Below, piece by piece: positions 1-64,000 of a stretch of DNA of 64,000 nucleotides (the stretch's first letter is position 1; every line of letters starts with the position of its first letter). Origin of the DNA: Bacteroidota bacterium (GTDB lineage: Bacteria > Bacteroidota > Bacteroidia > 2-12-FULL-35-15). The position numbers were made by a program, and so were the translations under genes. The stretch spans positions 310,001-374,000 of the forward strand of contig JAQZBR010000004.1 in the NCBI GenBank assembly GCA_029237775.1, written 5' to 3'. The notes below the pieces were generated by a model. That model was not told where the DNA came from. It worked only from the letters and a program-made list of their open reading frames with translations, and did no database searches.

Positions 1-2872
1 CTGTCACAGTATAGGTTCCGGCACATAAACTATTAATGTTGTTTCCAATTTGCCCCCCTGACCAGGAATACGTATACCCCGGAGTTCCTCCACTGCCGAG
101 CGCTGAAGCGGTACCGTTACACACACCGAAACAATTTATGTTAGTCGAGCTTGGAGTTACAACCAGTAGGGTTGGCTGTATAATCGTTGTATTGATCACT
201 CTGACGCAACCTTCGTCATCTGTCACAGTAAGGCTGTACGGACCTGCGCATTGGTTGGACACAGACGGGCCGTTTGTCGGCCCACTGGTTACGCCTGTCC
301 AGGAGAAAGTGTAAGGAGGAGTTCCTCCCGAAACGTTGGATCCTATTGTTGCAGTGCAATCTCCATTACAGGCAAGGACGGCTCCGGTCAGAATGAAACT
401 TGCATTCAAAACGTTTGGTTGAGTAATAGTTGTACTTATGGTCCTCACACAACCATTTGCATCTGTAACGGTAACGGTAAAACTACCGGGACATAAATTG
501 GTAATTGCATTTGTACCTTGCCCCACATATGGCTGAGGAGTTGGAAGAGTCCCTGCCCAAGAATAATTATATGGCGGAGTTCCACCTGCTGCGGTAACCG
601 TTGCTGTTCCATCACAAGCACCTGTACAATTAACATTTGTTCTGACTATCGTTAATGTTAATGCAGGTGGTTGAGTAATTATAATACATTGAGTGGTGTC
701 ACAACCATTCTGGTCCGTGATGGCCACGCAATAATTACCTGCAGCAAGGTTTGTAATGTTTGGCGTGCCGTCTCCTGTCGGGTTTAAAGGCGTCCAGTTA
801 TACGTATAAGGCTGCGTGCCACCCTGAGCTACAACCGAGGCAGTCCCTGTCGATGTTCCCGCACAAAGCACATTTGTGCTTGAGAGTGTCCCGAAAAGCA
901 AAGCAGGTTCTGTGATCATAGCAAGTGCCGTATCACTGCAACCGTTAATATCAGAAACAGTAACTGTATAGGAGCCCGGACATAAGCCTGAAGCATTGGG
1001 AGTCAGATCTCCTGTAGGTGATCCGTTCCAATTATAATTATAAGCCGGAGAACCACCGGTAACCGTCACTGAAGCTGTCCCATCACATACTCCATTACAT
1101 GAAGTGGCCCCGCTTACTCCCACCGCAATAAGCGTATCAGGTTCAGTAACAATTATGGAATCTGTTTTTGTACAACCATTCGCATCTGTCAACAGGACAA
1201 TATATTTACCGGCACATAAAGATGAGATTGTATTTGATGTTAAAGCAGTTGTTGTTGTTCCACCGCTTGGAGACCAGGCATAGGTATACTGTGAGGTCCC
1301 TCCGGTAACTGTTGCAGTCACACTTGCATCACAGGTTCCTCCGCAGCTTGCATTAACTTTGGACAAAGCAAGTGTAAGAACTGGAGGTTGAGTGATAGTT
1401 GCATTAAAAACGGAAGTACATCCATTATCATCGGTAACAGTCACTGAATAATTTCCTGCGCAAAGATTCGTAATTGCATTTGTTCCATCACCGGTTGGCG
1501 TACCTACCCCCCAGTCAAACAAATACGGAGTCGTTCCTCCTGAAGGATTTACAGTTGCTGTTCCATTACACAAGGAGTTACATGTTATGTTTGTTGAAAT
1601 CCCGGGTGTTAATAATTGAGTCGGCTGGTTAAGAGTGACCGGTATCGATGCTGTACAACCGTTGACATCAGTTACGGTTGCCGTATAAGTGCCTGCACCA
1701 GCAGCAAATACAGTATCATTCGTACCTAATCCTCCGCTCCAGCTGTAAGTATAAGGAAATGTCCCCCCTGTTGCATCCACCGCAAAGCTCCCATTGTTCT
1801 GACCAAAACATAGCGGCTCGATCTGATAAAGCTCGTAGTCAAAAAGTAAACTAGGCTCAAGAACATTTATATTACAAAAGCAAAACGTTCCGGCAGTAAG
1901 GTCATCGATCCTTACGTTATAATTTCCATTTGATAAATTGAAAATACTATCAGTTCCTTCGCCTGCAGGATTTGCGGCACCATTCCAGTTGTAAGTAAAA
2001 TTGCCGGAACCTCCGGTTATATTTGCAACTACATTTCCATTTGCCAAACCAAAACAAGTCACGTTCGTAGCTGTCAAGGTAATTGTAAATCCGGCACAAG
2101 GCTGGCCGGAAGGTGAACATGCAGCCGCCATCGCTGAAACCGAACCGTAAGATAAACCTCCACTTCTAAAATTATTCGAATTGGTTGAACGATCAAAAAT
2201 GATCCGTGACCCGGAAGAGTTGAAGGTCAGATTAGTTGCCGAACTAAAGTCCCAGATATTTTTAATGTAAACCTCTGAAAGGCCAAGATTTAATATTCTG
2301 GAAGTGCTTGAATTACCTTTGAAATCGTAACAAGTTACTTTTTGGTCATTTGTATTTAAACTACCTTTTAGATGATTAATGGTGAGCAAATCTCCATTGA
2401 TCTCATCATCAAGCAACCATGAGCCGGTTCCGTCAAAAACCCATTCGCCAAGCAATTTAACACCGGATGATTTAATTGTGTTATTTAAGCCGGATGTATT
2501 AAAAATAATTTTTCCCTTAAAGCCATATAACAAGTGCTGGCTCAACAAACAGGACCCATTTACCCTTAATTCCCGGGATGCTCCTCCGGAAAAAATGACC
2601 TGCTTGTCAATCCTGCTCCAATCTAAATTATGGCAAATTCCATTCTGCGGAAGCATAACTGTTTGCTTTGCCATTGAGAAGGAATTCTCATCGAAGAATA
2701 CATCATCGCTGATGCCCGGAATTGATGCTCCGCTTTGCCCTCCGCTTGTAGCAGACCAATGCGCAGGATCATTCCATGATCCGGTTCCGCCTACCCAGTA
2801 CCTGTTTGCGGCAGTGAGTGACAAATGGCTTATCAATAGTAAACAAATGCTTACGAGTAAATTCTTTTTCAA
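1..2872 (-). CDS. SprB-repeat surface adhesin, N-terminal part (runs off left edge)
   Basis: Open minus-strand frame from a TTG at 2872 to the window edge, about 957 residues, with no stop. An in-frame TAA lies ten codons upstream and there is no ATG between, so TTG is the best start; it gives MKKNLLVSICLLLISHLS, a good signal peptide. Next comes a region beginning RYWVGGTGSWNDPAHWS, an entry motif common in large Bacteroidota adhesins, up to about residue 250. From about residue 260 there are nine SprB-type modules, each with a GGTPxYxYxW core and a closing TDxNGC. Most modules carry four cysteines (CxxxC near the start, LCAG, NGC), unlike the two-cysteine modules of the adhesin at 26986. 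A T9SS sorting domain would be expected beyond the left edge but is not visible. The cell-surface adhesin role is inferred from the SprB family. No similarity beyond the repeats was recognised. Confidence 0.85.
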   Translation of the reverse strand, partial: MKKNLLVSICLLLISHLSLTAANRYWVGGTGSWNDPAHWSATSGGQSGASIPGISDDVFFDENSFSMAKQTVMLPQNGICHNLDWSRIDKQVIFSGGASRELRVNGSCLLSQHLLYGFKGKIIFNTSGLNNTIKSSGVKLLGEWVFDGTGSWLLDDEINGDLLTINHLKGSLNTNDQKVTCYDFKGNSSTSRILNLGLSEVYIKNIWDFSSATNLTFNSSGSRIIFDRSTNSNNFRSGGLSYGSVSAMAAACSPSGQPCAGFTITLTATNVTCFGLANGNVVANITGGSGNFTYNWNGAANPAGEGTDSIFNLSNGNYNVRIDDLTAGTFCFCNINVLEPSLLFDYELYQIEPLCFGQNNGSFAVDATGGTFPYTYSWSGGLGTNDTVFAAGAGTYTATVTDVNGCTASIPVTLNQPTQLLTPGISTNITCNSLCNGTATVNPSGGTTPYLFDWGVGTPTGDGTNAITNLCAGNYSVTVTDDNGCTSVFNATITQPPVLTLALSKVNASCGGTCDASVTATVTGGTSQYTYAWSPSGGTTTTALTSNTISSLCAGKYIVLLTDANGCTKTDSIIVTEPDTLIAVGVSGATSCNGVCDGTASVTVTGGSPAYNYNWNGSPTGDLTPNASGLCPGSYTVTVSDINGCSDTALAMITEPALLFGTLSSTNVLCAGTSTGTASVVAQGGTQPYTYNWTPLNPTGDGTPNITNLAAGNYCVAITDQNGCDTTQCIIITQPPALTLTIVRTNVNCTGACDGTATVTAAGGTPPYNYSWAGTLPTPQPYVGQGTNAITNLCPGSFTVTVTDANGCVRTISTTITQPNVLNASFILTGAVLACNGDCTATIGSNVSGGTPPYTFSWTGVTSGPTNGPSVSNQCAGPYSLTVTDDEGCVRVINTTIIQPTLLVVTPSSTNINCFGVCNGTASALGSGGTPGYTYSWSGGQIGNNINSLCAGTYTVT

Positions 2873-3143
2873 AGCTGTAGAGTGTTTGGACGGTTTTTAA
2901 CCGATTTGTTCAATTATTACAAATATGCTGAAAATAGTCGATATATAAAAACCTGCAAATAAGGTTTTTAAACAGTGTCGTGTTAGTTATAGAAAGATGC
3001 ACTGAAAGTGCTGAAGGTTGCTTTTAGATCAGTTTTGAAGCAAACGATATCTAAAACGGACAAATTCATAAAAAAAACAGTTTCAGTGTAACTTTAATCT
3101 TTTCCCGGACGTCACATTCAAAAAACACGCAAATTCTAAAACT

Positions 3144-4595
3144 ATGTATACTAAATCCACAACAACAAAATTTTTCGGAATGGTCCTGCTGGCAAGCATG
3201 TCGGCACTTCCTGCGACAGCCCAGCAAACCCGCGACACAGGTGATTTCACAGGAATCAAAGCCGGAGATTCTTTTAATATCAACATTAGCCAGTCGGAGA
3301 CCAACAGTGTGAAAGTTGATGCTCCTGAAAATGTTCTCAGCCAGATCAAAACTGAAGTTAAAGACGGAATCCTGGTGATCTCAAGTGAAGGAAACCTTAA
3401 AACCGATAAAGACATCACTATTTCGGTAGGTATAAAAACGTTGAGCAGCCTTGATGTGTCAGGTGCAGCGGACGTAAAATCAGAAAATCAGCTTAAAACA
3501 GATAAATTAAAAATTGAGTCAAGCGGAGCGGGTGATATTAACCTTGACCTGAAAGCCGGGGAAGTAAAAGGTTCAGTAAGCGGGGCCGGTGACCTTACTC
3601 TTAAAGGTTCTGCACAGCTCTTTGAAATAAATGTTTCGGGTGCAGGAGATCTGAAAGCTTCAGACCTGGAAGCTGAAAAAGTTAAAGCAAAAGTCTCGGG
3701 TGCCGGTAGCGCCAAAGTGAACGTAAAGCAAAGCCTTGATGCCGATGTTTCCGGAGCCGGTGACATTATTTACAAAGGAAACCCTGTTGATAGAAACGTT
3801 AACATCAGTGGTGCAGGATCAGTTCGCGAAAGCAAAAGCGGAACCGGTGAAGAAACGGCAAGCGACACAACAAAGATCAAGCTTGGAGGAAGAAACTACA
3901 TGATCATCGGTGATGATAAAGATGACAAAGAAGAAGCACATAACTCAAAAGACTCCATTCACGATTACAATTCTGATTTTAAACACTGGAATGGAATAGA
4001 ACTTGGTGCAAACGGACTTATGGACTTCAAGAACAGCCTGAACCTTTCGACCACGGCTCCATTCATGGAACTTGATTATGCAAAATCATATCAGTTCGGA
4101 TTGAACCTTTTCGAAAAAGATTTTCATATCTATAAAAATTATATCAACCTTGTAACCGGACTGGGGTTCAATTTCAATCACTACTCTTTTGCAAACAACA
4201 TTACTTTGCATACCGATACCACTTACATCTGGGCGAGTAGCGACTCAGTGAAATACAGAAGAAACAAATTAAATGTATCTTATGTAAGAGCCCCACTGTT
4301 GCTGGAGTTCAACACAAGCAAAAACCCTAACAAGAACTTTCATATCGCTGTCGGAGCTGAATTCGCCTATCGCATACATGCTGTAACAAAACAACGTTTT
4401 GATCTTAACGATAAACACTACCGTATCAAACAACGTGATGATTTTAACCTTGAGCCATTCAATACAAGCCTGGTAGCAAGAGTTGGTTACAACAAAGTGA
4501 CCGTATACGCATCTTATGGCCTTAACAGATTATTTAAAAAAGATGAAGGCCCGCAGGTGTATCCTGTTGGTTTAGGAATCTGCTGGACACTATAG
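3144..4595 (+). CDS. DUF2807 (GIN-domain) secreted protein with C-terminal outer-membrane beta-barrel
   Basis: 483 residues. A signal peptide ends near residue 26 (LPATAQQ). Residues about 30-230 form the repetitive beta-helical DUF2807 'head GIN' fold, seen as recurrent VSGAGDL/SGAGS motifs. An acidic linker follows (DDKDDKEEAHNSKD), then about 210 residues with alternating aromatic strands ending in YPVGLGICWTL, like a PorT-type beta-barrel that finishes at its last strand. The combination suggests an outer-membrane protein with an exposed or periplasmic beta-helix; the precise function is unknown. It stands alone, divergent from the adhesin at 1-2872, and a terminator follows at 4626-4653. 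Confidence 0.8.
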   Translation: MYTKSTTTKFFGMVLLASMSALPATAQQTRDTGDFTGIKAGDSFNINISQSETNSVKVDAPENVLSQIKTEVKDGILVISSEGNLKTDKDITISVGIKTLSSLDVSGAADVKSENQLKTDKLKIESSGAGDINLDLKAGEVKGSVSGAGDLTLKGSAQLFEINVSGAGDLKASDLEAEKVKAKVSGAGSAKVNVKQSLDADVSGAGDIIYKGNPVDRNVNISGAGSVRESKSGTGEETASDTTKIKLGGRNYMIIGDDKDDKEEAHNSKDSIHDYNSDFKHWNGIELGANGLMDFKNSLNLSTTAPFMELDYAKSYQFGLNLFEKDFHIYKNYINLVTGLGFNFNHYSFANNITLHTDTTYIWASSDSVKYRRNKLNVSYVRAPLLLEFNTSKNPNKNFHIAVGAEFAYRIHAVTKQRFDLNDKHYRIKQRDDFNLEPFNTSLVARVGYNKVTVYASYGLNRLFKKDEGPQVYPVGLGICWTL

Positions 4596-4625
4596 ACTTT
4601 TGGTTTAGTTCTGTGATTGAAGAGT

Positions 4626-4653
4626 CCTCTGATTAATTTCAGGGGGTTTTTTT
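4626..4653 (+). terminator. Intrinsic terminator after the DUF2807 gene
   Basis: Seven-base-pair stem (CCTCTGA with TCAGGGG, one T-G pair) and a run of seven T, 30 bases after the stop codon. Confidence 0.6.
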
Positions 4654-4875
4654 GTGGATGGTTTTTTATGTGCAACCTTTTTATCTGTGTGTAATGGGAA
4701 CACAGATCTTTTATTATTGTTATGATTTAAAAGGATCGCTGGGTGAAATCAAAGAAGGGCTGTTATGTACGCGGATTATTATGGTTAAAAGATAGCTTCG
4801 CTATTTATGATGAAACATGATCTGATTATCTTAAGACTTTGCCGAAAGAGAATTTTCACATTTCCAGGATCACTT

Positions 4876-4894
4876 CCCCTCCTGCCAGGAGGGG
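4876..4894. repeat. Short extragenic palindrome
   Basis: CCCCTCCTG, one base, then CAGGAGGGG: a perfect 9-base inverted repeat followed by TTAGGGG. It sits 23 bases past the stop codon of the cyclase gene. It lacks a T-tract on either strand, so it is more like a REP-type extragenic palindrome than a terminator. Only one copy was seen in this window. Confidence 0.5.
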
Positions 4895-4916
4895 TTAGGG
4901 GTGGTGAAAGGATTTT

Positions 4917-5675
4917 TTACAACGCCAGATTCAACTGATACAACACCGGCTTACTCGGTGAGGCATCATTCTCAAAACTCGCGATCTGAAGATTCAGTAA
5001 ATATCCTCCATCAAAAATAGTGTTTGGAACATAGATCATTTCGGTGATCGTCCGTTGAGTTTTAGTATTCTCCGGATAATTCCAGAAAATATGATGCGAT
5101 AATAATTTTCCTCCGTCTACTTCCTTATCAACCGAAGGAAGATCTATCAGCAAATGATCGATGCCAAGCGAATCGATTAACTCCATTGCTTCGTGATGAA
5201 TGTATGGAGGGTTGCTGTTTGAGTAATGTTTGTTGATCTTTGATATATGATTGTCAAGTGTTCTTATAACCAGGGCTTCAGGGCGCTTATCGCCAAGGCA
5301 ATTCACAATGTGCTCCTTTGTGATGATCTTATCTCCATTCTCCAGTTCGTCAGGCAGGATAGTAACAAGCTCAGCCATAAAAAAAAAGGTCTTCAGGCAC
5401 TGATTGACAGAATAATTTTCCTTGCTGATATGGCCGACACACTCGGTATGCGTTCCATTGCCATGCGGATTGAATGTGATATTTCTGAAATTAACGGAGC
5501 CTCCTTCGTTCACATCACCTACCCAATCGCCCATTCTTACAGCCTCTATCTTTACGGGTGAAACATACCATGCATTCACGTTCTCTTCTCCCGCTCTCAA
5601 AGGAATTGAAATATCAATTGGTTTTGAAAGATCGGTATTATAACTTTTTCCTTTGAATGTGATTTTTGATACCAT
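4917..5675 (-). CDS. Cyclase family protein (kynurenine formamidase-like)
   Basis: 252 residues, a usual length for the metal-dependent cyclase/arylformamidase family (PF04199). The family's metal-binding signature HxGTHxDxxxH appears near residues 71-81 as HGNGTHTECVGH, with Glu in the place of the usual Asp. No signal peptide, so cytoplasmic. Members hydrolyse N-formylkynurenine or related amides and lactones; the substrate cannot be told here because no tryptophan-degradation gene is nearby. It is the last gene of a leftward operon-like run, 32 bases after hemW. The Glu substitution deserves comparison with characterised members. Confidence 0.8.
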   Translation of the reverse strand: MVSKITFKGKSYNTDLSKPIDISIPLRAGEENVNAWYVSPVKIEAVRMGDWVGDVNEGGSVNFRNITFNPHGNGTHTECVGHISKENYSVNQCLKTFFFMAELVTILPDELENGDKIITKEHIVNCLGDKRPEALVIRTLDNHISKINKHYSNSNPPYIHHEAMELIDSLGIDHLLIDLPSVDKEVDGGKLLSHHIFWNYPENTKTQRTITEMIYVPNTIFDGGYLLNLQIASFENDASPSKPVLYQLNLAL

Positions 5676-5707
5676 AAATTATATTGTTATTAAGCCACAT
5701 TATACAA

Positions 5708-6832
5708 TCATATAAACAGATCACCAGCGATCCTGTCTGCGATCAACTTTCCTTTATCAGTTAAAAATAATTTATTTTCCCTGCAAAAAAGTTCCTCTGC
5801 ATTAATATATTTTGAAGCTTCGTTCTTGCAATTAGAGAGATACTTTTCACCAAAGGATCTTGATATATACTGCAGATCAGTTCCCCATATCGTCCTTAAA
5901 GAAGTTAGCACATATTCATTGTATTTTTGATCAGTGTTCAGAACTTCCTTTTCATAGTTCAACTGATTGCTTTCAACACCTTTAATGTACAAAGCGTTAT
6001 TGGAAACATTCCATTGCCTCGAATTACCATCAAATGAATGTGCAGAAGGACCCAAGCCAAGATACTTTTCCTTTAACCAGTAATTACTGTTATGCATCGA
6101 ATAGAATCCTTCCTTGCAGAAATTAGAGATCTCATATTGGATGAAACCATTTGTCTTCATTCCTTCCAGCATTATCTCAAAGTGCTTTACACTTTCAGCG
6201 TCATTTACATTTTTAATTGAACCTGTTTTTACCGCGTGTGCAAGAGCTGTTTTTGGCTCGACTGTCAGACAGTAAGCAGAGATATGTTTTACCCCAATGG
6301 CAAAAGCAATCTGCAGATTATTTCTCCATTTATGTTCAGTCAGTCCGGGAATTCCGTAGATCAGATCAATCGTGATATTCTCAAAGCCGTTATCCTGTGC
6401 ATATTTCACAGCATCCAAAGCTTCATTTGCATTATGCGCTCTGTTCATGAGCTTCAGGTCTTCGTCATAAAAACTTTGTATACCGATACTAAAACGATTG
6501 ACCGGTGAACCTTTCAGCTCGGTGATCTTTTTCAGAGTGAGATCATCAGGGTTCGCTTCGAGTGTAATCTCCGATCCTTGCTCAATTCTAAAATTCTTGT
6601 GTAAAGCTTCAAAGATCTCCATAAGCTCATGTTGCGCCAGCATGGAAGGTGTTCCACCTCCAAAGTATATAGTGGAAATACTTTCTCCGCTCAGATATTC
6701 TGTTTGCAATTCTATTTCCTTTTTCAGCGCAGCCAGGAATGCCTCCTTATTTTTCAAAGAAGTGGAGAAGTGAAAGTCGCAATAATTGCAGGCTTGTTTG
6801 CAGAAAGGAATATGAATATAAATGCCGGCCAT
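5708..6832 (-). CDS. hemW: Radical SAM heme chaperone HemW
   Basis: 374 residues, full length. The radical SAM cluster motif is CKQACNYC at residues 11-18 (Cys11, Cys15, Cys18), preceded by GIYIHIPF as is typical of HemW, and followed by IYFGGGTPS near residue 55. HemW binds heme and helps deliver it to respiratory enzymes; it was formerly annotated as oxygen-independent coproporphyrinogen III oxidase. The C-terminal part (SAHSF, then NYWLKEKYLGLG) has the HemW-type extension. The gene begins one base after the histidine kinase stop, so the two are probably co-transcribed. Confidence 0.93.
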   Translation of the reverse strand: MAGIYIHIPFCKQACNYCDFHFSTSLKNKEAFLAALKKEIELQTEYLSGESISTIYFGGGTPSMLAQHELMEIFEALHKNFRIEQGSEITLEANPDDLTLKKITELKGSPVNRFSIGIQSFYDEDLKLMNRAHNANEALDAVKYAQDNGFENITIDLIYGIPGLTEHKWRNNLQIAFAIGVKHISAYCLTVEPKTALAHAVKTGSIKNVNDAESVKHFEIMLEGMKTNGFIQYEISNFCKEGFYSMHNSNYWLKEKYLGLGPSAHSFDGNSRQWNVSNNALYIKGVESNQLNYEKEVLNTDQKYNEYVLTSLRTIWGTDLQYISRSFGEKYLSNCKNEASKYINAEELFCRENKLFLTDKGKLIADRIAGDLFI

Positions 6833-6833
6833 T

Positions 6834-8336
6834 TTATTTGTTCAGCACTATCCTGAATGTGGTTCCTTTATCAATTTCAGAGCTTTTTACAAAGATCTTT
6901 CCTGAATGATAATTTTCTATTATTCTTTTTGTCAGTGACAATCCTAAACCCCAACCTCTCTGTTTGGTGGTAAATCCGGGTTCAAAAACTGTTTTATATT
7001 TCGATTTAGGAATTCCTTTTCCTGTGTCAGTAATATCAATGTAAACGAACTGAGTCTGATCGGATACAGCGATCTTAATAGAACCATTTCCATTCATGGC
7101 ATCAACAGCATTACGGATCAGGTTTTCGATCACCCATTCAAAAAGCGGCACATTCAGCTTTGCATTAAATCCGCTAGCATTTTGCGAATCAAGCGTGAAA
7201 GAAACATTTCGCGAAGTGCGCAGCTTCATGTAATTCACCGCATCACTCAACACCTTTACAACATCCACTTCATCAAGCTTTGGAACCGATCCGATTTTGG
7301 AGAAACGCTCCGTGATAGTTTCTAGTCGCTTTACATCCTTTTCAATTTCAATTGCAGTTTCAGGATCAAGTCCCTTTGAACGAAGATATTCTAGCCAAGC
7401 TATCAGTGATGACAATGGTGTACCCAGCTGATGAGCAGTTTCTTTAGCCATTCCTACCCAGACCTGATTTTGCTCAACTCTTCTGGCTGTGCTGAAAAGA
7501 AGGTATGCTATCAAAAGAAATACTCCGATGATCGTAAACATCACATAAGGATAATATTTCAACTGAGTGAGAAGTGTAGACTCCTGATAAAAAATATAGC
7601 TCTTCGTTCCATCTCCGAATTCAACCTCGATTGGCTGGTTTTGAGCGGCCATTTCTGCAAGCTGGCTCTGAAGAAAAACAGGATCGCTGATGCGCGAGGA
7701 GTCGATATTTCCATATTCGATCACACGCTTCATAGTGGAATCGGTATAAATTACAGGAACGGAAGCGGAGTTAACAGCAACTTCAGAAATGAAAGATTTA
7801 ATAAGATCATCGAGAACGATCTTTAATTCAGTGAATAATTTGGAATCTTTATAGTAGAGGAAGTTTTTTTGCCCTTTGTAAATATTGATCTCGATGGGCT
7901 CCTGCACCTGACGCATAGCCTGCATCTGCAATTTCAGATAGGTTTTATCACCTTCTTTTGTTGAATCAAGATTTCGTGATGTTATGGGCGTACCATGTTC
8001 ATCTGCCAGAATCACCGGAACAGTCGTATTGTCTGCAACCACTTTTAAAACAAAACCATAATCACTGAGATCCTGTGAAAGCTGCTTGGTAGCTTCAGCC
8101 CAGAGCTCTACCTTTTTTCGTTCATCAGTGGCTATCTTCTTAAAAAGCTCATTGGTGTATTTTACCAGATTCACCTTCTTCTCGATCGCTTCCGCCCAAA
8201 GCTTAACTTTTTTCCGTTCTTCCGTAGCGATCTTATTCACCAGGGTATTGGTGTACCACAGAGATACGCCAACGATTATTACAGCTGCCATGAACAGCCA
8301 TAATTTCCAGGTTTGCTTTTTTGAATAAATGCTCAA
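6834..8336 (-). CDS. Membrane sensor histidine kinase with duplicated extracytoplasmic segment
   Basis: 500 residues. The only plausible start is TTG at 8336, since an in-frame stop lies five codons upstream and no ATG precedes the first membrane segment (residues 12-28). Residues 28-51 and 60-83 are near-identical copies (YTNTLVNKIATEERKKV... and YTNELFKKIATDERKKV...). The periplasmic part then has two similar halves (about 103-172 and 188-260), each with VPVI, then QxxIE and a YY/FY strand. A second membrane segment spans 263-282. The phosphoacceptor motif AKETAHQLGTPLSS places His302; the ATP-binding N box is ENLIRNAVDAM and the G box WGLGLSLTKRI. No HAMP domain and no adjacent response regulator, so the partner is unknown. 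First gene of the run with hemW and the cyclase. Confidence 0.9.
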   Translation of the reverse strand: MSIYSKKQTWKLWLFMAAVIIVGVSLWYTNTLVNKIATEERKKVKLWAEAIEKKVNLVKYTNELFKKIATDERKKVELWAEATKQLSQDLSDYGFVLKVVADNTTVPVILADEHGTPITSRNLDSTKEGDKTYLKLQMQAMRQVQEPIEINIYKGQKNFLYYKDSKLFTELKIVLDDLIKSFISEVAVNSASVPVIYTDSTMKRVIEYGNIDSSRISDPVFLQSQLAEMAAQNQPIEVEFGDGTKSYIFYQESTLLTQLKYYPYVMFTIIGVFLLIAYLLFSTARRVEQNQVWVGMAKETAHQLGTPLSSLIAWLEYLRSKGLDPETAIEIEKDVKRLETITERFSKIGSVPKLDEVDVVKVLSDAVNYMKLRTSRNVSFTLDSQNASGFNAKLNVPLFEWVIENLIRNAVDAMNGNGSIKIAVSDQTQFVYIDITDTGKGIPKSKYKTVFEPGFTTKQRGWGLGLSLTKRIIENYHSGKIFVKSSEIDKGTTFRIVLNK

Positions 8337-8621
8337 GAGGTAGCGTCTTTATTAAGGTAGACGAATTTACGGATTTTTTCTTAGGGAAAAAGGGTTGTTT
8401 CAGCCCCTGACTCACAGATTAAAGGTTGATTGTTAACGATTGAAATGTGTTAGCCACAGATTCACAGATTAAAGACTACTATGTGGGCAGTTTAAGTAAC
8501 ATCTGCTCGTCTTAGATTTAAAGATCAAAAACTTGATTTGGGAAGATTGGAAAGGATTTTAAGCGCCCTAAATTCACGGGCAGTTTGCTTGCCAACTGCA
8601 TACTGCTTAATTGCCTGCTTG

Positions 8622-11294
8622 TTAAAAATCCTCTTCCTCTTTTTTCTTTGGTGGCTTCAGTTCCTTTTTTGTGTCCTTCTTATCCGCTTCTTCCCAGTTG
8701 ATCCTGAACTTCGTCTGATCCTCTTTTTTTATTTTTTCTTTACTCTGAAGGGAGCTGTCCTTTTTAAATAATCCGAACTCTTCATTCAGAATACTCTTAA
8801 GATTTTGCTTTTCAACTTTGAGATCTTCTTTAACATTCTGGACGGCCCCCTTTGAATCATATTTAATAACCGGATTGCTAATGTTCCCCGTCATCAGGAG
8901 AAAGATATTCGTTCGCCCTAATCCGTCATCTGCAACCTCACCAAACTCGTCATTCGCTTTTTTAGCAGCCTTGGCCTTTTTAGATAGCAGCTCGTTCAGT
9001 GAAAGTTTGATCCTGTAATTTATATCGTTATCAAACGTATGAGTTCCCGAAAAAATAACATTCAGAGCGTTCGATTTAATCTCCATTTTAGGAACCGTGA
9101 TCACTTTATTTTTTATCTCGATCTGATTTTTCATAGAGGCAAACCGTATATTTTCAAGTTCCTTCAGCTCGATAAAACGCGAAAGGCTTTTCATAGACTC
9201 TACATTATTCAGCTCTCCATTATCAATAGTCATATCGACACCCGCATACAGCTTATCCTGATCCATCTGCAACTCGGGGGACAAAACGGCAGCGAACTGG
9301 ATTTTTGCGGTTGCAAGTCCTTTTATATTTTTATCAGTGATATTCGTCTGACCGAAATTCTCAAACTCTACAAACATTTTGCTCACACTGATCCTGCTGA
9401 CTTCAGAAAAACATGTGACCAGGATATTTGTTGAATCGCTTCCATCCACCAGTCCGCTCGCGCTGATAGTCCCATTCATCGTGGAAAGCACAATGGGGTC
9501 AAGGATCAGCTTTTTATCCTTTAGCTTTACAATTCCTTTTATGTCTGATGCTTCAAACTTCCGGAATTGCAGATGCTTGATTCTGGCATTAAGATCAACA
9601 TTGATATGTTCGGAAAATTTCAATTTGTATTTACTGTTTTTCGAATCCTCTTCTTTGTTCGCAAGCAATTCATTCAGGTCAACCTTTGTACAATTTAATT
9701 CCGCTTCTACATTAATATCCTGATTTTCTTTCAGAATAAAACCGATAATATTTTTGAAAGAACCTTTGATATTAAAATCGGTTCCGGAGACCATTCCCTC
9801 CAGGACGTTCACTCCCAAATCATTATTATTGAACTCAAATGATCCGTTAATATCTTTGAAGAGCAATGAGTTATTTTTCAGTTTAATGTTTACACCGGAC
9901 ATGCTCAGATCTCCGGAGGTTATTATTTTTTCATACACGGAAGACTTCTTCTCTTTGTTATCACAGCTAAATACAGCATTGATTTTTACAGTACCGCTTA
10001 CACTTTCAATTGTATCTATTCTTATCAGTTTCTGGATCTCTTCAAGTGTGGTGGTACCCACCAGCTTTCCGCTAAGGGACGGATTATCCAGATTGTTAAT
10101 TTTTAACTCACCTGAAATATGGCCTTGATTGATATCGGCCGAAAATGCATTAAGCTCAAACATGGAAGAAGCTCTTTTCCCTTCTGTGCCATTTGAATAT
10201 CTCCCTTTCAGATTCACATTCTTCAATGTTATATTATTATCCACCCTCGAAATATCTGCGGAACGTATTCCAAAATCTGCGGAGATATTCGGGATTTTGT
10301 TTTTGCCGGCATTTCCCTGAATAAGCGCGCTGAAATAAAATTCACCATCACTCTCGTAGTCGTTAATTTTAGCTTTGAATTTATTCGGGATTAACGAGAG
10401 CACTGATTTTATATTCATATCCTTTCCTTTGATACCGACATTCACGAGTGGTTCTCCGTTTGCATACAGCACATTACCATACACCTCAAATAACAAATTC
10501 TCGACCTTGAGTTTTCCGTCAGTGATCTTGCATGCTTTAAGCTTGTTGTCAATATTCATTTCAAATTCTGCAAACACATTTTTCTTTCGTAAATAGCTTA
10601 CGCTATCACTTGTGAGCTGGCCGATAACGATCTCCGAGTTGCAATCCATGGTGTACGCGTCATTAGAGAAATTCCCTGCAAATTTTCCTCTGACAACAGT
10701 GGCATTAATAGACTGTTTTTCTTTTGAATTCTTATAGTCGAGGCTGATGTTTTTTAGAAGGATCTCTTCAAGTGCAAAAGCGAAAGCAGTCTGCGAGGTG
10801 TCCTGACTTTCCTTCCAGAAATGATAATTGTCCTTTCCATTCCTGTCAACTCTTACCCTTAATTTTATATCAGTAAGCTCGATTTTTTTTACGTGATATT
10901 TTTTATTAATAATATCGAGAAGATTAAACTGAATGGAGATCTCTCCGGCACGGAACAAGGTATCTTTCTTTTCCTTTTCAATGGCGTCAAGCGCTTTAAC
11001 ATTTTTGAAATTTACTGAGCCGTAAGGAAAACTCTTAAGAACTGTAAAGTCGATATCCTTTCCATCCACAATTACCTGGGTATTGAGATGCTTATTCAAT
11101 TCACCAACTACATATTCCTTTACATCATCCTGATAATAATATCCAATGATGAAAGCGCTACCTGTAAGTAAAATCAGAAGGATTGAAAAGATCACAACAA
11201 TGCGCAAAAAAAAGCGAAGTAACCACGGAGTTTTTTTACCTACGGGATCTGTAGGTGAAACAATAGAATTATTTCCTGAAGGTTCCTGATTCAT
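8622..11294 (-). CDS. AsmA-family protein
   Basis: About 890 residues. A GTG six codons upstream is possible, but ATG at 11294 (MNQEPSGNNS) is preferred. One N-terminal membrane anchor (about residues 30-52, FFLRIVVIFSILLILLTGSA) is followed by a long beta-rich periplasmic region, with the VKSFPYGSVNFKNV and VKKIELTDI strands typical of AsmA-type proteins. The C-terminal AsmA-like region has IDNGELNNVESMKSLSRF and FSGTHTFDNDINYRIKL. The very C-terminus is Lys/Glu rich. AsmA-like proteins are thought to bridge the periplasm and help phospholipid transport or outer-membrane biogenesis; that role is family knowledge. Solitary gene, not in an obvious operon. Confidence 0.85.
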   Translation of the reverse strand: MNQEPSGNNSIVSPTDPVGKKTPWLLRFFLRIVVIFSILLILLTGSAFIIGYYYQDDVKEYVVGELNKHLNTQVIVDGKDIDFTVLKSFPYGSVNFKNVKALDAIEKEKKDTLFRAGEISIQFNLLDIINKKYHVKKIELTDIKLRVRVDRNGKDNYHFWKESQDTSQTAFAFALEEILLKNISLDYKNSKEKQSINATVVRGKFAGNFSNDAYTMDCNSEIVIGQLTSDSVSYLRKKNVFAEFEMNIDNKLKACKITDGKLKVENLLFEVYGNVLYANGEPLVNVGIKGKDMNIKSVLSLIPNKFKAKINDYESDGEFYFSALIQGNAGKNKIPNISADFGIRSADISRVDNNITLKNVNLKGRYSNGTEGKRASSMFELNAFSADINQGHISGELKINNLDNPSLSGKLVGTTTLEEIQKLIRIDTIESVSGTVKINAVFSCDNKEKKSSVYEKIITSGDLSMSGVNIKLKNNSLLFKDINGSFEFNNNDLGVNVLEGMVSGTDFNIKGSFKNIIGFILKENQDINVEAELNCTKVDLNELLANKEEDSKNSKYKLKFSEHINVDLNARIKHLQFRKFEASDIKGIVKLKDKKLILDPIVLSTMNGTISASGLVDGSDSTNILVTCFSEVSRISVSKMFVEFENFGQTNITDKNIKGLATAKIQFAAVLSPELQMDQDKLYAGVDMTIDNGELNNVESMKSLSRFIELKELENIRFASMKNQIEIKNKVITVPKMEIKSNALNVIFSGTHTFDNDINYRIKLSLNELLSKKAKAAKKANDEFGEVADDGLGRTNIFLLMTGNISNPVIKYDSKGAVQNVKEDLKVEKQNLKSILNEEFGLFKKDSSLQSKEKIKKEDQTKFRINWEEADKKDTKKELKPPKKKEEEDF

Positions 11295-11475
11295 TGCGTT
11301 TGATCGACACACAAAGTTTATTAAAAAAGAGAAATGATCCCTCTGCGTCCGAAGATGTTATCAATAACGGGTGGTGCATAAGTTTATTTTAAATGAACAT
11401 GCCCGCCTCGGATATGTAAAATAAAAATGGCCGCTGTATTTAAACACCGGCCATCATTTAAGAGACAATATAATC

Positions 11476-12903
11476 TTAATCACTGCTGATCATCTTCAGC
11501 ATTCCCACTTCAGCTTCAGTTAACATTCTCCAGCGTCCGCGGGGCATGTCCTTTTTCGAAAGAGGCCCGAAAATAACACGGTCAAGCTTGCGTACGTTAT
11601 ATCCGAAATGTTCAAAGATCCTGCGCACAATGCGGTTCTTGCCGGAGTGGATCTCCACGCCTACACTTGCTTTATCTTTTCCGTCTCCTACATACGAGAT
11701 CTCATCAACTTTTATCGGGCCGTCTTCCAGCTCAATGCCTTCAGTGATCTTATCCATATCAGCGCGCTTTAACGGCTTATCAAGCTCCACGTGATATACT
11801 TTACGTACACCATATCGGGGATGCGTTAATTTCTTCGTCAGTTCACCATCATTCGTGAACATCAACAATCCGGTGGTAGCTCGGTCGAGACGACCTACAG
11901 GATAGATCCTTTCGCGGCAAGCTCCCTGGATCAGCTCAAGGACAGTTCTGCGTTGCTGAGGATCATCAACAGTTGTAATATAATCTTTAGGTTTATTCAG
12001 GATCAGGTAAACAAGCTTCTCTTTCTTAAGAGTTTGTCCGCCATATTTGATCACGTCTGTCGGCTTCACTTTGAATCCCATTTCTGTGATCACCTTCCCG
12101 TTAACCTGCACAACACCGGATTCAATAAGCTCATCAGCCTCTCTGCGTGAACAGATGCCTGCATTCGCAATGTATTTATTCAAACGCATCGACCCATCCG
12201 GGTTCGGCTTGTCGATCTTAGACTCGCTGGTTTTCGAATAGGATTTCTTCTGGAAAGCTTTCTTTTTGTATGGACGGGAAAAATCGCCTTCAGTCTTTTT
12301 AAATGAAGGTTTGTCCTCGCTATCATCATCACGCTTCTTGAATGTGCTTCCTTTCTTTTTCGCCTGGTAGTCCCTTTCGTAATCAAGTTCAGTTTTATCA
12401 CTTTCTCTTACAAAGGAAGGTTTTGACTCATAAAAATCATCGTCATGTTTCTTAAAGGAAGGGCGTTCATCATCTTTTGCAAAGCTTCTCTTTTTATTAA
12501 AAGATGGCTTATCCCCATAGTCTTTATGCTTTTTATCTCCGAAGGAAGATGGCCTTTCTTTACGGAATGAGGGTTTTTCATCGCTATCATCTCTTCTTTT
12601 GAAAGGTGCTTTCTTTTCAGGAGCATCTTCTTTTGATCTTGATTTCTTTTCGAAAGAAGGCTTTTCAGAATCCTCATCACGTTCTTTCCGGAAAGCAGGC
12701 TTTTCACCAAATGGCTTACGCTTTCTGTCTTCAGAGCCTGATGAACTTCTTCTCGGTGAAGAAGTTCCGAAATCGGAGGGACGGGATTCATCGCGGTAAC
12801 GCTCAAAAGAAGGCTTTTTCCCCTTTTTAGCATCTTTTCCTTTTCCTGATGCAGGCCTCTTTTCCTTGGAGTCCTTAGTGCTGCGTTTAAATTCCTTTGC
12901 CAT
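11476..12903 (-). CDS. rluB: Pseudouridine synthase (RluB/RsuA family) with long disordered N-terminal tail
   Basis: 475 residues. The last 240 are a normal RsuA/RluB enzyme: an S4 RNA-binding domain (MRLNKYIANAGICSRREADE, about 238-300), then the catalytic domain with GRLDRATTGLL, catalytic Asp340. It modifies ribosomal RNA, most likely 23S. The first 235 residues are an unusual charged low-complexity tail of about ten imperfect units built on KPSF followed by K/R and D/E clusters. The tail sets it apart from the roughly 240-300-residue enzymes of Proteobacteria. Tail function is unknown; RNA or ribosome association is only a guess. A TATCTTTG -7 box lies just upstream at 12924-12931. Confidence 0.9.
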   Translation of the reverse strand: MAKEFKRSTKDSKEKRPASGKGKDAKKGKKPSFERYRDESRPSDFGTSSPRRSSSGSEDRKRKPFGEKPAFRKERDEDSEKPSFEKKSRSKEDAPEKKAPFKRRDDSDEKPSFRKERPSSFGDKKHKDYGDKPSFNKKRSFAKDDERPSFKKHDDDFYESKPSFVRESDKTELDYERDYQAKKKGSTFKKRDDDSEDKPSFKKTEGDFSRPYKKKAFQKKSYSKTSESKIDKPNPDGSMRLNKYIANAGICSRREADELIESGVVQVNGKVITEMGFKVKPTDVIKYGGQTLKKEKLVYLILNKPKDYITTVDDPQQRRTVLELIQGACRERIYPVGRLDRATTGLLMFTNDGELTKKLTHPRYGVRKVYHVELDKPLKRADMDKITEGIELEDGPIKVDEISYVGDGKDKASVGVEIHSGKNRIVRRIFEHFGYNVRKLDRVIFGPLSKKDMPRGRWRMLTEAEVGMLKMISSD

Positions 12904-12923
12904 TGATATGCTTATTTTTTTTG

Positions 12924-12931
12924 CAAAGATA
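12924..12931 (-). promoter_or_regulatory. Candidate -7 promoter box for rluB
   Basis: TATCTTTG on the minus strand, a perfect match to the Bacteroidota TAnnTTTG -7 element, 20 bases before the ATG. No TTG was found at the usual -33 spacing. Confidence 0.5.
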
Positions 12932-13006
12932 GGCTTAAATTACCCGAATAACGAATTTATCCCTTGCTATGATTAGAAAGGAGATCAACAGACGACAGCA
13001 TTAAGC

Positions 13007-13369
13007 TTAAACGAGAGGGTAAAAGGCCGCTTCAATGTGATTGACCTTATTACCGCTGCTATTGATGATCACAGAGATGATGTCGAAACGCACCTCGAGA
13101 TCGAGCTCTTTCCTTTGAATATATTCATGAGCAGCTTTTATCAGATTCCTCTGTTTCTGTTTATTGACAAAAGTTTCAGGCTCACCAAAAAAATTAGTCT
13201 TGCGGGTTTTTACTTCGGCAACGATCATTGTATCACCAATACTGGCTATAATATCAGCTTCCAGATTTTTAAAGCGCCAGTTGGTTTCAAGAACTGTGTA
13301 TCCTTTGCTTTTCAAATAGTTTGCGGCAAGCGCTTCGCCAATTTGCCCGGTTTCATTGTGTTCTGCCAT
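13007..13369 (-). CDS. YraN family (UPF0102) nuclease-like protein
   Basis: 120 residues, the normal length for the family. It has the Holliday-junction-resolvase-like fold signature: GxxGEALAANYLKSKGY at the start, NLEADIIA (Asp) and IVAEVKTR (Glu-x-Lys) making the expected nuclease-type active site. Its biological role is unsettled in the family. It lies 103 bases upstream of rluB on the same strand. Its own upstream region (13380-13410) is a short AT-rich run with repeated GTTAAAAGT words. Confidence 0.9.
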   Translation of the reverse strand: MAEHNETGQIGEALAANYLKSKGYTVLETNWRFKNLEADIIASIGDTMIVAEVKTRKTNFFGEPETFVNKQKQRNLIKAAHEYIQRKELDLEVRFDIISVIINSSGNKVNHIEAAFYPLV

Positions 13370-13591
13370 TCTTCTTCAAGTTAAAAGTTATAAGTAATAA
13401 GTTAAAAGTGGGGGCACAAAAAACTATAACTAAAAAATATTTGGAGCAGGCTGCAAATATGATAGATTTTATTGGAAAAGCCGAAAATGATTTTTTGGTA
13501 CGGCTTTTGAAATGGGAGGTCCCGTTCACAAAATTTTAGTATTTTAGCACAAGCAGATTCAGAAAACAAACAAATCAAACAAATATACCCG

Positions 13592-14239
13592 ATGAAAAAA
13601 TCCCTATTAAAATTAGCATCTGTGCTTACAATTATTGTTGCCGGTGCTTTTTCAAGTTCTGCACAGTCTTTTGAAGGTGTGATTGAATTTAAAAAACAGT
13701 CAGCAACCGACACAACTAATTACATCTATTATGTAAAAGACAACCAGGTGAAGATCGATGAGATCGGTTCTAAATCTCATAAAGTAGAGGGTACTTTTTT
13801 AGTGGATATGGATTCAAAGACGATGATGTCCTTAAATCATGAGCGTAAGCTTTACATGACGAACAACAATCCTGCTGCTCCAACTTCAAAAGGAACGTTC
13901 GCAGTTAAAAAAGGCCAGAACGTAAAAAATCTTCAGGGGTATAAATGCAGTGAATACACTGTAACTAACCAGGAAGAAGGAACAATTATCACTTATTGGC
14001 TTGCGGATGGAAAATTCACGTTCTTCGAAAAAATGCTTCGTCAGCTGAACCGTAAGGATAAATCTTCTGTTTACTTTTTACAGATCCAGGATGCAAAAAA
14101 CATGTTTCCTATGTTATCTGTTCAAACAGATCTTACAGGGAAAGAAGTTACCAAGCTTGAAGTAACCAAGATCACTAAAAAGCCTCTTGAGCCTTCTATG
14201 TTTGAAATACCAAAGGGATACAACAAATTCGAAAAATAA
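13592..14239 (+). CDS. Secreted DUF4412 domain protein
   Basis: 215 residues. A signal peptide ends near residue 25 (SSSAQSFEG). The rest is a soluble beta-rich domain with FEGVIEFKKQ and a YMTNNN...VKNLQGYKCSEYTV arrangement typical of DUF4412 proteins in Bacteroidota. Expected in the periplasm or outside the cell; function unknown. Followed by a strong terminator at 14255-14286 that also separates it from the convergent gene at 14304. Confidence 0.85.
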   Translation: MKKSLLKLASVLTIIVAGAFSSSAQSFEGVIEFKKQSATDTTNYIYYVKDNQVKIDEIGSKSHKVEGTFLVDMDSKTMMSLNHERKLYMTNNNPAAPTSKGTFAVKKGQNVKNLQGYKCSEYTVTNQEEGTIITYWLADGKFTFFEKMLRQLNRKDKSSVYFLQIQDAKNMFPMLSVQTDLTGKEVTKLEVTKITKKPLEPSMFEIPKGYNKFEK

Positions 14240-14254
14240 AAATATCCGTATGTT

Positions 14255-14286
14255 AAAAAAGCCCCGGTATCACCGGGGCTTTTTTG
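14255..14286. terminator. Strong bidirectional terminator
   Basis: Nine-base-pair GC-rich stem (AGCCCCGGT/ACCGGGGCT, three-base loop) with an A-run before and a T-run after, between convergent genes. Confidence 0.9.
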
Positions 14287-14303
14287 GCTTCCATAGCTAC
14301 TTT

Positions 14304-14870
14304 TTACTTCTCAATTTCACTAACTTTACTCCCAGCACTTTCCTTTTCTATTGCGGTTAATTTTTGAAGATCGTTCATTCTTGAGTCAATATACGCTCTA
14401 TCAAAAGTTATTTCACCAATTGCTTCGTTAAAAGAGAATTTAGCCACAGGATCATTAAGAATAGAATATGCTTCTGCACACGCGATTGAATCCGCAGGCA
14501 ATTCAAAAATAGAAGCTTCGATATACATAGCTCCCAGTCCTGCGCGGATCTTTTCAAACGGCACCGACCTTAAATCAATGGCAAACTTCTTCACTATGAA
14601 ACCGGGCTTACTGATTATGAGCATATATTCATTATCAAAAGGAATTTCAAACTTAAATTTCCCGTTTGACTTAGTAATTATTTTTTTGATTAAAGTGGTA
14701 TCTCTATATACCTTTATAACAGCACCTGTCAATTTGAGTCTTTTAGACACTACCGCGCCTTGCACTTCAAACTCATTTTGCGATGGATTTAAAAAATCGG
14801 TTGGAAAATACAATAATAAGTATACACTGAAATACACCGGAAAGAAAAACTTTGATAGAGTTGTGACCAT
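14304..14870 (-). CDS. Secreted protein with a carboxypeptidase-regulatory-like domain
   Basis: 188 residues. The hydrophobic N-terminus (residues 5-24) looks like an uncleaved anchor or signal. Residues about 33-115 have the CarboxypepD_reg-like beta-sandwich pattern: FEVQGAVV, LTGAVIKVYRDT, then TKSNGKFKFEIPFDNEYMLIISKPGF. The C-terminal 70 residues are helical and charged and were not recognised. Related proteins in this phylum are common and mostly uncharacterised; a structural role at the envelope is possible. Solitary gene, convergent with the DUF4412 gene. Confidence 0.65.
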   Translation of the reverse strand: MVTTLSKFFFPVYFSVYLLLYFPTDFLNPSQNEFEVQGAVVSKRLKLTGAVIKVYRDTTLIKKIITKSNGKFKFEIPFDNEYMLIISKPGFIVKKFAIDLRSVPFEKIRAGLGAMYIEASIFELPADSIACAEAYSILNDPVAKFSFNEAIGEITFDRAYIDSRMNDLQKLTAIEKESAGSKVSEIEK

Positions 14871-14941
14871 TTGTTAAAAAAAATGTTTCTTCAAATATCG
14901 CGATTATGGCTGCAGCGGCTACAGATTCGGCAATATTTATT

Positions 14942-14949
14942 TATCTTTG
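14942..14949 (+). promoter_or_regulatory. Candidate -7 promoter box for the gene pair at 15003-16104
   Basis: TATCTTTG matches the Bacteroidota TAnnTTTG consensus perfectly, 53 bases before the ATG at 15003. No TTG at the ideal -33 spacing. Confidence 0.5.
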
Positions 14950-15002
14950 GTGTGCTAGATTTCCTTTTAAAAACGAGTCCTACACCACAAATAAAACTAT
15001 AA

Positions 15003-15521
15003 ATGAGAACAAGAATTTTAACATCTTTCATTTTTTTTCTGCTAACCACTACTTCATTCGCACAAATATTACCTTTCGGCTTTGTAAAGAACTGCATGTC
15101 TTTCAGTCGCACAACTGTTACGGATGAGCTGAATAAAAAACAGATCAAACTCATAGACCGAAATTATCAGAAGGCTAACAATCCTTTATTGCAGGGATCT
15201 ACTTATTATTCAAACGAGGCAGATAGAACTCCCGGCTTAGGTGAAGTTGCTGTCCTTTCCAAGATCGATGGATCAAAGCAAATCACAGAAATTTCCTTCA
15301 TTAACGGAACAAAAAACAATTCAACTGCTAATTTTGATGACGTTTATAAGCAGATGGTGAACTTCTTCAAAGATGAGCGCACATTTAAAAGTCCGAAGTA
15401 TAATGATGTGAACTACTTCACGCGCGATAAAGTTTATTATTATGTTTTTAAAGTAAAGGATGTTCCGACAATTCTAGTATCAAATTATAAGCTGGAAGAA
15501 GATTATTTTGGGAAAAAGTAA
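15003..15521 (+). CDS. Secreted protein of unknown function
   Basis: 172 residues with a signal peptide (MRTRILTSFIFFLLTTTSFAQ). The mature part has one cysteine and ends in a beta-rich stretch (VYYYVFKVKDVPTILVSNYKLEEDYFGKK). No family recognised. It is followed within 13 bases by another small secreted protein, so the two are probably one transcript from the -7 box at 14942. Confidence 0.65.
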   Translation: MRTRILTSFIFFLLTTTSFAQILPFGFVKNCMSFSRTTVTDELNKKQIKLIDRNYQKANNPLLQGSTYYSNEADRTPGLGEVAVLSKIDGSKQITEISFINGTKNNSTANFDDVYKQMVNFFKDERTFKSPKYNDVNYFTRDKVYYYVFKVKDVPTILVSNYKLEEDYFGKK

Positions 15522-15534
15522 GCACAATTTAAAC

Positions 15535-16104
15535 ATGAAAAAATCAGCTGCTTTACTTTTATTCCTTTTTCTGCGTTTTGCTCCCTTTGCTCAAACCTCA
15601 TCGATATCCCTGCCTGTTGTAGGAGACACAATTGACTATCAGGAAAAAATCAAATATCTGTTATTTGAAGATATTCCATCTGCCGAATATCAATTCTCTG
15701 TATTATCGAAACGCAATTACGACACGGTGGTGGTACATTACTTAAAAAATGACACAATTATAAAAAAGGCTGATGAGAAATACATAGCCTTAGCGAAAAT
15801 CCACATCATTAAACTGAACAACTACTACACTACAATAAATCAAAAAGCCCACTCTGACCCCATCCCCAAAAACAGTCTTGTGGTGAATCCAAGTGTACAA
15901 AAGGATTATCCTTTTCAGGAAAGGAGACTCGATTCTTTGCTAACAACAAATCCTAAAGATTATAAAGCAATAAGGAGAGAAGAAAAAAAAGAGAGGAAAA
16001 AATCTTCGAAGAATTATGTTGGTGAAATCGATCGGAGAACAGACAAGGAAAAAACACTTCAGCAGGTCGGGATAGAAAAGGGTCGGATGCCGATGGGGCA
16101 TTAG
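15535..16104 (+). CDS. Secreted protein of unknown function, basic C-terminus
   Basis: 189 residues when started at the ATG at 15535, which gives a proper signal peptide (MKKSAALLLFLFLRFAPFAQ); a start nine codons further up overlaps the previous gene and lacks one. The C-terminal 60 residues are very rich in Lys, Arg and Glu and end in GRMPMGH. No family recognised. Its stop codon overlaps that of the convergent LD-carboxypeptidase gene (shared TTAG). Confidence 0.6.
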   Translation: MKKSAALLLFLFLRFAPFAQTSSISLPVVGDTIDYQEKIKYLLFEDIPSAEYQFSVLSKRNYDTVVVHYLKNDTIIKKADEKYIALAKIHIIKLNNYYTTINQKAHSDPIPKNSLVVNPSVQKDYPFQERRLDSLLTTNPKDYKAIRREEKKERKKSSKNYVGEIDRRTDKEKTLQQVGIEKGRMPMGH

Positions 16105-16997
16105 TATTTGAAATCTATCGATGCTGTTCCTTCGATCACTTTCATTTCTATTTCCCTGCCCATAATCAAAGTAAGATTCCTATCTATATGCCCTGCAGGA
16201 AAATTAAAGCAGACTGGATAATCATATTCTTTCACTGCATCAATAATGATCTCTTCCGCAGTCTTTCCAAAGGGCACTAGATTATCTTTCATATCAGACA
16301 TTCCGCCAACTATAAGTCCTGCGAGTTTATCAAGCTTCGCGGACCTTTTCAGATTTATCATCATTCTGTCGACATGATATAAATATTCATCCAGATCTTC
16401 AATGAACAAGATCTTTCCGGCTGTGTCGATATCTGAAATACTGCCATTTAAAGCATACAGTAAAGAAAGATTGCCTCCAACAAGTTCACCACGGGCATCC
16501 CCTTTTCTATTCAAAGGATGTGATTCCACTCCGTAGCTCAATTTCTCTCCAAATAAAGCTTTGCGCAAAGTATCTGTCGCCTCAGCATTTTTAGTAAAAT
16601 TGATCGGCATGGTTGCGTGAAGCGTTTCTATACCCAAATTATGAATGTGAGAATGAAGAACTGTAATGTCACTGTACCCGATGATCCATTTCGGATATTT
16701 CCTGAACTCTGTAAAATCTATCTTATCAATAATTCTTACTGTACCATACCCACCGCGGGCGCTGATCACGGCTTTAATCGATTTATCATCCAGCATCCGC
16801 TGCAGATCTGCGGCACGCTCTTCGTCAGTTCCCGAAAACTGGTGCTCTGATTTAAACAGATTATTTCCGAAAACAACCTCGAGTCCCCATGTTTTTAGTA
16901 TCGCTACCGCCTCCTGTAATTCCTCCTCTGAGATCTTTCTTGCAGAAGCTACAATTCCAATTCTATCGCCCTTTTTTAAATATGCCGGTGTGGTCAT
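16101..16997 (-). CDS. ldcA: Murein LD-carboxypeptidase (peptidase family S66)
   Basis: 298 residues, full length. The S66 signature elements are present: SARGGYG (79-85), the nucleophile in GYSD (Ser109), a Glu in LFIEDLDEYLYHVDRMM, and the histidine in NFPAGHIDRN near residue 272, together forming the Ser-Glu-His triad of LdcA. It removes the terminal D-alanine from murein tetrapeptides during cell-wall recycling in the cytoplasm. No signal peptide, as expected for LdcA. The related MccF immunity proteins share the fold, but no microcin gene is nearby. Confidence 0.9.
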   Translation of the reverse strand: MTTPAYLKKGDRIGIVASARKISEEELQEAVAILKTWGLEVVFGNNLFKSEHQFSGTDEERAADLQRMLDDKSIKAVISARGGYGTVRIIDKIDFTEFRKYPKWIIGYSDITVLHSHIHNLGIETLHATMPINFTKNAEATDTLRKALFGEKLSYGVESHPLNRKGDARGELVGGNLSLLYALNGSISDIDTAGKILFIEDLDEYLYHVDRMMINLKRSAKLDKLAGLIVGGMSDMKDNLVPFGKTAEEIIIDAVKEYDYPVCFNFPAGHIDRNLTLIMGREIEMKVIEGTASIDFKY

Positions 16998-17151
16998 TTT
17001 ATCTTTGAAATCAGTTCAATTTCTTATCTTAGTGCGCAATTTAGCAATAAGTTGATTAAGGCAAAAGTTAAACGGTTAATTCGGCTTGAAAGTAAAATAA
17101 GCACTGAAAATCCAGCCTGCATCAACTCCTAACTCATTTAACTTATTTAAC

Positions 17152-19188
17152 TTGACTTTCAAAAGACATACTATAACTGCCGCTTTACCTTACGCTAACG
17201 GACCTGTTCACATCGGACATTTAGCGGGGTGCTACCTTCCTGCCGATATTTATGTGCGTTACCTGCGCTCAAAAGGCAAGGATGTTAAATTTATCTGCGG
17301 CTCCGATGAGCATGGCGTTCCAATTACCATCAAAGCCAAAAAAGAAGGAATCACGCCTCAGCAGGTGGTTGATAAGTACAACAAAATAATGGGAGATTCT
17401 TTCAAAGAATTCGGGATCTCCTTTGATATCTACTCGCGCACATCTTCTAAGACACATCATGAAACTGCTTCTGAATTTTTCAAAACTCTTTATGATAAAG
17501 GCATTTTTAAAGAGGAGATCACTGAACAGTATTTTGATGAAAAGGCAAATCAGTTTTTAGCCGACCGTTACATTATCGGTACGTGTCCGAAATGTGGCAA
17601 TGAAAATGCTTATGGCGACCAATGCGAAAAATGCGGAACTTCTTTAAGCCCGACAGAGCTTATTAACCCGCGCTCAACTCTCTCGGGAGAAAAGCCTGTT
17701 CTTAAAAAAACAAAGAATTGGTTTTTACCGCTGGATAAGATGCAGCCGCAGATTGAACAATACATAGATTCACACAAAGAGTGGAAATCCAATGTTTATG
17801 GCCAATGCAAAAGCTGGCTGAATTCGGGGTTACAACCACGTGCTATGACACGCGATCTTGACTGGGGTGTTAAAGTTCCGATAGCTGACGCTGAAGGGAA
17901 AGTACTGTACGTTTGGTTTGATGCACCTATCGGCTACATCTCGGCCACCAAAGATCTTACAACTGATTGGGAAAAATACTGGAAAGATAAAGAGACTAAG
18001 CTTGTTCACTTTATTGGCAAAGACAATATTGTTTTCCATTGCATCATTTTCCCTGCAATGCTGATGGCTGAAGGATCTTATATACTTCCTGAAAATGTTC
18101 CTGCAAATGAATTTTTGAACCTTGAAGGTGATAAGATCTCTACCTCACGCAACTGGGCTGTCTGGTTACATGAGTATCTGCTTGAGTTCAAAGACAAGCA
18201 GGATGTGCTACGCTATACTCTTTGCGCAAATGCTCCGGAAACGAAAGACAATGATTTTACCTGGAAAGACTTTCAGGCAAAGAATAACAATGAGCTTGTT
18301 GCGATACTCGGTAACTTTATTAACCGCACATTGGTTTTAACTCATAAATATTATGAAGGAAAAGTGCCTGATGCAGTTGAATACACAAAATCAGACATTC
18401 TGCTTCTCGAAGAGATCAGCAAATTTCCTGCAAAGATCGCTGCAAGTATTGAGCAATATCGTTTCCGTGAAGCTCTCGGTGAATTGATGAACCTTGCACG
18501 ATTAGGAAATAAATATCTTGCCGATAATGAGCCGTGGAACCTGATCAAGACAGATGCTAAACGGGTTCAGGCTATCATGAATTTATCGCTTCAGATCTCT
18601 GCGAACTTAGCAGTGTTGATGGAACCCTTCCTTCCGTTCACATCAAAAAAATTAAGCACGATGCTCAACCTGAATGAAGGTTTGAAATGGGACGATGCAA
18701 CACGAACTGATCTCCTTCTTAAAGGTCATCAGATCGGAACAGCCAGCCTGTTGTTTGATAAAGTGGAGGATGAAACGATCGCTTCACAAATCCAAAAGCT
18801 GGAAGATTCCAAAAAGCAAAACGCTTTGGAAAATGTTGCCGCTACTGAGCCTGCAAAAGCAGAAACCTCTTTTGATGATTTCTCAAAAATGGATATTCGT
18901 GTCGGAACTATTTTAGAAGCCGAACGTGTGCCTAAAACTGATAAGCTTTTAAAATTGATTATTGATACCGGAATCGACAAACGTACCGTAGTTTCGGGAA
19001 TAGCAGGCTCGTATAAACCTGAAAACATCATTGGACAGCAGGTAAGCATCCTCGTAAATCTTGCTCCGAGAAAGATAAAAGGAATAGAAAGTCAGGGAAT
19101 GATCCTGATGGCTGAAAACAACAAAGGCGAGCTTAGCTTTGTTGCACCTACCCGCCCTGACTTTAACAATGGCGGTGCTATAAAATAA
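17152..19188 (+). CDS. metG: Methionyl-tRNA synthetase
   Basis: 678 residues, the long form. It starts at TTG 17152, giving [23 protein letters not shown]; the HIGH motif is at 20-23 and the KMSKS equivalent is KISTS at 328-332. A zinc knuckle ([18 protein letters not shown]) lies in the connective-peptide region. The C-terminal 110 residues (from [18 protein letters not shown]) are an EMAP-II/Trbp111-like tRNA-binding domain, as is usual for dimeric MetRS. It charges methionine for initiation and elongation. The TTG start is the only one preceding the conserved N-terminus. Confidence 0.97.
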
Positions 19189-19263
19189 TTTACGAGCCGG
19201 TAGAAATTGCTTTTTACCGCTGAACCTATTTAATGATTTCATTATTGTAAAAATTGTATTTTT

Positions 19264-19292
19264 AAGGTGCATTCACAGATTGCACCTTTTTT
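19264..19292 (+). terminator. Intrinsic terminator after metG
   Basis: AAGGTGCA/TGCACCTT 8-bp stem with a nine-base loop and a T-rich tail, 75 bases after the metG stop and just before the next ATG. Confidence 0.7.
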
Positions 19293-19304
19293 ATTTGAAC
19301 TACC

Positions 19305-21461
19305 ATGAAAAAAAACTTACTCATTGCCTCTGCAATCTTCTTCACTTTTGATTTCAGTAACGCTCAGGAAAAGCTGCTCACAATGGAAGAAGCAGTTGTC
19401 AAACAAAGGACTACTCTCGCTCCAGCTAAATTGAAACAATTGAGCTGGATCAAGAATTCCAACTCCTATTCTTACATTAACACCAATAAATCGGAAGAAA
19501 TTCTCCTGATCAGCTCAGCATCTTCGGAAGCACCAATAGGCGAAGTTCCATTATCTAAACTTAACAACGCTATCGCGGCAGTTTCCGGGAAGCAGGTAAA
19601 AGCATTTCCACAGATCCAATGGAAGAATGACAATCAATTCACTTTTGAGTCGGAAAAGAAAATACTAATGTATGATCTTAAAACAGGGAAGATCACCACC
19701 GATTCCAATCGCGATTTTCCTGAAGGATTTGAAAACATTGATGTTTCTGATAAATCCGGGAATGTTGCTTTTACCGTAAAGAATAATCTTTTTGTACATG
19801 ACGGAAAAAACCAGCTGATCGTTACCAACGACAAAGATGAGAACATTGTTAATGGCCGATCGGTTCACCGTGAGGAATTCGGAATTATAAAAGGAACATT
19901 CTGGTCGCCAAAAGGAACACAGCTTGCATTTTACAGAATGGACCAGACAATGGTCACTGATTATCCGGTTATCGATTGGACAACGCGCCCTGCGACAAAT
20001 GTAAATATCAAGTATCCGATGGCGGGAGACAAAAGTCACGAAGTAACAGTTGGAGTTTACAATGTTGCTTCCGGCAATACTGTATTTATAAAAACCGGTG
20101 AGCCGAAAGAGCAGTACCTGACAAACATTGCCTGGAGTCCTGACGAACAACATTTATACATTGCGATTCTGAATAGAGAGCAGAATCATCTCTGGCTGAA
20201 TTCATACAACACTACAACAGGTCTCTTTGAAAAAACCTTGTTCGAAGAGAAGAATGACAAATATGTTCACCCGATGCATTCCATGGCATTTGTCCCCGGG
20301 CACCCTGAACAATTTATCTGGCAAAGCGAAAGAGATGGGTACAATCATCTATACCTTTACGATACTTCAGGAAAGCTTCTTAAGCAATTAACAAAAGGCA
20401 AATGGATCGTAACCGACCTTACCGGGTTTGATCCTAAAGGTTCAACTGCTTATTATTCTTCAACAACAGAAAGCGGAATCACACGAAATTTTTACAGTCT
20501 TGATCTTTCAAAAGGAACAAGTACAAAGCTTACATCCCATGAAGGAACTCATACTATAACTTTGAATAGTAATGCAACTTATTTCTTTGATAATTATCAA
20601 AGTACTGAAACACCAAGAACGATCTATTTAAAAAGCACGAATGGTAAATCTTCGAAAACGCTTTTTGATGCACCAAATCCATTGAAAGAATACAAGCTTG
20701 GGAACATGAAGATCTTCAAGCTTAAAAGCGAAAGCGGGGATGACTTATTTTGCCGCTTATTTAAACCGGTTGATTTCGATTCAACAAAAAAATATCCCGT
20801 TATCGTTTATCTGTATAACGGCCCTGGAGTTCAGATGATCAATAATACCTGGAATGGTGGTGGCGACTTATGGTTCCAATACATGGCAGAACGTGGGTTT
20901 GTTGTATTCACTCTCGATGGCCGGGGAAGCTCTAACCGCGGATTAGCTTTTGAACAGGCGATCTTCAGACATGCCGGAGTTAATGAAATGAAGGATCAGC
21001 TTGTCGGGATCAATTATCTTAAAGCACAACCATATGTTGATGCGTCACGCATGGGCCTTTTTGGATGGAGTTACGGAGGTTTCATGACAACAAGCATCAT
21101 GACACGTTATCCGGATATTTTTAAAGCAGCTGTGGCCGGAGGACCTGTTATCGACTGGAGCTATTATGAAGTGATGTACACTGAAAGATATATGGATACG
21201 CCTAAAGAAAATCCGGAAGGCTACAAGGAAGCAAGAACGATTGAGTACATCGACAATCTGAAAGGGAAATTATTACTGATCCATGGGGCACAGGACCCTG
21301 TGGTTGTTTGGCAGCACAGCCTGATGTTTTTAAAAAACTGCGTGGATAAGAAGAAGCAGGTTGATTATTTTGTTTATCCCGGCCATGAACACAATGTACT
21401 TGGCAAGGACCGCGAACACTTATATCAGAAGGTCACCGATTACTTTATGGAGAACCTTTAA
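19305..21461 (+). CDS. Dipeptidyl-peptidase IV-type S9B peptidase
   Basis: 718 residues. A signal peptide ends near residue 21 (DFSNAQ). The N-terminal two-thirds is a beta-propeller (DPPIV_N) with IIKGTFWSPKGTQLAFYRMDQ and the HREEFG motif that holds the substrate amino group (the Glu-Glu pair of DPP-IV). The C-terminal alpha/beta-hydrolase domain carries GWSYGGF with nucleophile Ser589, Asp664 in GAQDPVV and His696 in GHEHN. It is expected in the periplasm or outer membrane, releasing X-Pro or X-Ala dipeptides from imported peptides. A terminator follows directly. Confidence 0.93.
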   Translation: MKKNLLIASAIFFTFDFSNAQEKLLTMEEAVVKQRTTLAPAKLKQLSWIKNSNSYSYINTNKSEEILLISSASSEAPIGEVPLSKLNNAIAAVSGKQVKAFPQIQWKNDNQFTFESEKKILMYDLKTGKITTDSNRDFPEGFENIDVSDKSGNVAFTVKNNLFVHDGKNQLIVTNDKDENIVNGRSVHREEFGIIKGTFWSPKGTQLAFYRMDQTMVTDYPVIDWTTRPATNVNIKYPMAGDKSHEVTVGVYNVASGNTVFIKTGEPKEQYLTNIAWSPDEQHLYIAILNREQNHLWLNSYNTTTGLFEKTLFEEKNDKYVHPMHSMAFVPGHPEQFIWQSERDGYNHLYLYDTSGKLLKQLTKGKWIVTDLTGFDPKGSTAYYSSTTESGITRNFYSLDLSKGTSTKLTSHEGTHTITLNSNATYFFDNYQSTETPRTIYLKSTNGKSSKTLFDAPNPLKEYKLGNMKIFKLKSESGDDLFCRLFKPVDFDSTKKYPVIVYLYNGPGVQMINNTWNGGGDLWFQYMAERGFVVFTLDGRGSSNRGLAFEQAIFRHAGVNEMKDQLVGINYLKAQPYVDASRMGLFGWSYGGFMTTSIMTRYPDIFKAAVAGGPVIDWSYYEVMYTERYMDTPKENPEGYKEARTIEYIDNLKGKLLLIHGAQDPVVVWQHSLMFLKNCVDKKKQVDYFVYPGHEHNVLGKDREHLYQKVTDYFMENL

Positions 21462-21467
21462 CAGTAT

Positions 21468-21498
21468 AAGCCGCAAATATTCATTTGCGGCTTTTTTT
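21468..21498 (+). terminator. Intrinsic terminator after the S9B peptidase
   Basis: Eleven-base-pair stem (AAGCCGCAAAT/ATTTGCGGCTT, four-base loop) with a T-run, six bases after the stop. Confidence 0.88.
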
Positions 21499-21562
21499 AT
21501 ATTCTGTTAATTTTCTCATGCTGATTTTTCTGTCTAATTTCGCATCGCATCCCTGTTCGCTC

Positions 21563-23191
21563 ATGATCGACAAATACAAAAAACATATTCCTCTTTTTTA
21601 TTTTCTTTTACTTGCACTGATCCTTTTTGCGAATAACGGAAATGTCAGTCTTTGGGACCAGGATGAAGCAGCATACGCAGGTTTTGCAAATGAAATGATC
21701 AAGTCAGGCAACTGGCTGATCCCTGATTTTATGTGGTCAGAAATACACCGCAAGCCGCCATTGCACTTCTGGAATATTTGCCTGAGCTATAAAGTTTTCG
21801 GGATCAATGAATTCAGTGTAAGATTTCCTTCAGCGGTATTTCTTTTCTCAACTTATTTATTGACCTATCTGGCGGGAACGCCTTTGTTCGGAAGGAAAAA
21901 TGCTTTTCTGGCGACTGTTGTGCTGAGTACATCCTTATTCATTCCCAGCCTTGCAAAAATTTCCGTTACAGATGCCACCTTACTTTTCTTTTCAACGGTT
22001 TGTGCGTATGCTCTTTTGAACATCATTCAAAAGAAATCAATCAAATGGACCTTAGCATTCTGGTTTGCATTTGCAATGGGAGTTCTCACGAAAGGGCCAC
22101 CAATAATATTGTTTACCGGAGTGTTTGTAATATTGCTGTTTATTTTTCATCCTAACAGAAAAAATCTTTTCAGCACACATCCATGGTTCTTCTTGCCGCT
22201 TGCATGTCTGCCGCTTTTTTTATGGGGGTATTTCGTTTCCAAAAAAGATGGAGGTGTTTTTATCAGTTGGATGATCGACTGGTATATTCTTAAAAGGGTG
22301 AACAGCAGCGTGCTCGGGCAAACAGGCCCGCCCGGTACTCACCTGCTGAGCATCTTTGTTTTTTTTATTCCGTACCTCATGTTTCTTCCAAAAGCATTCT
22401 GGAATGCGGTCCGCGGAATATTTTTAAAAGACAAAGGGATCAATTTTTTATTAAGCACCTGGTTCATTTCAGGCTGGTTTTTATATGAATGGTCACCAAG
22501 CAAGCTTCCAGCTTATGTTATAGCAGCGCATGTCCCTTTTGCTATTCTCATCGCGAAAGAAATTTTGAATGCAATTGAAAAGAAATTCCTTCCGAATAAA
22601 GGATTGATAATTGCAAACTTCCTTTTAATTGCAATTGTATTTGCAGCTTTGATTGTAGCTCCTCATTTTCTAAAGGTTTCGTCATCAGTTACTATCGCAT
22701 TCACTATAGCGGGTGTGATTTTACTTTTAAGTCTGTCAAGCATCATATATTTTAAACGGAGAATCCACTTTTTAAAATTGCTGCTCGGTTGCAATATCCT
22801 GTTTCAGGTGTTGGTCTGGGTTTTTCTTTTACCCAAGGCAGATTCACTTAAAGATGGTTCAAAACGGGTTGCAAATTATGCTATACAAAGTGCCATTCCT
22901 GAAAGCACTGTTCTTATTGGAAATACTGTCGGCCATCCGCCTAGCCTTCCTTTTTATCTGAAGTTAAATTTTGGGAACGTGAAAGAAGAAACGAATGTGG
23001 AAACGCTTATATCAAAATACCAAAGCAACTCACCCAATGTTTTAATTTTAAACAGTGAACAAAAAGAAGAATCAGAGAAAAGAATACCGGGTATCGTTTT
23101 TAAAGAAGTGAAATCTATGTTAACCGACCGTGACGCAAAAGCAAGCTATTATGTTGCCGTTAATCCATCAGCGAAAATAATAAGAGATTAG
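21563..23191 (+). CDS. GT39/ArnT-like membrane glycosyltransferase
   Basis: 542 residues from the ATG at 21563; a TTG further up (21485) would lie inside the preceding terminator and is rejected. About eleven membrane segments. The first loop has the catalytic acidic motif SLWDQDEAAYAGFA, followed by HRKPPLHFW, both typical of ArnT/PMT-type (GT-C) enzymes using polyprenyl-phosphate sugars. The C-terminal region after residue 430 is soluble and periplasmic. It likely adds a sugar to lipid A or another envelope acceptor; the sugar and acceptor cannot be told. Its stop lies two bases from that of the convergent response regulator. Confidence 0.85.
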   Translation: MIDKYKKHIPLFYFLLLALILFANNGNVSLWDQDEAAYAGFANEMIKSGNWLIPDFMWSEIHRKPPLHFWNICLSYKVFGINEFSVRFPSAVFLFSTYLLTYLAGTPLFGRKNAFLATVVLSTSLFIPSLAKISVTDATLLFFSTVCAYALLNIIQKKSIKWTLAFWFAFAMGVLTKGPPIILFTGVFVILLFIFHPNRKNLFSTHPWFFLPLACLPLFLWGYFVSKKDGGVFISWMIDWYILKRVNSSVLGQTGPPGTHLLSIFVFFIPYLMFLPKAFWNAVRGIFLKDKGINFLLSTWFISGWFLYEWSPSKLPAYVIAAHVPFAILIAKEILNAIEKKFLPNKGLIIANFLLIAIVFAALIVAPHFLKVSSSVTIAFTIAGVILLLSLSSIIYFKRRIHFLKLLLGCNILFQVLVWVFLLPKADSLKDGSKRVANYAIQSAIPESTVLIGNTVGHPPSLPFYLKLNFGNVKEETNVETLISKYQSNSPNVLILNSEQKEESEKRIPGIVFKEVKSMLTDRDAKASYYVAVNPSAKIIRD

Positions 23192-23192
23192 A

Positions 23193-23618
23193 TCAACTTA
23201 AATCTTTGGGATGGATGCAATCAGTCCAGAAGTCAACGATCTTATTTAAACTTTTAATAGTTCCTTCCAGCTTCATAGATTTAGCAAAGTAACCCTGTAT
23301 ATTTAATGAATAAGCTGTTTTTATCTCCTCCGGATTTCCTGTACTGCTGTGAAATATAAAAGGAATTGCTTTTGATTTCAGAATATTATCATTTTCAATT
23401 GCCCTTTTGAGCTCGAGGCCGTCCATTACAGGCATGTTGAGATCGGAAAGGACAACAAACACCTCTTCGTTGGTGGTTCGCAGAAAGTCAAGCGCTTCCT
23501 GGCCATTACTACAGAAAACACAATGATTCGTGTACCCGGATCTTTTTACTGCAATTTGCAGCAGCTCATGCTCGTCCGGGTCATCATCCACAAAAAGAAA
23601 TACGCCTGTTGGTTTCAT
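23193..23618 (-). CDS. Single-domain response regulator (CheY/Rcp1-like)
   Basis: 141 residues from the ATG at 23618. It has a complete receiver domain: acidic pocket VDDDPDE, phosphoacceptor Asp in VLSDLNMPVMDG, then the Ser/Thr and Lys positions (FHSSTG and YFAKS). No output domain. The length and the DLNMP motif resemble the Rcp1-like receivers that pair with PAS/phytochrome kinases. Its closest resemblance in the window is to the receiver at 55063, which also ends in W-x-x-C (FWTDCIHP and YWKECVAP). The partner kinase is unknown. Confidence 0.88.
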   Translation of the reverse strand: MKPTGVFLFVDDDPDEHELLQIAVKRSGYTNHCVFCSNGQEALDFLRTTNEEVFVVLSDLNMPVMDGLELKRAIENDNILKSKAIPFIFHSSTGNPEEIKTAYSLNIQGYFAKSMKLEGTIKSLNKIVDFWTDCIHPKDLS

Positions 23619-23705
23619 TAATTTTACTTGACTAAAAGTTTGTACCATCCATTCATGTGGAACGAATTTTTATCTCTCCCTTGGGTCAATAATAAATGAA
23701 CAAAA

Positions 23706-23725
23706 GCAACTTAAAGCAGATTAAA
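23706..23725. promoter_or_regulatory. Sequence words shared with the upstream region of the giant adhesin
   Basis: GCAACTTAAAGC overlapping AAAGCAGATTAAA, about 80-100 bases before the ATG at 23803. The same two words recur at 26939-26950 and 26963-26975 before the adhesin at 26986. Function is inferred only from the recurrence. Confidence 0.35.
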
Positions 23726-23802
23726 ACGTAAAGCCAGAAAAATTTGAGCGCATTAAAATTATTCTTTAAGTTACCTCAAAATTTGATACTTTCGTAAACC
23801 TT

Positions 23803-25206
23803 ATGTATATGAAGATCTTTACTAAAGTTGTAATTCTTTTTCTGTGTCTGGCAGCGAGTCGAACCATTGCACAATCAGTGGGTGGAACCACTTCCGGAGC
23901 CAACACATATTGCTCTTTTACAAATGCCGGTTTTATTTCCCTTTCCGGATTTACCGGAACTTCTTATTTCTGGGAGTCTTCAACTGATGGGATCACGTGG
24001 ACACCCACAGGAACTTCATGGTCCGGAACTACAACTCCATTTGTTAATCCTCCGGCCCTCGGACAAAGCTATAACAATGTTTCCCTGACAACTTGCTATC
24101 GCGCAATTGTAACAAATGGAGCATTTCCACCCGACACCTCAACAGTTTCCTGTATCACCGTTTTTGCTCCAACAGTTGCAGGCACAATCTCAGGCGGTGG
24201 TAATTTCTGTGGTAATTCAGGAAACGGCAATATTACTTTAGCCGGTAACACCGGAAATCCTACTTCATGGGAGTATTCAACCGATAATGGCCTTACCTGG
24301 ACAACGATTTCGAGCACAAGTACAAGCCTTGCATATTCGGGAATAACGCAGGCGACAATCTATCAGGCTATTGTTCAGAATGGCCCAACCTGTCCTAGCG
24401 ATACAACCAACACAGTTTTATTTACCATTGATTCACTTTCAAACGCAGGAACGATCACGGGAAATGATACGGTGTGTTACGGCAACAATGCAGGAGCTTT
24501 AAACATCAGCGGAATTACAGGAACAGTGCTTGGATGGATCAGCTCAACGGATAGTGGTTTATCCTGGAATCCAATTTCCAACACTACCGCCTCTCATACT
24601 TATGCTAATTTAACGCAATCCACACTATTTGGTGCCATTGTCAAAAACAATTCCTGTCCTGCAGATACCAGTTCATTTTCTTTGATCAATGTCCGGAATC
24701 CTGTTTTAGTGAATGCAGGGACTGACACATCAATTCAGGCAGGAGAATCGGTCGTTTTAAACGGCACTTCCGGAGGAGCGAGTATCTGGAGTCCTTCTAC
24801 AGGATTAAGCAGCGTGTATATACTAAATCCTGATGCACAACCAACCGTGACCACAGTCTACACATTAACAGTAACAGATTCTATTGGCTGTACCGGAACA
24901 GATAATGTGGTCATAACAATAATACCTGAAGAGTTCAATGGAATGGTATCGAACCTCTTTACTCCAAACGGGGATGGAATAAATGACTCATGGTATATTC
25001 AGGATATTCAAAATTTTCCCGGAAGTTCGGTTACTGTTTATAACATATACGGGATGAAAGTATATGAAAAGACTGATTATATGAATGATTGGAAAGGTAC
25101 TTACAACGGCTCTGAACTTCCTGACGGCACTTACTATTACATTCTGAAATTTGATGATAAACAAAAAACGATTAAAGGTTCGGTAGATATTCTGAAGAAT
25201 AAATAG
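23803..25206 (+). CDS. T9SS type B cargo with Ig-like repeats (gliding-motility-associated C-terminal domain)
   Basis: 467 residues. A signal peptide ends near residue 24 (RTIAQS). Three related beta-sandwich units follow, each with a Cys and a WExSTDxGxTW core (about residues 30-115, 117-205 and 206-297). Next is a PKD-like segment (VNAGTDTSIQAGESVVLNG). The last 85 residues are the type B sorting domain: VSNLFTPNGDGINDSW, VTVYNIYGMKVYE, DWKGTYNG, LPDGTYYYILKF. Such cargo is exported by the T9SS and depends on a cognate PorP/SprF; the next gene, one base away, is exactly that. The binding target is unknown. Confidence 0.92.
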   Translation: MYMKIFTKVVILFLCLAASRTIAQSVGGTTSGANTYCSFTNAGFISLSGFTGTSYFWESSTDGITWTPTGTSWSGTTTPFVNPPALGQSYNNVSLTTCYRAIVTNGAFPPDTSTVSCITVFAPTVAGTISGGGNFCGNSGNGNITLAGNTGNPTSWEYSTDNGLTWTTISSTSTSLAYSGITQATIYQAIVQNGPTCPSDTTNTVLFTIDSLSNAGTITGNDTVCYGNNAGALNISGITGTVLGWISSTDSGLSWNPISNTTASHTYANLTQSTLFGAIVKNNSCPADTSSFSLINVRNPVLVNAGTDTSIQAGESVVLNGTSGGASIWSPSTGLSSVYILNPDAQPTVTTVYTLTVTDSIGCTGTDNVVITIIPEEFNGMVSNLFTPNGDGINDSWYIQDIQNFPGSSVTVYNIYGMKVYEKTDYMNDWKGTYNGSELPDGTYYYILKFDDKQKTIKGSVDILKNK

Positions 25207-25207
25207 C

Positions 25208-26806
25208 ATGAGGAAAATAGGTCTTGGTATATTATTGATTTTTGTTGGCTTATCTGCGAAATCACAGCAGGTAGGAATGGCTTCTCATGCGTTTTACAAG
25301 CCAATGATCTACAACCCTGCTTTTGCGGGAAAGAATGAAAATGTAAATGCAATGCTCATCAGCCGTTCACAGTGGAGTGGCTTCAGAGGCTCACCGCAGT
25401 TAAATCTGTTGACTGTAGATGGGAGCCTGATGGAAAATAAAGCAGGTGTTGGGTTAACTCTTCTCGGCGACAAAAAAGGCCTGAATAAACGGGCAGGCGG
25501 ATATCTGAATTATGCATACAGGGTTCGTATAAATGATAACAGCAGCATACGATTTGGAATTGCCTTAGGGGTGCTTGATCAAACGATTGATTATACTGAT
25601 GCTCTCGTTGAAAATTCTTCTGACCCCTTTCTCTTTGGAAATACTGAACATAAAACTTCATTGGATGGTAATGCCGGTCTGGCCCTAATTCTCAAAGAAT
25701 TTGAGCTTGGCATTTCAGCGCCTCAATTATTCGGAAACAAAATAAACTATGTCGATAATAAGGAAATAAGATCAACATACTTACAAACGCGGCATTATAT
25801 AGGAACTTTGAAGTATCGTTTCTTAATTGCTAAAGAAAAAAAGATCTTCATTGTGCCTCAGGCTCTTGTGCGAATTGTTCCGAATGCCCCTTTTCAATAT
25901 GAGGGTACTCTAAACCTTGACTGGCAGGACAAATTCTGGATCGGTGCAAGCTATAAAAGCAACTATGCTTTGGTGGCTCACGCTGGAGTATGCCTTCATA
26001 AGCAGCTTTCGATCGGTTATGCATATGATATCATCATGGGGGATCTCGCCAACTATTCCGGTATCAGCCATGAAATTATGTTGAACTTTAAATTTGGCAA
26101 AAGTAAATCCACAGAGCCAGAAACACCTGTCGTTGCAGAGCGCAAAAATGAAGCTTATGAGAGACGTCTCGACAGTTTACAGGAAGTCCTGAGCGCGAAT
26201 CAAAACAGGCTCGCAGAAGATCAAAGAAAAATTACCGAGCTGAATGAAAAGCTTGAACAACAGGGCAAGCTAATTACTTCACAGGCGCAAAATATAAATC
26301 AACCGACAAATTCAAATCAACCTGCTGTTACGCAGCAGCAATCATCTTCAGCGAATCAAACTAACAATACAGAAAACAATTCTGATCCTGTAGAAAATAA
26401 ACAATCTCCTCAGAGCAATAACACCGGCACCGCAAATAACAACACTCCACAAAACAATAGCAATCAGAATGCTGCTGCGGTGGAAACAAATGCCAACAAG
26501 ACCATGAACAATGGCATCTGGTTCGTGACTAACAGCAGCAAGGATTTTAAAGACCAGAACGACCGGATGCCACAGAAAGGCTTTTATGTGATTGCCGGAA
26601 CTTTCACTTACCGTGATTTTGCGGAAGCTGAAGTAAAACGCTTATCGGGTGGCGGTTATAAAGCTAACTGGATGTACTTCTCTCCAAAACAATTTAACTA
26701 TGTTTATATTTCGAAACCTGCAACCAGGGAAGAAGCTCTTACAAAGGCACAGGCGGCCAGAAATTCGGGTATTAAAGATGCCTGGGTTCTTCAAATAACT
26801 GAATAA
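25208..26806 (+). CDS. PorP/SprF-family outer-membrane protein fused to a C-terminal SPOR domain
   Basis: 532 residues, about 200 longer than a usual PorP/SprF. Signal peptide, then the family start QVGMASHAFYKPMIYNPAFAG and a beta-barrel to about residue 300 (ending near SGISHEIMLNFKFGKSK). Residues about 315-360 are a coiled coil (RRLDSLQEVLSANQNRLAED). Residues 360-450 are an Asn/Gln/Thr-rich linker. The last 75-80 residues match a SPOR domain: GFYVIAGTFTYRDFAEAEV, then YVYISKPATREEALTKAQ and an IKDAWVL end. SPOR domains bind denuded peptidoglycan. The fusion would tie the cargo partner to the wall. It is probably translated with the preceding cargo gene. Confidence 0.88.
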   Translation: MRKIGLGILLIFVGLSAKSQQVGMASHAFYKPMIYNPAFAGKNENVNAMLISRSQWSGFRGSPQLNLLTVDGSLMENKAGVGLTLLGDKKGLNKRAGGYLNYAYRVRINDNSSIRFGIALGVLDQTIDYTDALVENSSDPFLFGNTEHKTSLDGNAGLALILKEFELGISAPQLFGNKINYVDNKEIRSTYLQTRHYIGTLKYRFLIAKEKKIFIVPQALVRIVPNAPFQYEGTLNLDWQDKFWIGASYKSNYALVAHAGVCLHKQLSIGYAYDIIMGDLANYSGISHEIMLNFKFGKSKSTEPETPVVAERKNEAYERRLDSLQEVLSANQNRLAEDQRKITELNEKLEQQGKLITSQAQNINQPTNSNQPAVTQQQSSSANQTNNTENNSDPVENKQSPQSNNTGTANNNTPQNNSNQNAAAVETNANKTMNNGIWFVTNSSKDFKDQNDRMPQKGFYVIAGTFTYRDFAEAEVKRLSGGGYKANWMYFSPKQFNYVYISKPATREEALTKAQAARNSGIKDAWVLQITE

Positions 26807-26938
26807 CGATTTGGTTTTGTGAAACTTACCCTCGGTAAATATTTTTTTCCCCGATAAAATCCTTAATTATCTTTATGATAGCCGGACTCCTGTTTGGTCA
26901 TGGGTAATTAAATTTTCATCTAAAAAGAAAAGATTATG

Positions 26939-26975
26939 GCAACTTAAAGCTATCTTTAGCGTAAAGCAGATTAAA
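26939..26975. promoter_or_regulatory. Leader of the giant adhesin with a -7-like box and shared words
   Basis: Holds GCAACTTAAAGC, then TATCTTTA at 26951-26958 (one mismatch to TAnnTTTG), then AAAGCAGATTAAA, ending 10 bases before the ATG at 26986. The two flanking words also occur at 23706-23725. Confidence 0.4.
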
Positions 26976-26985
26976 TATCCCCGGC

Positions 26986-29900
26986 ATGAGGTTAACATTA
27001 CTCCTTATACTTTCTTTATTTACATTAAATTTCAGCACTTTCGGACAATGTGATCCTACAGTTCCTGTATTTAATGTGAATCTTACAGGAAATCCTTCGG
27101 GATCATGGACAAGTCCGTATGTACAACGAAATGGTAATTGTTGTGGAACTGTTGCTCCTGATAAATGCCTGAACTTTATAATCACACTTGATCCCGCAGC
27201 CGTTGGGATCAGCTTTAATATAATTGCCGGAGCTATTCCCGGTGGGGCATTATTTTATCAGATCAACTGCGGTCCACCAACCGCATTAGGCTCCCCTATT
27301 TGTTTGTCAGGCCCTGGTCCACACTTACTCACATTCTGCAAGCCCGGAAACAATCAAAATATTTACCAAATCACTTCTATACCGGGCGCAACCGGAGGAA
27401 CTAATATTGTTGTGAATGATGGTTGTATAGATACACTGCATGCTACAGGATTTAACGAATCCTCTGTTGTTTGGAATTCAATTGCACCAGGCGCTCCAGG
27501 GGCCTATAATTCTTTGCTTTCATGTTCGGACAGTTGTCTCAATCCAATTGTGACAGGTTCCGGGACACTACCTGCATACATTGATTATACTGTATGTGGC
27601 CGACCTGCTGCTCAATGTAATTTTGCTACTGTATGTGATACCGTAAGAGTGGTTTTCAATCCAACACTCGGGGTTACTATCGCGCCTATAAATCCGACTA
27701 TTTGTTTCGGACAAACCTCTACCACCATTACCGCAACGGGAAGCGGAGGAACGCCCCCCTATAGTTATTTATGGAATAGCGTCAACCCTTCAGCAAGCAT
27801 AAATGTCGGTACGGGAAATTACACGGTGCAGCTCTCCGATGCATCCGGGTGTCCGCCTACTTACGCCTCGGTCACAGTAACATCGTTTTCGGTAACAATT
27901 ACAGCCAATGCAGGCCCTGATCAAACCTTATGTTCTCAAACCACTCCGCATCCCATTCTTGCAGGTTCTGTAACCGGTGCCAGTGGAGGGATCTGGTCTG
28001 GGGGTGGCGGAACCTACAGCCCTAACAACGCTACTTTAAATGCTGTGTATACACCCACAGCGGCAGAGATCGCCAATGGTTTCGTGGATCTTACACTTAC
28101 AACAACAGGAAACGGAACATGTCCGTCAGCATCCGATATTGTAAGAATTAACTTTACGGGCTTCACAGGAACGGCTGCTGTTACTACAACGAATGTAAGC
28201 TGCTCAGGAGGGAGCAATGGTTCTGCAACTGTAACGATGACCGGAGGAACTCCTCCTTTCACGTACTCATGGAATACTGTGCCTGCGCAAACAAGTTCGA
28301 CAGCCACAAATCTTGTTGCCGGTACTTATTCGGTCACCATTACGAATGGGATCGGATGTACTTCTCAGACAACTGCAACTATTACTCAGCCTTTACCACT
28401 AGCGGTAAGTGGTGTGGTTACAAATGTGAGCTGTGCTGCAGGAAACAACGGATCTATCACTGTAACTTCTTCAGGAGGAACTTCTCCTTATCAGTATTTG
28501 TGGAGCCCCGGAAGTGCAACTACACCTACATTAAGTGGTCAGGTAGCGGGTACATATACTGTTTCCATCACCGACTCTAAAGGTTGTGTGATCACTTCCA
28601 ACTACACAATTACTCAACCTTTACCACTCTTGGTTGCAGTTACAAGAACGAACGTTAATTGTTTTGGTGGATCAAACGGAACGGCAACTTCAACAGTTAC
28701 GGGAGGAACCGGTCCTTATACTTATAACTGGACGCCTTCAGGAGGAACAGCTTCAACAGCCTCCGGACTGATCGCAGGAACTTACACTGTGACTGTCACC
28801 GATGCAAAAGGTTGTGTTGCAACGAACAGCGTTATCATCACTCAGCCGACACAGCTTGTTGGAAGTACAACAGTAAATAATGAAACATGTAATTATCTGA
28901 ACAACGGTTCAGCGACAGCAGTTGTATCAGGAGGTACACCTGCATATACCTATTTATGGCAACCCGGGGGAGCAACAACTGCGACTGCATCCGGATTAAG
29001 CAGCGGCACATACACGCTCACCGTGACTGATTCCAAAGGTTGCGTTGTTACTGCATTTGCGACAATCACGGAACCGGTTGTTTTGTCAGTAAGCCTGATC
29101 AACCAGGTGAATGTAAGTTGTTTTGCCGGAACTAACGGTTCTGTAACAGCGAGCCCTGCTGGCGGTACATCGGGGTACAGTTATTCTTGGACTCCGGGAG
29201 GCTCTACTTCACAAACATTATCAGGAGTTGCTGCAGGAACTTATACTGTGACAGTGACAGATGCCAACGGTTGTGTGATCCAGAATCAAACTACTATCAC
29301 TCAACCTGCCTTACCTCTTTCTGTTACAAACACTGTTACTAACGTGAGTTGTGCGGCAGGTACTAACGGTTCTATAACAGTAACGCCCGCAGGAGGCACA
29401 GCACCATATAGTTATTTATGGTCTCCGGGTGGACAAAATACAGGAACTGTTTCCGGCCTGGCAGCAGGAACTTATTCTGTTACGGTGACTGACGCTAAAG
29501 GATGTGTATTAAATGCATCATACACAATTACTCAACCTTTACCTCTCGCAATTACTTTTTCCCAAACAAATGTTAGTTGCTTTAATGGCGTTAACGGTTC
29601 AGCTACAGCCACTGTGACTGGCGGGACCGCGGGCTATTCTTACAACTGGGCACCAATGGGTGGTAACGCAGCCACAGCGACAGGATTACCTGCAGGAACA
29701 TATACTGTAACAGTCACAGATGCACAGGGATGTGTAGTAACAAACAGCGTTACGATCACACAACCACCGGCACTCATAGCAGCAACAACCGTGGTAAATG
29801 AGAGCTGTAACTATCTGAACAATGGGTCTGCAACTGCGACTCCTTCAGGCGGAACAGCTCCTTACACGTATTTATGGCAGCCCGGAAATTTAACTTCGAT

Positions 29901-32900
29901 CACGATCAGTGGACTCGCAAGTGGCACGTATAGCTTAACGGTGACTGACTCAAAGAGCTGTGTTGCTACAACAACTGCTGTTATAACAGAACCACCTGCA
30001 TTAGTTATCACCTTCAACTCACAGGTCAATGTGAGTTGTTTTAGCGGAAGCAATGGTGCTGTTGCTGCAACACCAAGCGGAGGAACCCCGGGATACACAT
30101 ATTCATGGATGCCGGGAGGAGCGACTACCAGTGCAGTTTCCGGTTTAATTGCAGGCACATATACTCTAACAATTACTGATGCAAACGGATGTACAGTTCA
30201 AAATCAGGTAACGATCACACAACCGCCTGTTCTAACGGTAACCTCTGCAATTACAAATGTTTCATGCAATTCGGGTAATAATGGTTCTATAACTGCTATT
30301 CCCGCAGGTGGAACTCCTCCATACAGCTACCTATGGCTTACAGGCGGACAAACTACAGCGACTATCAGCGGACAAACAGCAGGAACATATTCTGTTCAAG
30401 TCACAGATGCATTAGGTTGTCAGCTTACAACAGGCTTCACAATTACTCAACCGCTTCCTTTAGCCATAACATTTACACCAACTAATGTTTCTTGCTTCAA
30501 TGGAACCAATGGTGCTGCCACGAGCACTGTAACAGGTGGAACACCGCCATATTCGTATATGTGGAGCACAGGAGCTGTGACTCCAAATGTAACCGGTCTT
30601 ACTGCCGGCACATACACATTGACAGTTACAGATAACCTTGGATGTGTACTTAGCAATACGGTTGTGATAACACAGCCAACGGCCCTCGTTGTAAATGTTA
30701 GTGTTACGAACGAAACCTGTAATTATCTGAATAATGGTTCTGCTACAGCATCCGGCTCCGGAGGAACTCCCGGGTATACCTACTCATGGCAGCCGGGTAA
30801 TTTAGCTGCAGGAACGATTTCAAATCTTTCTTCAGGAACTTACACTGTAACCGCAACAGACGCTTTAGGTTGCACAACCACCAATACGGCAATAATTACG
30901 GAACCCACTCCCCTGGCTATTGCCTTTAACGGACAGGCCGATGTAAGCTGTTTTGGAGGTAATGACGGATCTGTATCAGCAATCCCCTCCGGTGGAACAC
31001 CTAATTACAGTTATTTGTGGATGCCGGGTGGAGCAACGACCAACTCTGTGTCGAATTTAGCCGCAGGAACTTACACACTCACAATTACCGATGCTAACGG
31101 TTGTACAGTGCAAAATACTATAACCATTACTCAGCCGCTTAGCCCCCTTTCTGTTTCAGGTACATCAACCCCTACAAATTGTTTTGATGGAGCGGATGGG
31201 ACAGCAACAGTAAATGCTGCAGGTGGAACCGGTCCGTATACATATTATTGGATGCCAATGAATATTTCCGGGCAGACGATCACGAATCTTCTTGCAGGAA
31301 CTTACACTGTGGAAGCTACCGATTCGAAAGGTTGCATTGCTACGAATACAGTCGTTGTTAATCAGCCACCACAGTTAATCCTTATTACCTCAACCGTAAA
31401 TTCGAATTGTGGTTTCCCGACTGGTCAGGCATCGGTAACCGTAACAGGAGGGTTTACGCCCTATACATATTCCTGGTCATCCGGCTCTAACACTGCCTCC
31501 GCTACGGGTTTGATTGCGGGACCATACACAGTGACCGTTACTGACCAGAATGGTTGTGTTGAAACACAATTTGCAAACGTAAATGATAATTCAGGTCCTT
31601 CAGCAACAATCTTTAACGTGATCAATGTTACCTGTTATGGTGGCAACAATGGTTCTGCCTCTGTAGGTGTAGCAGGAGGAACCGGTCCTTTCACCTACAA
31701 CTGGACTCCTTATGGAGGTACTGGTGTAACTGCGACAGGCCTTGTCGCAGGCTCTTACACTGTAACAGTCCTTGACGCGAATGGATGCCAGTCGAATGCT
31801 ACAACAAGCCCTGATATTTTGCAGCCACCACCGATCTATGTGAATGTTAGCACCAATCCGGTAAGCTGTTTCGGTGGCAGCGATGGGACGGCATCAGCGG
31901 TTGCTTCGGGCGGTTATCCGGGCACAACAGGTTATACTTACAACTGGCTTCCCGGTGGAACCAGCGGGCCATCCGTGACGGGCCTTACAGCAACTACGTT
32001 TACAGTACAGGTTACCGATTCAAATAGTTGTGTACATAATGAACCTTTTACGATCACAGAGCCGTCAGCGGCATTATCGGTAGCTGTTTCATTTACGGCA
32101 GCGAATTGCAGCGGAAGCTCTGACGGTACATTATCTGCAGTTGCTGCGGGAGGTACAGGCCCTTACAATTATAACTGGATGCCGGGTAATCTGGCGGGTG
32201 CAAATCTTTCATCAATGCCTGCAGGAACTTACACAGTCACTGTGCAGGATTCCAAAGGTTGCTCGGTAACAAACTCAATTACGATCATACAACCGACACC
32301 AATTCTGCTGAGCAGTTCGAGTGTAAATTCTAATTGCAGTTTGCCGAATGGGCAAGCGACTGTTTCAGCATCCGGGGGAACACCGGGCTATAGCTATCTA
32401 TGGTCAACCGGTGGAACTAACGCAACGGAAACAGGACTTCTATTTGGAACTTATACAGTTACTGTTACAGATGCCAATGGTTGTATATCAACGACAAGTG
32501 TTACCGTAAGCGACAATGCAGGTCCTGTAGTGTCTGTATCATCGGTAACGAACGTAAGCTGTTACGGTGGAACGAACGGGACGGCTACTGCAACTGTTAC
32601 CGGAGGGGCCTTCCCTTTCACTTACTCATGGACTCCATTAGGAGGAGTTAATGCTACCGCGACAGGATTATCTGCAGGAACCTATACGGTGATTGCCACT
32701 GATGCAAACGGTTGTGCATCTCAACCGGCTGTCAGTGGAATGATCACTCAACCTTCAATTGTTATAATCAATACAACAACAAACAATGTTACATGTCTCG
32801 GAGCAAATAACGGATCAGTAACTGCATCCGCTTCAGGAGGAACGCCCGGATACACTTATTTATGGCTGCCTTCAACTAATGCGGCAACCATGACGAACCT

Positions 32901-35900
32901 CGCACCGGGAACTTATACCGTTCAGGTAACCGATGCGAACAGTTGTGTTCAAACTGCAACGGCATCGATAACTCAACCTTCTGCAGCGCTTTCGGTAAGC
33001 ACCGCTGCTATACCGGTCTCATGTTTCGGAGGAAGCAATGGAGGTGGAACTGCAATAGCTTCTGGAGGTACAGCGCCTTACGGTTATACCTGGATGCCGG
33101 GTGCAGTATCAGGGCCTGCGATAGGCGGAGTCGCGATCGGAACATATACAGTGACTGCCACAGATCTTAATGGTTGTACTGCAACCAACACTATTATTGT
33201 AACTCAACCTACTGTAATAACTATAAGCACAGGAAGTGATAATGCCAGCTGCGGAACAGCGAGCGGTGTCGCATACGCGTCTGCTTCGGGTGGTACTCCG
33301 ACATATTCATACTTATGGAATCCGGGAGCAATAGCCAATGACTCCGCAGCCTTTGCACCTCCGGGAAATTATACTGTAACAGTTACCGACAATAACGGAT
33401 GTGTATCCACTGCAAGTGTCGCAGTGAATAATAATCCGGGGCCTGTTGCATCTGTTACCTCATCAACGAATGTTAGCTGTTTTGGCGGCTCTGATGGAAC
33501 TGCTACATCAGGACTTACAAGCGGATCACCTCCTTTCACATATTCATGGTTACCTTTGGGGGGAAATAACCCGGTTGCGACAGGCTTGATCGCAGGAACA
33601 TATACCGTAACTATAACAGATAACAATGGTTGTATCTCAACTGCTGTAAGCCCACTCATTACACAACCAACACAGCTGAATGTAAACGTTACAACTACCA
33701 ATGTAAGCTGTAATGGGGGAAATAACGGAACAGCAATGGCCGCTGCAGGTGGAGGAACTCCCGGATACACTTATCAATGGTTACCATCAGGCAGCGCAGG
33801 CAGCAGCATCTCTTCACTGATCGCAGGTACCTATACTGTTCAGGCTACCGACAACAAATCATGTACACAAACAGCAACATTTGTGATAACGGAACCAGCT
33901 GTTCTCACAGCAAGCATTTCCGGTTCATCTAACGTTAGCTGCTTCGGAGGCAGCAACGGATCCGCCACAGCTACAGGCAACGGAGGAACCCCATTTTACA
34001 CATATAACTGGATGCCTTATGGAGGCACGAACGCAACGGCAAACGGATTAATAGCAGGAACCTATACGGTTACAGTAAAAGACTCTAACAATTGCTCGAC
34101 AACTGCAAGTATTATCATTACACAACCGGTTCAGGCTCTTTCGGCTACTGCTTCCGGAACATCGACTTTATGCTTTGGTTCATCCGATGGCACCGCAACC
34201 GTAACTGCAGCCGGGGGAACCTCAGGTTACACTTACCTATGGAGCCCTCTTGGAGGAACAGGCGCAACTGCTACAGGGCTTCCTGCAAATGCTTACACCG
34301 TTCTCGTTACCGATGCTAACGGATGTCAGACGAATGCTTCAGTTAATATCGGACAACCTACTATTATTACTGCTTCATTAAGCAGCGTTAGTCCTTCATG
34401 TGGTTTTGCAAATGGCTCAATCACATCTCTTATTTCCGGAGGAACAGGTCCTTACACTTATTTCTGGACACCGGGAGGAGCAACCACAGCTGATATCTCG
34501 AATGTTGGGCCCGGCAATTACACTTTGCAGATAACCGATGTACAAAATTGTATTCAAAGTGTTTCCACTACACTTTCAAACATTGCAGGTCCGGATGTTG
34601 TCATCTCATCTATAACTAATGTATCCTGCTTTGGTGGTAATAATGGTACAGCTACTGCTTTTATTTCTGCAGGCTCTCCTCCATACACCATGTCGTGGGG
34701 GCCTTTCGGAGGCAATGGGATCACCGGGACCGGATTGTCGGCAGGCACATATACAATAACAGTAACCGATTCACTTGGTTGCAATAATACTGCGACAGCT
34801 ACTATTACAGAACCTACTCAACTCGGGATTTCCATTAGTTCACTGACAGATGTTTCCTGTTTTAACGGAAGCAATGGTACAGTTACAGTTACCGGAACCG
34901 GTGGAACTTCTCCGTATACTTATGTATGGTCTACGGGAGAAACTGCTGCAACAATTGACTCTCTTTCAGCTGCAACGTACACTGTAACAAGTACGGACTT
35001 TAACAATTGCATCACCTCAATCTCAATCAACATTGACCAGCCGGATTCACTGCTTATGACTATTGGTACCGTGACCGGTCCAAGCTGTTTTAATAGCACT
35101 AATGGTAGTGCTGTAATTATTGCTACCGGTGGTACTATCCCTTATACCTATTTGTGGTCGAATGGACAAACGGGAAGTATCGGACAAAATCTGGCAGCAG
35201 GAACTTATTCAGTTGTAATCACAGACGCGAATAATTGTATTGCCATAGACAGTCTTACCCTCACGCAGCCACCGCAGGTTATTACGACAGCAAGTGATAA
35301 CGATACTATCTGTCTTGGCTCGTCAGGCAGCGTTTCTGCTACAGCTACCGGTGGTGTAGGTAACTATTATTACGTTTGGAATCCGGGGCCGTCAATTAAT
35401 TCAGGAACCTTAAATGCAACTCCAACAGCAAACACAGAATATATTGTTGTTGCATACGATCAGGATGGTTGCGCTGGAACGCCTGACTCTGTTTCAATGA
35501 TCGTGTATTATTTAACAGGTGCAAATGTTGACGCAATAGCTTACTCACCGATTTGTCCCGGACAGGTATCAACTGTATACGTTCAGCTTTCAGGAATTAC
35601 CGGACCTGTTACATACGCCTGGAACAATGGACTAGGAAACGGCCCGGGCGCATACCTTGTCACACCCAACGTACCGACTACATATATTGTAACGGTAACA
35701 AATTCCTGTGGAGCAAGTATTACCGATTCAGCAACTGTTACATTCAATCCTCCTCCGGTTATTGCTTTATCTTCCGACACTAATTCTGTTTGTGTACCAG
35801 ATGTAGTTCAGTTCAACGACAGTTCAATCACCGGTAATGTGAATGACCCGATAATATCATGGTATTGGAACTTTGGTGACGGTACATCTTCTACGTTGCA

Positions 35901-36564
35901 GAATCCGACACATACTTATCCTTCTGCAGGAACATTCCCTGTAACTGTTACGGTAACCACTTCAGGCGGTTGTACTAACAATAACGGATCTGCACCATAT
36001 ATAATAAATGCTCATCCTTATCCTGTAGCTGCCTTTACCTTGAACGCCACTTATTTCAATTTACCGTACGACCAACTGATCGCGACCAATCAATCTGTGG
36101 GAGCAACTACATACGTATGGAACTTTGGCGATGGCGGAACATCAACAGCAATGAATCCAACCTACCTGTATTCAGAAGTTGGGATCTATCCTGTTATGAT
36201 GATCGCGAGCAACAATTTTGGTTGTTCAGACACCGCATACTCTCAGGTTGAAACCAATGCCGATGTTATTTTCCCTAACGTATTTACTCCGAATCCTGAA
36301 GGTCCTTCAGGAGGTTTCTATGATATTACAAGTTTAACGAATGATATCTTCTTCCCTTACACTTCGGGTGTTACAGAATTTAAACTGCAGATCTTTAATC
36401 GTTGGGGTGAACTTATTTTTGAAACCTTTGATGTTAAACAAGGTTGGGACGGATACTATCGCGGCCAACTTTGTCAGCAGGATGTATACATCTGGAAAGC
36501 ATACTTAAAATTAAACAACGGAAGAACATTTAATAAAACTGGGGATGTTACGCTGCTTCGATAA
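26986..36564 (+). CDS. Giant SprB-repeat adhesin, T9SS type B cargo
   Basis: 3192 residues. Signal peptide (MRLTLLLILSLFTLNFSTFGQ), then a unique N-terminal region of about 250 residues and two divergent beta units. Residues about 395-2765 hold some 31 SprB modules of about 75 residues, each beginning TNVSCFGGxNG, with GGTPPYxYxW in the middle and TVTDxxGC near the end, so two cysteines per module. Two PKD-like units follow (WYWNFGDGTSST, YVWNFGDGGTST; about 2918-3088). The last 100 residues are a type B sorting domain (IFPNVFTPNPEG, FNRWGELIFE, GWDGYYRG). In Flavobacterium, SprB is a mobile gliding adhesin; a surface adhesive role here is inference. It heads a three-gene operon. Confidence 0.95.
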   Translation: MRLTLLLILSLFTLNFSTFGQCDPTVPVFNVNLTGNPSGSWTSPYVQRNGNCCGTVAPDKCLNFIITLDPAAVGISFNIIAGAIPGGALFYQINCGPPTALGSPICLSGPGPHLLTFCKPGNNQNIYQITSIPGATGGTNIVVNDGCIDTLHATGFNESSVVWNSIAPGAPGAYNSLLSCSDSCLNPIVTGSGTLPAYIDYTVCGRPAAQCNFATVCDTVRVVFNPTLGVTIAPINPTICFGQTSTTITATGSGGTPPYSYLWNSVNPSASINVGTGNYTVQLSDASGCPPTYASVTVTSFSVTITANAGPDQTLCSQTTPHPILAGSVTGASGGIWSGGGGTYSPNNATLNAVYTPTAAEIANGFVDLTLTTTGNGTCPSASDIVRINFTGFTGTAAVTTTNVSCSGGSNGSATVTMTGGTPPFTYSWNTVPAQTSSTATNLVAGTYSVTITNGIGCTSQTTATITQPLPLAVSGVVTNVSCAAGNNGSITVTSSGGTSPYQYLWSPGSATTPTLSGQVAGTYTVSITDSKGCVITSNYTITQPLPLLVAVTRTNVNCFGGSNGTATSTVTGGTGPYTYNWTPSGGTASTASGLIAGTYTVTVTDAKGCVATNSVIITQPTQLVGSTTVNNETCNYLNNGSATAVVSGGTPAYTYLWQPGGATTATASGLSSGTYTLTVTDSKGCVVTAFATITEPVVLSVSLINQVNVSCFAGTNGSVTASPAGGTSGYSYSWTPGGSTSQTLSGVAAGTYTVTVTDANGCVIQNQTTITQPALPLSVTNTVTNVSCAAGTNGSITVTPAGGTAPYSYLWSPGGQNTGTVSGLAAGTYSVTVTDAKGCVLNASYTITQPLPLAITFSQTNVSCFNGVNGSATATVTGGTAGYSYNWAPMGGNAATATGLPAGTYTVTVTDAQGCVVTNSVTITQPPALIAATTVVNESCNYLNNGSATATPSGGTAPYTYLWQPGNLTSITISGLASGTYSLTVTDSKSCVATTTAVITEPPALVITFNSQVNVSCFSGSNGAVAATPSGGTPGYTYSWMPGGATTSAVSGLIAGTYTLTITDANGCTVQNQVTITQPPVLTVTSAITNVSCNSGNNGSITAIPAGGTPPYSYLWLTGGQTTATISGQTAGTYSVQVTDALGCQLTTGFTITQPLPLAITFTPTNVSCFNGTNGAATSTVTGGTPPYSYMWSTGAVTPNVTGLTAGTYTLTVTDNLGCVLSNTVVITQPTALVVNVSVTNETCNYLNNGSATASGSGGTPGYTYSWQPGNLAAGTISNLSSGTYTVTATDALGCTTTNTAIITEPTPLAIAFNGQADVSCFGGNDGSVSAIPSGGTPNYSYLWMPGGATTNSVSNLAAGTYTLTITDANGCTVQNTITITQPLSPLSVSGTSTPTNCFDGADGTATVNAAGGTGPYTYYWMPMNISGQTITNLLAGTYTVEATDSKGCIATNTVVVNQPPQLILITSTVNSNCGFPTGQASVTVTGGFTPYTYSWSSGSNTASATGLIAGPYTVTVTDQNGCVETQFANVNDNSGPSATIFNVINVTCYGGNNGSASVGVAGGTGPFTYNWTPYGGTGVTATGLVAGSYTVTVLDANGCQSNATTSPDILQPPPIYVNVSTNPVSCFGGSDGTASAVASGGYPGTTGYTYNWLPGGTSGPSVTGLTATTFTVQVTDSNSCVHNEPFTITEPSAALSVAVSFTAANCSGSSDGTLSAVAAGGTGPYNYNWMPGNLAGANLSSMPAGTYTVTVQDSKGCSVTNSITIIQPTPILLSSSSVNSNCSLPNGQATVSASGGTPGYSYLWSTGGTNATETGLLFGTYTVTVTDANGCISTTSVTVSDNAGPVVSVSSVTNVSCYGGTNGTATATVTGGAFPFTYSWTPLGGVNATATGLSAGTYTVIATDANGCASQPAVSGMITQPSIVIINTTTNNVTCLGANNGSVTASASGGTPGYTYLWLPSTNAATMTNLAPGTYTVQVTDANSCVQTATASITQPSAALSVSTAAIPVSCFGGSNGGGTAIASGGTAPYGYTWMPGAVSGPAIGGVAIGTYTVTATDLNGCTATNTIIVTQPTVITISTGSDNASCGTASGVAYASASGGTPTYSYLWNPGAIANDSAAFAPPGNYTVTVTDNNGCVSTASVAVNNNPGPVASVTSSTNVSCFGGSDGTATSGLTSGSPPFTYSWLPLGGNNPVATGLIAGTYTVTITDNNGCISTAVSPLITQPTQLNVNVTTTNVSCNGGNNGTAMAAAGGGTPGYTYQWLPSGSAGSSISSLIAGTYTVQATDNKSCTQTATFVITEPAVLTASISGSSNVSCFGGSNGSATATGNGGTPFYTYNWMPYGGTNATANGLIAGTYTVTVKDSNNCSTTASIIITQPVQALSATASGTSTLCFGSSDGTATVTAAGGTSGYTYLWSPLGGTGATATGLPANAYTVLVTDANGCQTNASVNIGQPTIITASLSSVSPSCGFANGSITSLISGGTGPYTYFWTPGGATTADISNVGPGNYTLQITDVQNCIQSVSTTLSNIAGPDVVISSITNVSCFGGNNGTATAFISAGSPPYTMSWGPFGGNGITGTGLSAGTYTITVTDSLGCNNTATATITEPTQLGISISSLTDVSCFNGSNGTVTVTGTGGTSPYTYVWSTGETAATIDSLSAATYTVTSTDFNNCITSISINIDQPDSLLMTIGTVTGPSCFNSTNGSAVIIATGGTIPYTYLWSNGQTGSIGQNLAAGTYSVVITDANNCIAIDSLTLTQPPQVITTASDNDTICLGSSGSVSATATGGVGNYYYVWNPGPSINSGTLNATPTANTEYIVVAYDQDGCAGTPDSVSMIVYYLTGANVDAIAYSPICPGQVSTVYVQLSGITGPVTYAWNNGLGNGPGAYLVTPNVPTTYIVTVTNSCGASITDSATVTFNPPPVIALSSDTNSVCVPDVVQFNDSSITGNVNDPIISWYWNFGDGTSSTLQNPTHTYPSAGTFPVTVTVTTSGGCTNNNGSAPYIINAHPYPVAAFTLNATYFNLPYDQLIATNQSVGATTYVWNFGDGGTSTAMNPTYLYSEVGIYPVMMIASNNFGCSDTAYSQVETNADVIFPNVFTPNPEGPSGGFYDITSLTNDIFFPYTSGVTEFKLQIFNRWGELIFETFDVKQGWDGYYRGQLCQQDVYIWKAYLKLNNGRTFNKTGDVTLLR
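28410..31160 (+). repeat. Higher-order repeat: three copies of a four-module SprB block
   Basis: Modules run A-B-C-D three times with a period of about 915 bp (starts near 28417, 29335 and 30250). The C module always carries ETCNYLNNGSAT or ESCNYLNNGSAT; the D module starts QVNVSCF or QADVSCF; the A module ends in TITQPLPL. This points to duplication of a whole block. Confidence 0.8.
31380..34600 (+). repeat. Second SprB block series (E-F-G-H type)
   Basis: E modules, marked by a Cys followed by no FGG (NSNCGFPTGQ, NSNCSLPNGQ, NASCGTASG, SPSCGFANG) and a closing N-x-GP linker, start near 31390, 32320, 33238 and 34390. The first two intervals are close to 920-930 bp; the last is longer by about one module. 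Confidence 0.65.
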
Positions 36565-38110
36565 AAAATATCTAACTGTGCTGATCTTAACACTGATCTT
36601 CAGCAATTGCTTTTCCCAGCTTACGCCAAGGGAGAACAGAAAGCTGTTTATGAAAGCTGATAAGGCATTTGATTATGGGGATTATTTAAATGCACTCAGC
36701 ATTTACAATAAGATCTACCCTTCAGACAGTACCAATGATGAGCTTAATTATAAAATAGGTGTTTGCAATTTCGAGATCAAAAGGCCAAGAACACAATCTA
36801 AAAAGTATTTTGAAAAAGTTTCAGCATCCGACTTTCCTGAAACAAATTATTACCTCGGAAGAATATATCATCTCGAAAGAGCATATGATAAAGCTATCGG
36901 ATATTACACGCAATATAAATATCTGGCTCAGGGTGTTGATCATACCCGGAAAGAAATTGATGACCTCATTCAGAAGTCGCAAACTGCAATGCTTATGGAG
37001 TCAAGAGCAGATAACTCGCTTCAGATCAAAAATCTTGGAGAAGGTATCAACTCTGAATATGCCGAATATGCTCCTCTGATTCCCGCTGATGGAAGTTTTC
37101 TCATGTTCACATCCAGGAGAAAAAACAATGTGTGGACAAACACAGATCCTCATGGAAACTTCTTTGAAGATATTTATGTTTCGGACAGAAGCGGAGAAGA
37201 ATGGCAGAAACCAAGAATGCTTGATACCAACATCAACACATTGGTTCATGACGCCTGCACTGGATTATCTGCAGACGGTGAAAAGTTAATGCTTTACCGC
37301 ACGAGCAAGGATCTTAAAAGCGGGGATATTTACGAAAGTCAGTTGACTGATAAGAAATGGTCCGACCCTAAACTTCTTGGATCTGTTGTTAACTCACCTG
37401 AGTTTCTTGAAACTAGCGCCTGCTATTCAACGAATGGTGATATCCTGTTTTTTTCCAGCAACAGACCTGGCGGACTCGGAGGTAAGGATCTTTATTTGTC
37501 GAGAAAATTACCGAATGGAAATTGGGGAGAGCCATTTAACCTGGGCCCGAATATCAACACTGAATATGACGAGGACGCACCTTTCATCCATCCTGCGGTT
37601 AACACTCTTTATTTCAGTTCTGAAGGGCATAAGAATATGGGAGGGTATGATATTTTCAAATCCAACTTTGATGAAACGGGGTTATTCACGAGTCCGGAAA
37701 ATTTAGGCGCACCAATAAATACAGCTGACGATGACATATTTTTTGTTCTTAGCACCGATGCATCAACAGGTTATCTGTCATCCGAAAGGCCTGGCGGATT
37801 TGGCTCCCAGGATATCTACAGTGTCTTCTTCCCTGTCAACAACATTCCATTGAACGTTTATAATATTTATGTTTTTGATGACTCAGATAAAATAATCAAG
37901 AGTGTTGACATTCTGATCACCGATATGGAGAAAAAGGCTGTACACGGCATGTATAAGTCGAATGAGAATACAGGAAAAGCAATTGTCATCTCTACTCCCG
38001 GTAAGGAGTATAGAATTGCGATACAGTCACCAGGTTATGAACCATACATTTCAAATGTTAAGTTAACACCTGATAAGGAAAATATTTTCCGGCTTGTTAA
38101 ACAGAAATAA
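36545..38110 (+). CDS. TPR/PD40 beta-propeller envelope protein, PorE-like without OmpA domain
   Basis: 521 residues. N-terminal signal (YLTVLILTLIFSNCFSQ). Residues about 30-145 are tetratricopeptide-like helices (FMKADKAFDYGDYLNALSIYNKIY). Residues about 165-430 are a WD40-like (PD40) propeller with repeated FFSSNRPGGLGGKDLY, YFSSEGHKNMGGYDIF and YLSSERPGGFGSQDIY motifs. The last 90 residues are a carboxypeptidase-regulatory-like fold. This is the PorE order (TPR, propeller, CRD) minus the peptidoglycan-binding OmpA domain. The start overlaps the adhesin stop by 20 bases, and its TAA overlaps the next ATG (TAATG). It probably forms a complex with the adhesin and the PorP that follows. Confidence 0.85.
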   Translation: MLRCFDKKYLTVLILTLIFSNCFSQLTPRENRKLFMKADKAFDYGDYLNALSIYNKIYPSDSTNDELNYKIGVCNFEIKRPRTQSKKYFEKVSASDFPETNYYLGRIYHLERAYDKAIGYYTQYKYLAQGVDHTRKEIDDLIQKSQTAMLMESRADNSLQIKNLGEGINSEYAEYAPLIPADGSFLMFTSRRKNNVWTNTDPHGNFFEDIYVSDRSGEEWQKPRMLDTNINTLVHDACTGLSADGEKLMLYRTSKDLKSGDIYESQLTDKKWSDPKLLGSVVNSPEFLETSACYSTNGDILFFSSNRPGGLGGKDLYLSRKLPNGNWGEPFNLGPNINTEYDEDAPFIHPAVNTLYFSSEGHKNMGGYDIFKSNFDETGLFTSPENLGAPINTADDDIFFVLSTDASTGYLSSERPGGFGSQDIYSVFFPVNNIPLNVYNIYVFDDSDKIIKSVDILITDMEKKAVHGMYKSNENTGKAIVISTPGKEYRIAIQSPGYEPYISNVKLTPDKENIFRLVKQK

Positions 38111-39114
38111 TGATAAAGCCAATTAAAATATTATTTGTTGTTTTAGCATTGTACTCAGTTACTGCTAAAGGACAGGATATGCACTTCACGCAATTCTATT
38201 CATCATCTCTTTATCTGAACCCTGCATTTACCGGGGCTGATGTCTGCTCAAGGTTTTCTCTCACATACCGGAATCAATGGCCCGGTATTTCAAAAGCTTA
38301 CAAAAGCTATCTCGCATCATTTGATCATTATCTGACAACCTATAATCTCGGCCTAGGTTTACTCATTGGAAATGATGTTGCGGGGACGGGACAACTTAGA
38401 ACTACCGTAATTAATCCGCTTGTTGCATACGAGGCTGTGCTTACCAAAAAACTAAGTATGCGTTTAGGAGTTCAACCGGGCCTAGGTATTCGCAGCATAA
38501 ACTATAATAATCTTGTTTTCGGAGATCAGATTGCACGTGGTGGAAATGTTGCTAGTGTTGAAACCCCTACGCAAAACAAAGTCTATTTTGATATCGGAGC
38601 AGGAATGCTTGCATTTACGAGAAGAGCATGGTTTGGAGTCTCATTTTATCATCTTAACAAACCAAACGAATCACTATTAGGTGAAAATGGAGAAAGTATC
38701 TTGCCATTAAAATATTCATTTCACGGAGGCTATAAGCATGCTCTTAATCCGGATGAAAAAGAAGAAACCCAAAGACGTTCTGTTTCATTTGCAATGAACT
38801 ACAGAGGACAGGCGGAATTCGATCAGCTGGATATTGGTGGCTACTATACTCAATATGTTTTTAATGTCGGGCTTTGGTACAGAGGACTTCCCGGACTTAA
38901 AGCATATAAGCCGGGCTATAGCAACAATGACGCTTTTGCAATTGTCATTGGAGTTAAAACCGACAAAATGAATATTGGCTACAGCTACGATACTACTATT
39001 TCAAAACTGACAGCAAAGTCAGGGGGCGCACATGAAATCTCTGCTTCATATCAATTATGCAAGCTTAATAAGAAAAAGAAAAAACGTTTACTTGTTCCCT
39101 GTCCGAAGTTTTAA
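38110..39114 (+). CDS. PorP/SprF-family T9SS outer-membrane protein
   Basis: 334 residues, the usual family length. A signal peptide ends near TAKGQD, then the typical MHFTQFYSSSLYLNPAFTGAD start and a 14-strand-like beta-barrel. It ends in SASYQLCKLNKKKKKR, a basic tail after the last barrel strand. Family members are needed for export and surface attachment of type B cargo encoded nearby; the cargo here is the 3192-residue adhesin. The start codon overlaps the preceding stop, indicating translational coupling. A terminator follows at 39123. Confidence 0.92.
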   Translation: MIKPIKILFVVLALYSVTAKGQDMHFTQFYSSSLYLNPAFTGADVCSRFSLTYRNQWPGISKAYKSYLASFDHYLTTYNLGLGLLIGNDVAGTGQLRTTVINPLVAYEAVLTKKLSMRLGVQPGLGIRSINYNNLVFGDQIARGGNVASVETPTQNKVYFDIGAGMLAFTRRAWFGVSFYHLNKPNESLLGENGESILPLKYSFHGGYKHALNPDEKEETQRRSVSFAMNYRGQAEFDQLDIGGYYTQYVFNVGLWYRGLPGLKAYKPGYSNNDAFAIVIGVKTDKMNIGYSYDTTISKLTAKSGGAHEISASYQLCKLNKKKKKRLLVPCPKF

Positions 39115-39122
39115 TCAATCAA

Positions 39123-39152
39123 GAAAAAAAACCGCTTAAAGCGGTTTTTTTA
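39123..39152. terminator. Bidirectional terminator closing the adhesin operon
   Basis: CCGC TTAAA GCGG hairpin extended by A-T pairs, an A-run before it and a T-run after, between convergent genes. Confidence 0.85.
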
Positions 39153-39154
39153 TT

Positions 39155-39538
39155 TCATTTTTTATCCGGCTGACCCATGTCACTTCGCTGAAGCGATTTC
39201 ACGTATAATACAAGTGAATTCAATTCCTTCTTAGAGATCTCGTGCTTGTCGAACTCAGGCATCCTCCCTGTATATAAAAGAAAGGCACGCGATCTGACAC
39301 GCGCTTTAATAAATATTTTTGGAACACGCACATTATTAATTTCCGGTCCAACCCCCGATTCTCCGTTTGGATGGCAGGACTGACACTTCTCTTTAAATAC
39401 CAGACGCCCTTCTTTCAATATTGGACTTTCTCCTTCTGTACCTGCCATTTCTTTTTTCAATCTTCGCGAAGTACACGAAGAACAGTAAATTCCGATAATT
39501 AAGAATAGTGCTAAAAAGCTATATATATTGGTTCTCAT
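39155..39538 (-). CDS. Lipoprotein cytochrome c
   Basis: 127 residues. Lipoprotein signal with a lipobox ending at Cys22 (YCSSC). One heme-binding motif, CQSCH (Cys52, Cys55, His56), and a likely axial Met93 in TGRMPEF, giving a small class I cytochrome c. It is six bases downstream of a sugar-dehydrogenase-like lipoprotein gene, suggesting that it accepts electrons from that protein. Shares a terminator with the convergent PorP gene. Confidence 0.85.
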   Translation of the reverse strand: MRTNIYSFLALFLIIGIYCSSCTSRRLKKEMAGTEGESPILKEGRLVFKEKCQSCHPNGESGVGPEINNVRVPKIFIKARVRSRAFLLYTGRMPEFDKHEISKKELNSLVLYVKSLQRSDMGQPDKK

Positions 39539-39544
39539 AATTCT

Positions 39545-40996
39545 TTATTGTTTAGTTATTTTCCAAATGACACCGGTTCTTTGCTTTGGAGCCGGACCTT
39601 TTTCCGGCATTTCGAGCACACCGAAATCCACAACATATAATGCTTTTCCTGTATTGTCGAACTTAGCAGCGATCGGACGCTCCAGCCCACCGGTTTTTAA
39701 AGTTGACGCAGGTCCGTTCTTATGTCCTTTATTAACAGCAAAATCAACCACATCTCCATTTTTCATATTAACACGAACGATCTTGAAACCGACAGGACCG
39801 TACACAGTTCCTACATTCGGAGCCATATCGCCAAAAAGCGCGACAAAGGCATCACCTTCATATCCAAACGAATTGCTTGAGGAAAAATCAAAACCATCAG
39901 CCGAGGAATGCACATCAAATACCGCTTTAGGTTTTGGAGGTTGCTGTGGATGTTTTAACAATACTGATTTGGGGCGGATCTCCCTTGCTTTAAAATTTTC
40001 GTCTGCCAGAGAATCACCTCCTGCATAATCCGGCCAGCCATACCATGCATTATTTTTTATTTCATACAGGTAATCGCCACCACCAAAAACCGGCCGGCTT
40101 CCGCGCGTATCCAGTCCATTTTCGGTTACATATAGTTTACCATCCGGAGCGAATGCAAGTCCGAACGGATTTCTCAATCCTGAGGCAACCAATTCAATCG
40201 GACCGCCATTCAAGGGAATCCGCATGACTGCACCGGTACACGGCAGACTGCCTTTTATAACCTGTCCTTTAACTGTAGCTGTACCGTAAGGTACATACGC
40301 ACCTGTTTTAACTTTTTCTTTATCAGGAGAGAGAACATTTTCTGTTTCATAATTTTCTCCAGCCAAAGTCACATCTATACAGGGGATATCATGGAAATCT
40401 TTTTTTCTGGCCAGCCACCCGAAGTCAAAATTATCTTTCCCGACTACAGCGGAATTAGTGGCAGTACCCTGACCAAAATAAATATATCCGTCCTTACCAA
40501 TAACTACGGCATCTGTGTGATGGTCTCCGTATGAGGGAAGCCCTTCAACAAGGTTGGTGATCTCACCTTTGGCATTTACTTTCAGAATACGGCCGCCCTC
40601 CATAGCTCCACCTTCGGAAATATAAAAATTGCCTTCATAAAAATCCACGGCAGTCCATGGTCCGTTCTTTCCACCATGAGCGATTTCGGTGTATTTTCCA
40701 TCTCCTTCGATCTTCAATAATTTCGGAGTAGTAAAGATCTCTCCATACGAATAACCCGCTTCCAGAACATATGCCTGGCCTTGATCATCGAATGTCATGG
40801 CGGAAGGAAAATTTAAACCGGAAGCGATCATTTCAATTTTATAACCTTCCGGCAAAAGAATATCACTTGGGCTTACCGGCCTGTTAACCGGCTCATAACT
40901 TTTTGTTCCATAATGTCCTCTCAGCTTAGTGCAGCTTTGAAATAGCACAGCAGATAAAGCAATAGAAACGCTTATAAGAGTAAATGTTTTTCTCAT
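39545..40996 (-). CDS. Glucose/sorbosone dehydrogenase-like beta-propeller lipoprotein
   Basis: 483 residues. Lipoprotein signal (SAVLFQSC). A six-bladed propeller of the PQQ-dependent soluble glucose dehydrogenase/NHL class follows: LPEGYKIEMIASGLNFPSAMTF at the start, a possible catalytic His in YGDHHTDAV before GKDGYIYFGQGT, and SGLRNPFGLAFAPDGKLYVTENG later. The HHTD context differs from the GxHxGG of characterised glucose dehydrogenases, so substrate and cofactor use are uncertain. Pairs with the cytochrome c gene six bases downstream. Periplasmic sugar or aldose oxidation is the best guess. Confidence 0.75.
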   Translation of the reverse strand: MRKTFTLISVSIALSAVLFQSCTKLRGHYGTKSYEPVNRPVSPSDILLPEGYKIEMIASGLNFPSAMTFDDQGQAYVLEAGYSYGEIFTTPKLLKIEGDGKYTEIAHGGKNGPWTAVDFYEGNFYISEGGAMEGGRILKVNAKGEITNLVEGLPSYGDHHTDAVVIGKDGYIYFGQGTATNSAVVGKDNFDFGWLARKKDFHDIPCIDVTLAGENYETENVLSPDKEKVKTGAYVPYGTATVKGQVIKGSLPCTGAVMRIPLNGGPIELVASGLRNPFGLAFAPDGKLYVTENGLDTRGSRPVFGGGDYLYEIKNNAWYGWPDYAGGDSLADENFKAREIRPKSVLLKHPQQPPKPKAVFDVHSSADGFDFSSSNSFGYEGDAFVALFGDMAPNVGTVYGPVGFKIVRVNMKNGDVVDFAVNKGHKNGPASTLKTGGLERPIAAKFDNTGKALYVVDFGVLEMPEKGPAPKQRTGVIWKITKQ

Positions 40997-41141
40997 AAAA
41001 ATATTTTTTCCATTTTATTAAAAATTTACATGCCACACATATCATTGCTTTCAGACAGAAAATTCAAAAAAAATGTGTGGCGGATAATACCCAAATACAT
41101 TTGGAACAATTCTGGACAAGTTAAAATCCAATATATCCGGA

Positions 41142-43373
41142 ATGAAAAAAACTTTACTGACTTTCATTTTAATTAGTCTGATATCTGTGCTCCTTGCAGA
41201 GGATACGCAACTTATTCGCGGCAGAATAACAGCAGCGTCAAGCGGAAAACCTATTGCAGAAGCAATAGTGACCATCTACAATTCAGAAACCTTTTCGACT
41301 TCAACAGATTCCTCGGGATACTTTGAAAAGCAGATCTCAATCGGAACCTATTCCGTAATGGTTACAGCTGCGGGATATAAAGCTCAGCAAAGAAATAATA
41401 TTGTTGTACTTGCAGGCAAACAGCAGCTGCAGGATTTTGAACTGGACGAATATAAAATTGAACTTGACTCTGTTCAGGTCACAAGCAATACGGTTAGAGA
41501 AAATGTGAGTCTTGACCTGTGGAATATCCAACGATTTGCGGCAGTATTTTATGATCCTGCACGCGTTACAAATACGCACGCAGCAATTGTCAACAATGAC
41601 GATCAGGCGAACAATATCTGCGTTCGCGGTACGTCACCGAACTATGTCCAATGGAAACTTGAGGGAGTTGAGGTTGTTAATCCAAACCACCTGGAGAATG
41701 CAGGAACCATTAATGACAGGCCCACGCTTAATGGCGGAGGCGTAAGTCTTTTCAGCGCACAACTATTACAGAATTCCGGATTTCTGATGTCTCCTTTCGA
41801 TGCAACACAGGGCAACTCCTTATCAGGAATCTTTGATATGAAGCTGAGAAATGGAAATAATCAAAAATTCGAAAGGATCATTCAGGCAAGCTTACTTGGC
41901 CTCGATGTAAGTGTTGAAGGTCCGCTTTCAAAAAAAGGTAAGTCCTCCTTTCTGGTTAATTACAGGTATTCTACCATTGGGCTATTAAGTAAGATGGGAA
42001 TTGACTTCGGAGGAGAAAAAACAAATTTTCAGGATCTTTCCTTTGTATTTAATTTACCATTTAATAATGGTTCACTCCGGATTTTCAGCATGACGGGAAA
42101 AAGTGAAACTATCTTCAGAGGTGTGAAAGACAGTGCATCCGCATTGATCCAGAAAGATCTTGAAAATATTGATTACCATTCGTTCACTACCATTAATGGT
42201 TTGAACTACATCCATACCTTCAGTAATACTTTGTTTATGCGGACTATCATCGCATATTCGGCAAAGAATGTCGACCGCACATCAGTGCCAACTGAAATTT
42301 CATGGCTTAACCAACCTGTAAACAAGGACCAATACAAACAATCCAGGCTTTCGGGAGTAACATACTTTTCAAAAAGACTAAATAACCAATACCGATTTAA
42401 AAGCGGAATTTATTATAATTATTTTATCAACGAACAGCGGTTGGTGCTTAACGATATCAGTAATGCGAACGGACGCTTAACGGAACCACTATTTCAACCA
42501 TTTATAGCATTTGAAGGAACTTTCTTCAACAAGCTTGAAATGAAGGCAGGATTGCATGGAGTATATCAGGCGAGAACAAATGATTTTTCATTACAACCGC
42601 GTTTGCTTTTACAGTACACACTTTCAGCACGGCAGGATATTTCATTTAACTACGGACAATCTTCACAGCTTCAGCCGTTTTTCTTAAATCTCGGCAATGT
42701 AGAAAACTATAATCTCAGGTCCACGAAAAGTGACGCGTTTAGTTTCATACACCACATCAAAGCTCTCAGCCTGGATCTCAGAAGTGAACTGTACTATCAT
42801 CTATATCATCGTATCCCTGTAAGCATTGAACATAACTTCTCTGCCTTCAATTATTTTAATGAACAGGTTCTTTTTCCATTAGACGAAACCGGAGAAGCAA
42901 CTGTTTATGGATATGACCTCACGGTAGAAAAAAATATGAATAAATATTATATTATTCTCTCAGCCAGTATTTATAATAGTTCTTACACAATTGCTGAGAA
43001 GACATTCGAAGGAAGATTCAACACCAATTACAATTGCGCCCTTACCACCGGACGCGAATTTCACTTTTCAAAAAACAGGACACTTGGCACAGATCTGAGA
43101 GGATTTGTCCGGAATGGATTTAAAGAACAGTCGGTGCTGGGCTCAGATCAATATCTTTACGACAGAGAACTACCTGCCTATTCACGTGTAGATCTCCGCA
43201 TCAGCTATAGGAAAGACAAAACCAAAAGTTCTGTAATATGGGCGCTCGACATTCAAAATTTGCTTAATGAAAAGAATATAGCTTACCATTATTATGACAA
43301 GGTCACCCAAAAAGTGGAACCCCGCTATCAGTTAGGATTAATACCGGTAATCAGCTATAAAATTTTCTTTTAA
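41142..43373 (+). CDS. TonB-dependent receptor-like outer-membrane protein
   Basis: 743 residues. Signal peptide (MKKTLLTFILISLISVLLAED), then an N-terminal carboxypeptidase-regulatory-like domain (about 23-108, IRGRITAASSGKPIAEAIVTIY). A plug-like region follows (NICVRGTSPNYVQWKLEGVEVVN) and a long beta-barrel with paired aromatic strands ending in RYQLGLIPVISYKIFF. No TonB box was identified with certainty and no SusD partner is present. It probably imports a ligand across the outer membrane; the substrate is unknown. Confidence 0.82.
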   Translation: MKKTLLTFILISLISVLLAEDTQLIRGRITAASSGKPIAEAIVTIYNSETFSTSTDSSGYFEKQISIGTYSVMVTAAGYKAQQRNNIVVLAGKQQLQDFELDEYKIELDSVQVTSNTVRENVSLDLWNIQRFAAVFYDPARVTNTHAAIVNNDDQANNICVRGTSPNYVQWKLEGVEVVNPNHLENAGTINDRPTLNGGGVSLFSAQLLQNSGFLMSPFDATQGNSLSGIFDMKLRNGNNQKFERIIQASLLGLDVSVEGPLSKKGKSSFLVNYRYSTIGLLSKMGIDFGGEKTNFQDLSFVFNLPFNNGSLRIFSMTGKSETIFRGVKDSASALIQKDLENIDYHSFTTINGLNYIHTFSNTLFMRTIIAYSAKNVDRTSVPTEISWLNQPVNKDQYKQSRLSGVTYFSKRLNNQYRFKSGIYYNYFINEQRLVLNDISNANGRLTEPLFQPFIAFEGTFFNKLEMKAGLHGVYQARTNDFSLQPRLLLQYTLSARQDISFNYGQSSQLQPFFLNLGNVENYNLRSTKSDAFSFIHHIKALSLDLRSELYYHLYHRIPVSIEHNFSAFNYFNEQVLFPLDETGEATVYGYDLTVEKNMNKYYIILSASIYNSSYTIAEKTFEGRFNTNYNCALTTGREFHFSKNRTLGTDLRGFVRNGFKEQSVLGSDQYLYDRELPAYSRVDLRISYRKDKTKSSVIWALDIQNLLNEKNIAYHYYDKVTQKVEPRYQLGLIPVISYKIFF

Positions 43374-43383
43374 CAGCCCCTTT

Positions 43384-43408
43384 CCTCATCACCTGAGGAT
43401 TCTTTTTC
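43384..43408 (+). terminator. Possible terminator after the TonB-receptor-like gene
   Basis: CCTCA/TGAGG 5-bp stem with a five-base loop and a T-rich stretch, 11 bases after the stop; weak. Confidence 0.4.
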
Positions 43409-43564
43409 TAATCATTCCAACCCACTTCGCTCATAATTATCTGTTAATCATTTCTATCTGATATTTTCAGGCAGCTGCTCCTTCAAAACGGCTACCTGGC
43501 ATATTATTAAAGGAAAACACGTATTGATTAATCTATTTTAATAACCTAAAAACCAAACAAAAAA

Positions 43565-44083
43565 ATGAAAAAAAGACCATTTACAAAACTATTTCTTGCC
43601 GTAGCAGTGATCCTAACAACAGCAACAGCCTGCGACCGTTACAGTGCAAATACAGATGACACCTCAGGATCTACAGGGTCTACAACTTCCGAGTCTACTA
43701 CCTCTTCAACTGATAACATGAGTACTTCAGGAAGCACTGATTATAATGAAACGACAGGTACAACCGGAAGCACTTCCAGAACGGATGAAACAACCGGAAC
43801 CACAAGCACAACCATGGGTACAACGGGAACTACCAACACCACAATGGGAACGACCGGAACAACTAACACAACAATGGGAACCACAGGATCAACCAGCACA
43901 ACCATGACAACCGGATCAACTAATACCACTATGGGCACAACCGGCACTACAAACTCAACAAGTACAACAAACACGACTACCGGCACTACGAACACGACAG
44001 GTTCGACCGGAACAACTAATACAACCGGCACAACGATGAGCACTGGCAGTACTGGAACCAGCAGCACTACCTACAAAAAATAA
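43565..44083 (+). CDS. Thr/Gly/Ser-rich low-complexity lipoprotein
   Basis: 172 residues. Lipoprotein signal (AVILTTATAC, then DRYSANTDD). The mature protein is almost wholly Thr, Gly, Ser and Asn, built in part from a 10-residue unit MGTTGTTNTT repeated from about residue 84. Such a chain should be disordered and extended, perhaps a surface brush. The Asp-Ser/Thr-x motif used for Bacteroidota O-glycosylation is rare in it. It probably forms a transcript with the following Ser-rich lipoprotein, 17 bases on. The gene is real by its signal and spacing, but the function is unknown. Confidence 0.7.
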   Translation: MKKRPFTKLFLAVAVILTTATACDRYSANTDDTSGSTGSTTSESTTSSTDNMSTSGSTDYNETTGTTGSTSRTDETTGTTSTTMGTTGTTNTTMGTTGTTNTTMGTTGSTSTTMTTGSTNTTMGTTGTTNSTSTTNTTTGTTNTTGSTGTTNTTGTTMSTGSTGTSSTTYKK

Positions 44084-44100
44084 CTTAAAGATTAAAGACA

Positions 44101-44418
44101 ATGAAAACGCATTTTTTACCGCTGATTTTGATTGGAGGGGCATTGACACTGTTTACTGCAACCGGTTGTGAAGATGACGATGATGACCATCACCATTCCG
44201 GCTATGATGACTCAGGTCATCACAGCACTTCCAGCTCTAGTTCGTCTTCAAGTTCTTCAAGTTCTTCCGGCACAACCAGCTCAAGCAGTTCAACGGATGA
44301 TGACTCACATGGAAGTACATCCGGTGGAACAACCGGCACGACCAGCACAACGAATTCCACCAGTAACACAAACGATGGAACTAATAGTGGAATCAAAAAA
44401 ACAGACAACTCCAAATGA
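44101..44418 (+). CDS. Small Ser-rich lipoprotein with Asp/His cluster
   Basis: 105 residues. Lipoprotein signal (GALTLFTATGC). Immediately after the lipid Cys comes EDDDDDHHHSGYDDSGHH, then a 13-Ser run and a Thr/Ser/Gly tail. Acidic residues just after the Cys act as a surface-export signal in Bacteroidota lipoproteins (known from Capnocytophaga), so surface display is likely. The Asp/His cluster could bind metal ions; this is inference. It follows the Thr-rich lipoprotein and precedes a membrane protein. Confidence 0.65.
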   Translation: MKTHFLPLILIGGALTLFTATGCEDDDDDHHHSGYDDSGHHSTSSSSSSSSSSSSSGTTSSSSSTDDDSHGSTSGGTTGTTSTTNSTSNTNDGTNSGIKKTDNSK

Positions 44419-44459
44419 TGATGATATTCATTTATCGTCAATAATCATTAACTGAATTT

Positions 44460-44924
44460 ATGTCCCTCAAAAAAATAATTGCAGCAGGAACCTTAAGCAC
44501 GAGTGCAATGACAGCTTATAGCTATTTCATTTCCAAGAGAAAAGGAATCCAGGTGAGAGAGCCGCAGCTATTAAAAAAGGTTATAAAAAGAACCGTCTTG
44601 AGAAAAGAAGTTGGAATGGCGCCAGCATGGTTACTGCATTATGGAGTGGGCTATTTGTTTGTAACCGGCTATGAAAAGATCTGGAAGCGGGCACACAAGC
44701 CGCCCACTTTACTCAATGGATCTATATTAGGGGCATTGAGCGGCATCTTGGCCATTTATGTGTGGAAAACGGTGCTGAAAGCCACACTTTCAATAAGGCC
44801 GGTATTCCGGAAATCATTCTTTTTGCAGTTGTTCATAGCACATGTTATTTTCGGTGCAACCGCGGCAATTGGTTATCGTCAGAATTTAAAGATCAGTTCA
44901 ATAAAAGAAAAAGATCCGCACTAA
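44460..44924 (+). CDS. Small membrane protein of unknown function
   Basis: 154 residues with about four hydrophobic segments (near residues 5-22, 60-75, 84-105 and 119-138). Basic loops and no cysteine. Not recognised. It starts 41 bases after the Ser-rich lipoprotein gene and its stop codon lies inside the loop of a terminator hairpin, so it is likely the last gene of that transcript. Confidence 0.6.
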   Translation: MSLKKIIAAGTLSTSAMTAYSYFISKRKGIQVREPQLLKKVIKRTVLRKEVGMAPAWLLHYGVGYLFVTGYEKIWKRAHKPPTLLNGSILGALSGILAIYVWKTVLKATLSIRPVFRKSFFLQLFIAHVIFGATAAIGYRQNLKISSIKEKDPH

Positions 44925-44940
44925 GCGGATCTTTCTCTTT
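44910..44940 (+). terminator. Terminator overlapping the stop codon of the membrane protein gene
   Basis: AAAGATCCGC/GCGGATCTTT 10-bp stem; the loop ACTAA contains the TAA stop; pyrimidine-rich tail. Confidence 0.75.
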
Positions 44941-44957
44941 TAAATTTCAACCAATTA

Positions 44958-45212
44958 TTAGTCATGGCCTTCAAGTTTTACCAACTTGTTATATAAACCC
45001 ATAATTAATAGTGGCGATGCCCATTGGCCTATAAAGAGCCCAAGGTGATCTTTACCTATTATCTTTGATGACAAGGCCAACACCATTGCACCAATTGCTG
45101 TCCACAAAAATAAATCTGAAGGTAACTTTGCTGTCTGCTCTTCGATCGCTTTCGCTACTTTTCCTTCCTTATGTTCTTTCTTTACGAAATTCTTTTCTAC
45201 TACAGTTTCCAT
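44958..45212 (-). CDS. Small two-segment membrane protein
   Basis: 84 residues: a charged N-terminus (residues 1-33), then two hydrophobic segments (about 34-51 and 56-75) and a short acidic tail (LEGHD). Similar short proteins occur widely in Bacteroidota; no function known to me. The 232 bases upstream, to the DUF6496 gene, hold a cluster of GTAGA/TCTAC half sites. Confidence 0.6.
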   Translation of the reverse strand: METVVEKNFVKKEHKEGKVAKAIEEQTAKLPSDLFLWTAIGAMVLALSSKIIGKDHLGLFIGQWASPLLIMGLYNKLVKLEGHD

Positions 45213-45353
45213 TTTGATATATATTTAAATGTTTATATATCTAAAGGGTCAAACATTGTACCCCGAAGGGCCTTTACCCTAAATGATTTCAGCCAAACAA
45301 GAAAACTTTCCAACCGGCATCAATTGGCTTCCGCTTAACGAAAACAAAAAAGG

Positions 45354-45418
45354 TCTACATTACATTCAACCCAGTAAGGTGTAGAACGGCATACACATTT
45401 TGTAGACATTACATCTAC
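45354..45418. promoter_or_regulatory. Cluster of GTAGA/TCTAC half sites
   Basis: TCTAC at 45354, GTAGA at 45381 and 45402, TCTAC at 45414; the last two form an inverted repeat around CATTACA. CTACATTACAT also recurs. Could be an operator for the 84-residue protein gene; weak. Confidence 0.3.
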
Positions 45419-45444
45419 CGAAAAATACTGTTAATTAATTACCG

Positions 45445-45747
45445 TTATGATTTCTTTTTACTCCCTTTTTTTGGACCCGGTTTCTTCCCTGCTCTTTTGG
45501 AAGTCTTTTTAGCTGCTTTTTTAGGGGCTTTTTTAGCTGATTTTTTATTTGCTTTCTTAGCTGTCTTTTTAGAACCTTTTTTAGAAGGTACTTTTCCCCC
45601 TGCTTTTCTGGCCTCAGATAATCCGATAGCGACTGCTTGCTTTTTACTGGTTACTTTTTTTCCTGAACCGGATCTTAGTTTACCTTCTTTCATTTCATGC
45701 ATTGTCTCTTCAACTTTTTCCTGAGCCTTTTTGCCGTATTTTGCCAT
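45445..45747 (-). CDS. DUF6496 basic protein with histone H1-like tail
   Basis: 100 residues from the ATG at 45747 (MAKYGKKAQEKVEETMHEMK), preferred over a start 15 codons up because DUF6496 proteins begin here. Residues 1-52 are the conserved DUF6496 part, ending SEARKAGGKVPSKK. The rest is a Lys/Ala repeat (KKAAKKTSKRAGKKPG) like histone H1 tails of several bacteria. DNA binding or condensation is plausible but inferred. It lies downstream of the TPR/CxxCH gene on the same strand. Confidence 0.75.
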   Translation of the reverse strand: MAKYGKKAQEKVEETMHEMKEGKLRSGSGKKVTSKKQAVAIGLSEARKAGGKVPSKKGSKKTAKKANKKSAKKAPKKAAKKTSKRAGKKPGPKKGSKKKS

Positions 45748-45792
45748 TGATGTTTGTATTGATTTAAATCCCGCATTAAAAGTGTATACCAT

Positions 45793-46809
45793 TTAATTTG
45801 ATACCGCAAGCGATTTAACACCGAACATTTCAAATTCATTCTTACTCATCTGGTGGCAAGCCATACATGAAAACTCCGAGTTGATAAAGATCTGACGTGT
45901 GCCACTCAGATGGAGCAGCTCCGGTTTCTTATCAAATTCAACTTTATTTTCTTCAAGTTGCTTTAGTCGTTGCTCCAATACATTTTTATATACCCACTCA
46001 TTATAGGTTGGAGCTAACCTGGCGGCTGAGTAAATGATCTCCGCTTCTTTGAGCTCACCATTCTTAACCAGCATATCACCGAAATTAAGAAGAAAGCCTT
46101 CAAGATTGTGCGGTGCGATCCATGAGTTCCAGCATGCGCGCCTTACATTTACATCGCGTGTGACTGTCAATTCATGGATGAGATCAGTGAAAACTTTCTC
46201 GGGTTGATTTAAAATTGTTTGTCTATCAAGTGAACGACAAGAGCAGTCATCAATAAGTTCCCATTGATATTTTAAGGAAAGTTTATAGAGAGGTGATTCT
46301 TTTTTTAGCTGGCTGCTTACCAGGCTTATTGCAAACTTATTGAATTGTGGCCACTTTTTAATGGAGCCGAATGCGTTCGCATAACCTTTCATGATCAGCT
46401 TGTAGTTTTTAGATAACGCCCCTTCGCAGATATCTGTTGCCGATTGAAAGCCATATAAACGCGGATCATCGGGATTCAAACGAATTGCATCTTTAAAATA
46501 ATGATTGCTCAGAAATACGTTTTTATACTGAGATGGATCGGGATCTTTTCTGGCACGTTCGGCAAACGACCATAAATAAACGAAACCCAGATGAGCAGTA
46601 ATTTCCGCATTCTCAGGGTATTTCTCTTTTACCTCTGTTAACTTATTTATAATTTCCGGAATACTGTCGTAATTTCCCTGATGAAGATTATCCCACATGT
46701 ACTGATTTGCACATGACGCGAGATCCTCTTCTTCACCCCCGGGATAGAGCTGCACAACGGAAACAACCAATAAGCAAAACGATAATATAACTACAGTAGA
46801 TATTTTCAT
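45793..46809 (-). CDS. TPR-like periplasmic protein with C-terminal CxxCH
   Basis: 338 residues. An N-terminal signal (MKISTVVILSFCLLVVSVVQ) is followed by tetratricopeptide-like helices (YDSIPEIINKLTEVKEKYPENAEITAHLGF, in part). Near the C-terminus is a single CMACH motif (315-319) in the context FINSEFSCMACHQMSKNEF, which would fit a covalently bound heme, but the domain around it is too short for a normal cytochrome c. It also has the cysteine pair DDCSCRS. AGGAGG at 46814-46819, five bases before the ATG, is a rare strong Shine-Dalgarno for this phylum. Function unknown. Confidence 0.65.
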   Translation of the reverse strand: MKISTVVILSFCLLVVSVVQLYPGGEEEDLASCANQYMWDNLHQGNYDSIPEIINKLTEVKEKYPENAEITAHLGFVYLWSFAERARKDPDPSQYKNVFLSNHYFKDAIRLNPDDPRLYGFQSATDICEGALSKNYKLIMKGYANAFGSIKKWPQFNKFAISLVSSQLKKESPLYKLSLKYQWELIDDCSCRSLDRQTILNQPEKVFTDLIHELTVTRDVNVRRACWNSWIAPHNLEGFLLNFGDMLVKNGELKEAEIIYSAARLAPTYNEWVYKNVLEQRLKQLEENKVEFDKKPELLHLSGTRQIFINSEFSCMACHQMSKNEFEMFGVKSLAVSN

Positions 46810-46813
46810 AGAT

Positions 46814-46819
46814 CCTCCT
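46814..46819 (-). promoter_or_regulatory. Strong Shine-Dalgarno sequence
   Basis: AGGAGG on the minus strand, just before the ATG at 46809. Nearly all other genes in the window lack such a site. Confidence 0.6.
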
Positions 46820-46836
46820 TTTAACGAAGGTCAAAT

Positions 46837-46856
46837 TCATTGCCAGCCGGCAATGA
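46837..46856. promoter_or_regulatory. Operator-like inverted repeat
   Basis: TCATTGCC AGCC GGCAATGA, a perfect 8-4-8 inverted repeat in the divergent region between 46809 (minus) and 46936 (plus). On the minus strand it abuts TGAATTTG, one mismatch from TAnnTTTG, so a bound repressor would block that promoter. Confidence 0.45.
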
Positions 46857-46935
46857 GGGTAATTGGCAAGTTTTTTTATTGCAACACCCTTTCAGCGGTC
46901 AAGCCGAAAACTAAAACTTAACCAAAACAAAAAAA

Positions 46936-47247
46936 ATGAAAAGAAAAAACATTCTCTTAAACATGTTAGCAGGAGCTTTTTGCTTAGTGCTGGCAACATC
47001 CTGCAATGAAAATGGCAACAATGCGAATGACCACGGGACCGACAATGGAACCGAAAACCACTCTACCAGCAATGGAACGGGAACAGGTACAACGGATGGG
47101 ACTACAAGCAACATTGGAACTAACGAAACGAACTCAACCGGCTCGACAGGAAAAGCAATTGAGAACAATTCTACTTCCGGGTCGGGTGTAAGTGATAGTG
47201 CACACACAGGTGGCTCTACAGCTGGAGCAGGCCACACTACTCACTAA
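46936..47247 (+). CDS. Small Gly/Thr/Asn-rich lipoprotein
   Basis: 103 residues. Lipoprotein signal ending LATSC, then NENGNNANDHGTDNGTENHS. The mature part is Gly, Thr, Ser and Asn rich with scattered His and acidic residues and no predicted fold. It resembles the lipoproteins at 43565 and 44101 in plan. Divergent from the TPR/CxxCH gene, sharing its regulatory region. A strong terminator follows 13 bases after the stop. Confidence 0.65.
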   Translation: MKRKNILLNMLAGAFCLVLATSCNENGNNANDHGTDNGTENHSTSNGTGTGTTDGTTSNIGTNETNSTGSTGKAIENNSTSGSGVSDSAHTGGSTAGAGHTTH

Positions 47248-47260
47248 ACAGATTTATTCT

Positions 47261-47293
47261 AAAAGAAGGAAAGGCAACTTTCCTTCTTTTTTT
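47261..47293. terminator. Strong terminator between convergent genes
   Basis: AAAAGAAGGAAAG/CTTTCCTTCTTTT 13-bp stem, GCAA loop, T-run to 47293. Usable from both sides. Confidence 0.9.
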
Positions 47294-47696
47294 ATGCGCT
47301 CATTCTGATAAAATTCATTCTCAGAATTTCGTTGATGGTTTTTACAGTCCCCTGAAAATCTATAGCCTTCAGCATTACACAATATGCTCCAAGTTTCAGC
47401 GCTTCACTCTCGTCAAACACACTAAGGCCATCCGTATAAACTATAACCGGAATATCTTTTAAGACCTTGTCTTTTTTAATTGTTTTCAGAAACGCAACTC
47501 CATTCATACCCGGCATGTTCAGATCAAGCAGTATAACATCTGGATTAACAAATTGCAATTTCTCGAGAGCATCCTGTCCATCAATTGCAGTGCGTAACTC
47601 TACACCCGAATCAGCTTCACCTAATGCTTTCGCGAAGAAGTATTTATCATCCTGATCGTCATCGACCAATAGAATTGATTTAATTGAGTAGTTCAT
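47292..47696 (-). CDS. Single-domain response regulator (CheY-like)
   Basis: 134 residues, a complete receiver: VDDDQDDKYF acidic pocket, phosphoacceptor Asp in VILLDLNMPGMNG, Thr in VYTDG and Lys in VMLKAID. No output domain. Genes of this kind in Bacteroidota often serve orphan PAS kinases or phosphorelays; no kinase is adjacent. A TATTTTTG -7 box lies at 47719-47726. Confidence 0.9.
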   Translation of the reverse strand: MNYSIKSILLVDDDQDDKYFFAKALGEADSGVELRTAIDGQDALEKLQFVNPDVILLDLNMPGMNGVAFLKTIKKDKVLKDIPVIVYTDGLSVFDESEALKLGAYCVMLKAIDFQGTVKTINEILRMNFIRMSA

Positions 47697-47718
47697 AAAT
47701 ATTGTTTTTTTATTAATT

Positions 47719-47726
47719 CAAAAATA
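47719..47726 (-). promoter_or_regulatory. Candidate -7 promoter box for the response regulator at 47292
   Basis: TATTTTTG on the minus strand matches TAnnTTTG, 22 bases before the ATG; no -33 TTG at ideal spacing. Confidence 0.35.
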
Positions 47727-47855
47727 CGTGGAGTAACTCGTAAGGTTTCCTTCTTTCGTTGAACATACTTTTTTAATAGCCATTAACGATTTGAGGTAAG
47801 TTGATTTCAGAGCTTTAAACATTAATTTTTTATATTTACCGGATAAATACAATTT

Positions 47856-48446
47856 ATGATCCACCCACATACTGAATTACGTTTTATAAATGAAACCATC
47901 GGATATGGTGTTGTAGCAAAAGAATTTATCCCTGCCGGCACGATCACCTGGGTCCTTGATGAGCTCGACAGAGAGTTCTCTCCCAAAGAAATTCAATCGA
48001 TGGATCAGGTGTATCAGAATATTCTTGATACATACTCATACCGCAACAATAAAGGAAAATTTGTGCTCTGCTGGGACAATGCAAGGTTTGTTAACCATAG
48101 CTTTCGCTCCAGCTGCGTGTCAACTGCTTACGATTTTGAAATAGCCGTTAGAGATATACATCCGGGTGAGCAGTTAACAGATGACTATGGATATCTCAAC
48201 ATTACTGAGCCTTTTGAAGCGGATGATGAAGGCACCAAAAGAAAGATTGTATATCCGGATGATTTGTTAAGATATGCTGAAGTGTGGGACAAACAGGTAG
48301 CAAAAAACTTCAAGAAGATCCCAAAGCTGGATCAGCCTTTAAAAAATATGCTAAGTAAAAATACCTGGAAGAAGATCATGAATGTGGTTGAAGGTAAAGA
48401 AGCAATGTTATCGATCGCGACCTGCTATTATAAAGGAAAAAAATAA
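47856..48446 (+). CDS. SET-domain protein
   Basis: 196 residues. The SET core is complete in outline: GYGVVAKEFIPAGTITWV near residue 17, NARFVNHSFRSSC (the RFxNHSC-like S-adenosylmethionine site) near 76-88, and GEQLTDDYGYLN near 108-119. The C-terminal part is Lys rich (KNFKKIPKLDQPLKNML). SET proteins methylate lysine side chains; bacterial ones are few and their targets mostly unknown. The histone-like DUF6496 protein at 45445 is a conceivable but unproven lysine-rich target. Confidence 0.8.
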   Translation: MIHPHTELRFINETIGYGVVAKEFIPAGTITWVLDELDREFSPKEIQSMDQVYQNILDTYSYRNNKGKFVLCWDNARFVNHSFRSSCVSTAYDFEIAVRDIHPGEQLTDDYGYLNITEPFEADDEGTKRKIVYPDDLLRYAEVWDKQVAKNFKKIPKLDQPLKNMLSKNTWKKIMNVVEGKEAMLSIATCYYKGKK

Positions 48447-48466
48447 CCCCTGCAGATGCAGGGGTT
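48445..48466 (-). terminator. Terminator for the type A cargo gene
   Basis: AACCCCTGCA/TGCAGGGGTT 10-bp stem, two-base loop; on the minus strand it is followed by a T-rich stretch. It overlaps the stop codon of the SET gene. Confidence 0.75.
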
Positions 48467-48472
48467 AAAGGC

Positions 48473-50458
48473 TTAATGAACAATAAGTTTTTTTGAAACC
48501 TTTTCCTTCTCAGAAAATATATTTACAAAGTATAATCCAGGACTTAGGTTAGTATTCGGAATAGTTACTTCCCTTGAGCCTTTTGTTTTTATAAAGTGTA
48601 TCATCCTTCCTTGAACATCAAAAATTTCCACATTCTTGATCTCAGTTTTAGATTTGATTGTAAGGCTCGATAAAGAGACCATCGGATTGGGGTAAATAAC
48701 TTCTTCTCCCGCGTGATTATCCATCACAGAGGTAATAAGAGAAACATTGCCAATGGTCAGAAATCCATTCGGTAACTGAGCTTGCTGAGAAGTTAAGTTT
48801 CCACTGTTACATGCGCCATTTAAGCCAGCAGGAACATTATTCCAGGCAGAGCCATCCCATTTTGCAATTGTTAAGTCATTACATGATTCTATAGAAAATG
48901 CTGAATCATTCCAGAACAGACCAACTGTAACACTGTCTAAACCTGAAGTTTGTTGCAGCTTCCAATATTCATGGTTACTTACATTACTTAAAGGCGCATT
49001 CATTGAAAGCGTATCAGAGAACCCGTCATTAAAGTATTCAGCTACAAACTCAGCATTGACATTGAATGGCGCACCTATAGCTATCTCCGAAAGTTTGTTA
49101 ACTTTTCCGACAGGAAACACGAAAGCATCATTCCCTTTTTTTACCATTGGCCCGTTTACGAAGCTGCTGTCCGAAAATGTGCTTACAATTGCGTTGTCCG
49201 CGATAATGACGTGATTCACCACATCGGTATTTATTAAGCCGCGATTTAATTCCAGCTCATGATTTACAACTGTCGATTTAGCTAACGAAATGCCTGTTGA
49301 AGAATTATTTATTCTAACATCGTAAAAATTGATGGTATTCGCTCCGGAAACAGTTTGAAGAATACCTCCATTCAATTCAATCAAACCTGTGTTTGTATTG
49401 ATGGTTCCGTTGTTGGTTATATCACCGCTTACTTTAATATCAGGAATAACTTGAGATAAGAATTTACCATTAACAATCAGCAGGGAATTAAATTGATAAG
49501 CTCCTGTCCCTGACAAAATGGTATTTCCATTAAAAGTGATCAGTGAATTATCTCCGTACCATACTCCTGCATTTGAGAATGTATTTGAATTATTTATAGT
49601 TAGTGTGGACGCATCACGATGAACAACACTATCGGTTGCATTTACCAAAGCGATTGAAGGCCCGTTGAAAGTAACATTTGCTGTATCACTGACTTTTGCA
49701 TATAGATTAACTGTACTTCCGGTTTCATTTAAAAGACTTCCATTTATTACAGCGGTTCCGCCCTGCAAGATTAACCGCGGTGTTCCTTGTCCGGGCAATA
49801 CTCCTAACCAGCTAACATTTCCATTCACCGTGAGACTTCCACTTGCCATTTTAAAAGTTGGCTCATAAACACCGAATTCATTTTCAAATCCAAGACCTCC
49901 TGTTACAATGGAACCTCCCTTCATCAGAAATAAGCTGCTACCCGAAAGGTCACCATCGCCTACTGCAATTTCTTCAATCACGTTTACATTTCCACCATTC
50001 ATGATTATCGAAGCGCCAAGCTCAACAATAAGGCGCTGCTGACAGAAGATATTTCCGCCATTCAAATTTACCTGAGCGCCTTCACTGACAATAAATCGCC
50101 CGCTGCTTCCGGAGCCCGAAGCCTGCACTGTACCGGCATTCTGAATTATCTTCGTTCCTTCACCAATAAGTTCAATGCGTCCTGACGCGTTCAGATTATT
50201 ATTGATGCTCACAACAGCCCCGTTTTGGATCACCACCTCGGCCGGAGAAAAAACAGAAGCGCTGGAAATTATCGGACTAGCCTTTGCCCCCGTGTAATTT
50301 AGCGTATCGATTAAAAGATCCTCTCCTGAAAGTGGCCATGAAGACCAGTTTCCCTGATTATTCCAATCAGAGTTAATATTGCCCGTCCAGTTTTGCGACA
50401 AGGCGCACATAGATGTTAAAGCGAAAACGATCGCCAGTTTAAATTTTAAAATTTTCAT
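48473..50458 (-). CDS. T9SS type A cargo with G8/autotransporter-like repeats
   Basis: 661 residues from the ATG at 50458 (MKILKFKLAIVFALTSMCALSQ), preferred for its signal peptide over one eight codons up. The body is a beta-helix-like array of short repeats (IIQNAGTVQASG, VNLNGGNIFCQQ, SIIMNGGNVNV), then a region with LNRGLINTDVVNHVIIADN that is common in such proteins. The last 75 residues are a type A sorting domain: VIYPNPMVSLSSLTI, VEIFDVQGRMI, LSPGLYFVNIF, KKLIVH. Secreted and attached to the surface through the T9SS. Ligand unknown. Confidence 0.88.
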   Translation of the reverse strand: MKILKFKLAIVFALTSMCALSQNWTGNINSDWNNQGNWSSWPLSGEDLLIDTLNYTGAKASPIISSASVFSPAEVVIQNGAVVSINNNLNASGRIELIGEGTKIIQNAGTVQASGSGSSGRFIVSEGAQVNLNGGNIFCQQRLIVELGASIIMNGGNVNVIEEIAVGDGDLSGSSLFLMKGGSIVTGGLGFENEFGVYEPTFKMASGSLTVNGNVSWLGVLPGQGTPRLILQGGTAVINGSLLNETGSTVNLYAKVSDTANVTFNGPSIALVNATDSVVHRDASTLTINNSNTFSNAGVWYGDNSLITFNGNTILSGTGAYQFNSLLIVNGKFLSQVIPDIKVSGDITNNGTINTNTGLIELNGGILQTVSGANTINFYDVRINNSSTGISLAKSTVVNHELELNRGLINTDVVNHVIIADNAIVSTFSDSSFVNGPMVKKGNDAFVFPVGKVNKLSEIAIGAPFNVNAEFVAEYFNDGFSDTLSMNAPLSNVSNHEYWKLQQTSGLDSVTVGLFWNDSAFSIESCNDLTIAKWDGSAWNNVPAGLNGACNSGNLTSQQAQLPNGFLTIGNVSLITSVMDNHAGEEVIYPNPMVSLSSLTIKSKTEIKNVEIFDVQGRMIHFIKTKGSREVTIPNTNLSPGLYFVNIFSEKEKVSKKLIVH

Positions 50459-50547
50459 TATAGAATATGTATATAGATCCAAACTGCAGGATAACCGCGG
50501 TCAGTAATCGTAGAATTAATAAAGGACTTTAATTATAGAAGATAAAA

Positions 50548-50922
50548 TCAGAAAATTCTTGGCGGCTGCCAGATAGATGCCAGGTAAGCAGACTCTATTA
50601 ACTTCTCTTCAGGAAAAAACATTTCATTATGACTTTGCTCAAGAGGTAATATTCGGGTCGAATAAAGCTGTGCTGTTGTGATTAAGCTGAATGATGAACT
50701 TTCATATGTTTTAAATGGGAGCTTCATATCTGTGTGGTTGTCACTTTCATCCCCATCATCTGAAATATAATGCTCCTTAATAAATTCGAAAAAAGTGAGA
50801 CACTTCACCTTCTGTGTTTCCTGAAAATGATCGACCATTACCGAGATTTTCATTAACTGGCTTAATTCGGTGCAGGAAAACAGATAACAGCTGAGAAGTA
50901 ATATAGATAAGGCTTTTTTCAC
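50548..50922 (-). CDS. Small secreted or lipoprotein of unknown function, GTG start
   Basis: 124 residues starting at GTG 50922 (MKKALSILLLSCYLFSC). The signal has a lipobox-like end at Cys17 (LFSC). The mature part includes FFEFIKEHYISDDGDESDNHTDMKLPFK, a pattern I have seen in small Bacteroidota proteins found near metal-export genes, but no such genes are here. A canonical promoter (TTG, 19 bases, TATCTTTG) ends five bases before the GTG, so the transcript may be leaderless. Confidence 0.65.
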   Translation of the reverse strand: MKKALSILLLSCYLFSCTELSQLMKISVMVDHFQETQKVKCLTFFEFIKEHYISDDGDESDNHTDMKLPFKTYESSSFSLITTAQLYSTRILPLEQSHNEMFFPEEKLIESAYLASIWQPPRIF

Positions 50923-50927
50923 TATTA

Positions 50928-50957
50928 CAAAGATAAGAATAGTGAAATAAGTTACAA
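50928..50957 (-). promoter_or_regulatory. Canonical Bacteroidota promoter
   Basis: TTG at 50955-50957, a 19-base spacer and TATCTTTG at 50928-50935, read on the minus strand. Both elements and the spacing fit the -33/-7 consensus. The GTG start begins only six bases past the -7 box. Confidence 0.75.
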
Positions 50958-50965
50958 GGGGGAAG

Positions 50966-51157
50966 TTAAATCTGTTTGAAAAGATCGTGAATACTCTTCG
51001 GGGCTACGAAAGTTTCATTTCGTACCCCTGAATATACAGTTCGACCACATGATGTACACACTTTATCGTTCGAGGCGAGCGCTTTTTTTAATAACGGATG
51101 ACCGCAAGGCTTTTCTCCCCAGGCCTTTTTCAGTTCTTCAATTCTTTCAATAGTCAT
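50966..51157 (-). CDS. Small zinc-ribbon-like protein
   Basis: 63 residues from the ATG at 51157 (MTIERIEELKKAWGEKPCGHP); a start 24 codons up lacks support. It has Cys and His pairs (PCGHP, then CTSCG) that could form one zinc site. No signal peptide, so cytoplasmic. No family recognised. Follows the STAS-like gene on the same strand. Confidence 0.55.
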   Translation of the reverse strand: MTIERIEELKKAWGEKPCGHPLLKKALASNDKVCTSCGRTVYSGVRNETFVAPKSIHDLFKQI

Positions 51158-51262
51158 TTTGGTAAAATTTTCGATCCTAAAGTTAAAATAGCTAACAAGA
51201 AGAAATTTCGTTTTTAGTTGAAATGGCAAAAATTAAAGTCAAAAAGGAATTTTGAATAGCTG

Positions 51263-51664
51263 TTACATATAATTAATAAGCCACTCCCGTGCTTCCTGTT
51301 CATTCTTAAATATTTTCATAGGAAAAGACGGGCTTTTAAGATTAAAGAAAAGATTTGCTAAAAGCCTTCCTAATGCAGAAGTTGAAATTATGGCCATTGC
51401 CTTAATGACATTTTCTAGTTCATCCATAAGTATCTCACGCTCCCGGTTAACTTCTTTGTCAGGACGTGCATAACTGATATCAAATAAAATGCAGATCTTT
51501 TTGTCTTCGTTCGCTTTTTTAAAAAGCGTGAACTGAGAAATCATTCCCTCCCTTGTGTTGTCAATGCCGTTGCTTTTACTCACAGAACACACCATACCCT
51601 CTTTATCGATCCACCACGTAGATGTGTGATCTTCGTTGACTTTAACGCCTTCAGGAGGTTTCAT
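51263..51664 (-). CDS. STAS/SpoIIAA-like cytoplasmic protein
   Basis: 133 residues. The alternating pattern (MVCSVSKSNGID, ICILFDISYARP, IKAMAIISTSALGRLLANLF, MKIFKNEQEAREWLINYM) is that of the SpoIIAA-like/DUF7793 STAS fold found in Bacteroidota. Members are thought to act in regulation, but their roles are not established. Divergent from the MarR gene. Confidence 0.6.
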   Translation of the reverse strand: MKPPEGVKVNEDHTSTWWIDKEGMVCSVSKSNGIDNTREGMISQFTLFKKANEDKKICILFDISYARPDKEVNREREILMDELENVIKAMAIISTSALGRLLANLFFNLKSPSFPMKIFKNEQEAREWLINYM

Positions 51665-51741
51665 GATTCTTTTTTAATTATTGTTGAAACAAATATGCCA
51701 TCGCTATTTATTATTTACAGATATTTGAAAAAAACTCGTAG

Positions 51742-52194
51742 ATGCCCGTCACAAAAGAATTCAGTGTAATAAATGATATCGATACCGACTACGAAAAAGT
51801 ACTTGCGAGTGTTTATTACACCCATTTCTGGTTAAGTGATAAATACACTGCAATGTTTCTGGAGTATGATCTGAGTCCGCAGCAATCGAATGTATTAGGT
51901 TCAGTTCTTTTTTCTCATCCCAAGCCATTAACCCTCACTGAGCTTAAATCCCTGATGCTCGAGAAAAATTCTGATGTATCGCGTATTGTTTCCCGCCTGA
52001 TCACAAAGGGCTATCTTGAAAAAAAATCTAATAAGGAAAATAAACGAAAGATCGAAATTACAATCACTCAAAAAGGAATTGACCTAATGGAGAAGATCCG
52101 CTCTCAGCAGCTTTTCAAAAAATTTACTGCAGGGCTTACTACACAAGAAGCACAGCAATTAGTGAATCTTCTCGCAAAATTACGTGTAGATTAA
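51742..52194 (+). CDS. MarR family transcriptional regulator
   Basis: 150 residues with the MarR winged helix: LSPQQSNVLGSVL, LTLTELKSLMLEKNSDVSRIVSRLITKGYLEKKSNKEN (recognition helix, in part) and the wing RKIEITITQKGIDLMEKI. It acts as a dimeric DNA-binding regulator, often released by small phenolic ligands or oxidation. It has no cysteine in the DNA-binding domain. Its stop overlaps that of convergent ligD. Likely controls itself or the neighbouring STAS gene. Confidence 0.9.
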   Translation: MPVTKEFSVINDIDTDYEKVLASVYYTHFWLSDKYTAMFLEYDLSPQQSNVLGSVLFSHPKPLTLTELKSLMLEKNSDVSRIVSRLITKGYLEKKSNKENKRKIEITITQKGIDLMEKIRSQQLFKKFTAGLTTQEAQQLVNLLAKLRVD

Positions 52195-54944
52195 AGCTCT
52201 TCTAGTTTTATAATTACTTTTTTCAGATCGATCCCTTTTCCAAGCACCGGCTTAAAAATATCGCCTTCAAATTTCACGCGATCTAAGGAATTATGTATTG
52301 TGAAATCTGTCATTTTCAACCCTTTCTTCACCTCATCCCAATGCAATGGCATTGAAACGGTAGCTCCGGGTTTTGGGCGAACTGAATAAGGCGCAGAAAC
52401 AGTCGCCTGAGCCCGGTTCTGCAAAAAGTCGATGTACATTTTTCCTTTTCTTTGTTTCACAACACGTTCGATGCTTGTATACTCAGGAAGCTGCTCATGC
52501 ACGAGTCTCGCTATAATCCGCGCAAATTCTTTTGATTGCTCGTATGTATATTTCGCTCCAAGCGGAATATAAATATGAATCCCTGTAGAACCGCTGGTTT
52601 TCGGATATGAAGGAACACCTATAGCATCAAGTACATCTTTTGTAACCCTTGCGCATTCAATTACCTGCTCAAACGTATTCTTTGCGGGATCAAGATCTAT
52701 GATACACCAATCGGGATAATCTTCAGAGCCGACCCTGCTATGCCATGGGTTCATTTCAATACAACCAAGGGAGGCCATGTATAATAAGCTTGCATCATCT
52801 TTCGCCACCAGATAATTTCTGACGCGGTCATCAGCGTCACTATGATACTCATATGTTTCAATCCAGTCAGGTGCCTTTCCTGTTACATCTTTAAAATAAA
52901 AGCTGTGGCCATTGATGCCATTCGGATGCCTGTTCATCGACTGAGGTCTGTCTTTCAAATAGGGCATTATGTAAGGAGCAACCTGATAATAATAATTGAG
53001 AAGATCACGCTTCGCGATTTTTTCTTTAGGCCAGTATAGTTTATCCAGATTATTGAATTTCAGCTCATGGCCATTTACTTTTTTAACCTGTGATTTTTCA
53101 GTAGGATTTAATAAAGTCTTCCTTTCTTTTTTACCTCTTGAAACGATCATCTTTTTACTGCTGATGATATTCTCTTCTTTAACTGCTTTTTTTACATCCA
53201 CTTCTTTCTCTCTTACAACATCATTAGCATTCTTATCAGTGCGCATTCCCTGAAAAGAAGGATGGCGCATAATACCATCTGTTGTCATCTCAGTGAAACT
53301 TACTTCGCAAACTAACTGCGGCTTTAACCATGTGACACTCGCATGAGGAGGATTCGGCCTGAACCTTGAAGGCTTATTCACATCGGGCAATTCATCGAAA
53401 GGAGGCTTCTTTACAACAAGCGGCTTGAAGAGCTTCATCATTTCTTTCTGAGTCTTATCATTGAAACCTGTCCCGATCTTTCCGGTGTAGATCAGCTTAC
53501 CGTTTTCATAAAAGCCAACCAGGAGTGCGCTAAACAATTTGCTGGTGTCATCATTGATTGTGTAACCGCCAATAACCATTTCCTGACGCTTATTCGCTTT
53601 TATCTTTAACCAGGACTTGCTGCGGTTACCGACACTGTATGTGCTATCTGCTTTCTTTGCGATAATCCCTTCCAATCCCATTTTCTTTGCTGCCTCATAA
53701 AATTCAATCCCTGATTCATTGAAGCTATCGCTCAATTTTATGATTCCACCATCAGGAACAATTTTTTTCAAAACTTCTTTTCTTTCAGTTAAGGGAAGTT
53801 CTGTAAGATCTTTTCCTTCATACCATAGCACATCAAAAACATAAAACAGAAGATCACCATCAGCTTCGCTTCTCCAATTTTGCAATGCACCAAAATCTGA
53901 AATCCCGTTCTCCCCTACCACTACAATTTCTCCATCAACAATAGCATTAACATTCCATTTTTTAAGTGCATCAACTACAGTATAAAATTTTAAGGCGAAC
54001 GATTTATCATTTCTTGATTTCAGTTCGATCTTGCCTTTATTAGAGAGTGCAAGTGCACGGTAACCGTCCCACTTCACTTCATAGATCCAGCCTTCTTCAT
54101 CAAAGGGCTTATCTACAAGTGTTGCAAGCATCGGCTTAAATGAAGCTGGAAATTTTAATGACGGAGCACTTTTCAGAATTGCTTCAACGGGAGATCCACT
54201 TTTCTTATCATTCTTTGCTTTATTTTCTTTTCCCTTCTTTACAGTATTCTTTAATGCCTTCTTATTTTTTTCTGAAGCAGCTCTCACATCACTTCTTTTA
54301 TTCAAAGCAATTTCCTTTTTACTTTTTGAGACGCTCTCTTTCACTCTGTTGGACCCATAAAAATTATCTGTCGTTTTCTCAACCTGCTCGAGTGTTTTTT
54401 TCGAGATCACCGACTTGTTTTTTAATGTGATATCATCCTTCGAAGCATACTTATCATTTACTTTAAAAAGTAACCATCCATTCTCTCCTCTGCCATGTGC
54501 TTTCACAAGTGCGTATTCCCCTTTTAGTTTTTTGCCCTTCATTATAAAATGAAGCTTTCCCGCCTTTAATCCCGCTCTGAAATATTTATCCTCTTCCTTC
54601 TTGTTTTTAAAATCACCTTTTGCCGGCTCATAAAATCCTTCATCCCAGATGATCACAGTCCCCGCTCCATATCCACTGGGAATTATCCCCTCAAAGTTCC
54701 GATAATCATACGGATGATCTTCAACCATCATTGCAAGCCTTTTCACAGAAGGATCTGTTGACGGCCCTTTCGGCACAGCCCAGCTCTTAAGTACGCCTTC
54801 CATCTCCAGGCGAAAGTCATAATGCAAATGAGAAGCAGCATGCTTCTGAATGACAAAACGTAAGCGGTCGCTATCTGCTTTACCTCCGGTTGGTTCCGGG
54901 CTTTCCTTGAAATTCCTTTTTTCTTTATATTTCGTTAATCCCAT
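52191..54944 (-). CDS. ligD: DNA ligase D (multidomain NHEJ enzyme)
   Basis: 917 residues from the ATG at 54944 (MGLTKYKEKRNFKESPEPTG). Domain order is 3'-phosphoesterase (about 10-175, HAASHLHYDFRLEMEGVLKS), a Lys-rich linker, ATP-dependent ligase (about 265-570, motif I EVKWDGYRAL with the adenylated Lys, then VDGEIVV and EGIIAKK), then the polymerase/primase domain (about 640-917, IIDLDPAKNTFEQ and SGSTGIHIYIPL). It repairs double-strand breaks by non-homologous end joining, normally with Ku. No ku gene is in the window. Convergent with MarR; the stops overlap. Confidence 0.96.
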   Translation of the reverse strand: MGLTKYKEKRNFKESPEPTGGKADSDRLRFVIQKHAASHLHYDFRLEMEGVLKSWAVPKGPSTDPSVKRLAMMVEDHPYDYRNFEGIIPSGYGAGTVIIWDEGFYEPAKGDFKNKKEEDKYFRAGLKAGKLHFIMKGKKLKGEYALVKAHGRGENGWLLFKVNDKYASKDDITLKNKSVISKKTLEQVEKTTDNFYGSNRVKESVSKSKKEIALNKRSDVRAASEKNKKALKNTVKKGKENKAKNDKKSGSPVEAILKSAPSLKFPASFKPMLATLVDKPFDEEGWIYEVKWDGYRALALSNKGKIELKSRNDKSFALKFYTVVDALKKWNVNAIVDGEIVVVGENGISDFGALQNWRSEADGDLLFYVFDVLWYEGKDLTELPLTERKEVLKKIVPDGGIIKLSDSFNESGIEFYEAAKKMGLEGIIAKKADSTYSVGNRSKSWLKIKANKRQEMVIGGYTINDDTSKLFSALLVGFYENGKLIYTGKIGTGFNDKTQKEMMKLFKPLVVKKPPFDELPDVNKPSRFRPNPPHASVTWLKPQLVCEVSFTEMTTDGIMRHPSFQGMRTDKNANDVVREKEVDVKKAVKEENIISSKKMIVSRGKKERKTLLNPTEKSQVKKVNGHELKFNNLDKLYWPKEKIAKRDLLNYYYQVAPYIMPYLKDRPQSMNRHPNGINGHSFYFKDVTGKAPDWIETYEYHSDADDRVRNYLVAKDDASLLYMASLGCIEMNPWHSRVGSEDYPDWCIIDLDPAKNTFEQVIECARVTKDVLDAIGVPSYPKTSGSTGIHIYIPLGAKYTYEQSKEFARIIARLVHEQLPEYTSIERVVKQRKGKMYIDFLQNRAQATVSAPYSVRPKPGATVSMPLHWDEVKKGLKMTDFTIHNSLDRVKFEGDIFKPVLGKGIDLKKVIIKLEEL

Positions 54945-55062
54945 ATCCACAACTTTTATTTTGAACAATAAAAATCGATGCCGTTAGCATATTTAAGTAC
55001 CTTCAGCATCTCAGACTGGCACGTAACTAATAGTATAATATTACATTCTAAAACAAATATCA

Positions 55063-55494
55063 ATGGATAAACATGGCCCCATAATTATCATAGAAGACAA
55101 TGCAGCAGATCAGCGTATTTTAACTGAGATCTTTAAAAATCTTGAATTTGAAAATGAGTTATGTTTTTTTAATGATGGCCTTGTAGCTTTAGATTTCCTG
55201 AATACTACAACCAAAGTTCCTTTTCTGATCATCTCCGATATAAATATGCCGAGGATGACAGGATTTGAGTTGCGCCAGAAAATTCACGAGAATGCCGAGC
55301 TTAGCCTAAAGTGTGTTCCGTTCCTGTTCTTCAGTACCGGTTCAGACAAAAATTCTGTTGAAGATGCTTACGCTATGTCTGTACAGGGTTTTTTTAGAAA
55401 ACCTGAAGGGATTGACAAGCTGGAAGCCACCCTGAGAAAGATAGTCGAGTATTGGAAGGAATGTGTAGCTCCCAGTGATTTCAATAATCAATAA
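55063..55494 (+). CDS. Single-domain response regulator (CheY/Rcp1-like)
   Basis: 143 residues. Receiver pocket IIEDNAADQR, phosphoacceptor Asp in LIISDINMPRMTG, Ser/Thr in FFSTG and Lys in FFRKPEG. No output domain. It resembles the receiver at 23193 in length and in its C-terminal WKEC. Faces the MEDS-domain gene, with a shared terminator. Candidate partner for a PAS kinase such as that at 57111, by inference only. Confidence 0.9.
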   Translation: MDKHGPIIIIEDNAADQRILTEIFKNLEFENELCFFNDGLVALDFLNTTTKVPFLIISDINMPRMTGFELRQKIHENAELSLKCVPFLFFSTGSDKNSVEDAYAMSVQGFFRKPEGIDKLEATLRKIVEYWKECVAPSDFNNQ

Positions 55495-55513
55495 TTTACC
55501 GGTAGTTCTTTAT

Positions 55514-55546
55514 AAAAAAAAGGAAGCGATCGCTTCCTTTTTTTTT
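55514..55546. terminator. Perfect bidirectional terminator
   Basis: AGGAAGCGAT/ATCGCTTCCT palindrome flanked by an A-run and a T-run, between convergent genes. Confidence 0.93.
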
Positions 55547-56183
55547 ATGCTTTTGTATATGTAGAATCTTTATAAAAGACCTCCGTTTTTGATCTTCGTA
55601 AACCATCGATCACTTTTGTATGAGTTGAACAGATATGCTGCATCGAAGTGTGGGGATCTTGGGTAAAGCCGCTTTTAGGATATGCACAAAAAAGGCAGAA
55701 CTCTTCTTTTTCACTGAATTTATTCCAGAGATTTTCTAATTGCACCGTAGCTCCGCTGTATCCCTGTTCCCATAAAATAGCAACCATTTCACCGAATGCC
55801 CTTATCTTTCTCGCTTTATCTCCTCTTGCTTTTAAAATCACTTCAGTCACAGTTTTCATAAAGAGCTTTTCGTCAGGCCAGCCCACGCGCATAAATTTAG
55901 AGAGGGTGTCTATTGCGTTTAAGGGTACGTACTGACTATCATTTATTAATTGTTCCAAATTATAGCCTTGTACCTTCAATCGGACATGCAAAGCCTGCAG
56001 GTGTTCATCTGTGGCAATTATTACTACACTGTCACCGCTGTCGAAACCGCTTGTGACAAAACCTTCCAAGCTGTCGATCATTACTGCATCATTTTCATAG
56101 ATCTGCACAAGGTGCTCCGCAGGTGCAATTTCGCCCCAGAAAACTTTTGTACTGCTTTGTTCCCATTGTTTAATTGCTGACAT
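55545..56183 (-). CDS. MEDS-domain protein
   Basis: 212 residues. It matches the MEDS (methanogen/methylotroph, DcmR sensory) domain: HLVQIYENDAVMIDSLEGFV, GDSVVIIATDEHLQAL, IRAFGEMVAILWEQG and LENLWNKFSEKEEFCLFCAYP. The domain is a RecA-like fold thought to sense or regulate and is often linked to kinases or redox signalling. Here it stands alone. The CLFC pair and the nearby His residues (HTSMQHICSTH) could form a metal or redox site; this is inference. Its 5' region holds a GCGGG/CCCGC inverted repeat at 56201-56219. Confidence 0.85.
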   Translation of the reverse strand: MSAIKQWEQSSTKVFWGEIAPAEHLVQIYENDAVMIDSLEGFVTSGFDSGDSVVIIATDEHLQALHVRLKVQGYNLEQLINDSQYVPLNAIDTLSKFMRVGWPDEKLFMKTVTEVILKARGDKARKIRAFGEMVAILWEQGYSGATVQLENLWNKFSEKEEFCLFCAYPKSGFTQDPHTSMQHICSTHTKVIDGLRRSKTEVFYKDSTYTKA

Positions 56184-56376
56184 CTTTTACCTTTCCGTTA
56201 GCGGGTGTGATAATCCCGCAGTAAGTGATACAAACTTCGTGCTAAGTCAAGAAAAGAATTGATTTATATCAAGTCCATGCTTTGTGTGGTACAAAGATAC
56301 GTTGATTCAAGCCTATTCAGGTGTGTCTTCGACAGTAGCCGTTTATATGTAGCCGTTACGCGGTAACCAATAGCCA

Positions 56377-56847
56377 TCATTTAAGCAGACTGTTGTCCAA
56401 TACTAGATAATCGCGGCTTCCATCACCACCACTGATATGCTCAAGTTCCATATGAGTCTTCGTTTCTGAAATGATTTGCCAATCATCATTTAACTCACTA
56501 AGAGGCTCTGAAGGGAAATTAATCACAAAATTATTTTCGCTCTTACGCCATGTACCTTTTGTAACTCCAGTGCTGTTAAAGGCGTTTGCGCTCCCGTCAG
56601 TATTAAACCTGAGCAGATATCCATTGAAGTGATTAGTTTCATCTTTTTCATCTTCTTTAAAAACAGTTACTTTCCATTTGGGTTCGTGGCTAACATTCTC
56701 TGTACCATCATCACTTCCGTTTCCGCCCGAGCCATTATCATCCACTAAAGCAGCTGGCCCGTTTGATGAGTTATCGTCTTTTTCACAACTTGTTGTTACC
56801 ATAGTGAGTGCTATGGCTGCTACCAACATTCCTATCTGAGCTTTCAT
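56377..56847 (-). CDS. Lipocalin-like lipoprotein
   Basis: 156 residues. Lipoprotein signal ending MVTTSC, then EKDDNSSNG with acidic residues after the Cys that favour surface export. The C-terminal 100 residues show the pattern of lipocalin-like domains in this phylum: KWKVTVFKEDEKDE, LRFNTDGSANAFNS, KGTWRKSENNFVINF and MELEHISGG. Function unknown; it may bind a small hydrophobic ligand. Confidence 0.65.
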   Translation of the reverse strand: MKAQIGMLVAAIALTMVTTSCEKDDNSSNGPAALVDDNGSGGNGSDDGTENVSHEPKWKVTVFKEDEKDETNHFNGYLLRFNTDGSANAFNSTGVTKGTWRKSENNFVINFPSEPLSELNDDWQIISETKTHMELEHISGGDGSRDYLVLDNSLLK

Positions 56848-57008
56848 AATTTATTTTGTTTTTGTTTTTGGTACGGTAAAATTATGATTGAAAACCCACG
56901 ACTGGATCCTTTATTCGGCACCTGGATATTTTCACTTGTTAAAAGAAGAATATAGGAGACTGGAAATAGACCTGCAGTTCTTTTTGTTTTTATTATCTTT
57001 GTCGCCCT

Positions 57009-57080
57009 GGCATCGTAGTTCAATGGATAGAATAGAAGTTTCCTAAACTTTTGATCTCAGTTCGATTCTGAGCGAAGCCA
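57009..57080 (+). tRNA. tRNA-Arg (anticodon CCT)
   Basis: Cloverleaf read by hand: acceptor GGCATCG/CGAAGCC with one A-A mismatch at the fourth pair, D arm GTTC/GAAT, anticodon arm GAAGT/ACTTT around TTCCTAA (anticodon CCT), four-base variable loop, T arm CTCAG/CTGAG around TTCGATT. Discriminator A; no encoded CCA. A terminator follows at once. Confidence 0.85.
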
Positions 57081-57083
57081 CTG

Positions 57084-57112
57084 AGCCCCTTAAATTTTTT
57101 AAGGGGCTTTTC
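57084..57112 (+). terminator. Terminator after tRNA-Arg
   Basis: AGCCCCTTAAA/TTTAAGGGGCT 11-bp stem with a T-rich loop and a short T-run, four bases past the tRNA. Confidence 0.8.
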
Positions 57113-60100
57113 ATTTTGGGGAGGTCTCTGTGCCTGCAGCAGGCAGTTGAATTTGAAAAGTTGTTCCTTCTGAAAGTGTTGATTGCACCCCCATAGTTCC
57201 CGAAAGCTTCTCAACAATTTCTTTCACAATATATAGGCCCAGTCCTGAACCTGTACTGTTCTCACTTCCCCGATAAAACATGTTGAATATTTTATTGAGA
57301 GAAGCAGGTGCAATTCCGTTGCCATTGTCCTTTATCTCAATAACAGCATTTCTATTCGAAAGTGTTATTGTAAACTGAATGTATGGGTGGGCCTGACGGA
57401 TGTTGTGGTACTTGATCGCATTTGACAGGAGGTTATTAATTATAACCCTGATACGTTTCTTATCACTCCGGAATTCAGACTGACCATTTATCTTTGTTCG
57501 GATATCAATACTGCTTGCCGCCTCCATATAATGAAGCTGTTCTACGCTTTCATCGATCAACTCTTTAAAATCGATCCTTTCAACCGATAGCTCCAGCCTC
57601 GCATTCCTTGAATAATCGATAATGTCCCTGACAAAGCTGTCAAGCTTGGTTACACTCATATAAACCATCTTGTTAATGCCTTTTAGCTGCTCAACTTGAT
57701 TTTCAATTTTCGCAACATCCAATAGTCCCAGAATAGATGCCAGGGGAGCACGTAGATCGTGAGAGGCACTATACACAAAACGATCAAGCTCCTCGTTTGC
57801 TTTTCTAAGTTCTTTATTTTGTTTTTCAAGTAGATCTTCCGCCTGCTTCCTTTCTGTTATATCATCCATCGCGATAAGGACGCCCAGAATTGTATTGTCA
57901 GAGCTGGATACAGGATAAAGCTTAAGGCTGTAATAGCTCGTTTGTTCATCATTTTTAAAAGAAACAGTGCTGCTGAGCGTTTCCCCCTGTAAAACCTTTC
58001 CATATATCTTATCAATATCGCCTACCCTCTCCACAGGCGCATACTCTTTTATATGACGGCCCATCTCCAATTTCTTACCCTGTTCTTTAAGTGTGCCATT
58101 ATAGGCAGACTGGTTAAACAAAACAATTTTTAGATCTTTATCCAGCAGTGTATAAGCTACATTAGTACTATCAATAATACTGTTTAAGTTTGCTTCCGAT
58201 TTCTTAAGCTTATCTTCTGCAAGCTTCCTGATAGTAACATCGGACACCATAGCCATGGTACCGAAAAACTTTCCTGATTCATGTATGGCTGAGCCTGCGA
58301 CATGTGCCCAGATCACGCCTCCGCTTTTTGTTCTATACTTTAATTCGCACCTTTTTTTAGCGCCTTTTGCAACTTCGGCAAAATACCTTGATGCAAACTG
58401 ATGTTCACTACGGTTCATAAACCTTGTGTAATGCTTACCTATTATTTCTTGTTCACTATATTCCAGCAGCTCACATAACTTTTTATTACAGAAGGTTACA
58501 ATTCCCGCGTGATTCCAGGTCCATATACCTTCCTGGGCCGTCTCCACGATTTGCTTATAGCGCTCCTCATTCTCCTTAATCTTCCTTCGGGTCAAAACTT
58601 TTTCGGTAACATCGATACCAAAAAAGAACACACCTTCGATATTTTTGTGAGCGTCTTCGTACGGCTGATATATAAAATCTAGATAAAACTCACGCGAACT
58701 ATCACCATTTTTTATATGTACGGGAGCTTCACGCGCTTCATACGGCATACCTGAATTATATACATGATCAAGCAGCGAAATGAAACCTTGTGACTCAACT
58801 TCCGGAAATGCTTCTTTGACCGTTAAGCCCACGAGTGACGTCTTACCTGAAAGTTTCATATACAAAGGATTAGCCATTACAAATGAATGATCTTCTCCCC
58901 TTAACATTGCGATTACGGCAGGTGCCTTGTTAAATATAGTGCGGTAGCGTAATCGTTCATGCTCCAGTGCAAACTCCAACTGCTTTTTTCTGCTGGCATC
59001 CTTAGCGGTACAATACATTAAATTATCTTCAACATCCCATTTTGCTGACCAAATAATAAAAACCAGTGACCCGTCTTTGCGTATATAACGATTCTCAAAA
59101 CTTCTAACGGATAAACCTTCAGTTATCTGCTCTGCAATCTTATTGGTCTTTTCTCTGTCTTCCGCAAAAACCAGATCGATATATTTCCTACCAATCAATT
59201 CCTGCGGAGTGTATCCCCAGACATCTTCGGAGGCCTTGCTCACCATCACGAATTTCCCCTCCGAATCAATCGAACATATAACATCAAGCGAAGCGTTCAA
59301 TACCTTGTTCTTTTCGCTCAAAGCCAACTTCGTGCGCTCCTCATTCTTTTTCCGCTCATTTATATCCCTGATGAAAACAAGAATTCTTTTTTTACCCCCA
59401 ATATCAGTGGGGAATAAGCTCACCTCCAGCCAGCAATGCGAACCATCACTTCTCAATGCTTCCCAGTCAAATGATTGTTTTCCGTTTACAGCATTTTTTT
59501 TCTGCTCCTTTATAGCATCAGAAAATCTGTATCCCTTTTTGTGGTGCCCAAAAATATCTACAGAACCTGATAGTACGGCTTGTTTTGTGGTCTTAATAAT
59601 ATTACATGCGTTTTGATTAATATCCAGAATGCTTCCCGTTGCTTCATCGTGGATGATGATTCCTTCATTGGACTTCTCAAAAAGATCGCGATAATTTCTT
59701 TCGGCTTCAAGGAGCTCTTCCTGTCGTCTTATCATTCCCTTCAGTGAATTCTCTTCGCTTGTTATCTCTTCTGCTATAAAAGTTATTGAAGTAATATTTC
59801 CATCCAGATTTTTCACTGGCAGATATTTCATTTTAAAGGTTCTCTGTAGTCCCTGGTCGGCTACTTCAAACTTCAAAATTTTCTTGTTTCCAGCGAGCAC
59901 TTCATTATACACAAGCCTTATGTCATGTAGCCGTGCTTCTGACACATGATCCAGTATAAAATCGCCTATCCGGAAAGTTCGCCCGAAAAACATTTGATAA
60001 TACTGCTGAGCATTCTTATTCAGATTAATTATTCGTAAGTCAGTATCCAATTCGATAAAACAGTCTGAAGAATTATCCATTACCATTTGAATCCGGTGAT

Positions 60101-60638
60101 AGGAGTTCTTAAGCTCTTCGACAAAACGCCTCAAATCCTTTATATTTCTGTCTAATATTGAGTCAGTGTGGGTCAAAAGCTCTTCCAGGGAGCGATAATT
60201 GACATCGCTCTTTTTTAAATCAATAAGTGGGACTTCTGATGCCAAAGAAGACGCCATTTGCCGCAGCTGTCTATTCAATGCGCGTTTAGCTAAACTATAC
60301 TCAACACTCTTTACTATTAGATATGGAGTTAACTCGGAAAATTGAAGTATATCATCAATTGTCCCCTCACTCTTTAACGTTTCAGGCAAGGAATTGTCGC
60401 GTGAAAAAAGAAAGATCAGAGCAGTTTCGGGATATTGAGCGGCAAGATTCAGGATTATCTGGCTGTTAATTAGGGTATCACCGGCTAAAAAAATAACATC
60501 CGGAGCTTGCTTTACGTTTTGGATAAACGAACTCAGTTCGAAAATAATTGAATCAGGAAACGATAGATTTAATAATTGGAGAAATTTACTGAAATGTTCA
60601 TTATTCTGTATTTCAATGCCAATGTTAATCTGATTCAT
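57111..60638 (-). CDS. Cytoplasmic multi-PAS sensor histidine kinase
   Basis: 1175 residues with no membrane segment. Residues about 1-115 look like a degenerate receiver domain (DVIFLAGDTLINSQIILNLAAQ; the usual acidic pocket is missing). Six PAS domains follow (about 185-295, 314-430, 440-555, 565-680, 690-805 and 815-925), several ended by a PAC-type D-I-T/N-E-R-K. The phosphoacceptor motif is SASHDLRAPLAS near residue 961. The HATPase domain has NNLLSNAIKYH, DNGNGIAPAS and GSGLGLYIVKEI. No receiver at the C-terminus, so it likely signals to a separate CheY-like protein such as 55063 or 47292. Stimulus unknown. Confidence 0.92.
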   Translation of the reverse strand: MNQINIGIEIQNNEHFSKFLQLLNLSFPDSIIFELSSFIQNVKQAPDVIFLAGDTLINSQIILNLAAQYPETALIFLFSRDNSLPETLKSEGTIDDILQFSELTPYLIVKSVEYSLAKRALNRQLRQMASSLASEVPLIDLKKSDVNYRSLEELLTHTDSILDRNIKDLRRFVEELKNSYHRIQMVMDNSSDCFIELDTDLRIINLNKNAQQYYQMFFGRTFRIGDFILDHVSEARLHDIRLVYNEVLAGNKKILKFEVADQGLQRTFKMKYLPVKNLDGNITSITFIAEEITSEENSLKGMIRRQEELLEAERNYRDLFEKSNEGIIIHDEATGSILDINQNACNIIKTTKQAVLSGSVDIFGHHKKGYRFSDAIKEQKKNAVNGKQSFDWEALRSDGSHCWLEVSLFPTDIGGKKRILVFIRDINERKKNEERTKLALSEKNKVLNASLDVICSIDSEGKFVMVSKASEDVWGYTPQELIGRKYIDLVFAEDREKTNKIAEQITEGLSVRSFENRYIRKDGSLVFIIWSAKWDVEDNLMYCTAKDASRKKQLEFALEHERLRYRTIFNKAPAVIAMLRGEDHSFVMANPLYMKLSGKTSLVGLTVKEAFPEVESQGFISLLDHVYNSGMPYEAREAPVHIKNGDSSREFYLDFIYQPYEDAHKNIEGVFFFGIDVTEKVLTRRKIKENEERYKQIVETAQEGIWTWNHAGIVTFCNKKLCELLEYSEQEIIGKHYTRFMNRSEHQFASRYFAEVAKGAKKRCELKYRTKSGGVIWAHVAGSAIHESGKFFGTMAMVSDVTIRKLAEDKLKKSEANLNSIIDSTNVAYTLLDKDLKIVLFNQSAYNGTLKEQGKKLEMGRHIKEYAPVERVGDIDKIYGKVLQGETLSSTVSFKNDEQTSYYSLKLYPVSSSDNTILGVLIAMDDITERKQAEDLLEKQNKELRKANEELDRFVYSASHDLRAPLASILGLLDVAKIENQVEQLKGINKMVYMSVTKLDSFVRDIIDYSRNARLELSVERIDFKELIDESVEQLHYMEAASSIDIRTKINGQSEFRSDKKRIRVIINNLLSNAIKYHNIRQAHPYIQFTITLSNRNAVIEIKDNGNGIAPASLNKIFNMFYRGSENSTGSGLGLYIVKEIVEKLSGTMGVQSTLSEGTTFQIQLPAAGTETSPK

Positions 60639-60884
60639 AATTTTATTTTAGCTTACTTTCTTTTCACTGATAAAATAAAAAAGTAAGATAACCTATATAT
60701 CCAAATCGTTTATTTGACCAGCTGCGCTCATAGCGGTACGCAGCTCGTAACCTTACGTATTATATGCAGCATAGTTTCCATTTATGAGACCAGAATCCGC
60801 AAGTTCCTAAGCCTCACTGATATAAATTTTGAAAATATTTCCATTCTGTTTTCATACAGGGGTTAAGTTTTGAATGGGGCATAA

Positions 60885-60918
60885 AAAAGGCCTCTCGAAA
60901 GAGGCCTTTTCTTTTTTT
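60885..60918. terminator. Orphan terminator hairpin
   Basis: AAAAGGCCTCT/AGAGGCCTTTT 11-bp stem, CGAA loop, T-rich tail; also T-rich when read on the minus strand. It lies between divergent genes, where none is expected. Confidence 0.8.
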
Positions 60919-61154
60919 CCTTTCCTCCCGTGTACCTGGGATCGGGAAAAATTAATTAAAATCACGTCTAAACAAATTCAATTGAACATCTGAAATGTTC
61001 TGTGAAATTTACTAAATAACCGTGCCTGCATTATTAACTTTTGTTCGTAGAAGCATTTTAAAAGTTTGTAATAAATTATTTGTCATAATCCTTGAAGATT
61101 GACAATCCGCTGCCGTTGGTTAAAACACTTAAATAATTGTGGCTGATATGAATT

Positions 61155-61203
61155 ATGGCATTTTATTTGACATGGCATTTTTGGGGAATTCCCTCCCCAA
61201 AAA
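61155..61203. promoter_or_regulatory. Direct repeat and hairpin upstream of the poly-HAMP gene
   Basis: ATGGCATTTT at 61155-61164 and 61172-61181 (17-bp period). The second copy runs into a TTTTTGGGG/CCCCAAAAA inverted repeat (61178-61203). Possible operator or leader structure. Confidence 0.35.
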
Positions 61204-61252
61204 CTCTTATTTATCAACAGCCATAGGCTTTACGGAATTTCTCACTTAGCTT

Positions 61253-61260
61253 TACATTTG
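61253..61260 (+). promoter_or_regulatory. Candidate -7 promoter box for the poly-HAMP gene
   Basis: TACATTTG fits TAnnTTTG, 17 bases before the ATG at 61278; no -33 TTG at ideal spacing. Confidence 0.45.
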
Positions 61261-61277
61261 CTAAAAAACTATCGCAA

Positions 61278-64000
61278 ATGAAGACGGGTGCTAAAAAATC
61301 CAAATTTTCTGATGATTCATCAGCTGCAGAAGTGCTTGAAAAGCCATCAGCAGCGGTGAAGAAAAAAGCCAAAGCTGTGAAGGTGAATAAACTCACCAAA
61401 GAAAAGCTGGCAAAAAATGTAAAAGCTAATCCCGAGGCCGGAAATGGCCGCATCGTGATAAGCGAGCCTGTTGATTCTCTTGATGCAGCAGAGCTGCTTT
61501 TTATTCTCACTGAGGTGAAGAAAGGAAACTTTGATGTGAAAATGCCGATCAACAAAATTGGTATCAGCGGAAAGGTTTGCGACACTCTCAACGACATCAT
61601 TTTCAATAATAAAAAACTCATCAAAGAGTTCACAAAAGCTCAGGTGACTATTGGTAAGGAAGGTAAGCTGAACCAGCGGATCGCGATCCCCGATGCGCAG
61701 GGTGAATGGAAAGCCGGTGTAGACGCATTAAATAATCTGATCTCCGATCTTGCATATCCGATCCGTGAGATTGACCGTGTAATCTCGGCTGTTGCGAAAG
61801 GAAATCTTTCACAACACATTCCTATCGAACAAAGTAATCACCTTCTTCAGGGTGAATTCGCCCGTATCGCGAAAGAGGTGAACGACATGGTGAAGCAGCT
61901 GAACTTATTTACCATGGAGGTGACACGTGTTGCCCGTGAGGTAGGTTCGGAAGGTAAACTTGGTGGACAAGCGAAAGTAAAAGGTGTGGGTGGTGTATGG
62001 AAGGATCTTACCGACTCGGTAAACCTTATGGCGGGTAACCTTACAGGCCAGGTACGTAACATCGCGGATGTAACAACAGCCGTAGCAAAAGGCGATTTAT
62101 CAAAGAAAATTACAGTGGAGGTAAAAGGAGAGATCCTTGAGCTCAAAAATACGATCAACACCATGGTGGATCAGCTGAACTCATTCTCATCCGAGGTAAC
62201 TCGTGTGGCACTTGAGGTTGGTACTGAAGGTAAACTGGGTGGACAGGCACAGGTAAAAGGTGTTGCAGGAACATGGAAAGATTTGACTGACTCAGTGAAC
62301 CAGATGGCTGGTAACTTAACAGGTCAGGTACGTAATATCGCTGAAGTAACTACTGCGGTGGCGAACGGGGATTTGAGCCGTAAGATCACGGTGGATGTGA
62401 AAGGTGAGATCCTTGAGTTAAAGAACACGATCAATACGATGGTGGATCAGCTGAACTCCTTCTCTTCCGAGGTAACGCGTGTTGCGCGTGAGGTAGGTTC
62501 TGAAGGTAAACTGGGCGGACAAGCAAAAGTAAAAGGTGTTGCGGGTGTATGGAAAGATCTGACTGACTCTGTAAATCAGATGGGATCAAACTTAACAGCA
62601 CAGGTACGTAACATTGCCGAAGTAACAACTGCGGTTGCGAAAGGCGATTTGTCGCGTAAGATCACCGTGGATGTTAAAGGTGAAATCCTTGAATTAAAGA
62701 AAACAATCAACACGATGGTGGATCAGCTGAACTCATTCGGTTCAGAGGTTACACGTGTTGCGCGTGAGGTTGGTAGCGAAGGGAAATTAGGCGGACAAGC
62801 AACGGTTGAAGGTGTTGATGGTGTATGGAAAGACTTAACAGATTCTGTTAACCAGATGGGATCTAACTTAACAGCACAGGTACGTAACATTGCTGAGGTA
62901 ACAACTGCAGTTGCCAAAGGTGATTTGTCACGTAAGATCACTGTGGATGTTAAAGGTGAAATATTGGAATTAAAGAAAACTATCAACACGATGGTGGATC
63001 AGCTGAACTCTTTCGGTTCAGAGGTAACACGTGTTGCGCGTGAGGTTGGTAGTGAAGGTAAGCTTGGAGGACAAGCAACTGTTGAGGGTGTTGATGGTAT
63101 CTGGAAAGACTTAACAGATTCAGTGAACCAGATGGGATCGAACTTAACAGCTCAGGTACGTAACATTGCTGAGGTAACAACAGCGGTTGCGAACGGAGAT
63201 TTATCACGTAAGATCACCGTGGATGTTAAAGGTGAGATCCTTGAATTAAAGATCACAATCAATACTATGGTGGATCAGTTAAACTCTTTCGCATCAGAGG
63301 TAACTCGTGTAGCGCTAGAGGTTGGTACTGAAGGAAAACTTGGCGGACAAGCTACAGTAACCGGTGTTGGTGGTACATGGAAGAACTTAACTGATTCGGT
63401 GAATCAGATGGCAGGTAATCTTACCGATCAGGTTCGTAACATCGCGGAGGTAACAACTGCGGTTGCGAAAGGAGATTTGTCCCGTAAGATCACCGTGGAT
63501 GTAAAAGGTGAGATCCTTGAGTTAAAAAATACGATCAATACAATGGTGGATCAGCTGAACTCATTTGGTTCAGAGGTAACACGTGTTGCGCGTGAGGTAG
63601 GTAGCGAAGGAAAATTGGGTGGACAGGCAACTGTTGAAGGTGTTGATGGTATCTGGAAAGACTTGACGGATTCTGTTAACCAGATGGGATCGAACTTAAC
63701 AGCTCAGGTACGTAACATCGCTGAGGTAACAACTGCGGTTGCGAAAGGGGATTTATCACGTAAGATCACAGTGGATGTAAAAGGTGAGATCCTTGAGTTA
63801 AAGAATACAATTAATACAATGGTGGATCAGCTGAACTCATTCGGTTCAGAGGTAACCCGTGTTGCACGTGAGGTGGGTTCGGAAGGACAGCTTGGTGGAC
63901 AAGCCTATGTACCGGGTGTTGGTGGAACATGGAAAGATTTGACTGATTCAGTAAATAAAATGGCATCCAACTTAACATCTCAGGTACGTAACATCGCTGA
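61278..64000 (+). CDS. Cytoplasmic poly-HAMP signalling protein (Nik1-like kinase, N-terminal part)
   Basis: 907 codons in the window; the gene continues past the right edge. The first 55 residues are Lys/Ala rich and there is no membrane segment. Residues about 70-213 hold divergent HAMP units ([31 protein letters not shown]). From residue 214 there are eight tandem 92-residue units (the last incomplete), each with two HAMP-like halves, [19 protein letters not shown] and [20 protein letters not shown]. This is the layout of group III (Nik1-type) hybrid histidine kinases, where poly-HAMP arrays relay osmotic or other stress signals. GAF, kinase and receiver domains would be expected downstream but are not visible. 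Confidence 0.88.
61917..64000 (+). repeat. 276-bp tandem coding repeat (HAMP pairs)
   Basis: Units start at 61917, 62193, 62469, 62745, 63021, 63297, 63573 and 63849. Units two and six share VALEVGTEG and a GTWK-MAGNL version; the others have VAREVGSEG. Differences between units are largely synonymous. Confidence 0.9.

Follow-up and report, generated by a model that had tools for sequence, protein, structure and literature searches.

Current papers relate the fate of a type IX adhesin, wall-fixed or driven along the gliding track, to whether it has a PorE-like partner. The PorE-PorP-PG1035 system of P. gingivalis comprises a type B cargo, a PorP barrel and a periplasmic partner made up of TPR, propeller and CRD domains. 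PorE is a lipoprotein and ties PorP to peptidoglycan via its peptidoglycan-binding OmpA domain (PMC9143113). In the Fjoh_3952/Fjoh_3951/Fjoh_3950 operon of F. johnsoniae, a type B cargo, its shuttle and a PorE homolog are encoded together. The PorE homolog lies downstream of the shuttle and was proposed as a wall anchor, and the adhesin was observed to be static, whereas the moving adhesins of this organism are encoded without a PorE-like gene (PMC12618676).

The SprB-SprF system of F. johnsoniae represents the moving kind. SprF, the carrier of the SprB adhesin, is described with a Cys-Xaa-Cys (CXC) motif and no adjoining PorE-like gene. Cys326 in its C-tail is disulfide-bonded to Cys343 of GldK, which is part of the moving track, and this bond is needed for sustained SprB movement (PMC12635249).

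The window analysed here, a stretch of 64,000 nt from a member of the Bacteroidota, contains a unit that breaks the PorE-partner rule, since its PorE-like partner lacks the wall-binding domain and the tail of its carrier resembles the track-linked kind. The features of the locus are listed in Table 1. The three open reading frames, the 20-base overlap and the TAATG junction described in an earlier note on this DNA were confirmed. The TAA stop of the adhesin gene (36562-36564) lies within the middle gene, which creates the 20-base overlap. Base 38110 is common to the TAA of the middle gene and the ATG of the PorP gene, giving a 1-base overlap. With these overlaps and the hairpin with T-runs after the PorP gene, the adhesin, middle protein and PorP look like a single transcription unit.

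Table 1. Positions of the genes, domains and cysteine codons of the unit and its upstream neighbour in the window
Feature	Position	Strand	Basis or remark
Neighbouring unit, short type B cargo (467 aa)	23803..25206	+	PF13585 3.9e-26; outside module
Neighbouring unit, PorP with SPOR-like domain (aa 456-528)	25208..26806	+	No terminal cysteine; outside module
Giant adhesin gene (3192 aa)	26986..36564	+	PF13573 8.6e-280, PF18911 7.6e-26, PF13585 9.5e-8
Type B CTD, module subtype	36271..36558	+	TIGR04131 genome-wide match and module profile; extra loop of about 17 aa, motif LCQQDVY
Middle-protein gene (521 aa)	36545..38110	+	PorE/CHU_0125-like without OmpA; NCBIfam matches, AlphaFold2 model
TPR-like helical domain (aa 28-153)	36626..37003	+	AlphaFold2 helices; Pfam TPR below cut-off
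Beta-propeller (aa 160-428)	37022..37828	+	PD40 1.2e-12; model strands; PDB matches to generic propellers
CRD-like beta domain (aa 437-516)	37853..38092	+	AlphaFold2 model; CarboxypepD_reg below cut-off
PorP/SprF-family outer-membrane barrel (334 aa)	38110..39114	+	PF11751 7.7e-62, TIGR03519 2.5e-69, above curated cut-offs
Cys46 of PorP, just before first strand	38245..38247	+	Co-occurs with Cys317
Cys317 of PorP, just after last strand	39058..39060	+	Predicted to pair with Cys46 in a disulfide
Terminal motif CPKF with Cys331	39100..39111	+	Proposed GldK-reactive cysteine
Intrinsic terminator 3' of PorP	39125..39151	+	Strong; 12-pair stem and T-run

The PorP of the neighbouring unit had been said to carry a SPOR domain. 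Its C-terminus is indeed SPOR-like, scoring 20.7 bits in Pfam against a cut-off of 21 (E 5.5e-4), and the assignment was backed by relatives of the same layout. A cargo and PorP-SPOR unit lies directly upstream of the module both in the window (23803-26806) and in another genome (G009, locus L170), so that the two-unit arrangement is conserved. In a third genome (G008), the PorP upstream of the module (L045:840-2321) has a CRD-like tail in the place of SPOR.

The middle protein has the domain order of PorE, from TPR through beta-propeller to a CRD-like domain, as seen in the NCBIfam matches and the AlphaFold2 model. Over these domains the best match was the CHU_0125 family (OmpA-like outer membrane integrity protein, NF053607; PMC5891637). 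The CHU_0125_OmpA model was matched at 230.6 bits, below its curated cut-off of 620 bits, over positions 8-485 of 639, and then the protein ended. The remaining positions of the model, in which it continues into OmpA, are missing. The match to PorE (T9SS_PorE, NF052230; 185 bits) covered positions 8-437 of 648 and also ran to the end of the protein. The middle protein terminates after the CRD-like domain, where PorE runs on into OmpA. CarboxypepD_reg, under the cut-off here, was found at 2.2e-6 in a paralogue (L016).

No OmpA domain was found in the middle protein by Pfam at E<1 or by the genome-wide OmpA search. The AlphaFold2 monomer (mean pLDDT 92.7) contained nothing beyond the small beta domain. 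Along with the ends of the NCBIfam matches, these results bore out the earlier claim that OmpA is absent. Foldseek on the model returned generic propellers with low TM-scores, and a sequence search of the PDB matched mainly designed TPRs and no PorE relative.

Signal peptidase I was predicted to cleave the middle protein, the mature form starting at about Q25. A pattern scan found no lipobox in it, and lipobox-like sequences in 2 of 32 unit members. It is therefore unlike PorE in having neither the lipoprotein anchor nor OmpA, and is predicted from its sequence to be soluble and periplasmic. Having lost OmpA and lacking a lipid anchor, it cannot by itself tie a complex to peptidoglycan or the membrane.

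The cargo-middle-PorP order with an OmpA-less middle protein was found in 37 copies in dozens of Bacteroidota, a recurrence beyond what chance would give. This count takes in three loci resolved by hand (L058, L087 and L283), and in four copies the cargo was cut off by the contig end. Gene calls in the relatives' loci were mechanical (longest ORF), which may have led to errors in some starts and in a few hidden genes. One further copy (L092) has kept, besides CPKF, an OmpA that looks intact. Adjacent genes of the unit mostly overlap or are separated by no more than about 12 bases. The reading frames are intact, with the propeller well conserved. OmpA-bearing units, unlike these, run in the order cargo-PorP-PorE.

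The middle-protein family is very large, being present in 41 of 41 relatives, many with 10-35 matches each. Its members closest to the window protein are nearly always about 520 aa long, without OmpA, and located between a type B adhesin and a PorP. Trees were computed without the OmpA columns for the middle proteins and without the tail for the PorPs. The unit middle proteins formed one clade of 35 rows (SH-aLRT 99), and the unit PorPs one clade of 40 rows (SH-aLRT 99). In the former, 34 of the 35 rows were OmpA-less, and only two (L085 and L100) were not beside a PorP. The two outcomes that would have spoken against the earlier note did not arise: the middle protein does not lie mostly away from cargo and PorP genes, and OmpA was not detected in it.

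Loss of OmpA as a rarity was considered and rejected: the family tree shows at least 18 changes in OmpA presence, and several groups without OmpA sit away from any PorP. Copies of the unit are scarce beyond the window's genus and some uncultured families. It constitutes a dedicated, conserved module of cargo, PorE-like protein without OmpA, and PorP, as the earlier note had supposed. No description of an OmpA-less version of the cargo/PorP/PorE kind was found in the open-access literature, and the unit is apparently a conserved, so far undescribed variant of it.

The adhesin consists of a signal peptide, 33 SprB repeats, two PKD domains and a type B CTD. Its C-terminus matched CHU_C at 32.5 bits, above the Pfam cut-off of 27. 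TIGR04131 gave 32.4 bits on the whole protein, just below the NCBI cut-off of 35, and 37.2 bits in the genome search. The module adhesins share a common type B CTD subtype with an extra loop, and most have a motif like LCQQDVY.

A profile of the module CTD scored 170 bits on the window adhesin and at most 111 bits outside the modules and their sister adhesins. Module cargo scored at least 133 bits and other CTDs at most 111, the sole exception being a second adhesin that adjoins the unit in L046. In a blind sample of 198 Bacteroidota genomes, a module-level match was obtained in two, the window's own and G103, too few to set the module against GldJ across the phylum. The G103 locus thus found had all three genes of the unit, its middle protein lacking OmpA and its PorP ending in CAKF. 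This was a small test, which the unit passed. These scores point to a sorting-domain subtype that belongs to the module.

CTD distances correlated with PorP distances (r 0.82 for all pairs, 0.77 within modules, and 0.71 among the paralogues of the window's genome, n=18). This was expected of cognate pairs.

The PorP model was recognized by Foldseek as a barrel like FadL and the T9SS translocon; a PDB sequence search with PorP gave no relative, only matches at chance level. Among 191 PorPs, Cys46 and Cys317 were both present in 48 and both absent in 139, with four discordant. Their co-occurrence and their positions in the model suggested that they staple the barrel rim, which would leave Cys331 as a single free thiol. 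We interpreted them as most likely forming a separate structural disulfide. A twin pair of Cys317 and Cys331, as in SprF, was rejected, because Cys317 goes with Cys46. The Cys-Xaa-Cys motif of SprF is absent from the PorP C-tail, in which Cys317 and Cys331 are 14 apart.

The terminal cysteine, in the motif C-[PA]-K-F, was present in 36 of the 37 units without OmpA, while the basic stretch that precedes it was variable. None of 17 PorPs fused to SPOR, OmpA or another extra domain had it. PorPs beside OmpA-bearing PorE-like proteins had a tail cysteine in 12 of 29 cases, in other motifs. This number, together with L092, indicated that the cysteine does not exclude a wall anchor.

In the raw table, which ignores kinship, the terminal cysteine was associated with the lack of OmpA (33/34 versus 12/29, Fisher p 7e-7). 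The tree, on the other hand, contained no informative independent pair. The cysteine was accordingly rejected as an independent correlate of OmpA loss and taken as a clade feature, and the p value was not relied on. The association with the unit rests on a single ancestry and so is not independent evidence. Module-like CTDs were also found in L256, L284 and L286, with PorPs that end in IPCPTF or IPCPSF plus a few residues and with no middle protein. As these pairs carry the cysteine, the cysteine tail probably predates the middle protein's recruitment.

PorPs of a second type, whose tails include NCPRL, PCDRY and CPIYM, were seen in L027, L030, L034, L176, L226, L243 and others, adjoining OmpA-bearing PorE-like proteins. 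In L247 (5968-7518) and L275 (5783-7477) a PorP barrel is fused directly to OmpA, and neither has a terminal cysteine. Judged by domain content, such a fusion is another way to join carrier and wall.

The sister group of the unit PorPs consisted of gldJ-adjacent PorPs, which mostly end in CPSF. The branch that joins the two groups, a clade of 66 rows, had moderate support (75), and 60 of the 66 rows had a terminal cysteine. This kinship with gldJ-adjacent, cysteine-tailed PorPs suggests that the PorP is attached to the gliding track rather than to the wall.

GldK in the window's genome carries Cys350, which was invariant in the 15 GldKs compared. Its distance from Cys294 is similar to that between Cys343 and Cys285 in F. 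johnsoniae. A strong match to GldJ was obtained in 33 of the 35 genomes with the unit, but not in G008 (76% complete) and G045. PorG of P. gingivalis, which is linked to PorK, likewise has a single cysteine.

The unit thus combines elements of the described systems. With PorE-PorP-PG1035 (PMC9143113) it shares the type B cargo, the PorP barrel and the TPR/propeller/CRD partner; it differs in the CPKF tail and in the middle gene, which lies between cargo and PorP. With SprB-SprF (PMC12635249) it shares an adhesin with SprB repeats and a type B CTD, a PorP/SprF carrier with a cysteine in the periplasmic C-tail, and a GldK with an invariant cysteine in the same genome. Unlike that pair, it has a PorE-like partner, which lacks OmpA, and a carrier with a single terminal cysteine and, apart from it, the Cys46-Cys317 pair. 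The Fjoh_3952 operon (PMC12618676) likewise encodes cargo, shuttle and PorE homolog together, but here OmpA is lacking and the middle gene precedes PorP.

We propose that the T9SS would export the adhesin and pass its sorting domain to the cognate PorP, which would then hold the adhesin on the surface. Such handover of cargo to carrier is known for SprB/SprF and PG1035/PorP, and for the unit of the window it is inferred by analogy. The middle protein would serve as a periplasmic adaptor of PorE descent, and its TPR and propeller would hold it beneath the PorP barrel. Cys331 in the CPKF tail would most likely be disulfide-bonded to the invariant GldK cysteine, as SprF is, and the adhesin on a GldK-bound PorP would be pulled along the gliding track.

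A track-coupled, wall-free adhesin with a PorE-derived adaptor is suggested by the PorE-like partner that lacks OmpA and a lipid anchor, by the cysteine-tailed carrier, and by the absence of the cysteine from all the fused PorPs. We put its chances at about even. Against it stand the tail cysteines of PorPs with an OmpA-bearing partner and the coexistence of OmpA and CPKF in L092. SprF has the motif CXC, and the unit PorP only a single C near its end. Further points against it are the single ancestry of cysteine and unit, the moderate support for the branch with the gldJ-adjacent PorPs, and the two genomes in which GldJ was not strongly matched. In addition, the moving adhesins of F. johnsoniae are not encoded with a PorE-like protein (PMC12618676). 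If the adhesin is track-coupled, removal of Cys331 or addition of OmpA to the middle protein should switch the outcome between fixed and mobile.

More tentatively, and with somewhat less than even confidence, the unit may represent a third class of type B adhesin complex, distinct both from the bare type of SprF/SprB and from the wall-anchored one of PorP/PorE. This class would have a GldK-attached carrier with a single cysteine, an OmpA-less adaptor released from the wall, and its own CTD subtype.

The earlier note had framed the unit in terms of wall attachment, which the two units may solve differently, or of docking on another PorE. We found no evidence pointing that way, and its interpretation held for the dedicated module only. 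A static complex might still borrow a wall anchor, the middle protein docking through its TPR or propeller on an OmpA-bearing PorE/CHU_0125-like protein. The genome has many such paralogues (26 OmpA matches, with a tandem array in L065), both folds are common in protein docking (PMC9143113), and the 12 cysteine-tailed PorPs with an OmpA-bearing partner are compatible with it. The conserved unit, however, contains no OmpA-bearing gene, and a borrowed anchor leaves both the near-invariant terminal cysteine and the gldJ-adjacent kinship of PorP unexplained. We consider it unlikely.

The middle protein could alternatively fold or load PorP and the adhesin at the translocon, with no role in anchoring or movement. 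Its predicted soluble, anchor-free periplasmic state, the position of its gene between cargo and carrier with translational overlap, and the related cargo-PorP pairs that manage without it (L256, L284 and L286) would suit such an assembly or secretion factor. On the other hand, the proteins nearest to it, PorE and the CHU_0125 family, have been described as structural components of the envelope; PorE forms a stable complex with PorP (PMC9143113), and the sequence bears no sign of chaperone activity. A role of this sort is doubtful. That the unit is a drifting paralogue which simply lost OmpA and has no special attachment is very improbable, for despite the repeated changes in OmpA presence on the family tree, its absence was kept in all but one row of the clade, the terminal cysteine persisted in many families in a tail that otherwise varied, the frames stayed intact, and the propeller is well conserved. 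The track-coupled adhesin remained our preferred reading.

Further genes of the family were noted in the window's genome (G000, 4.08 Mb), which has 24 PorP/SprF and 49 type B CTD matches; for F. johnsoniae, 10 PorP-like proteins and 12 type B CTDs have been reported. Another PorE-like gene without OmpA, with PD40 and two PKD domains, lies downstream of its adjoining PorP in C6 (L024:9489-11938) and also in L171; the tail of that PorP is SPRYF, without a cysteine. The L065 array (C1:225000-244900), seen also in L066 and L074, consists of four PorE/CHU_0125-like proteins in tandem, some of them without OmpA, with no PorP nearby. It adjoins a gene whose start, MAQVELIMPKMGESVAEATI, resembles dihydrolipoyl acyltransferase.
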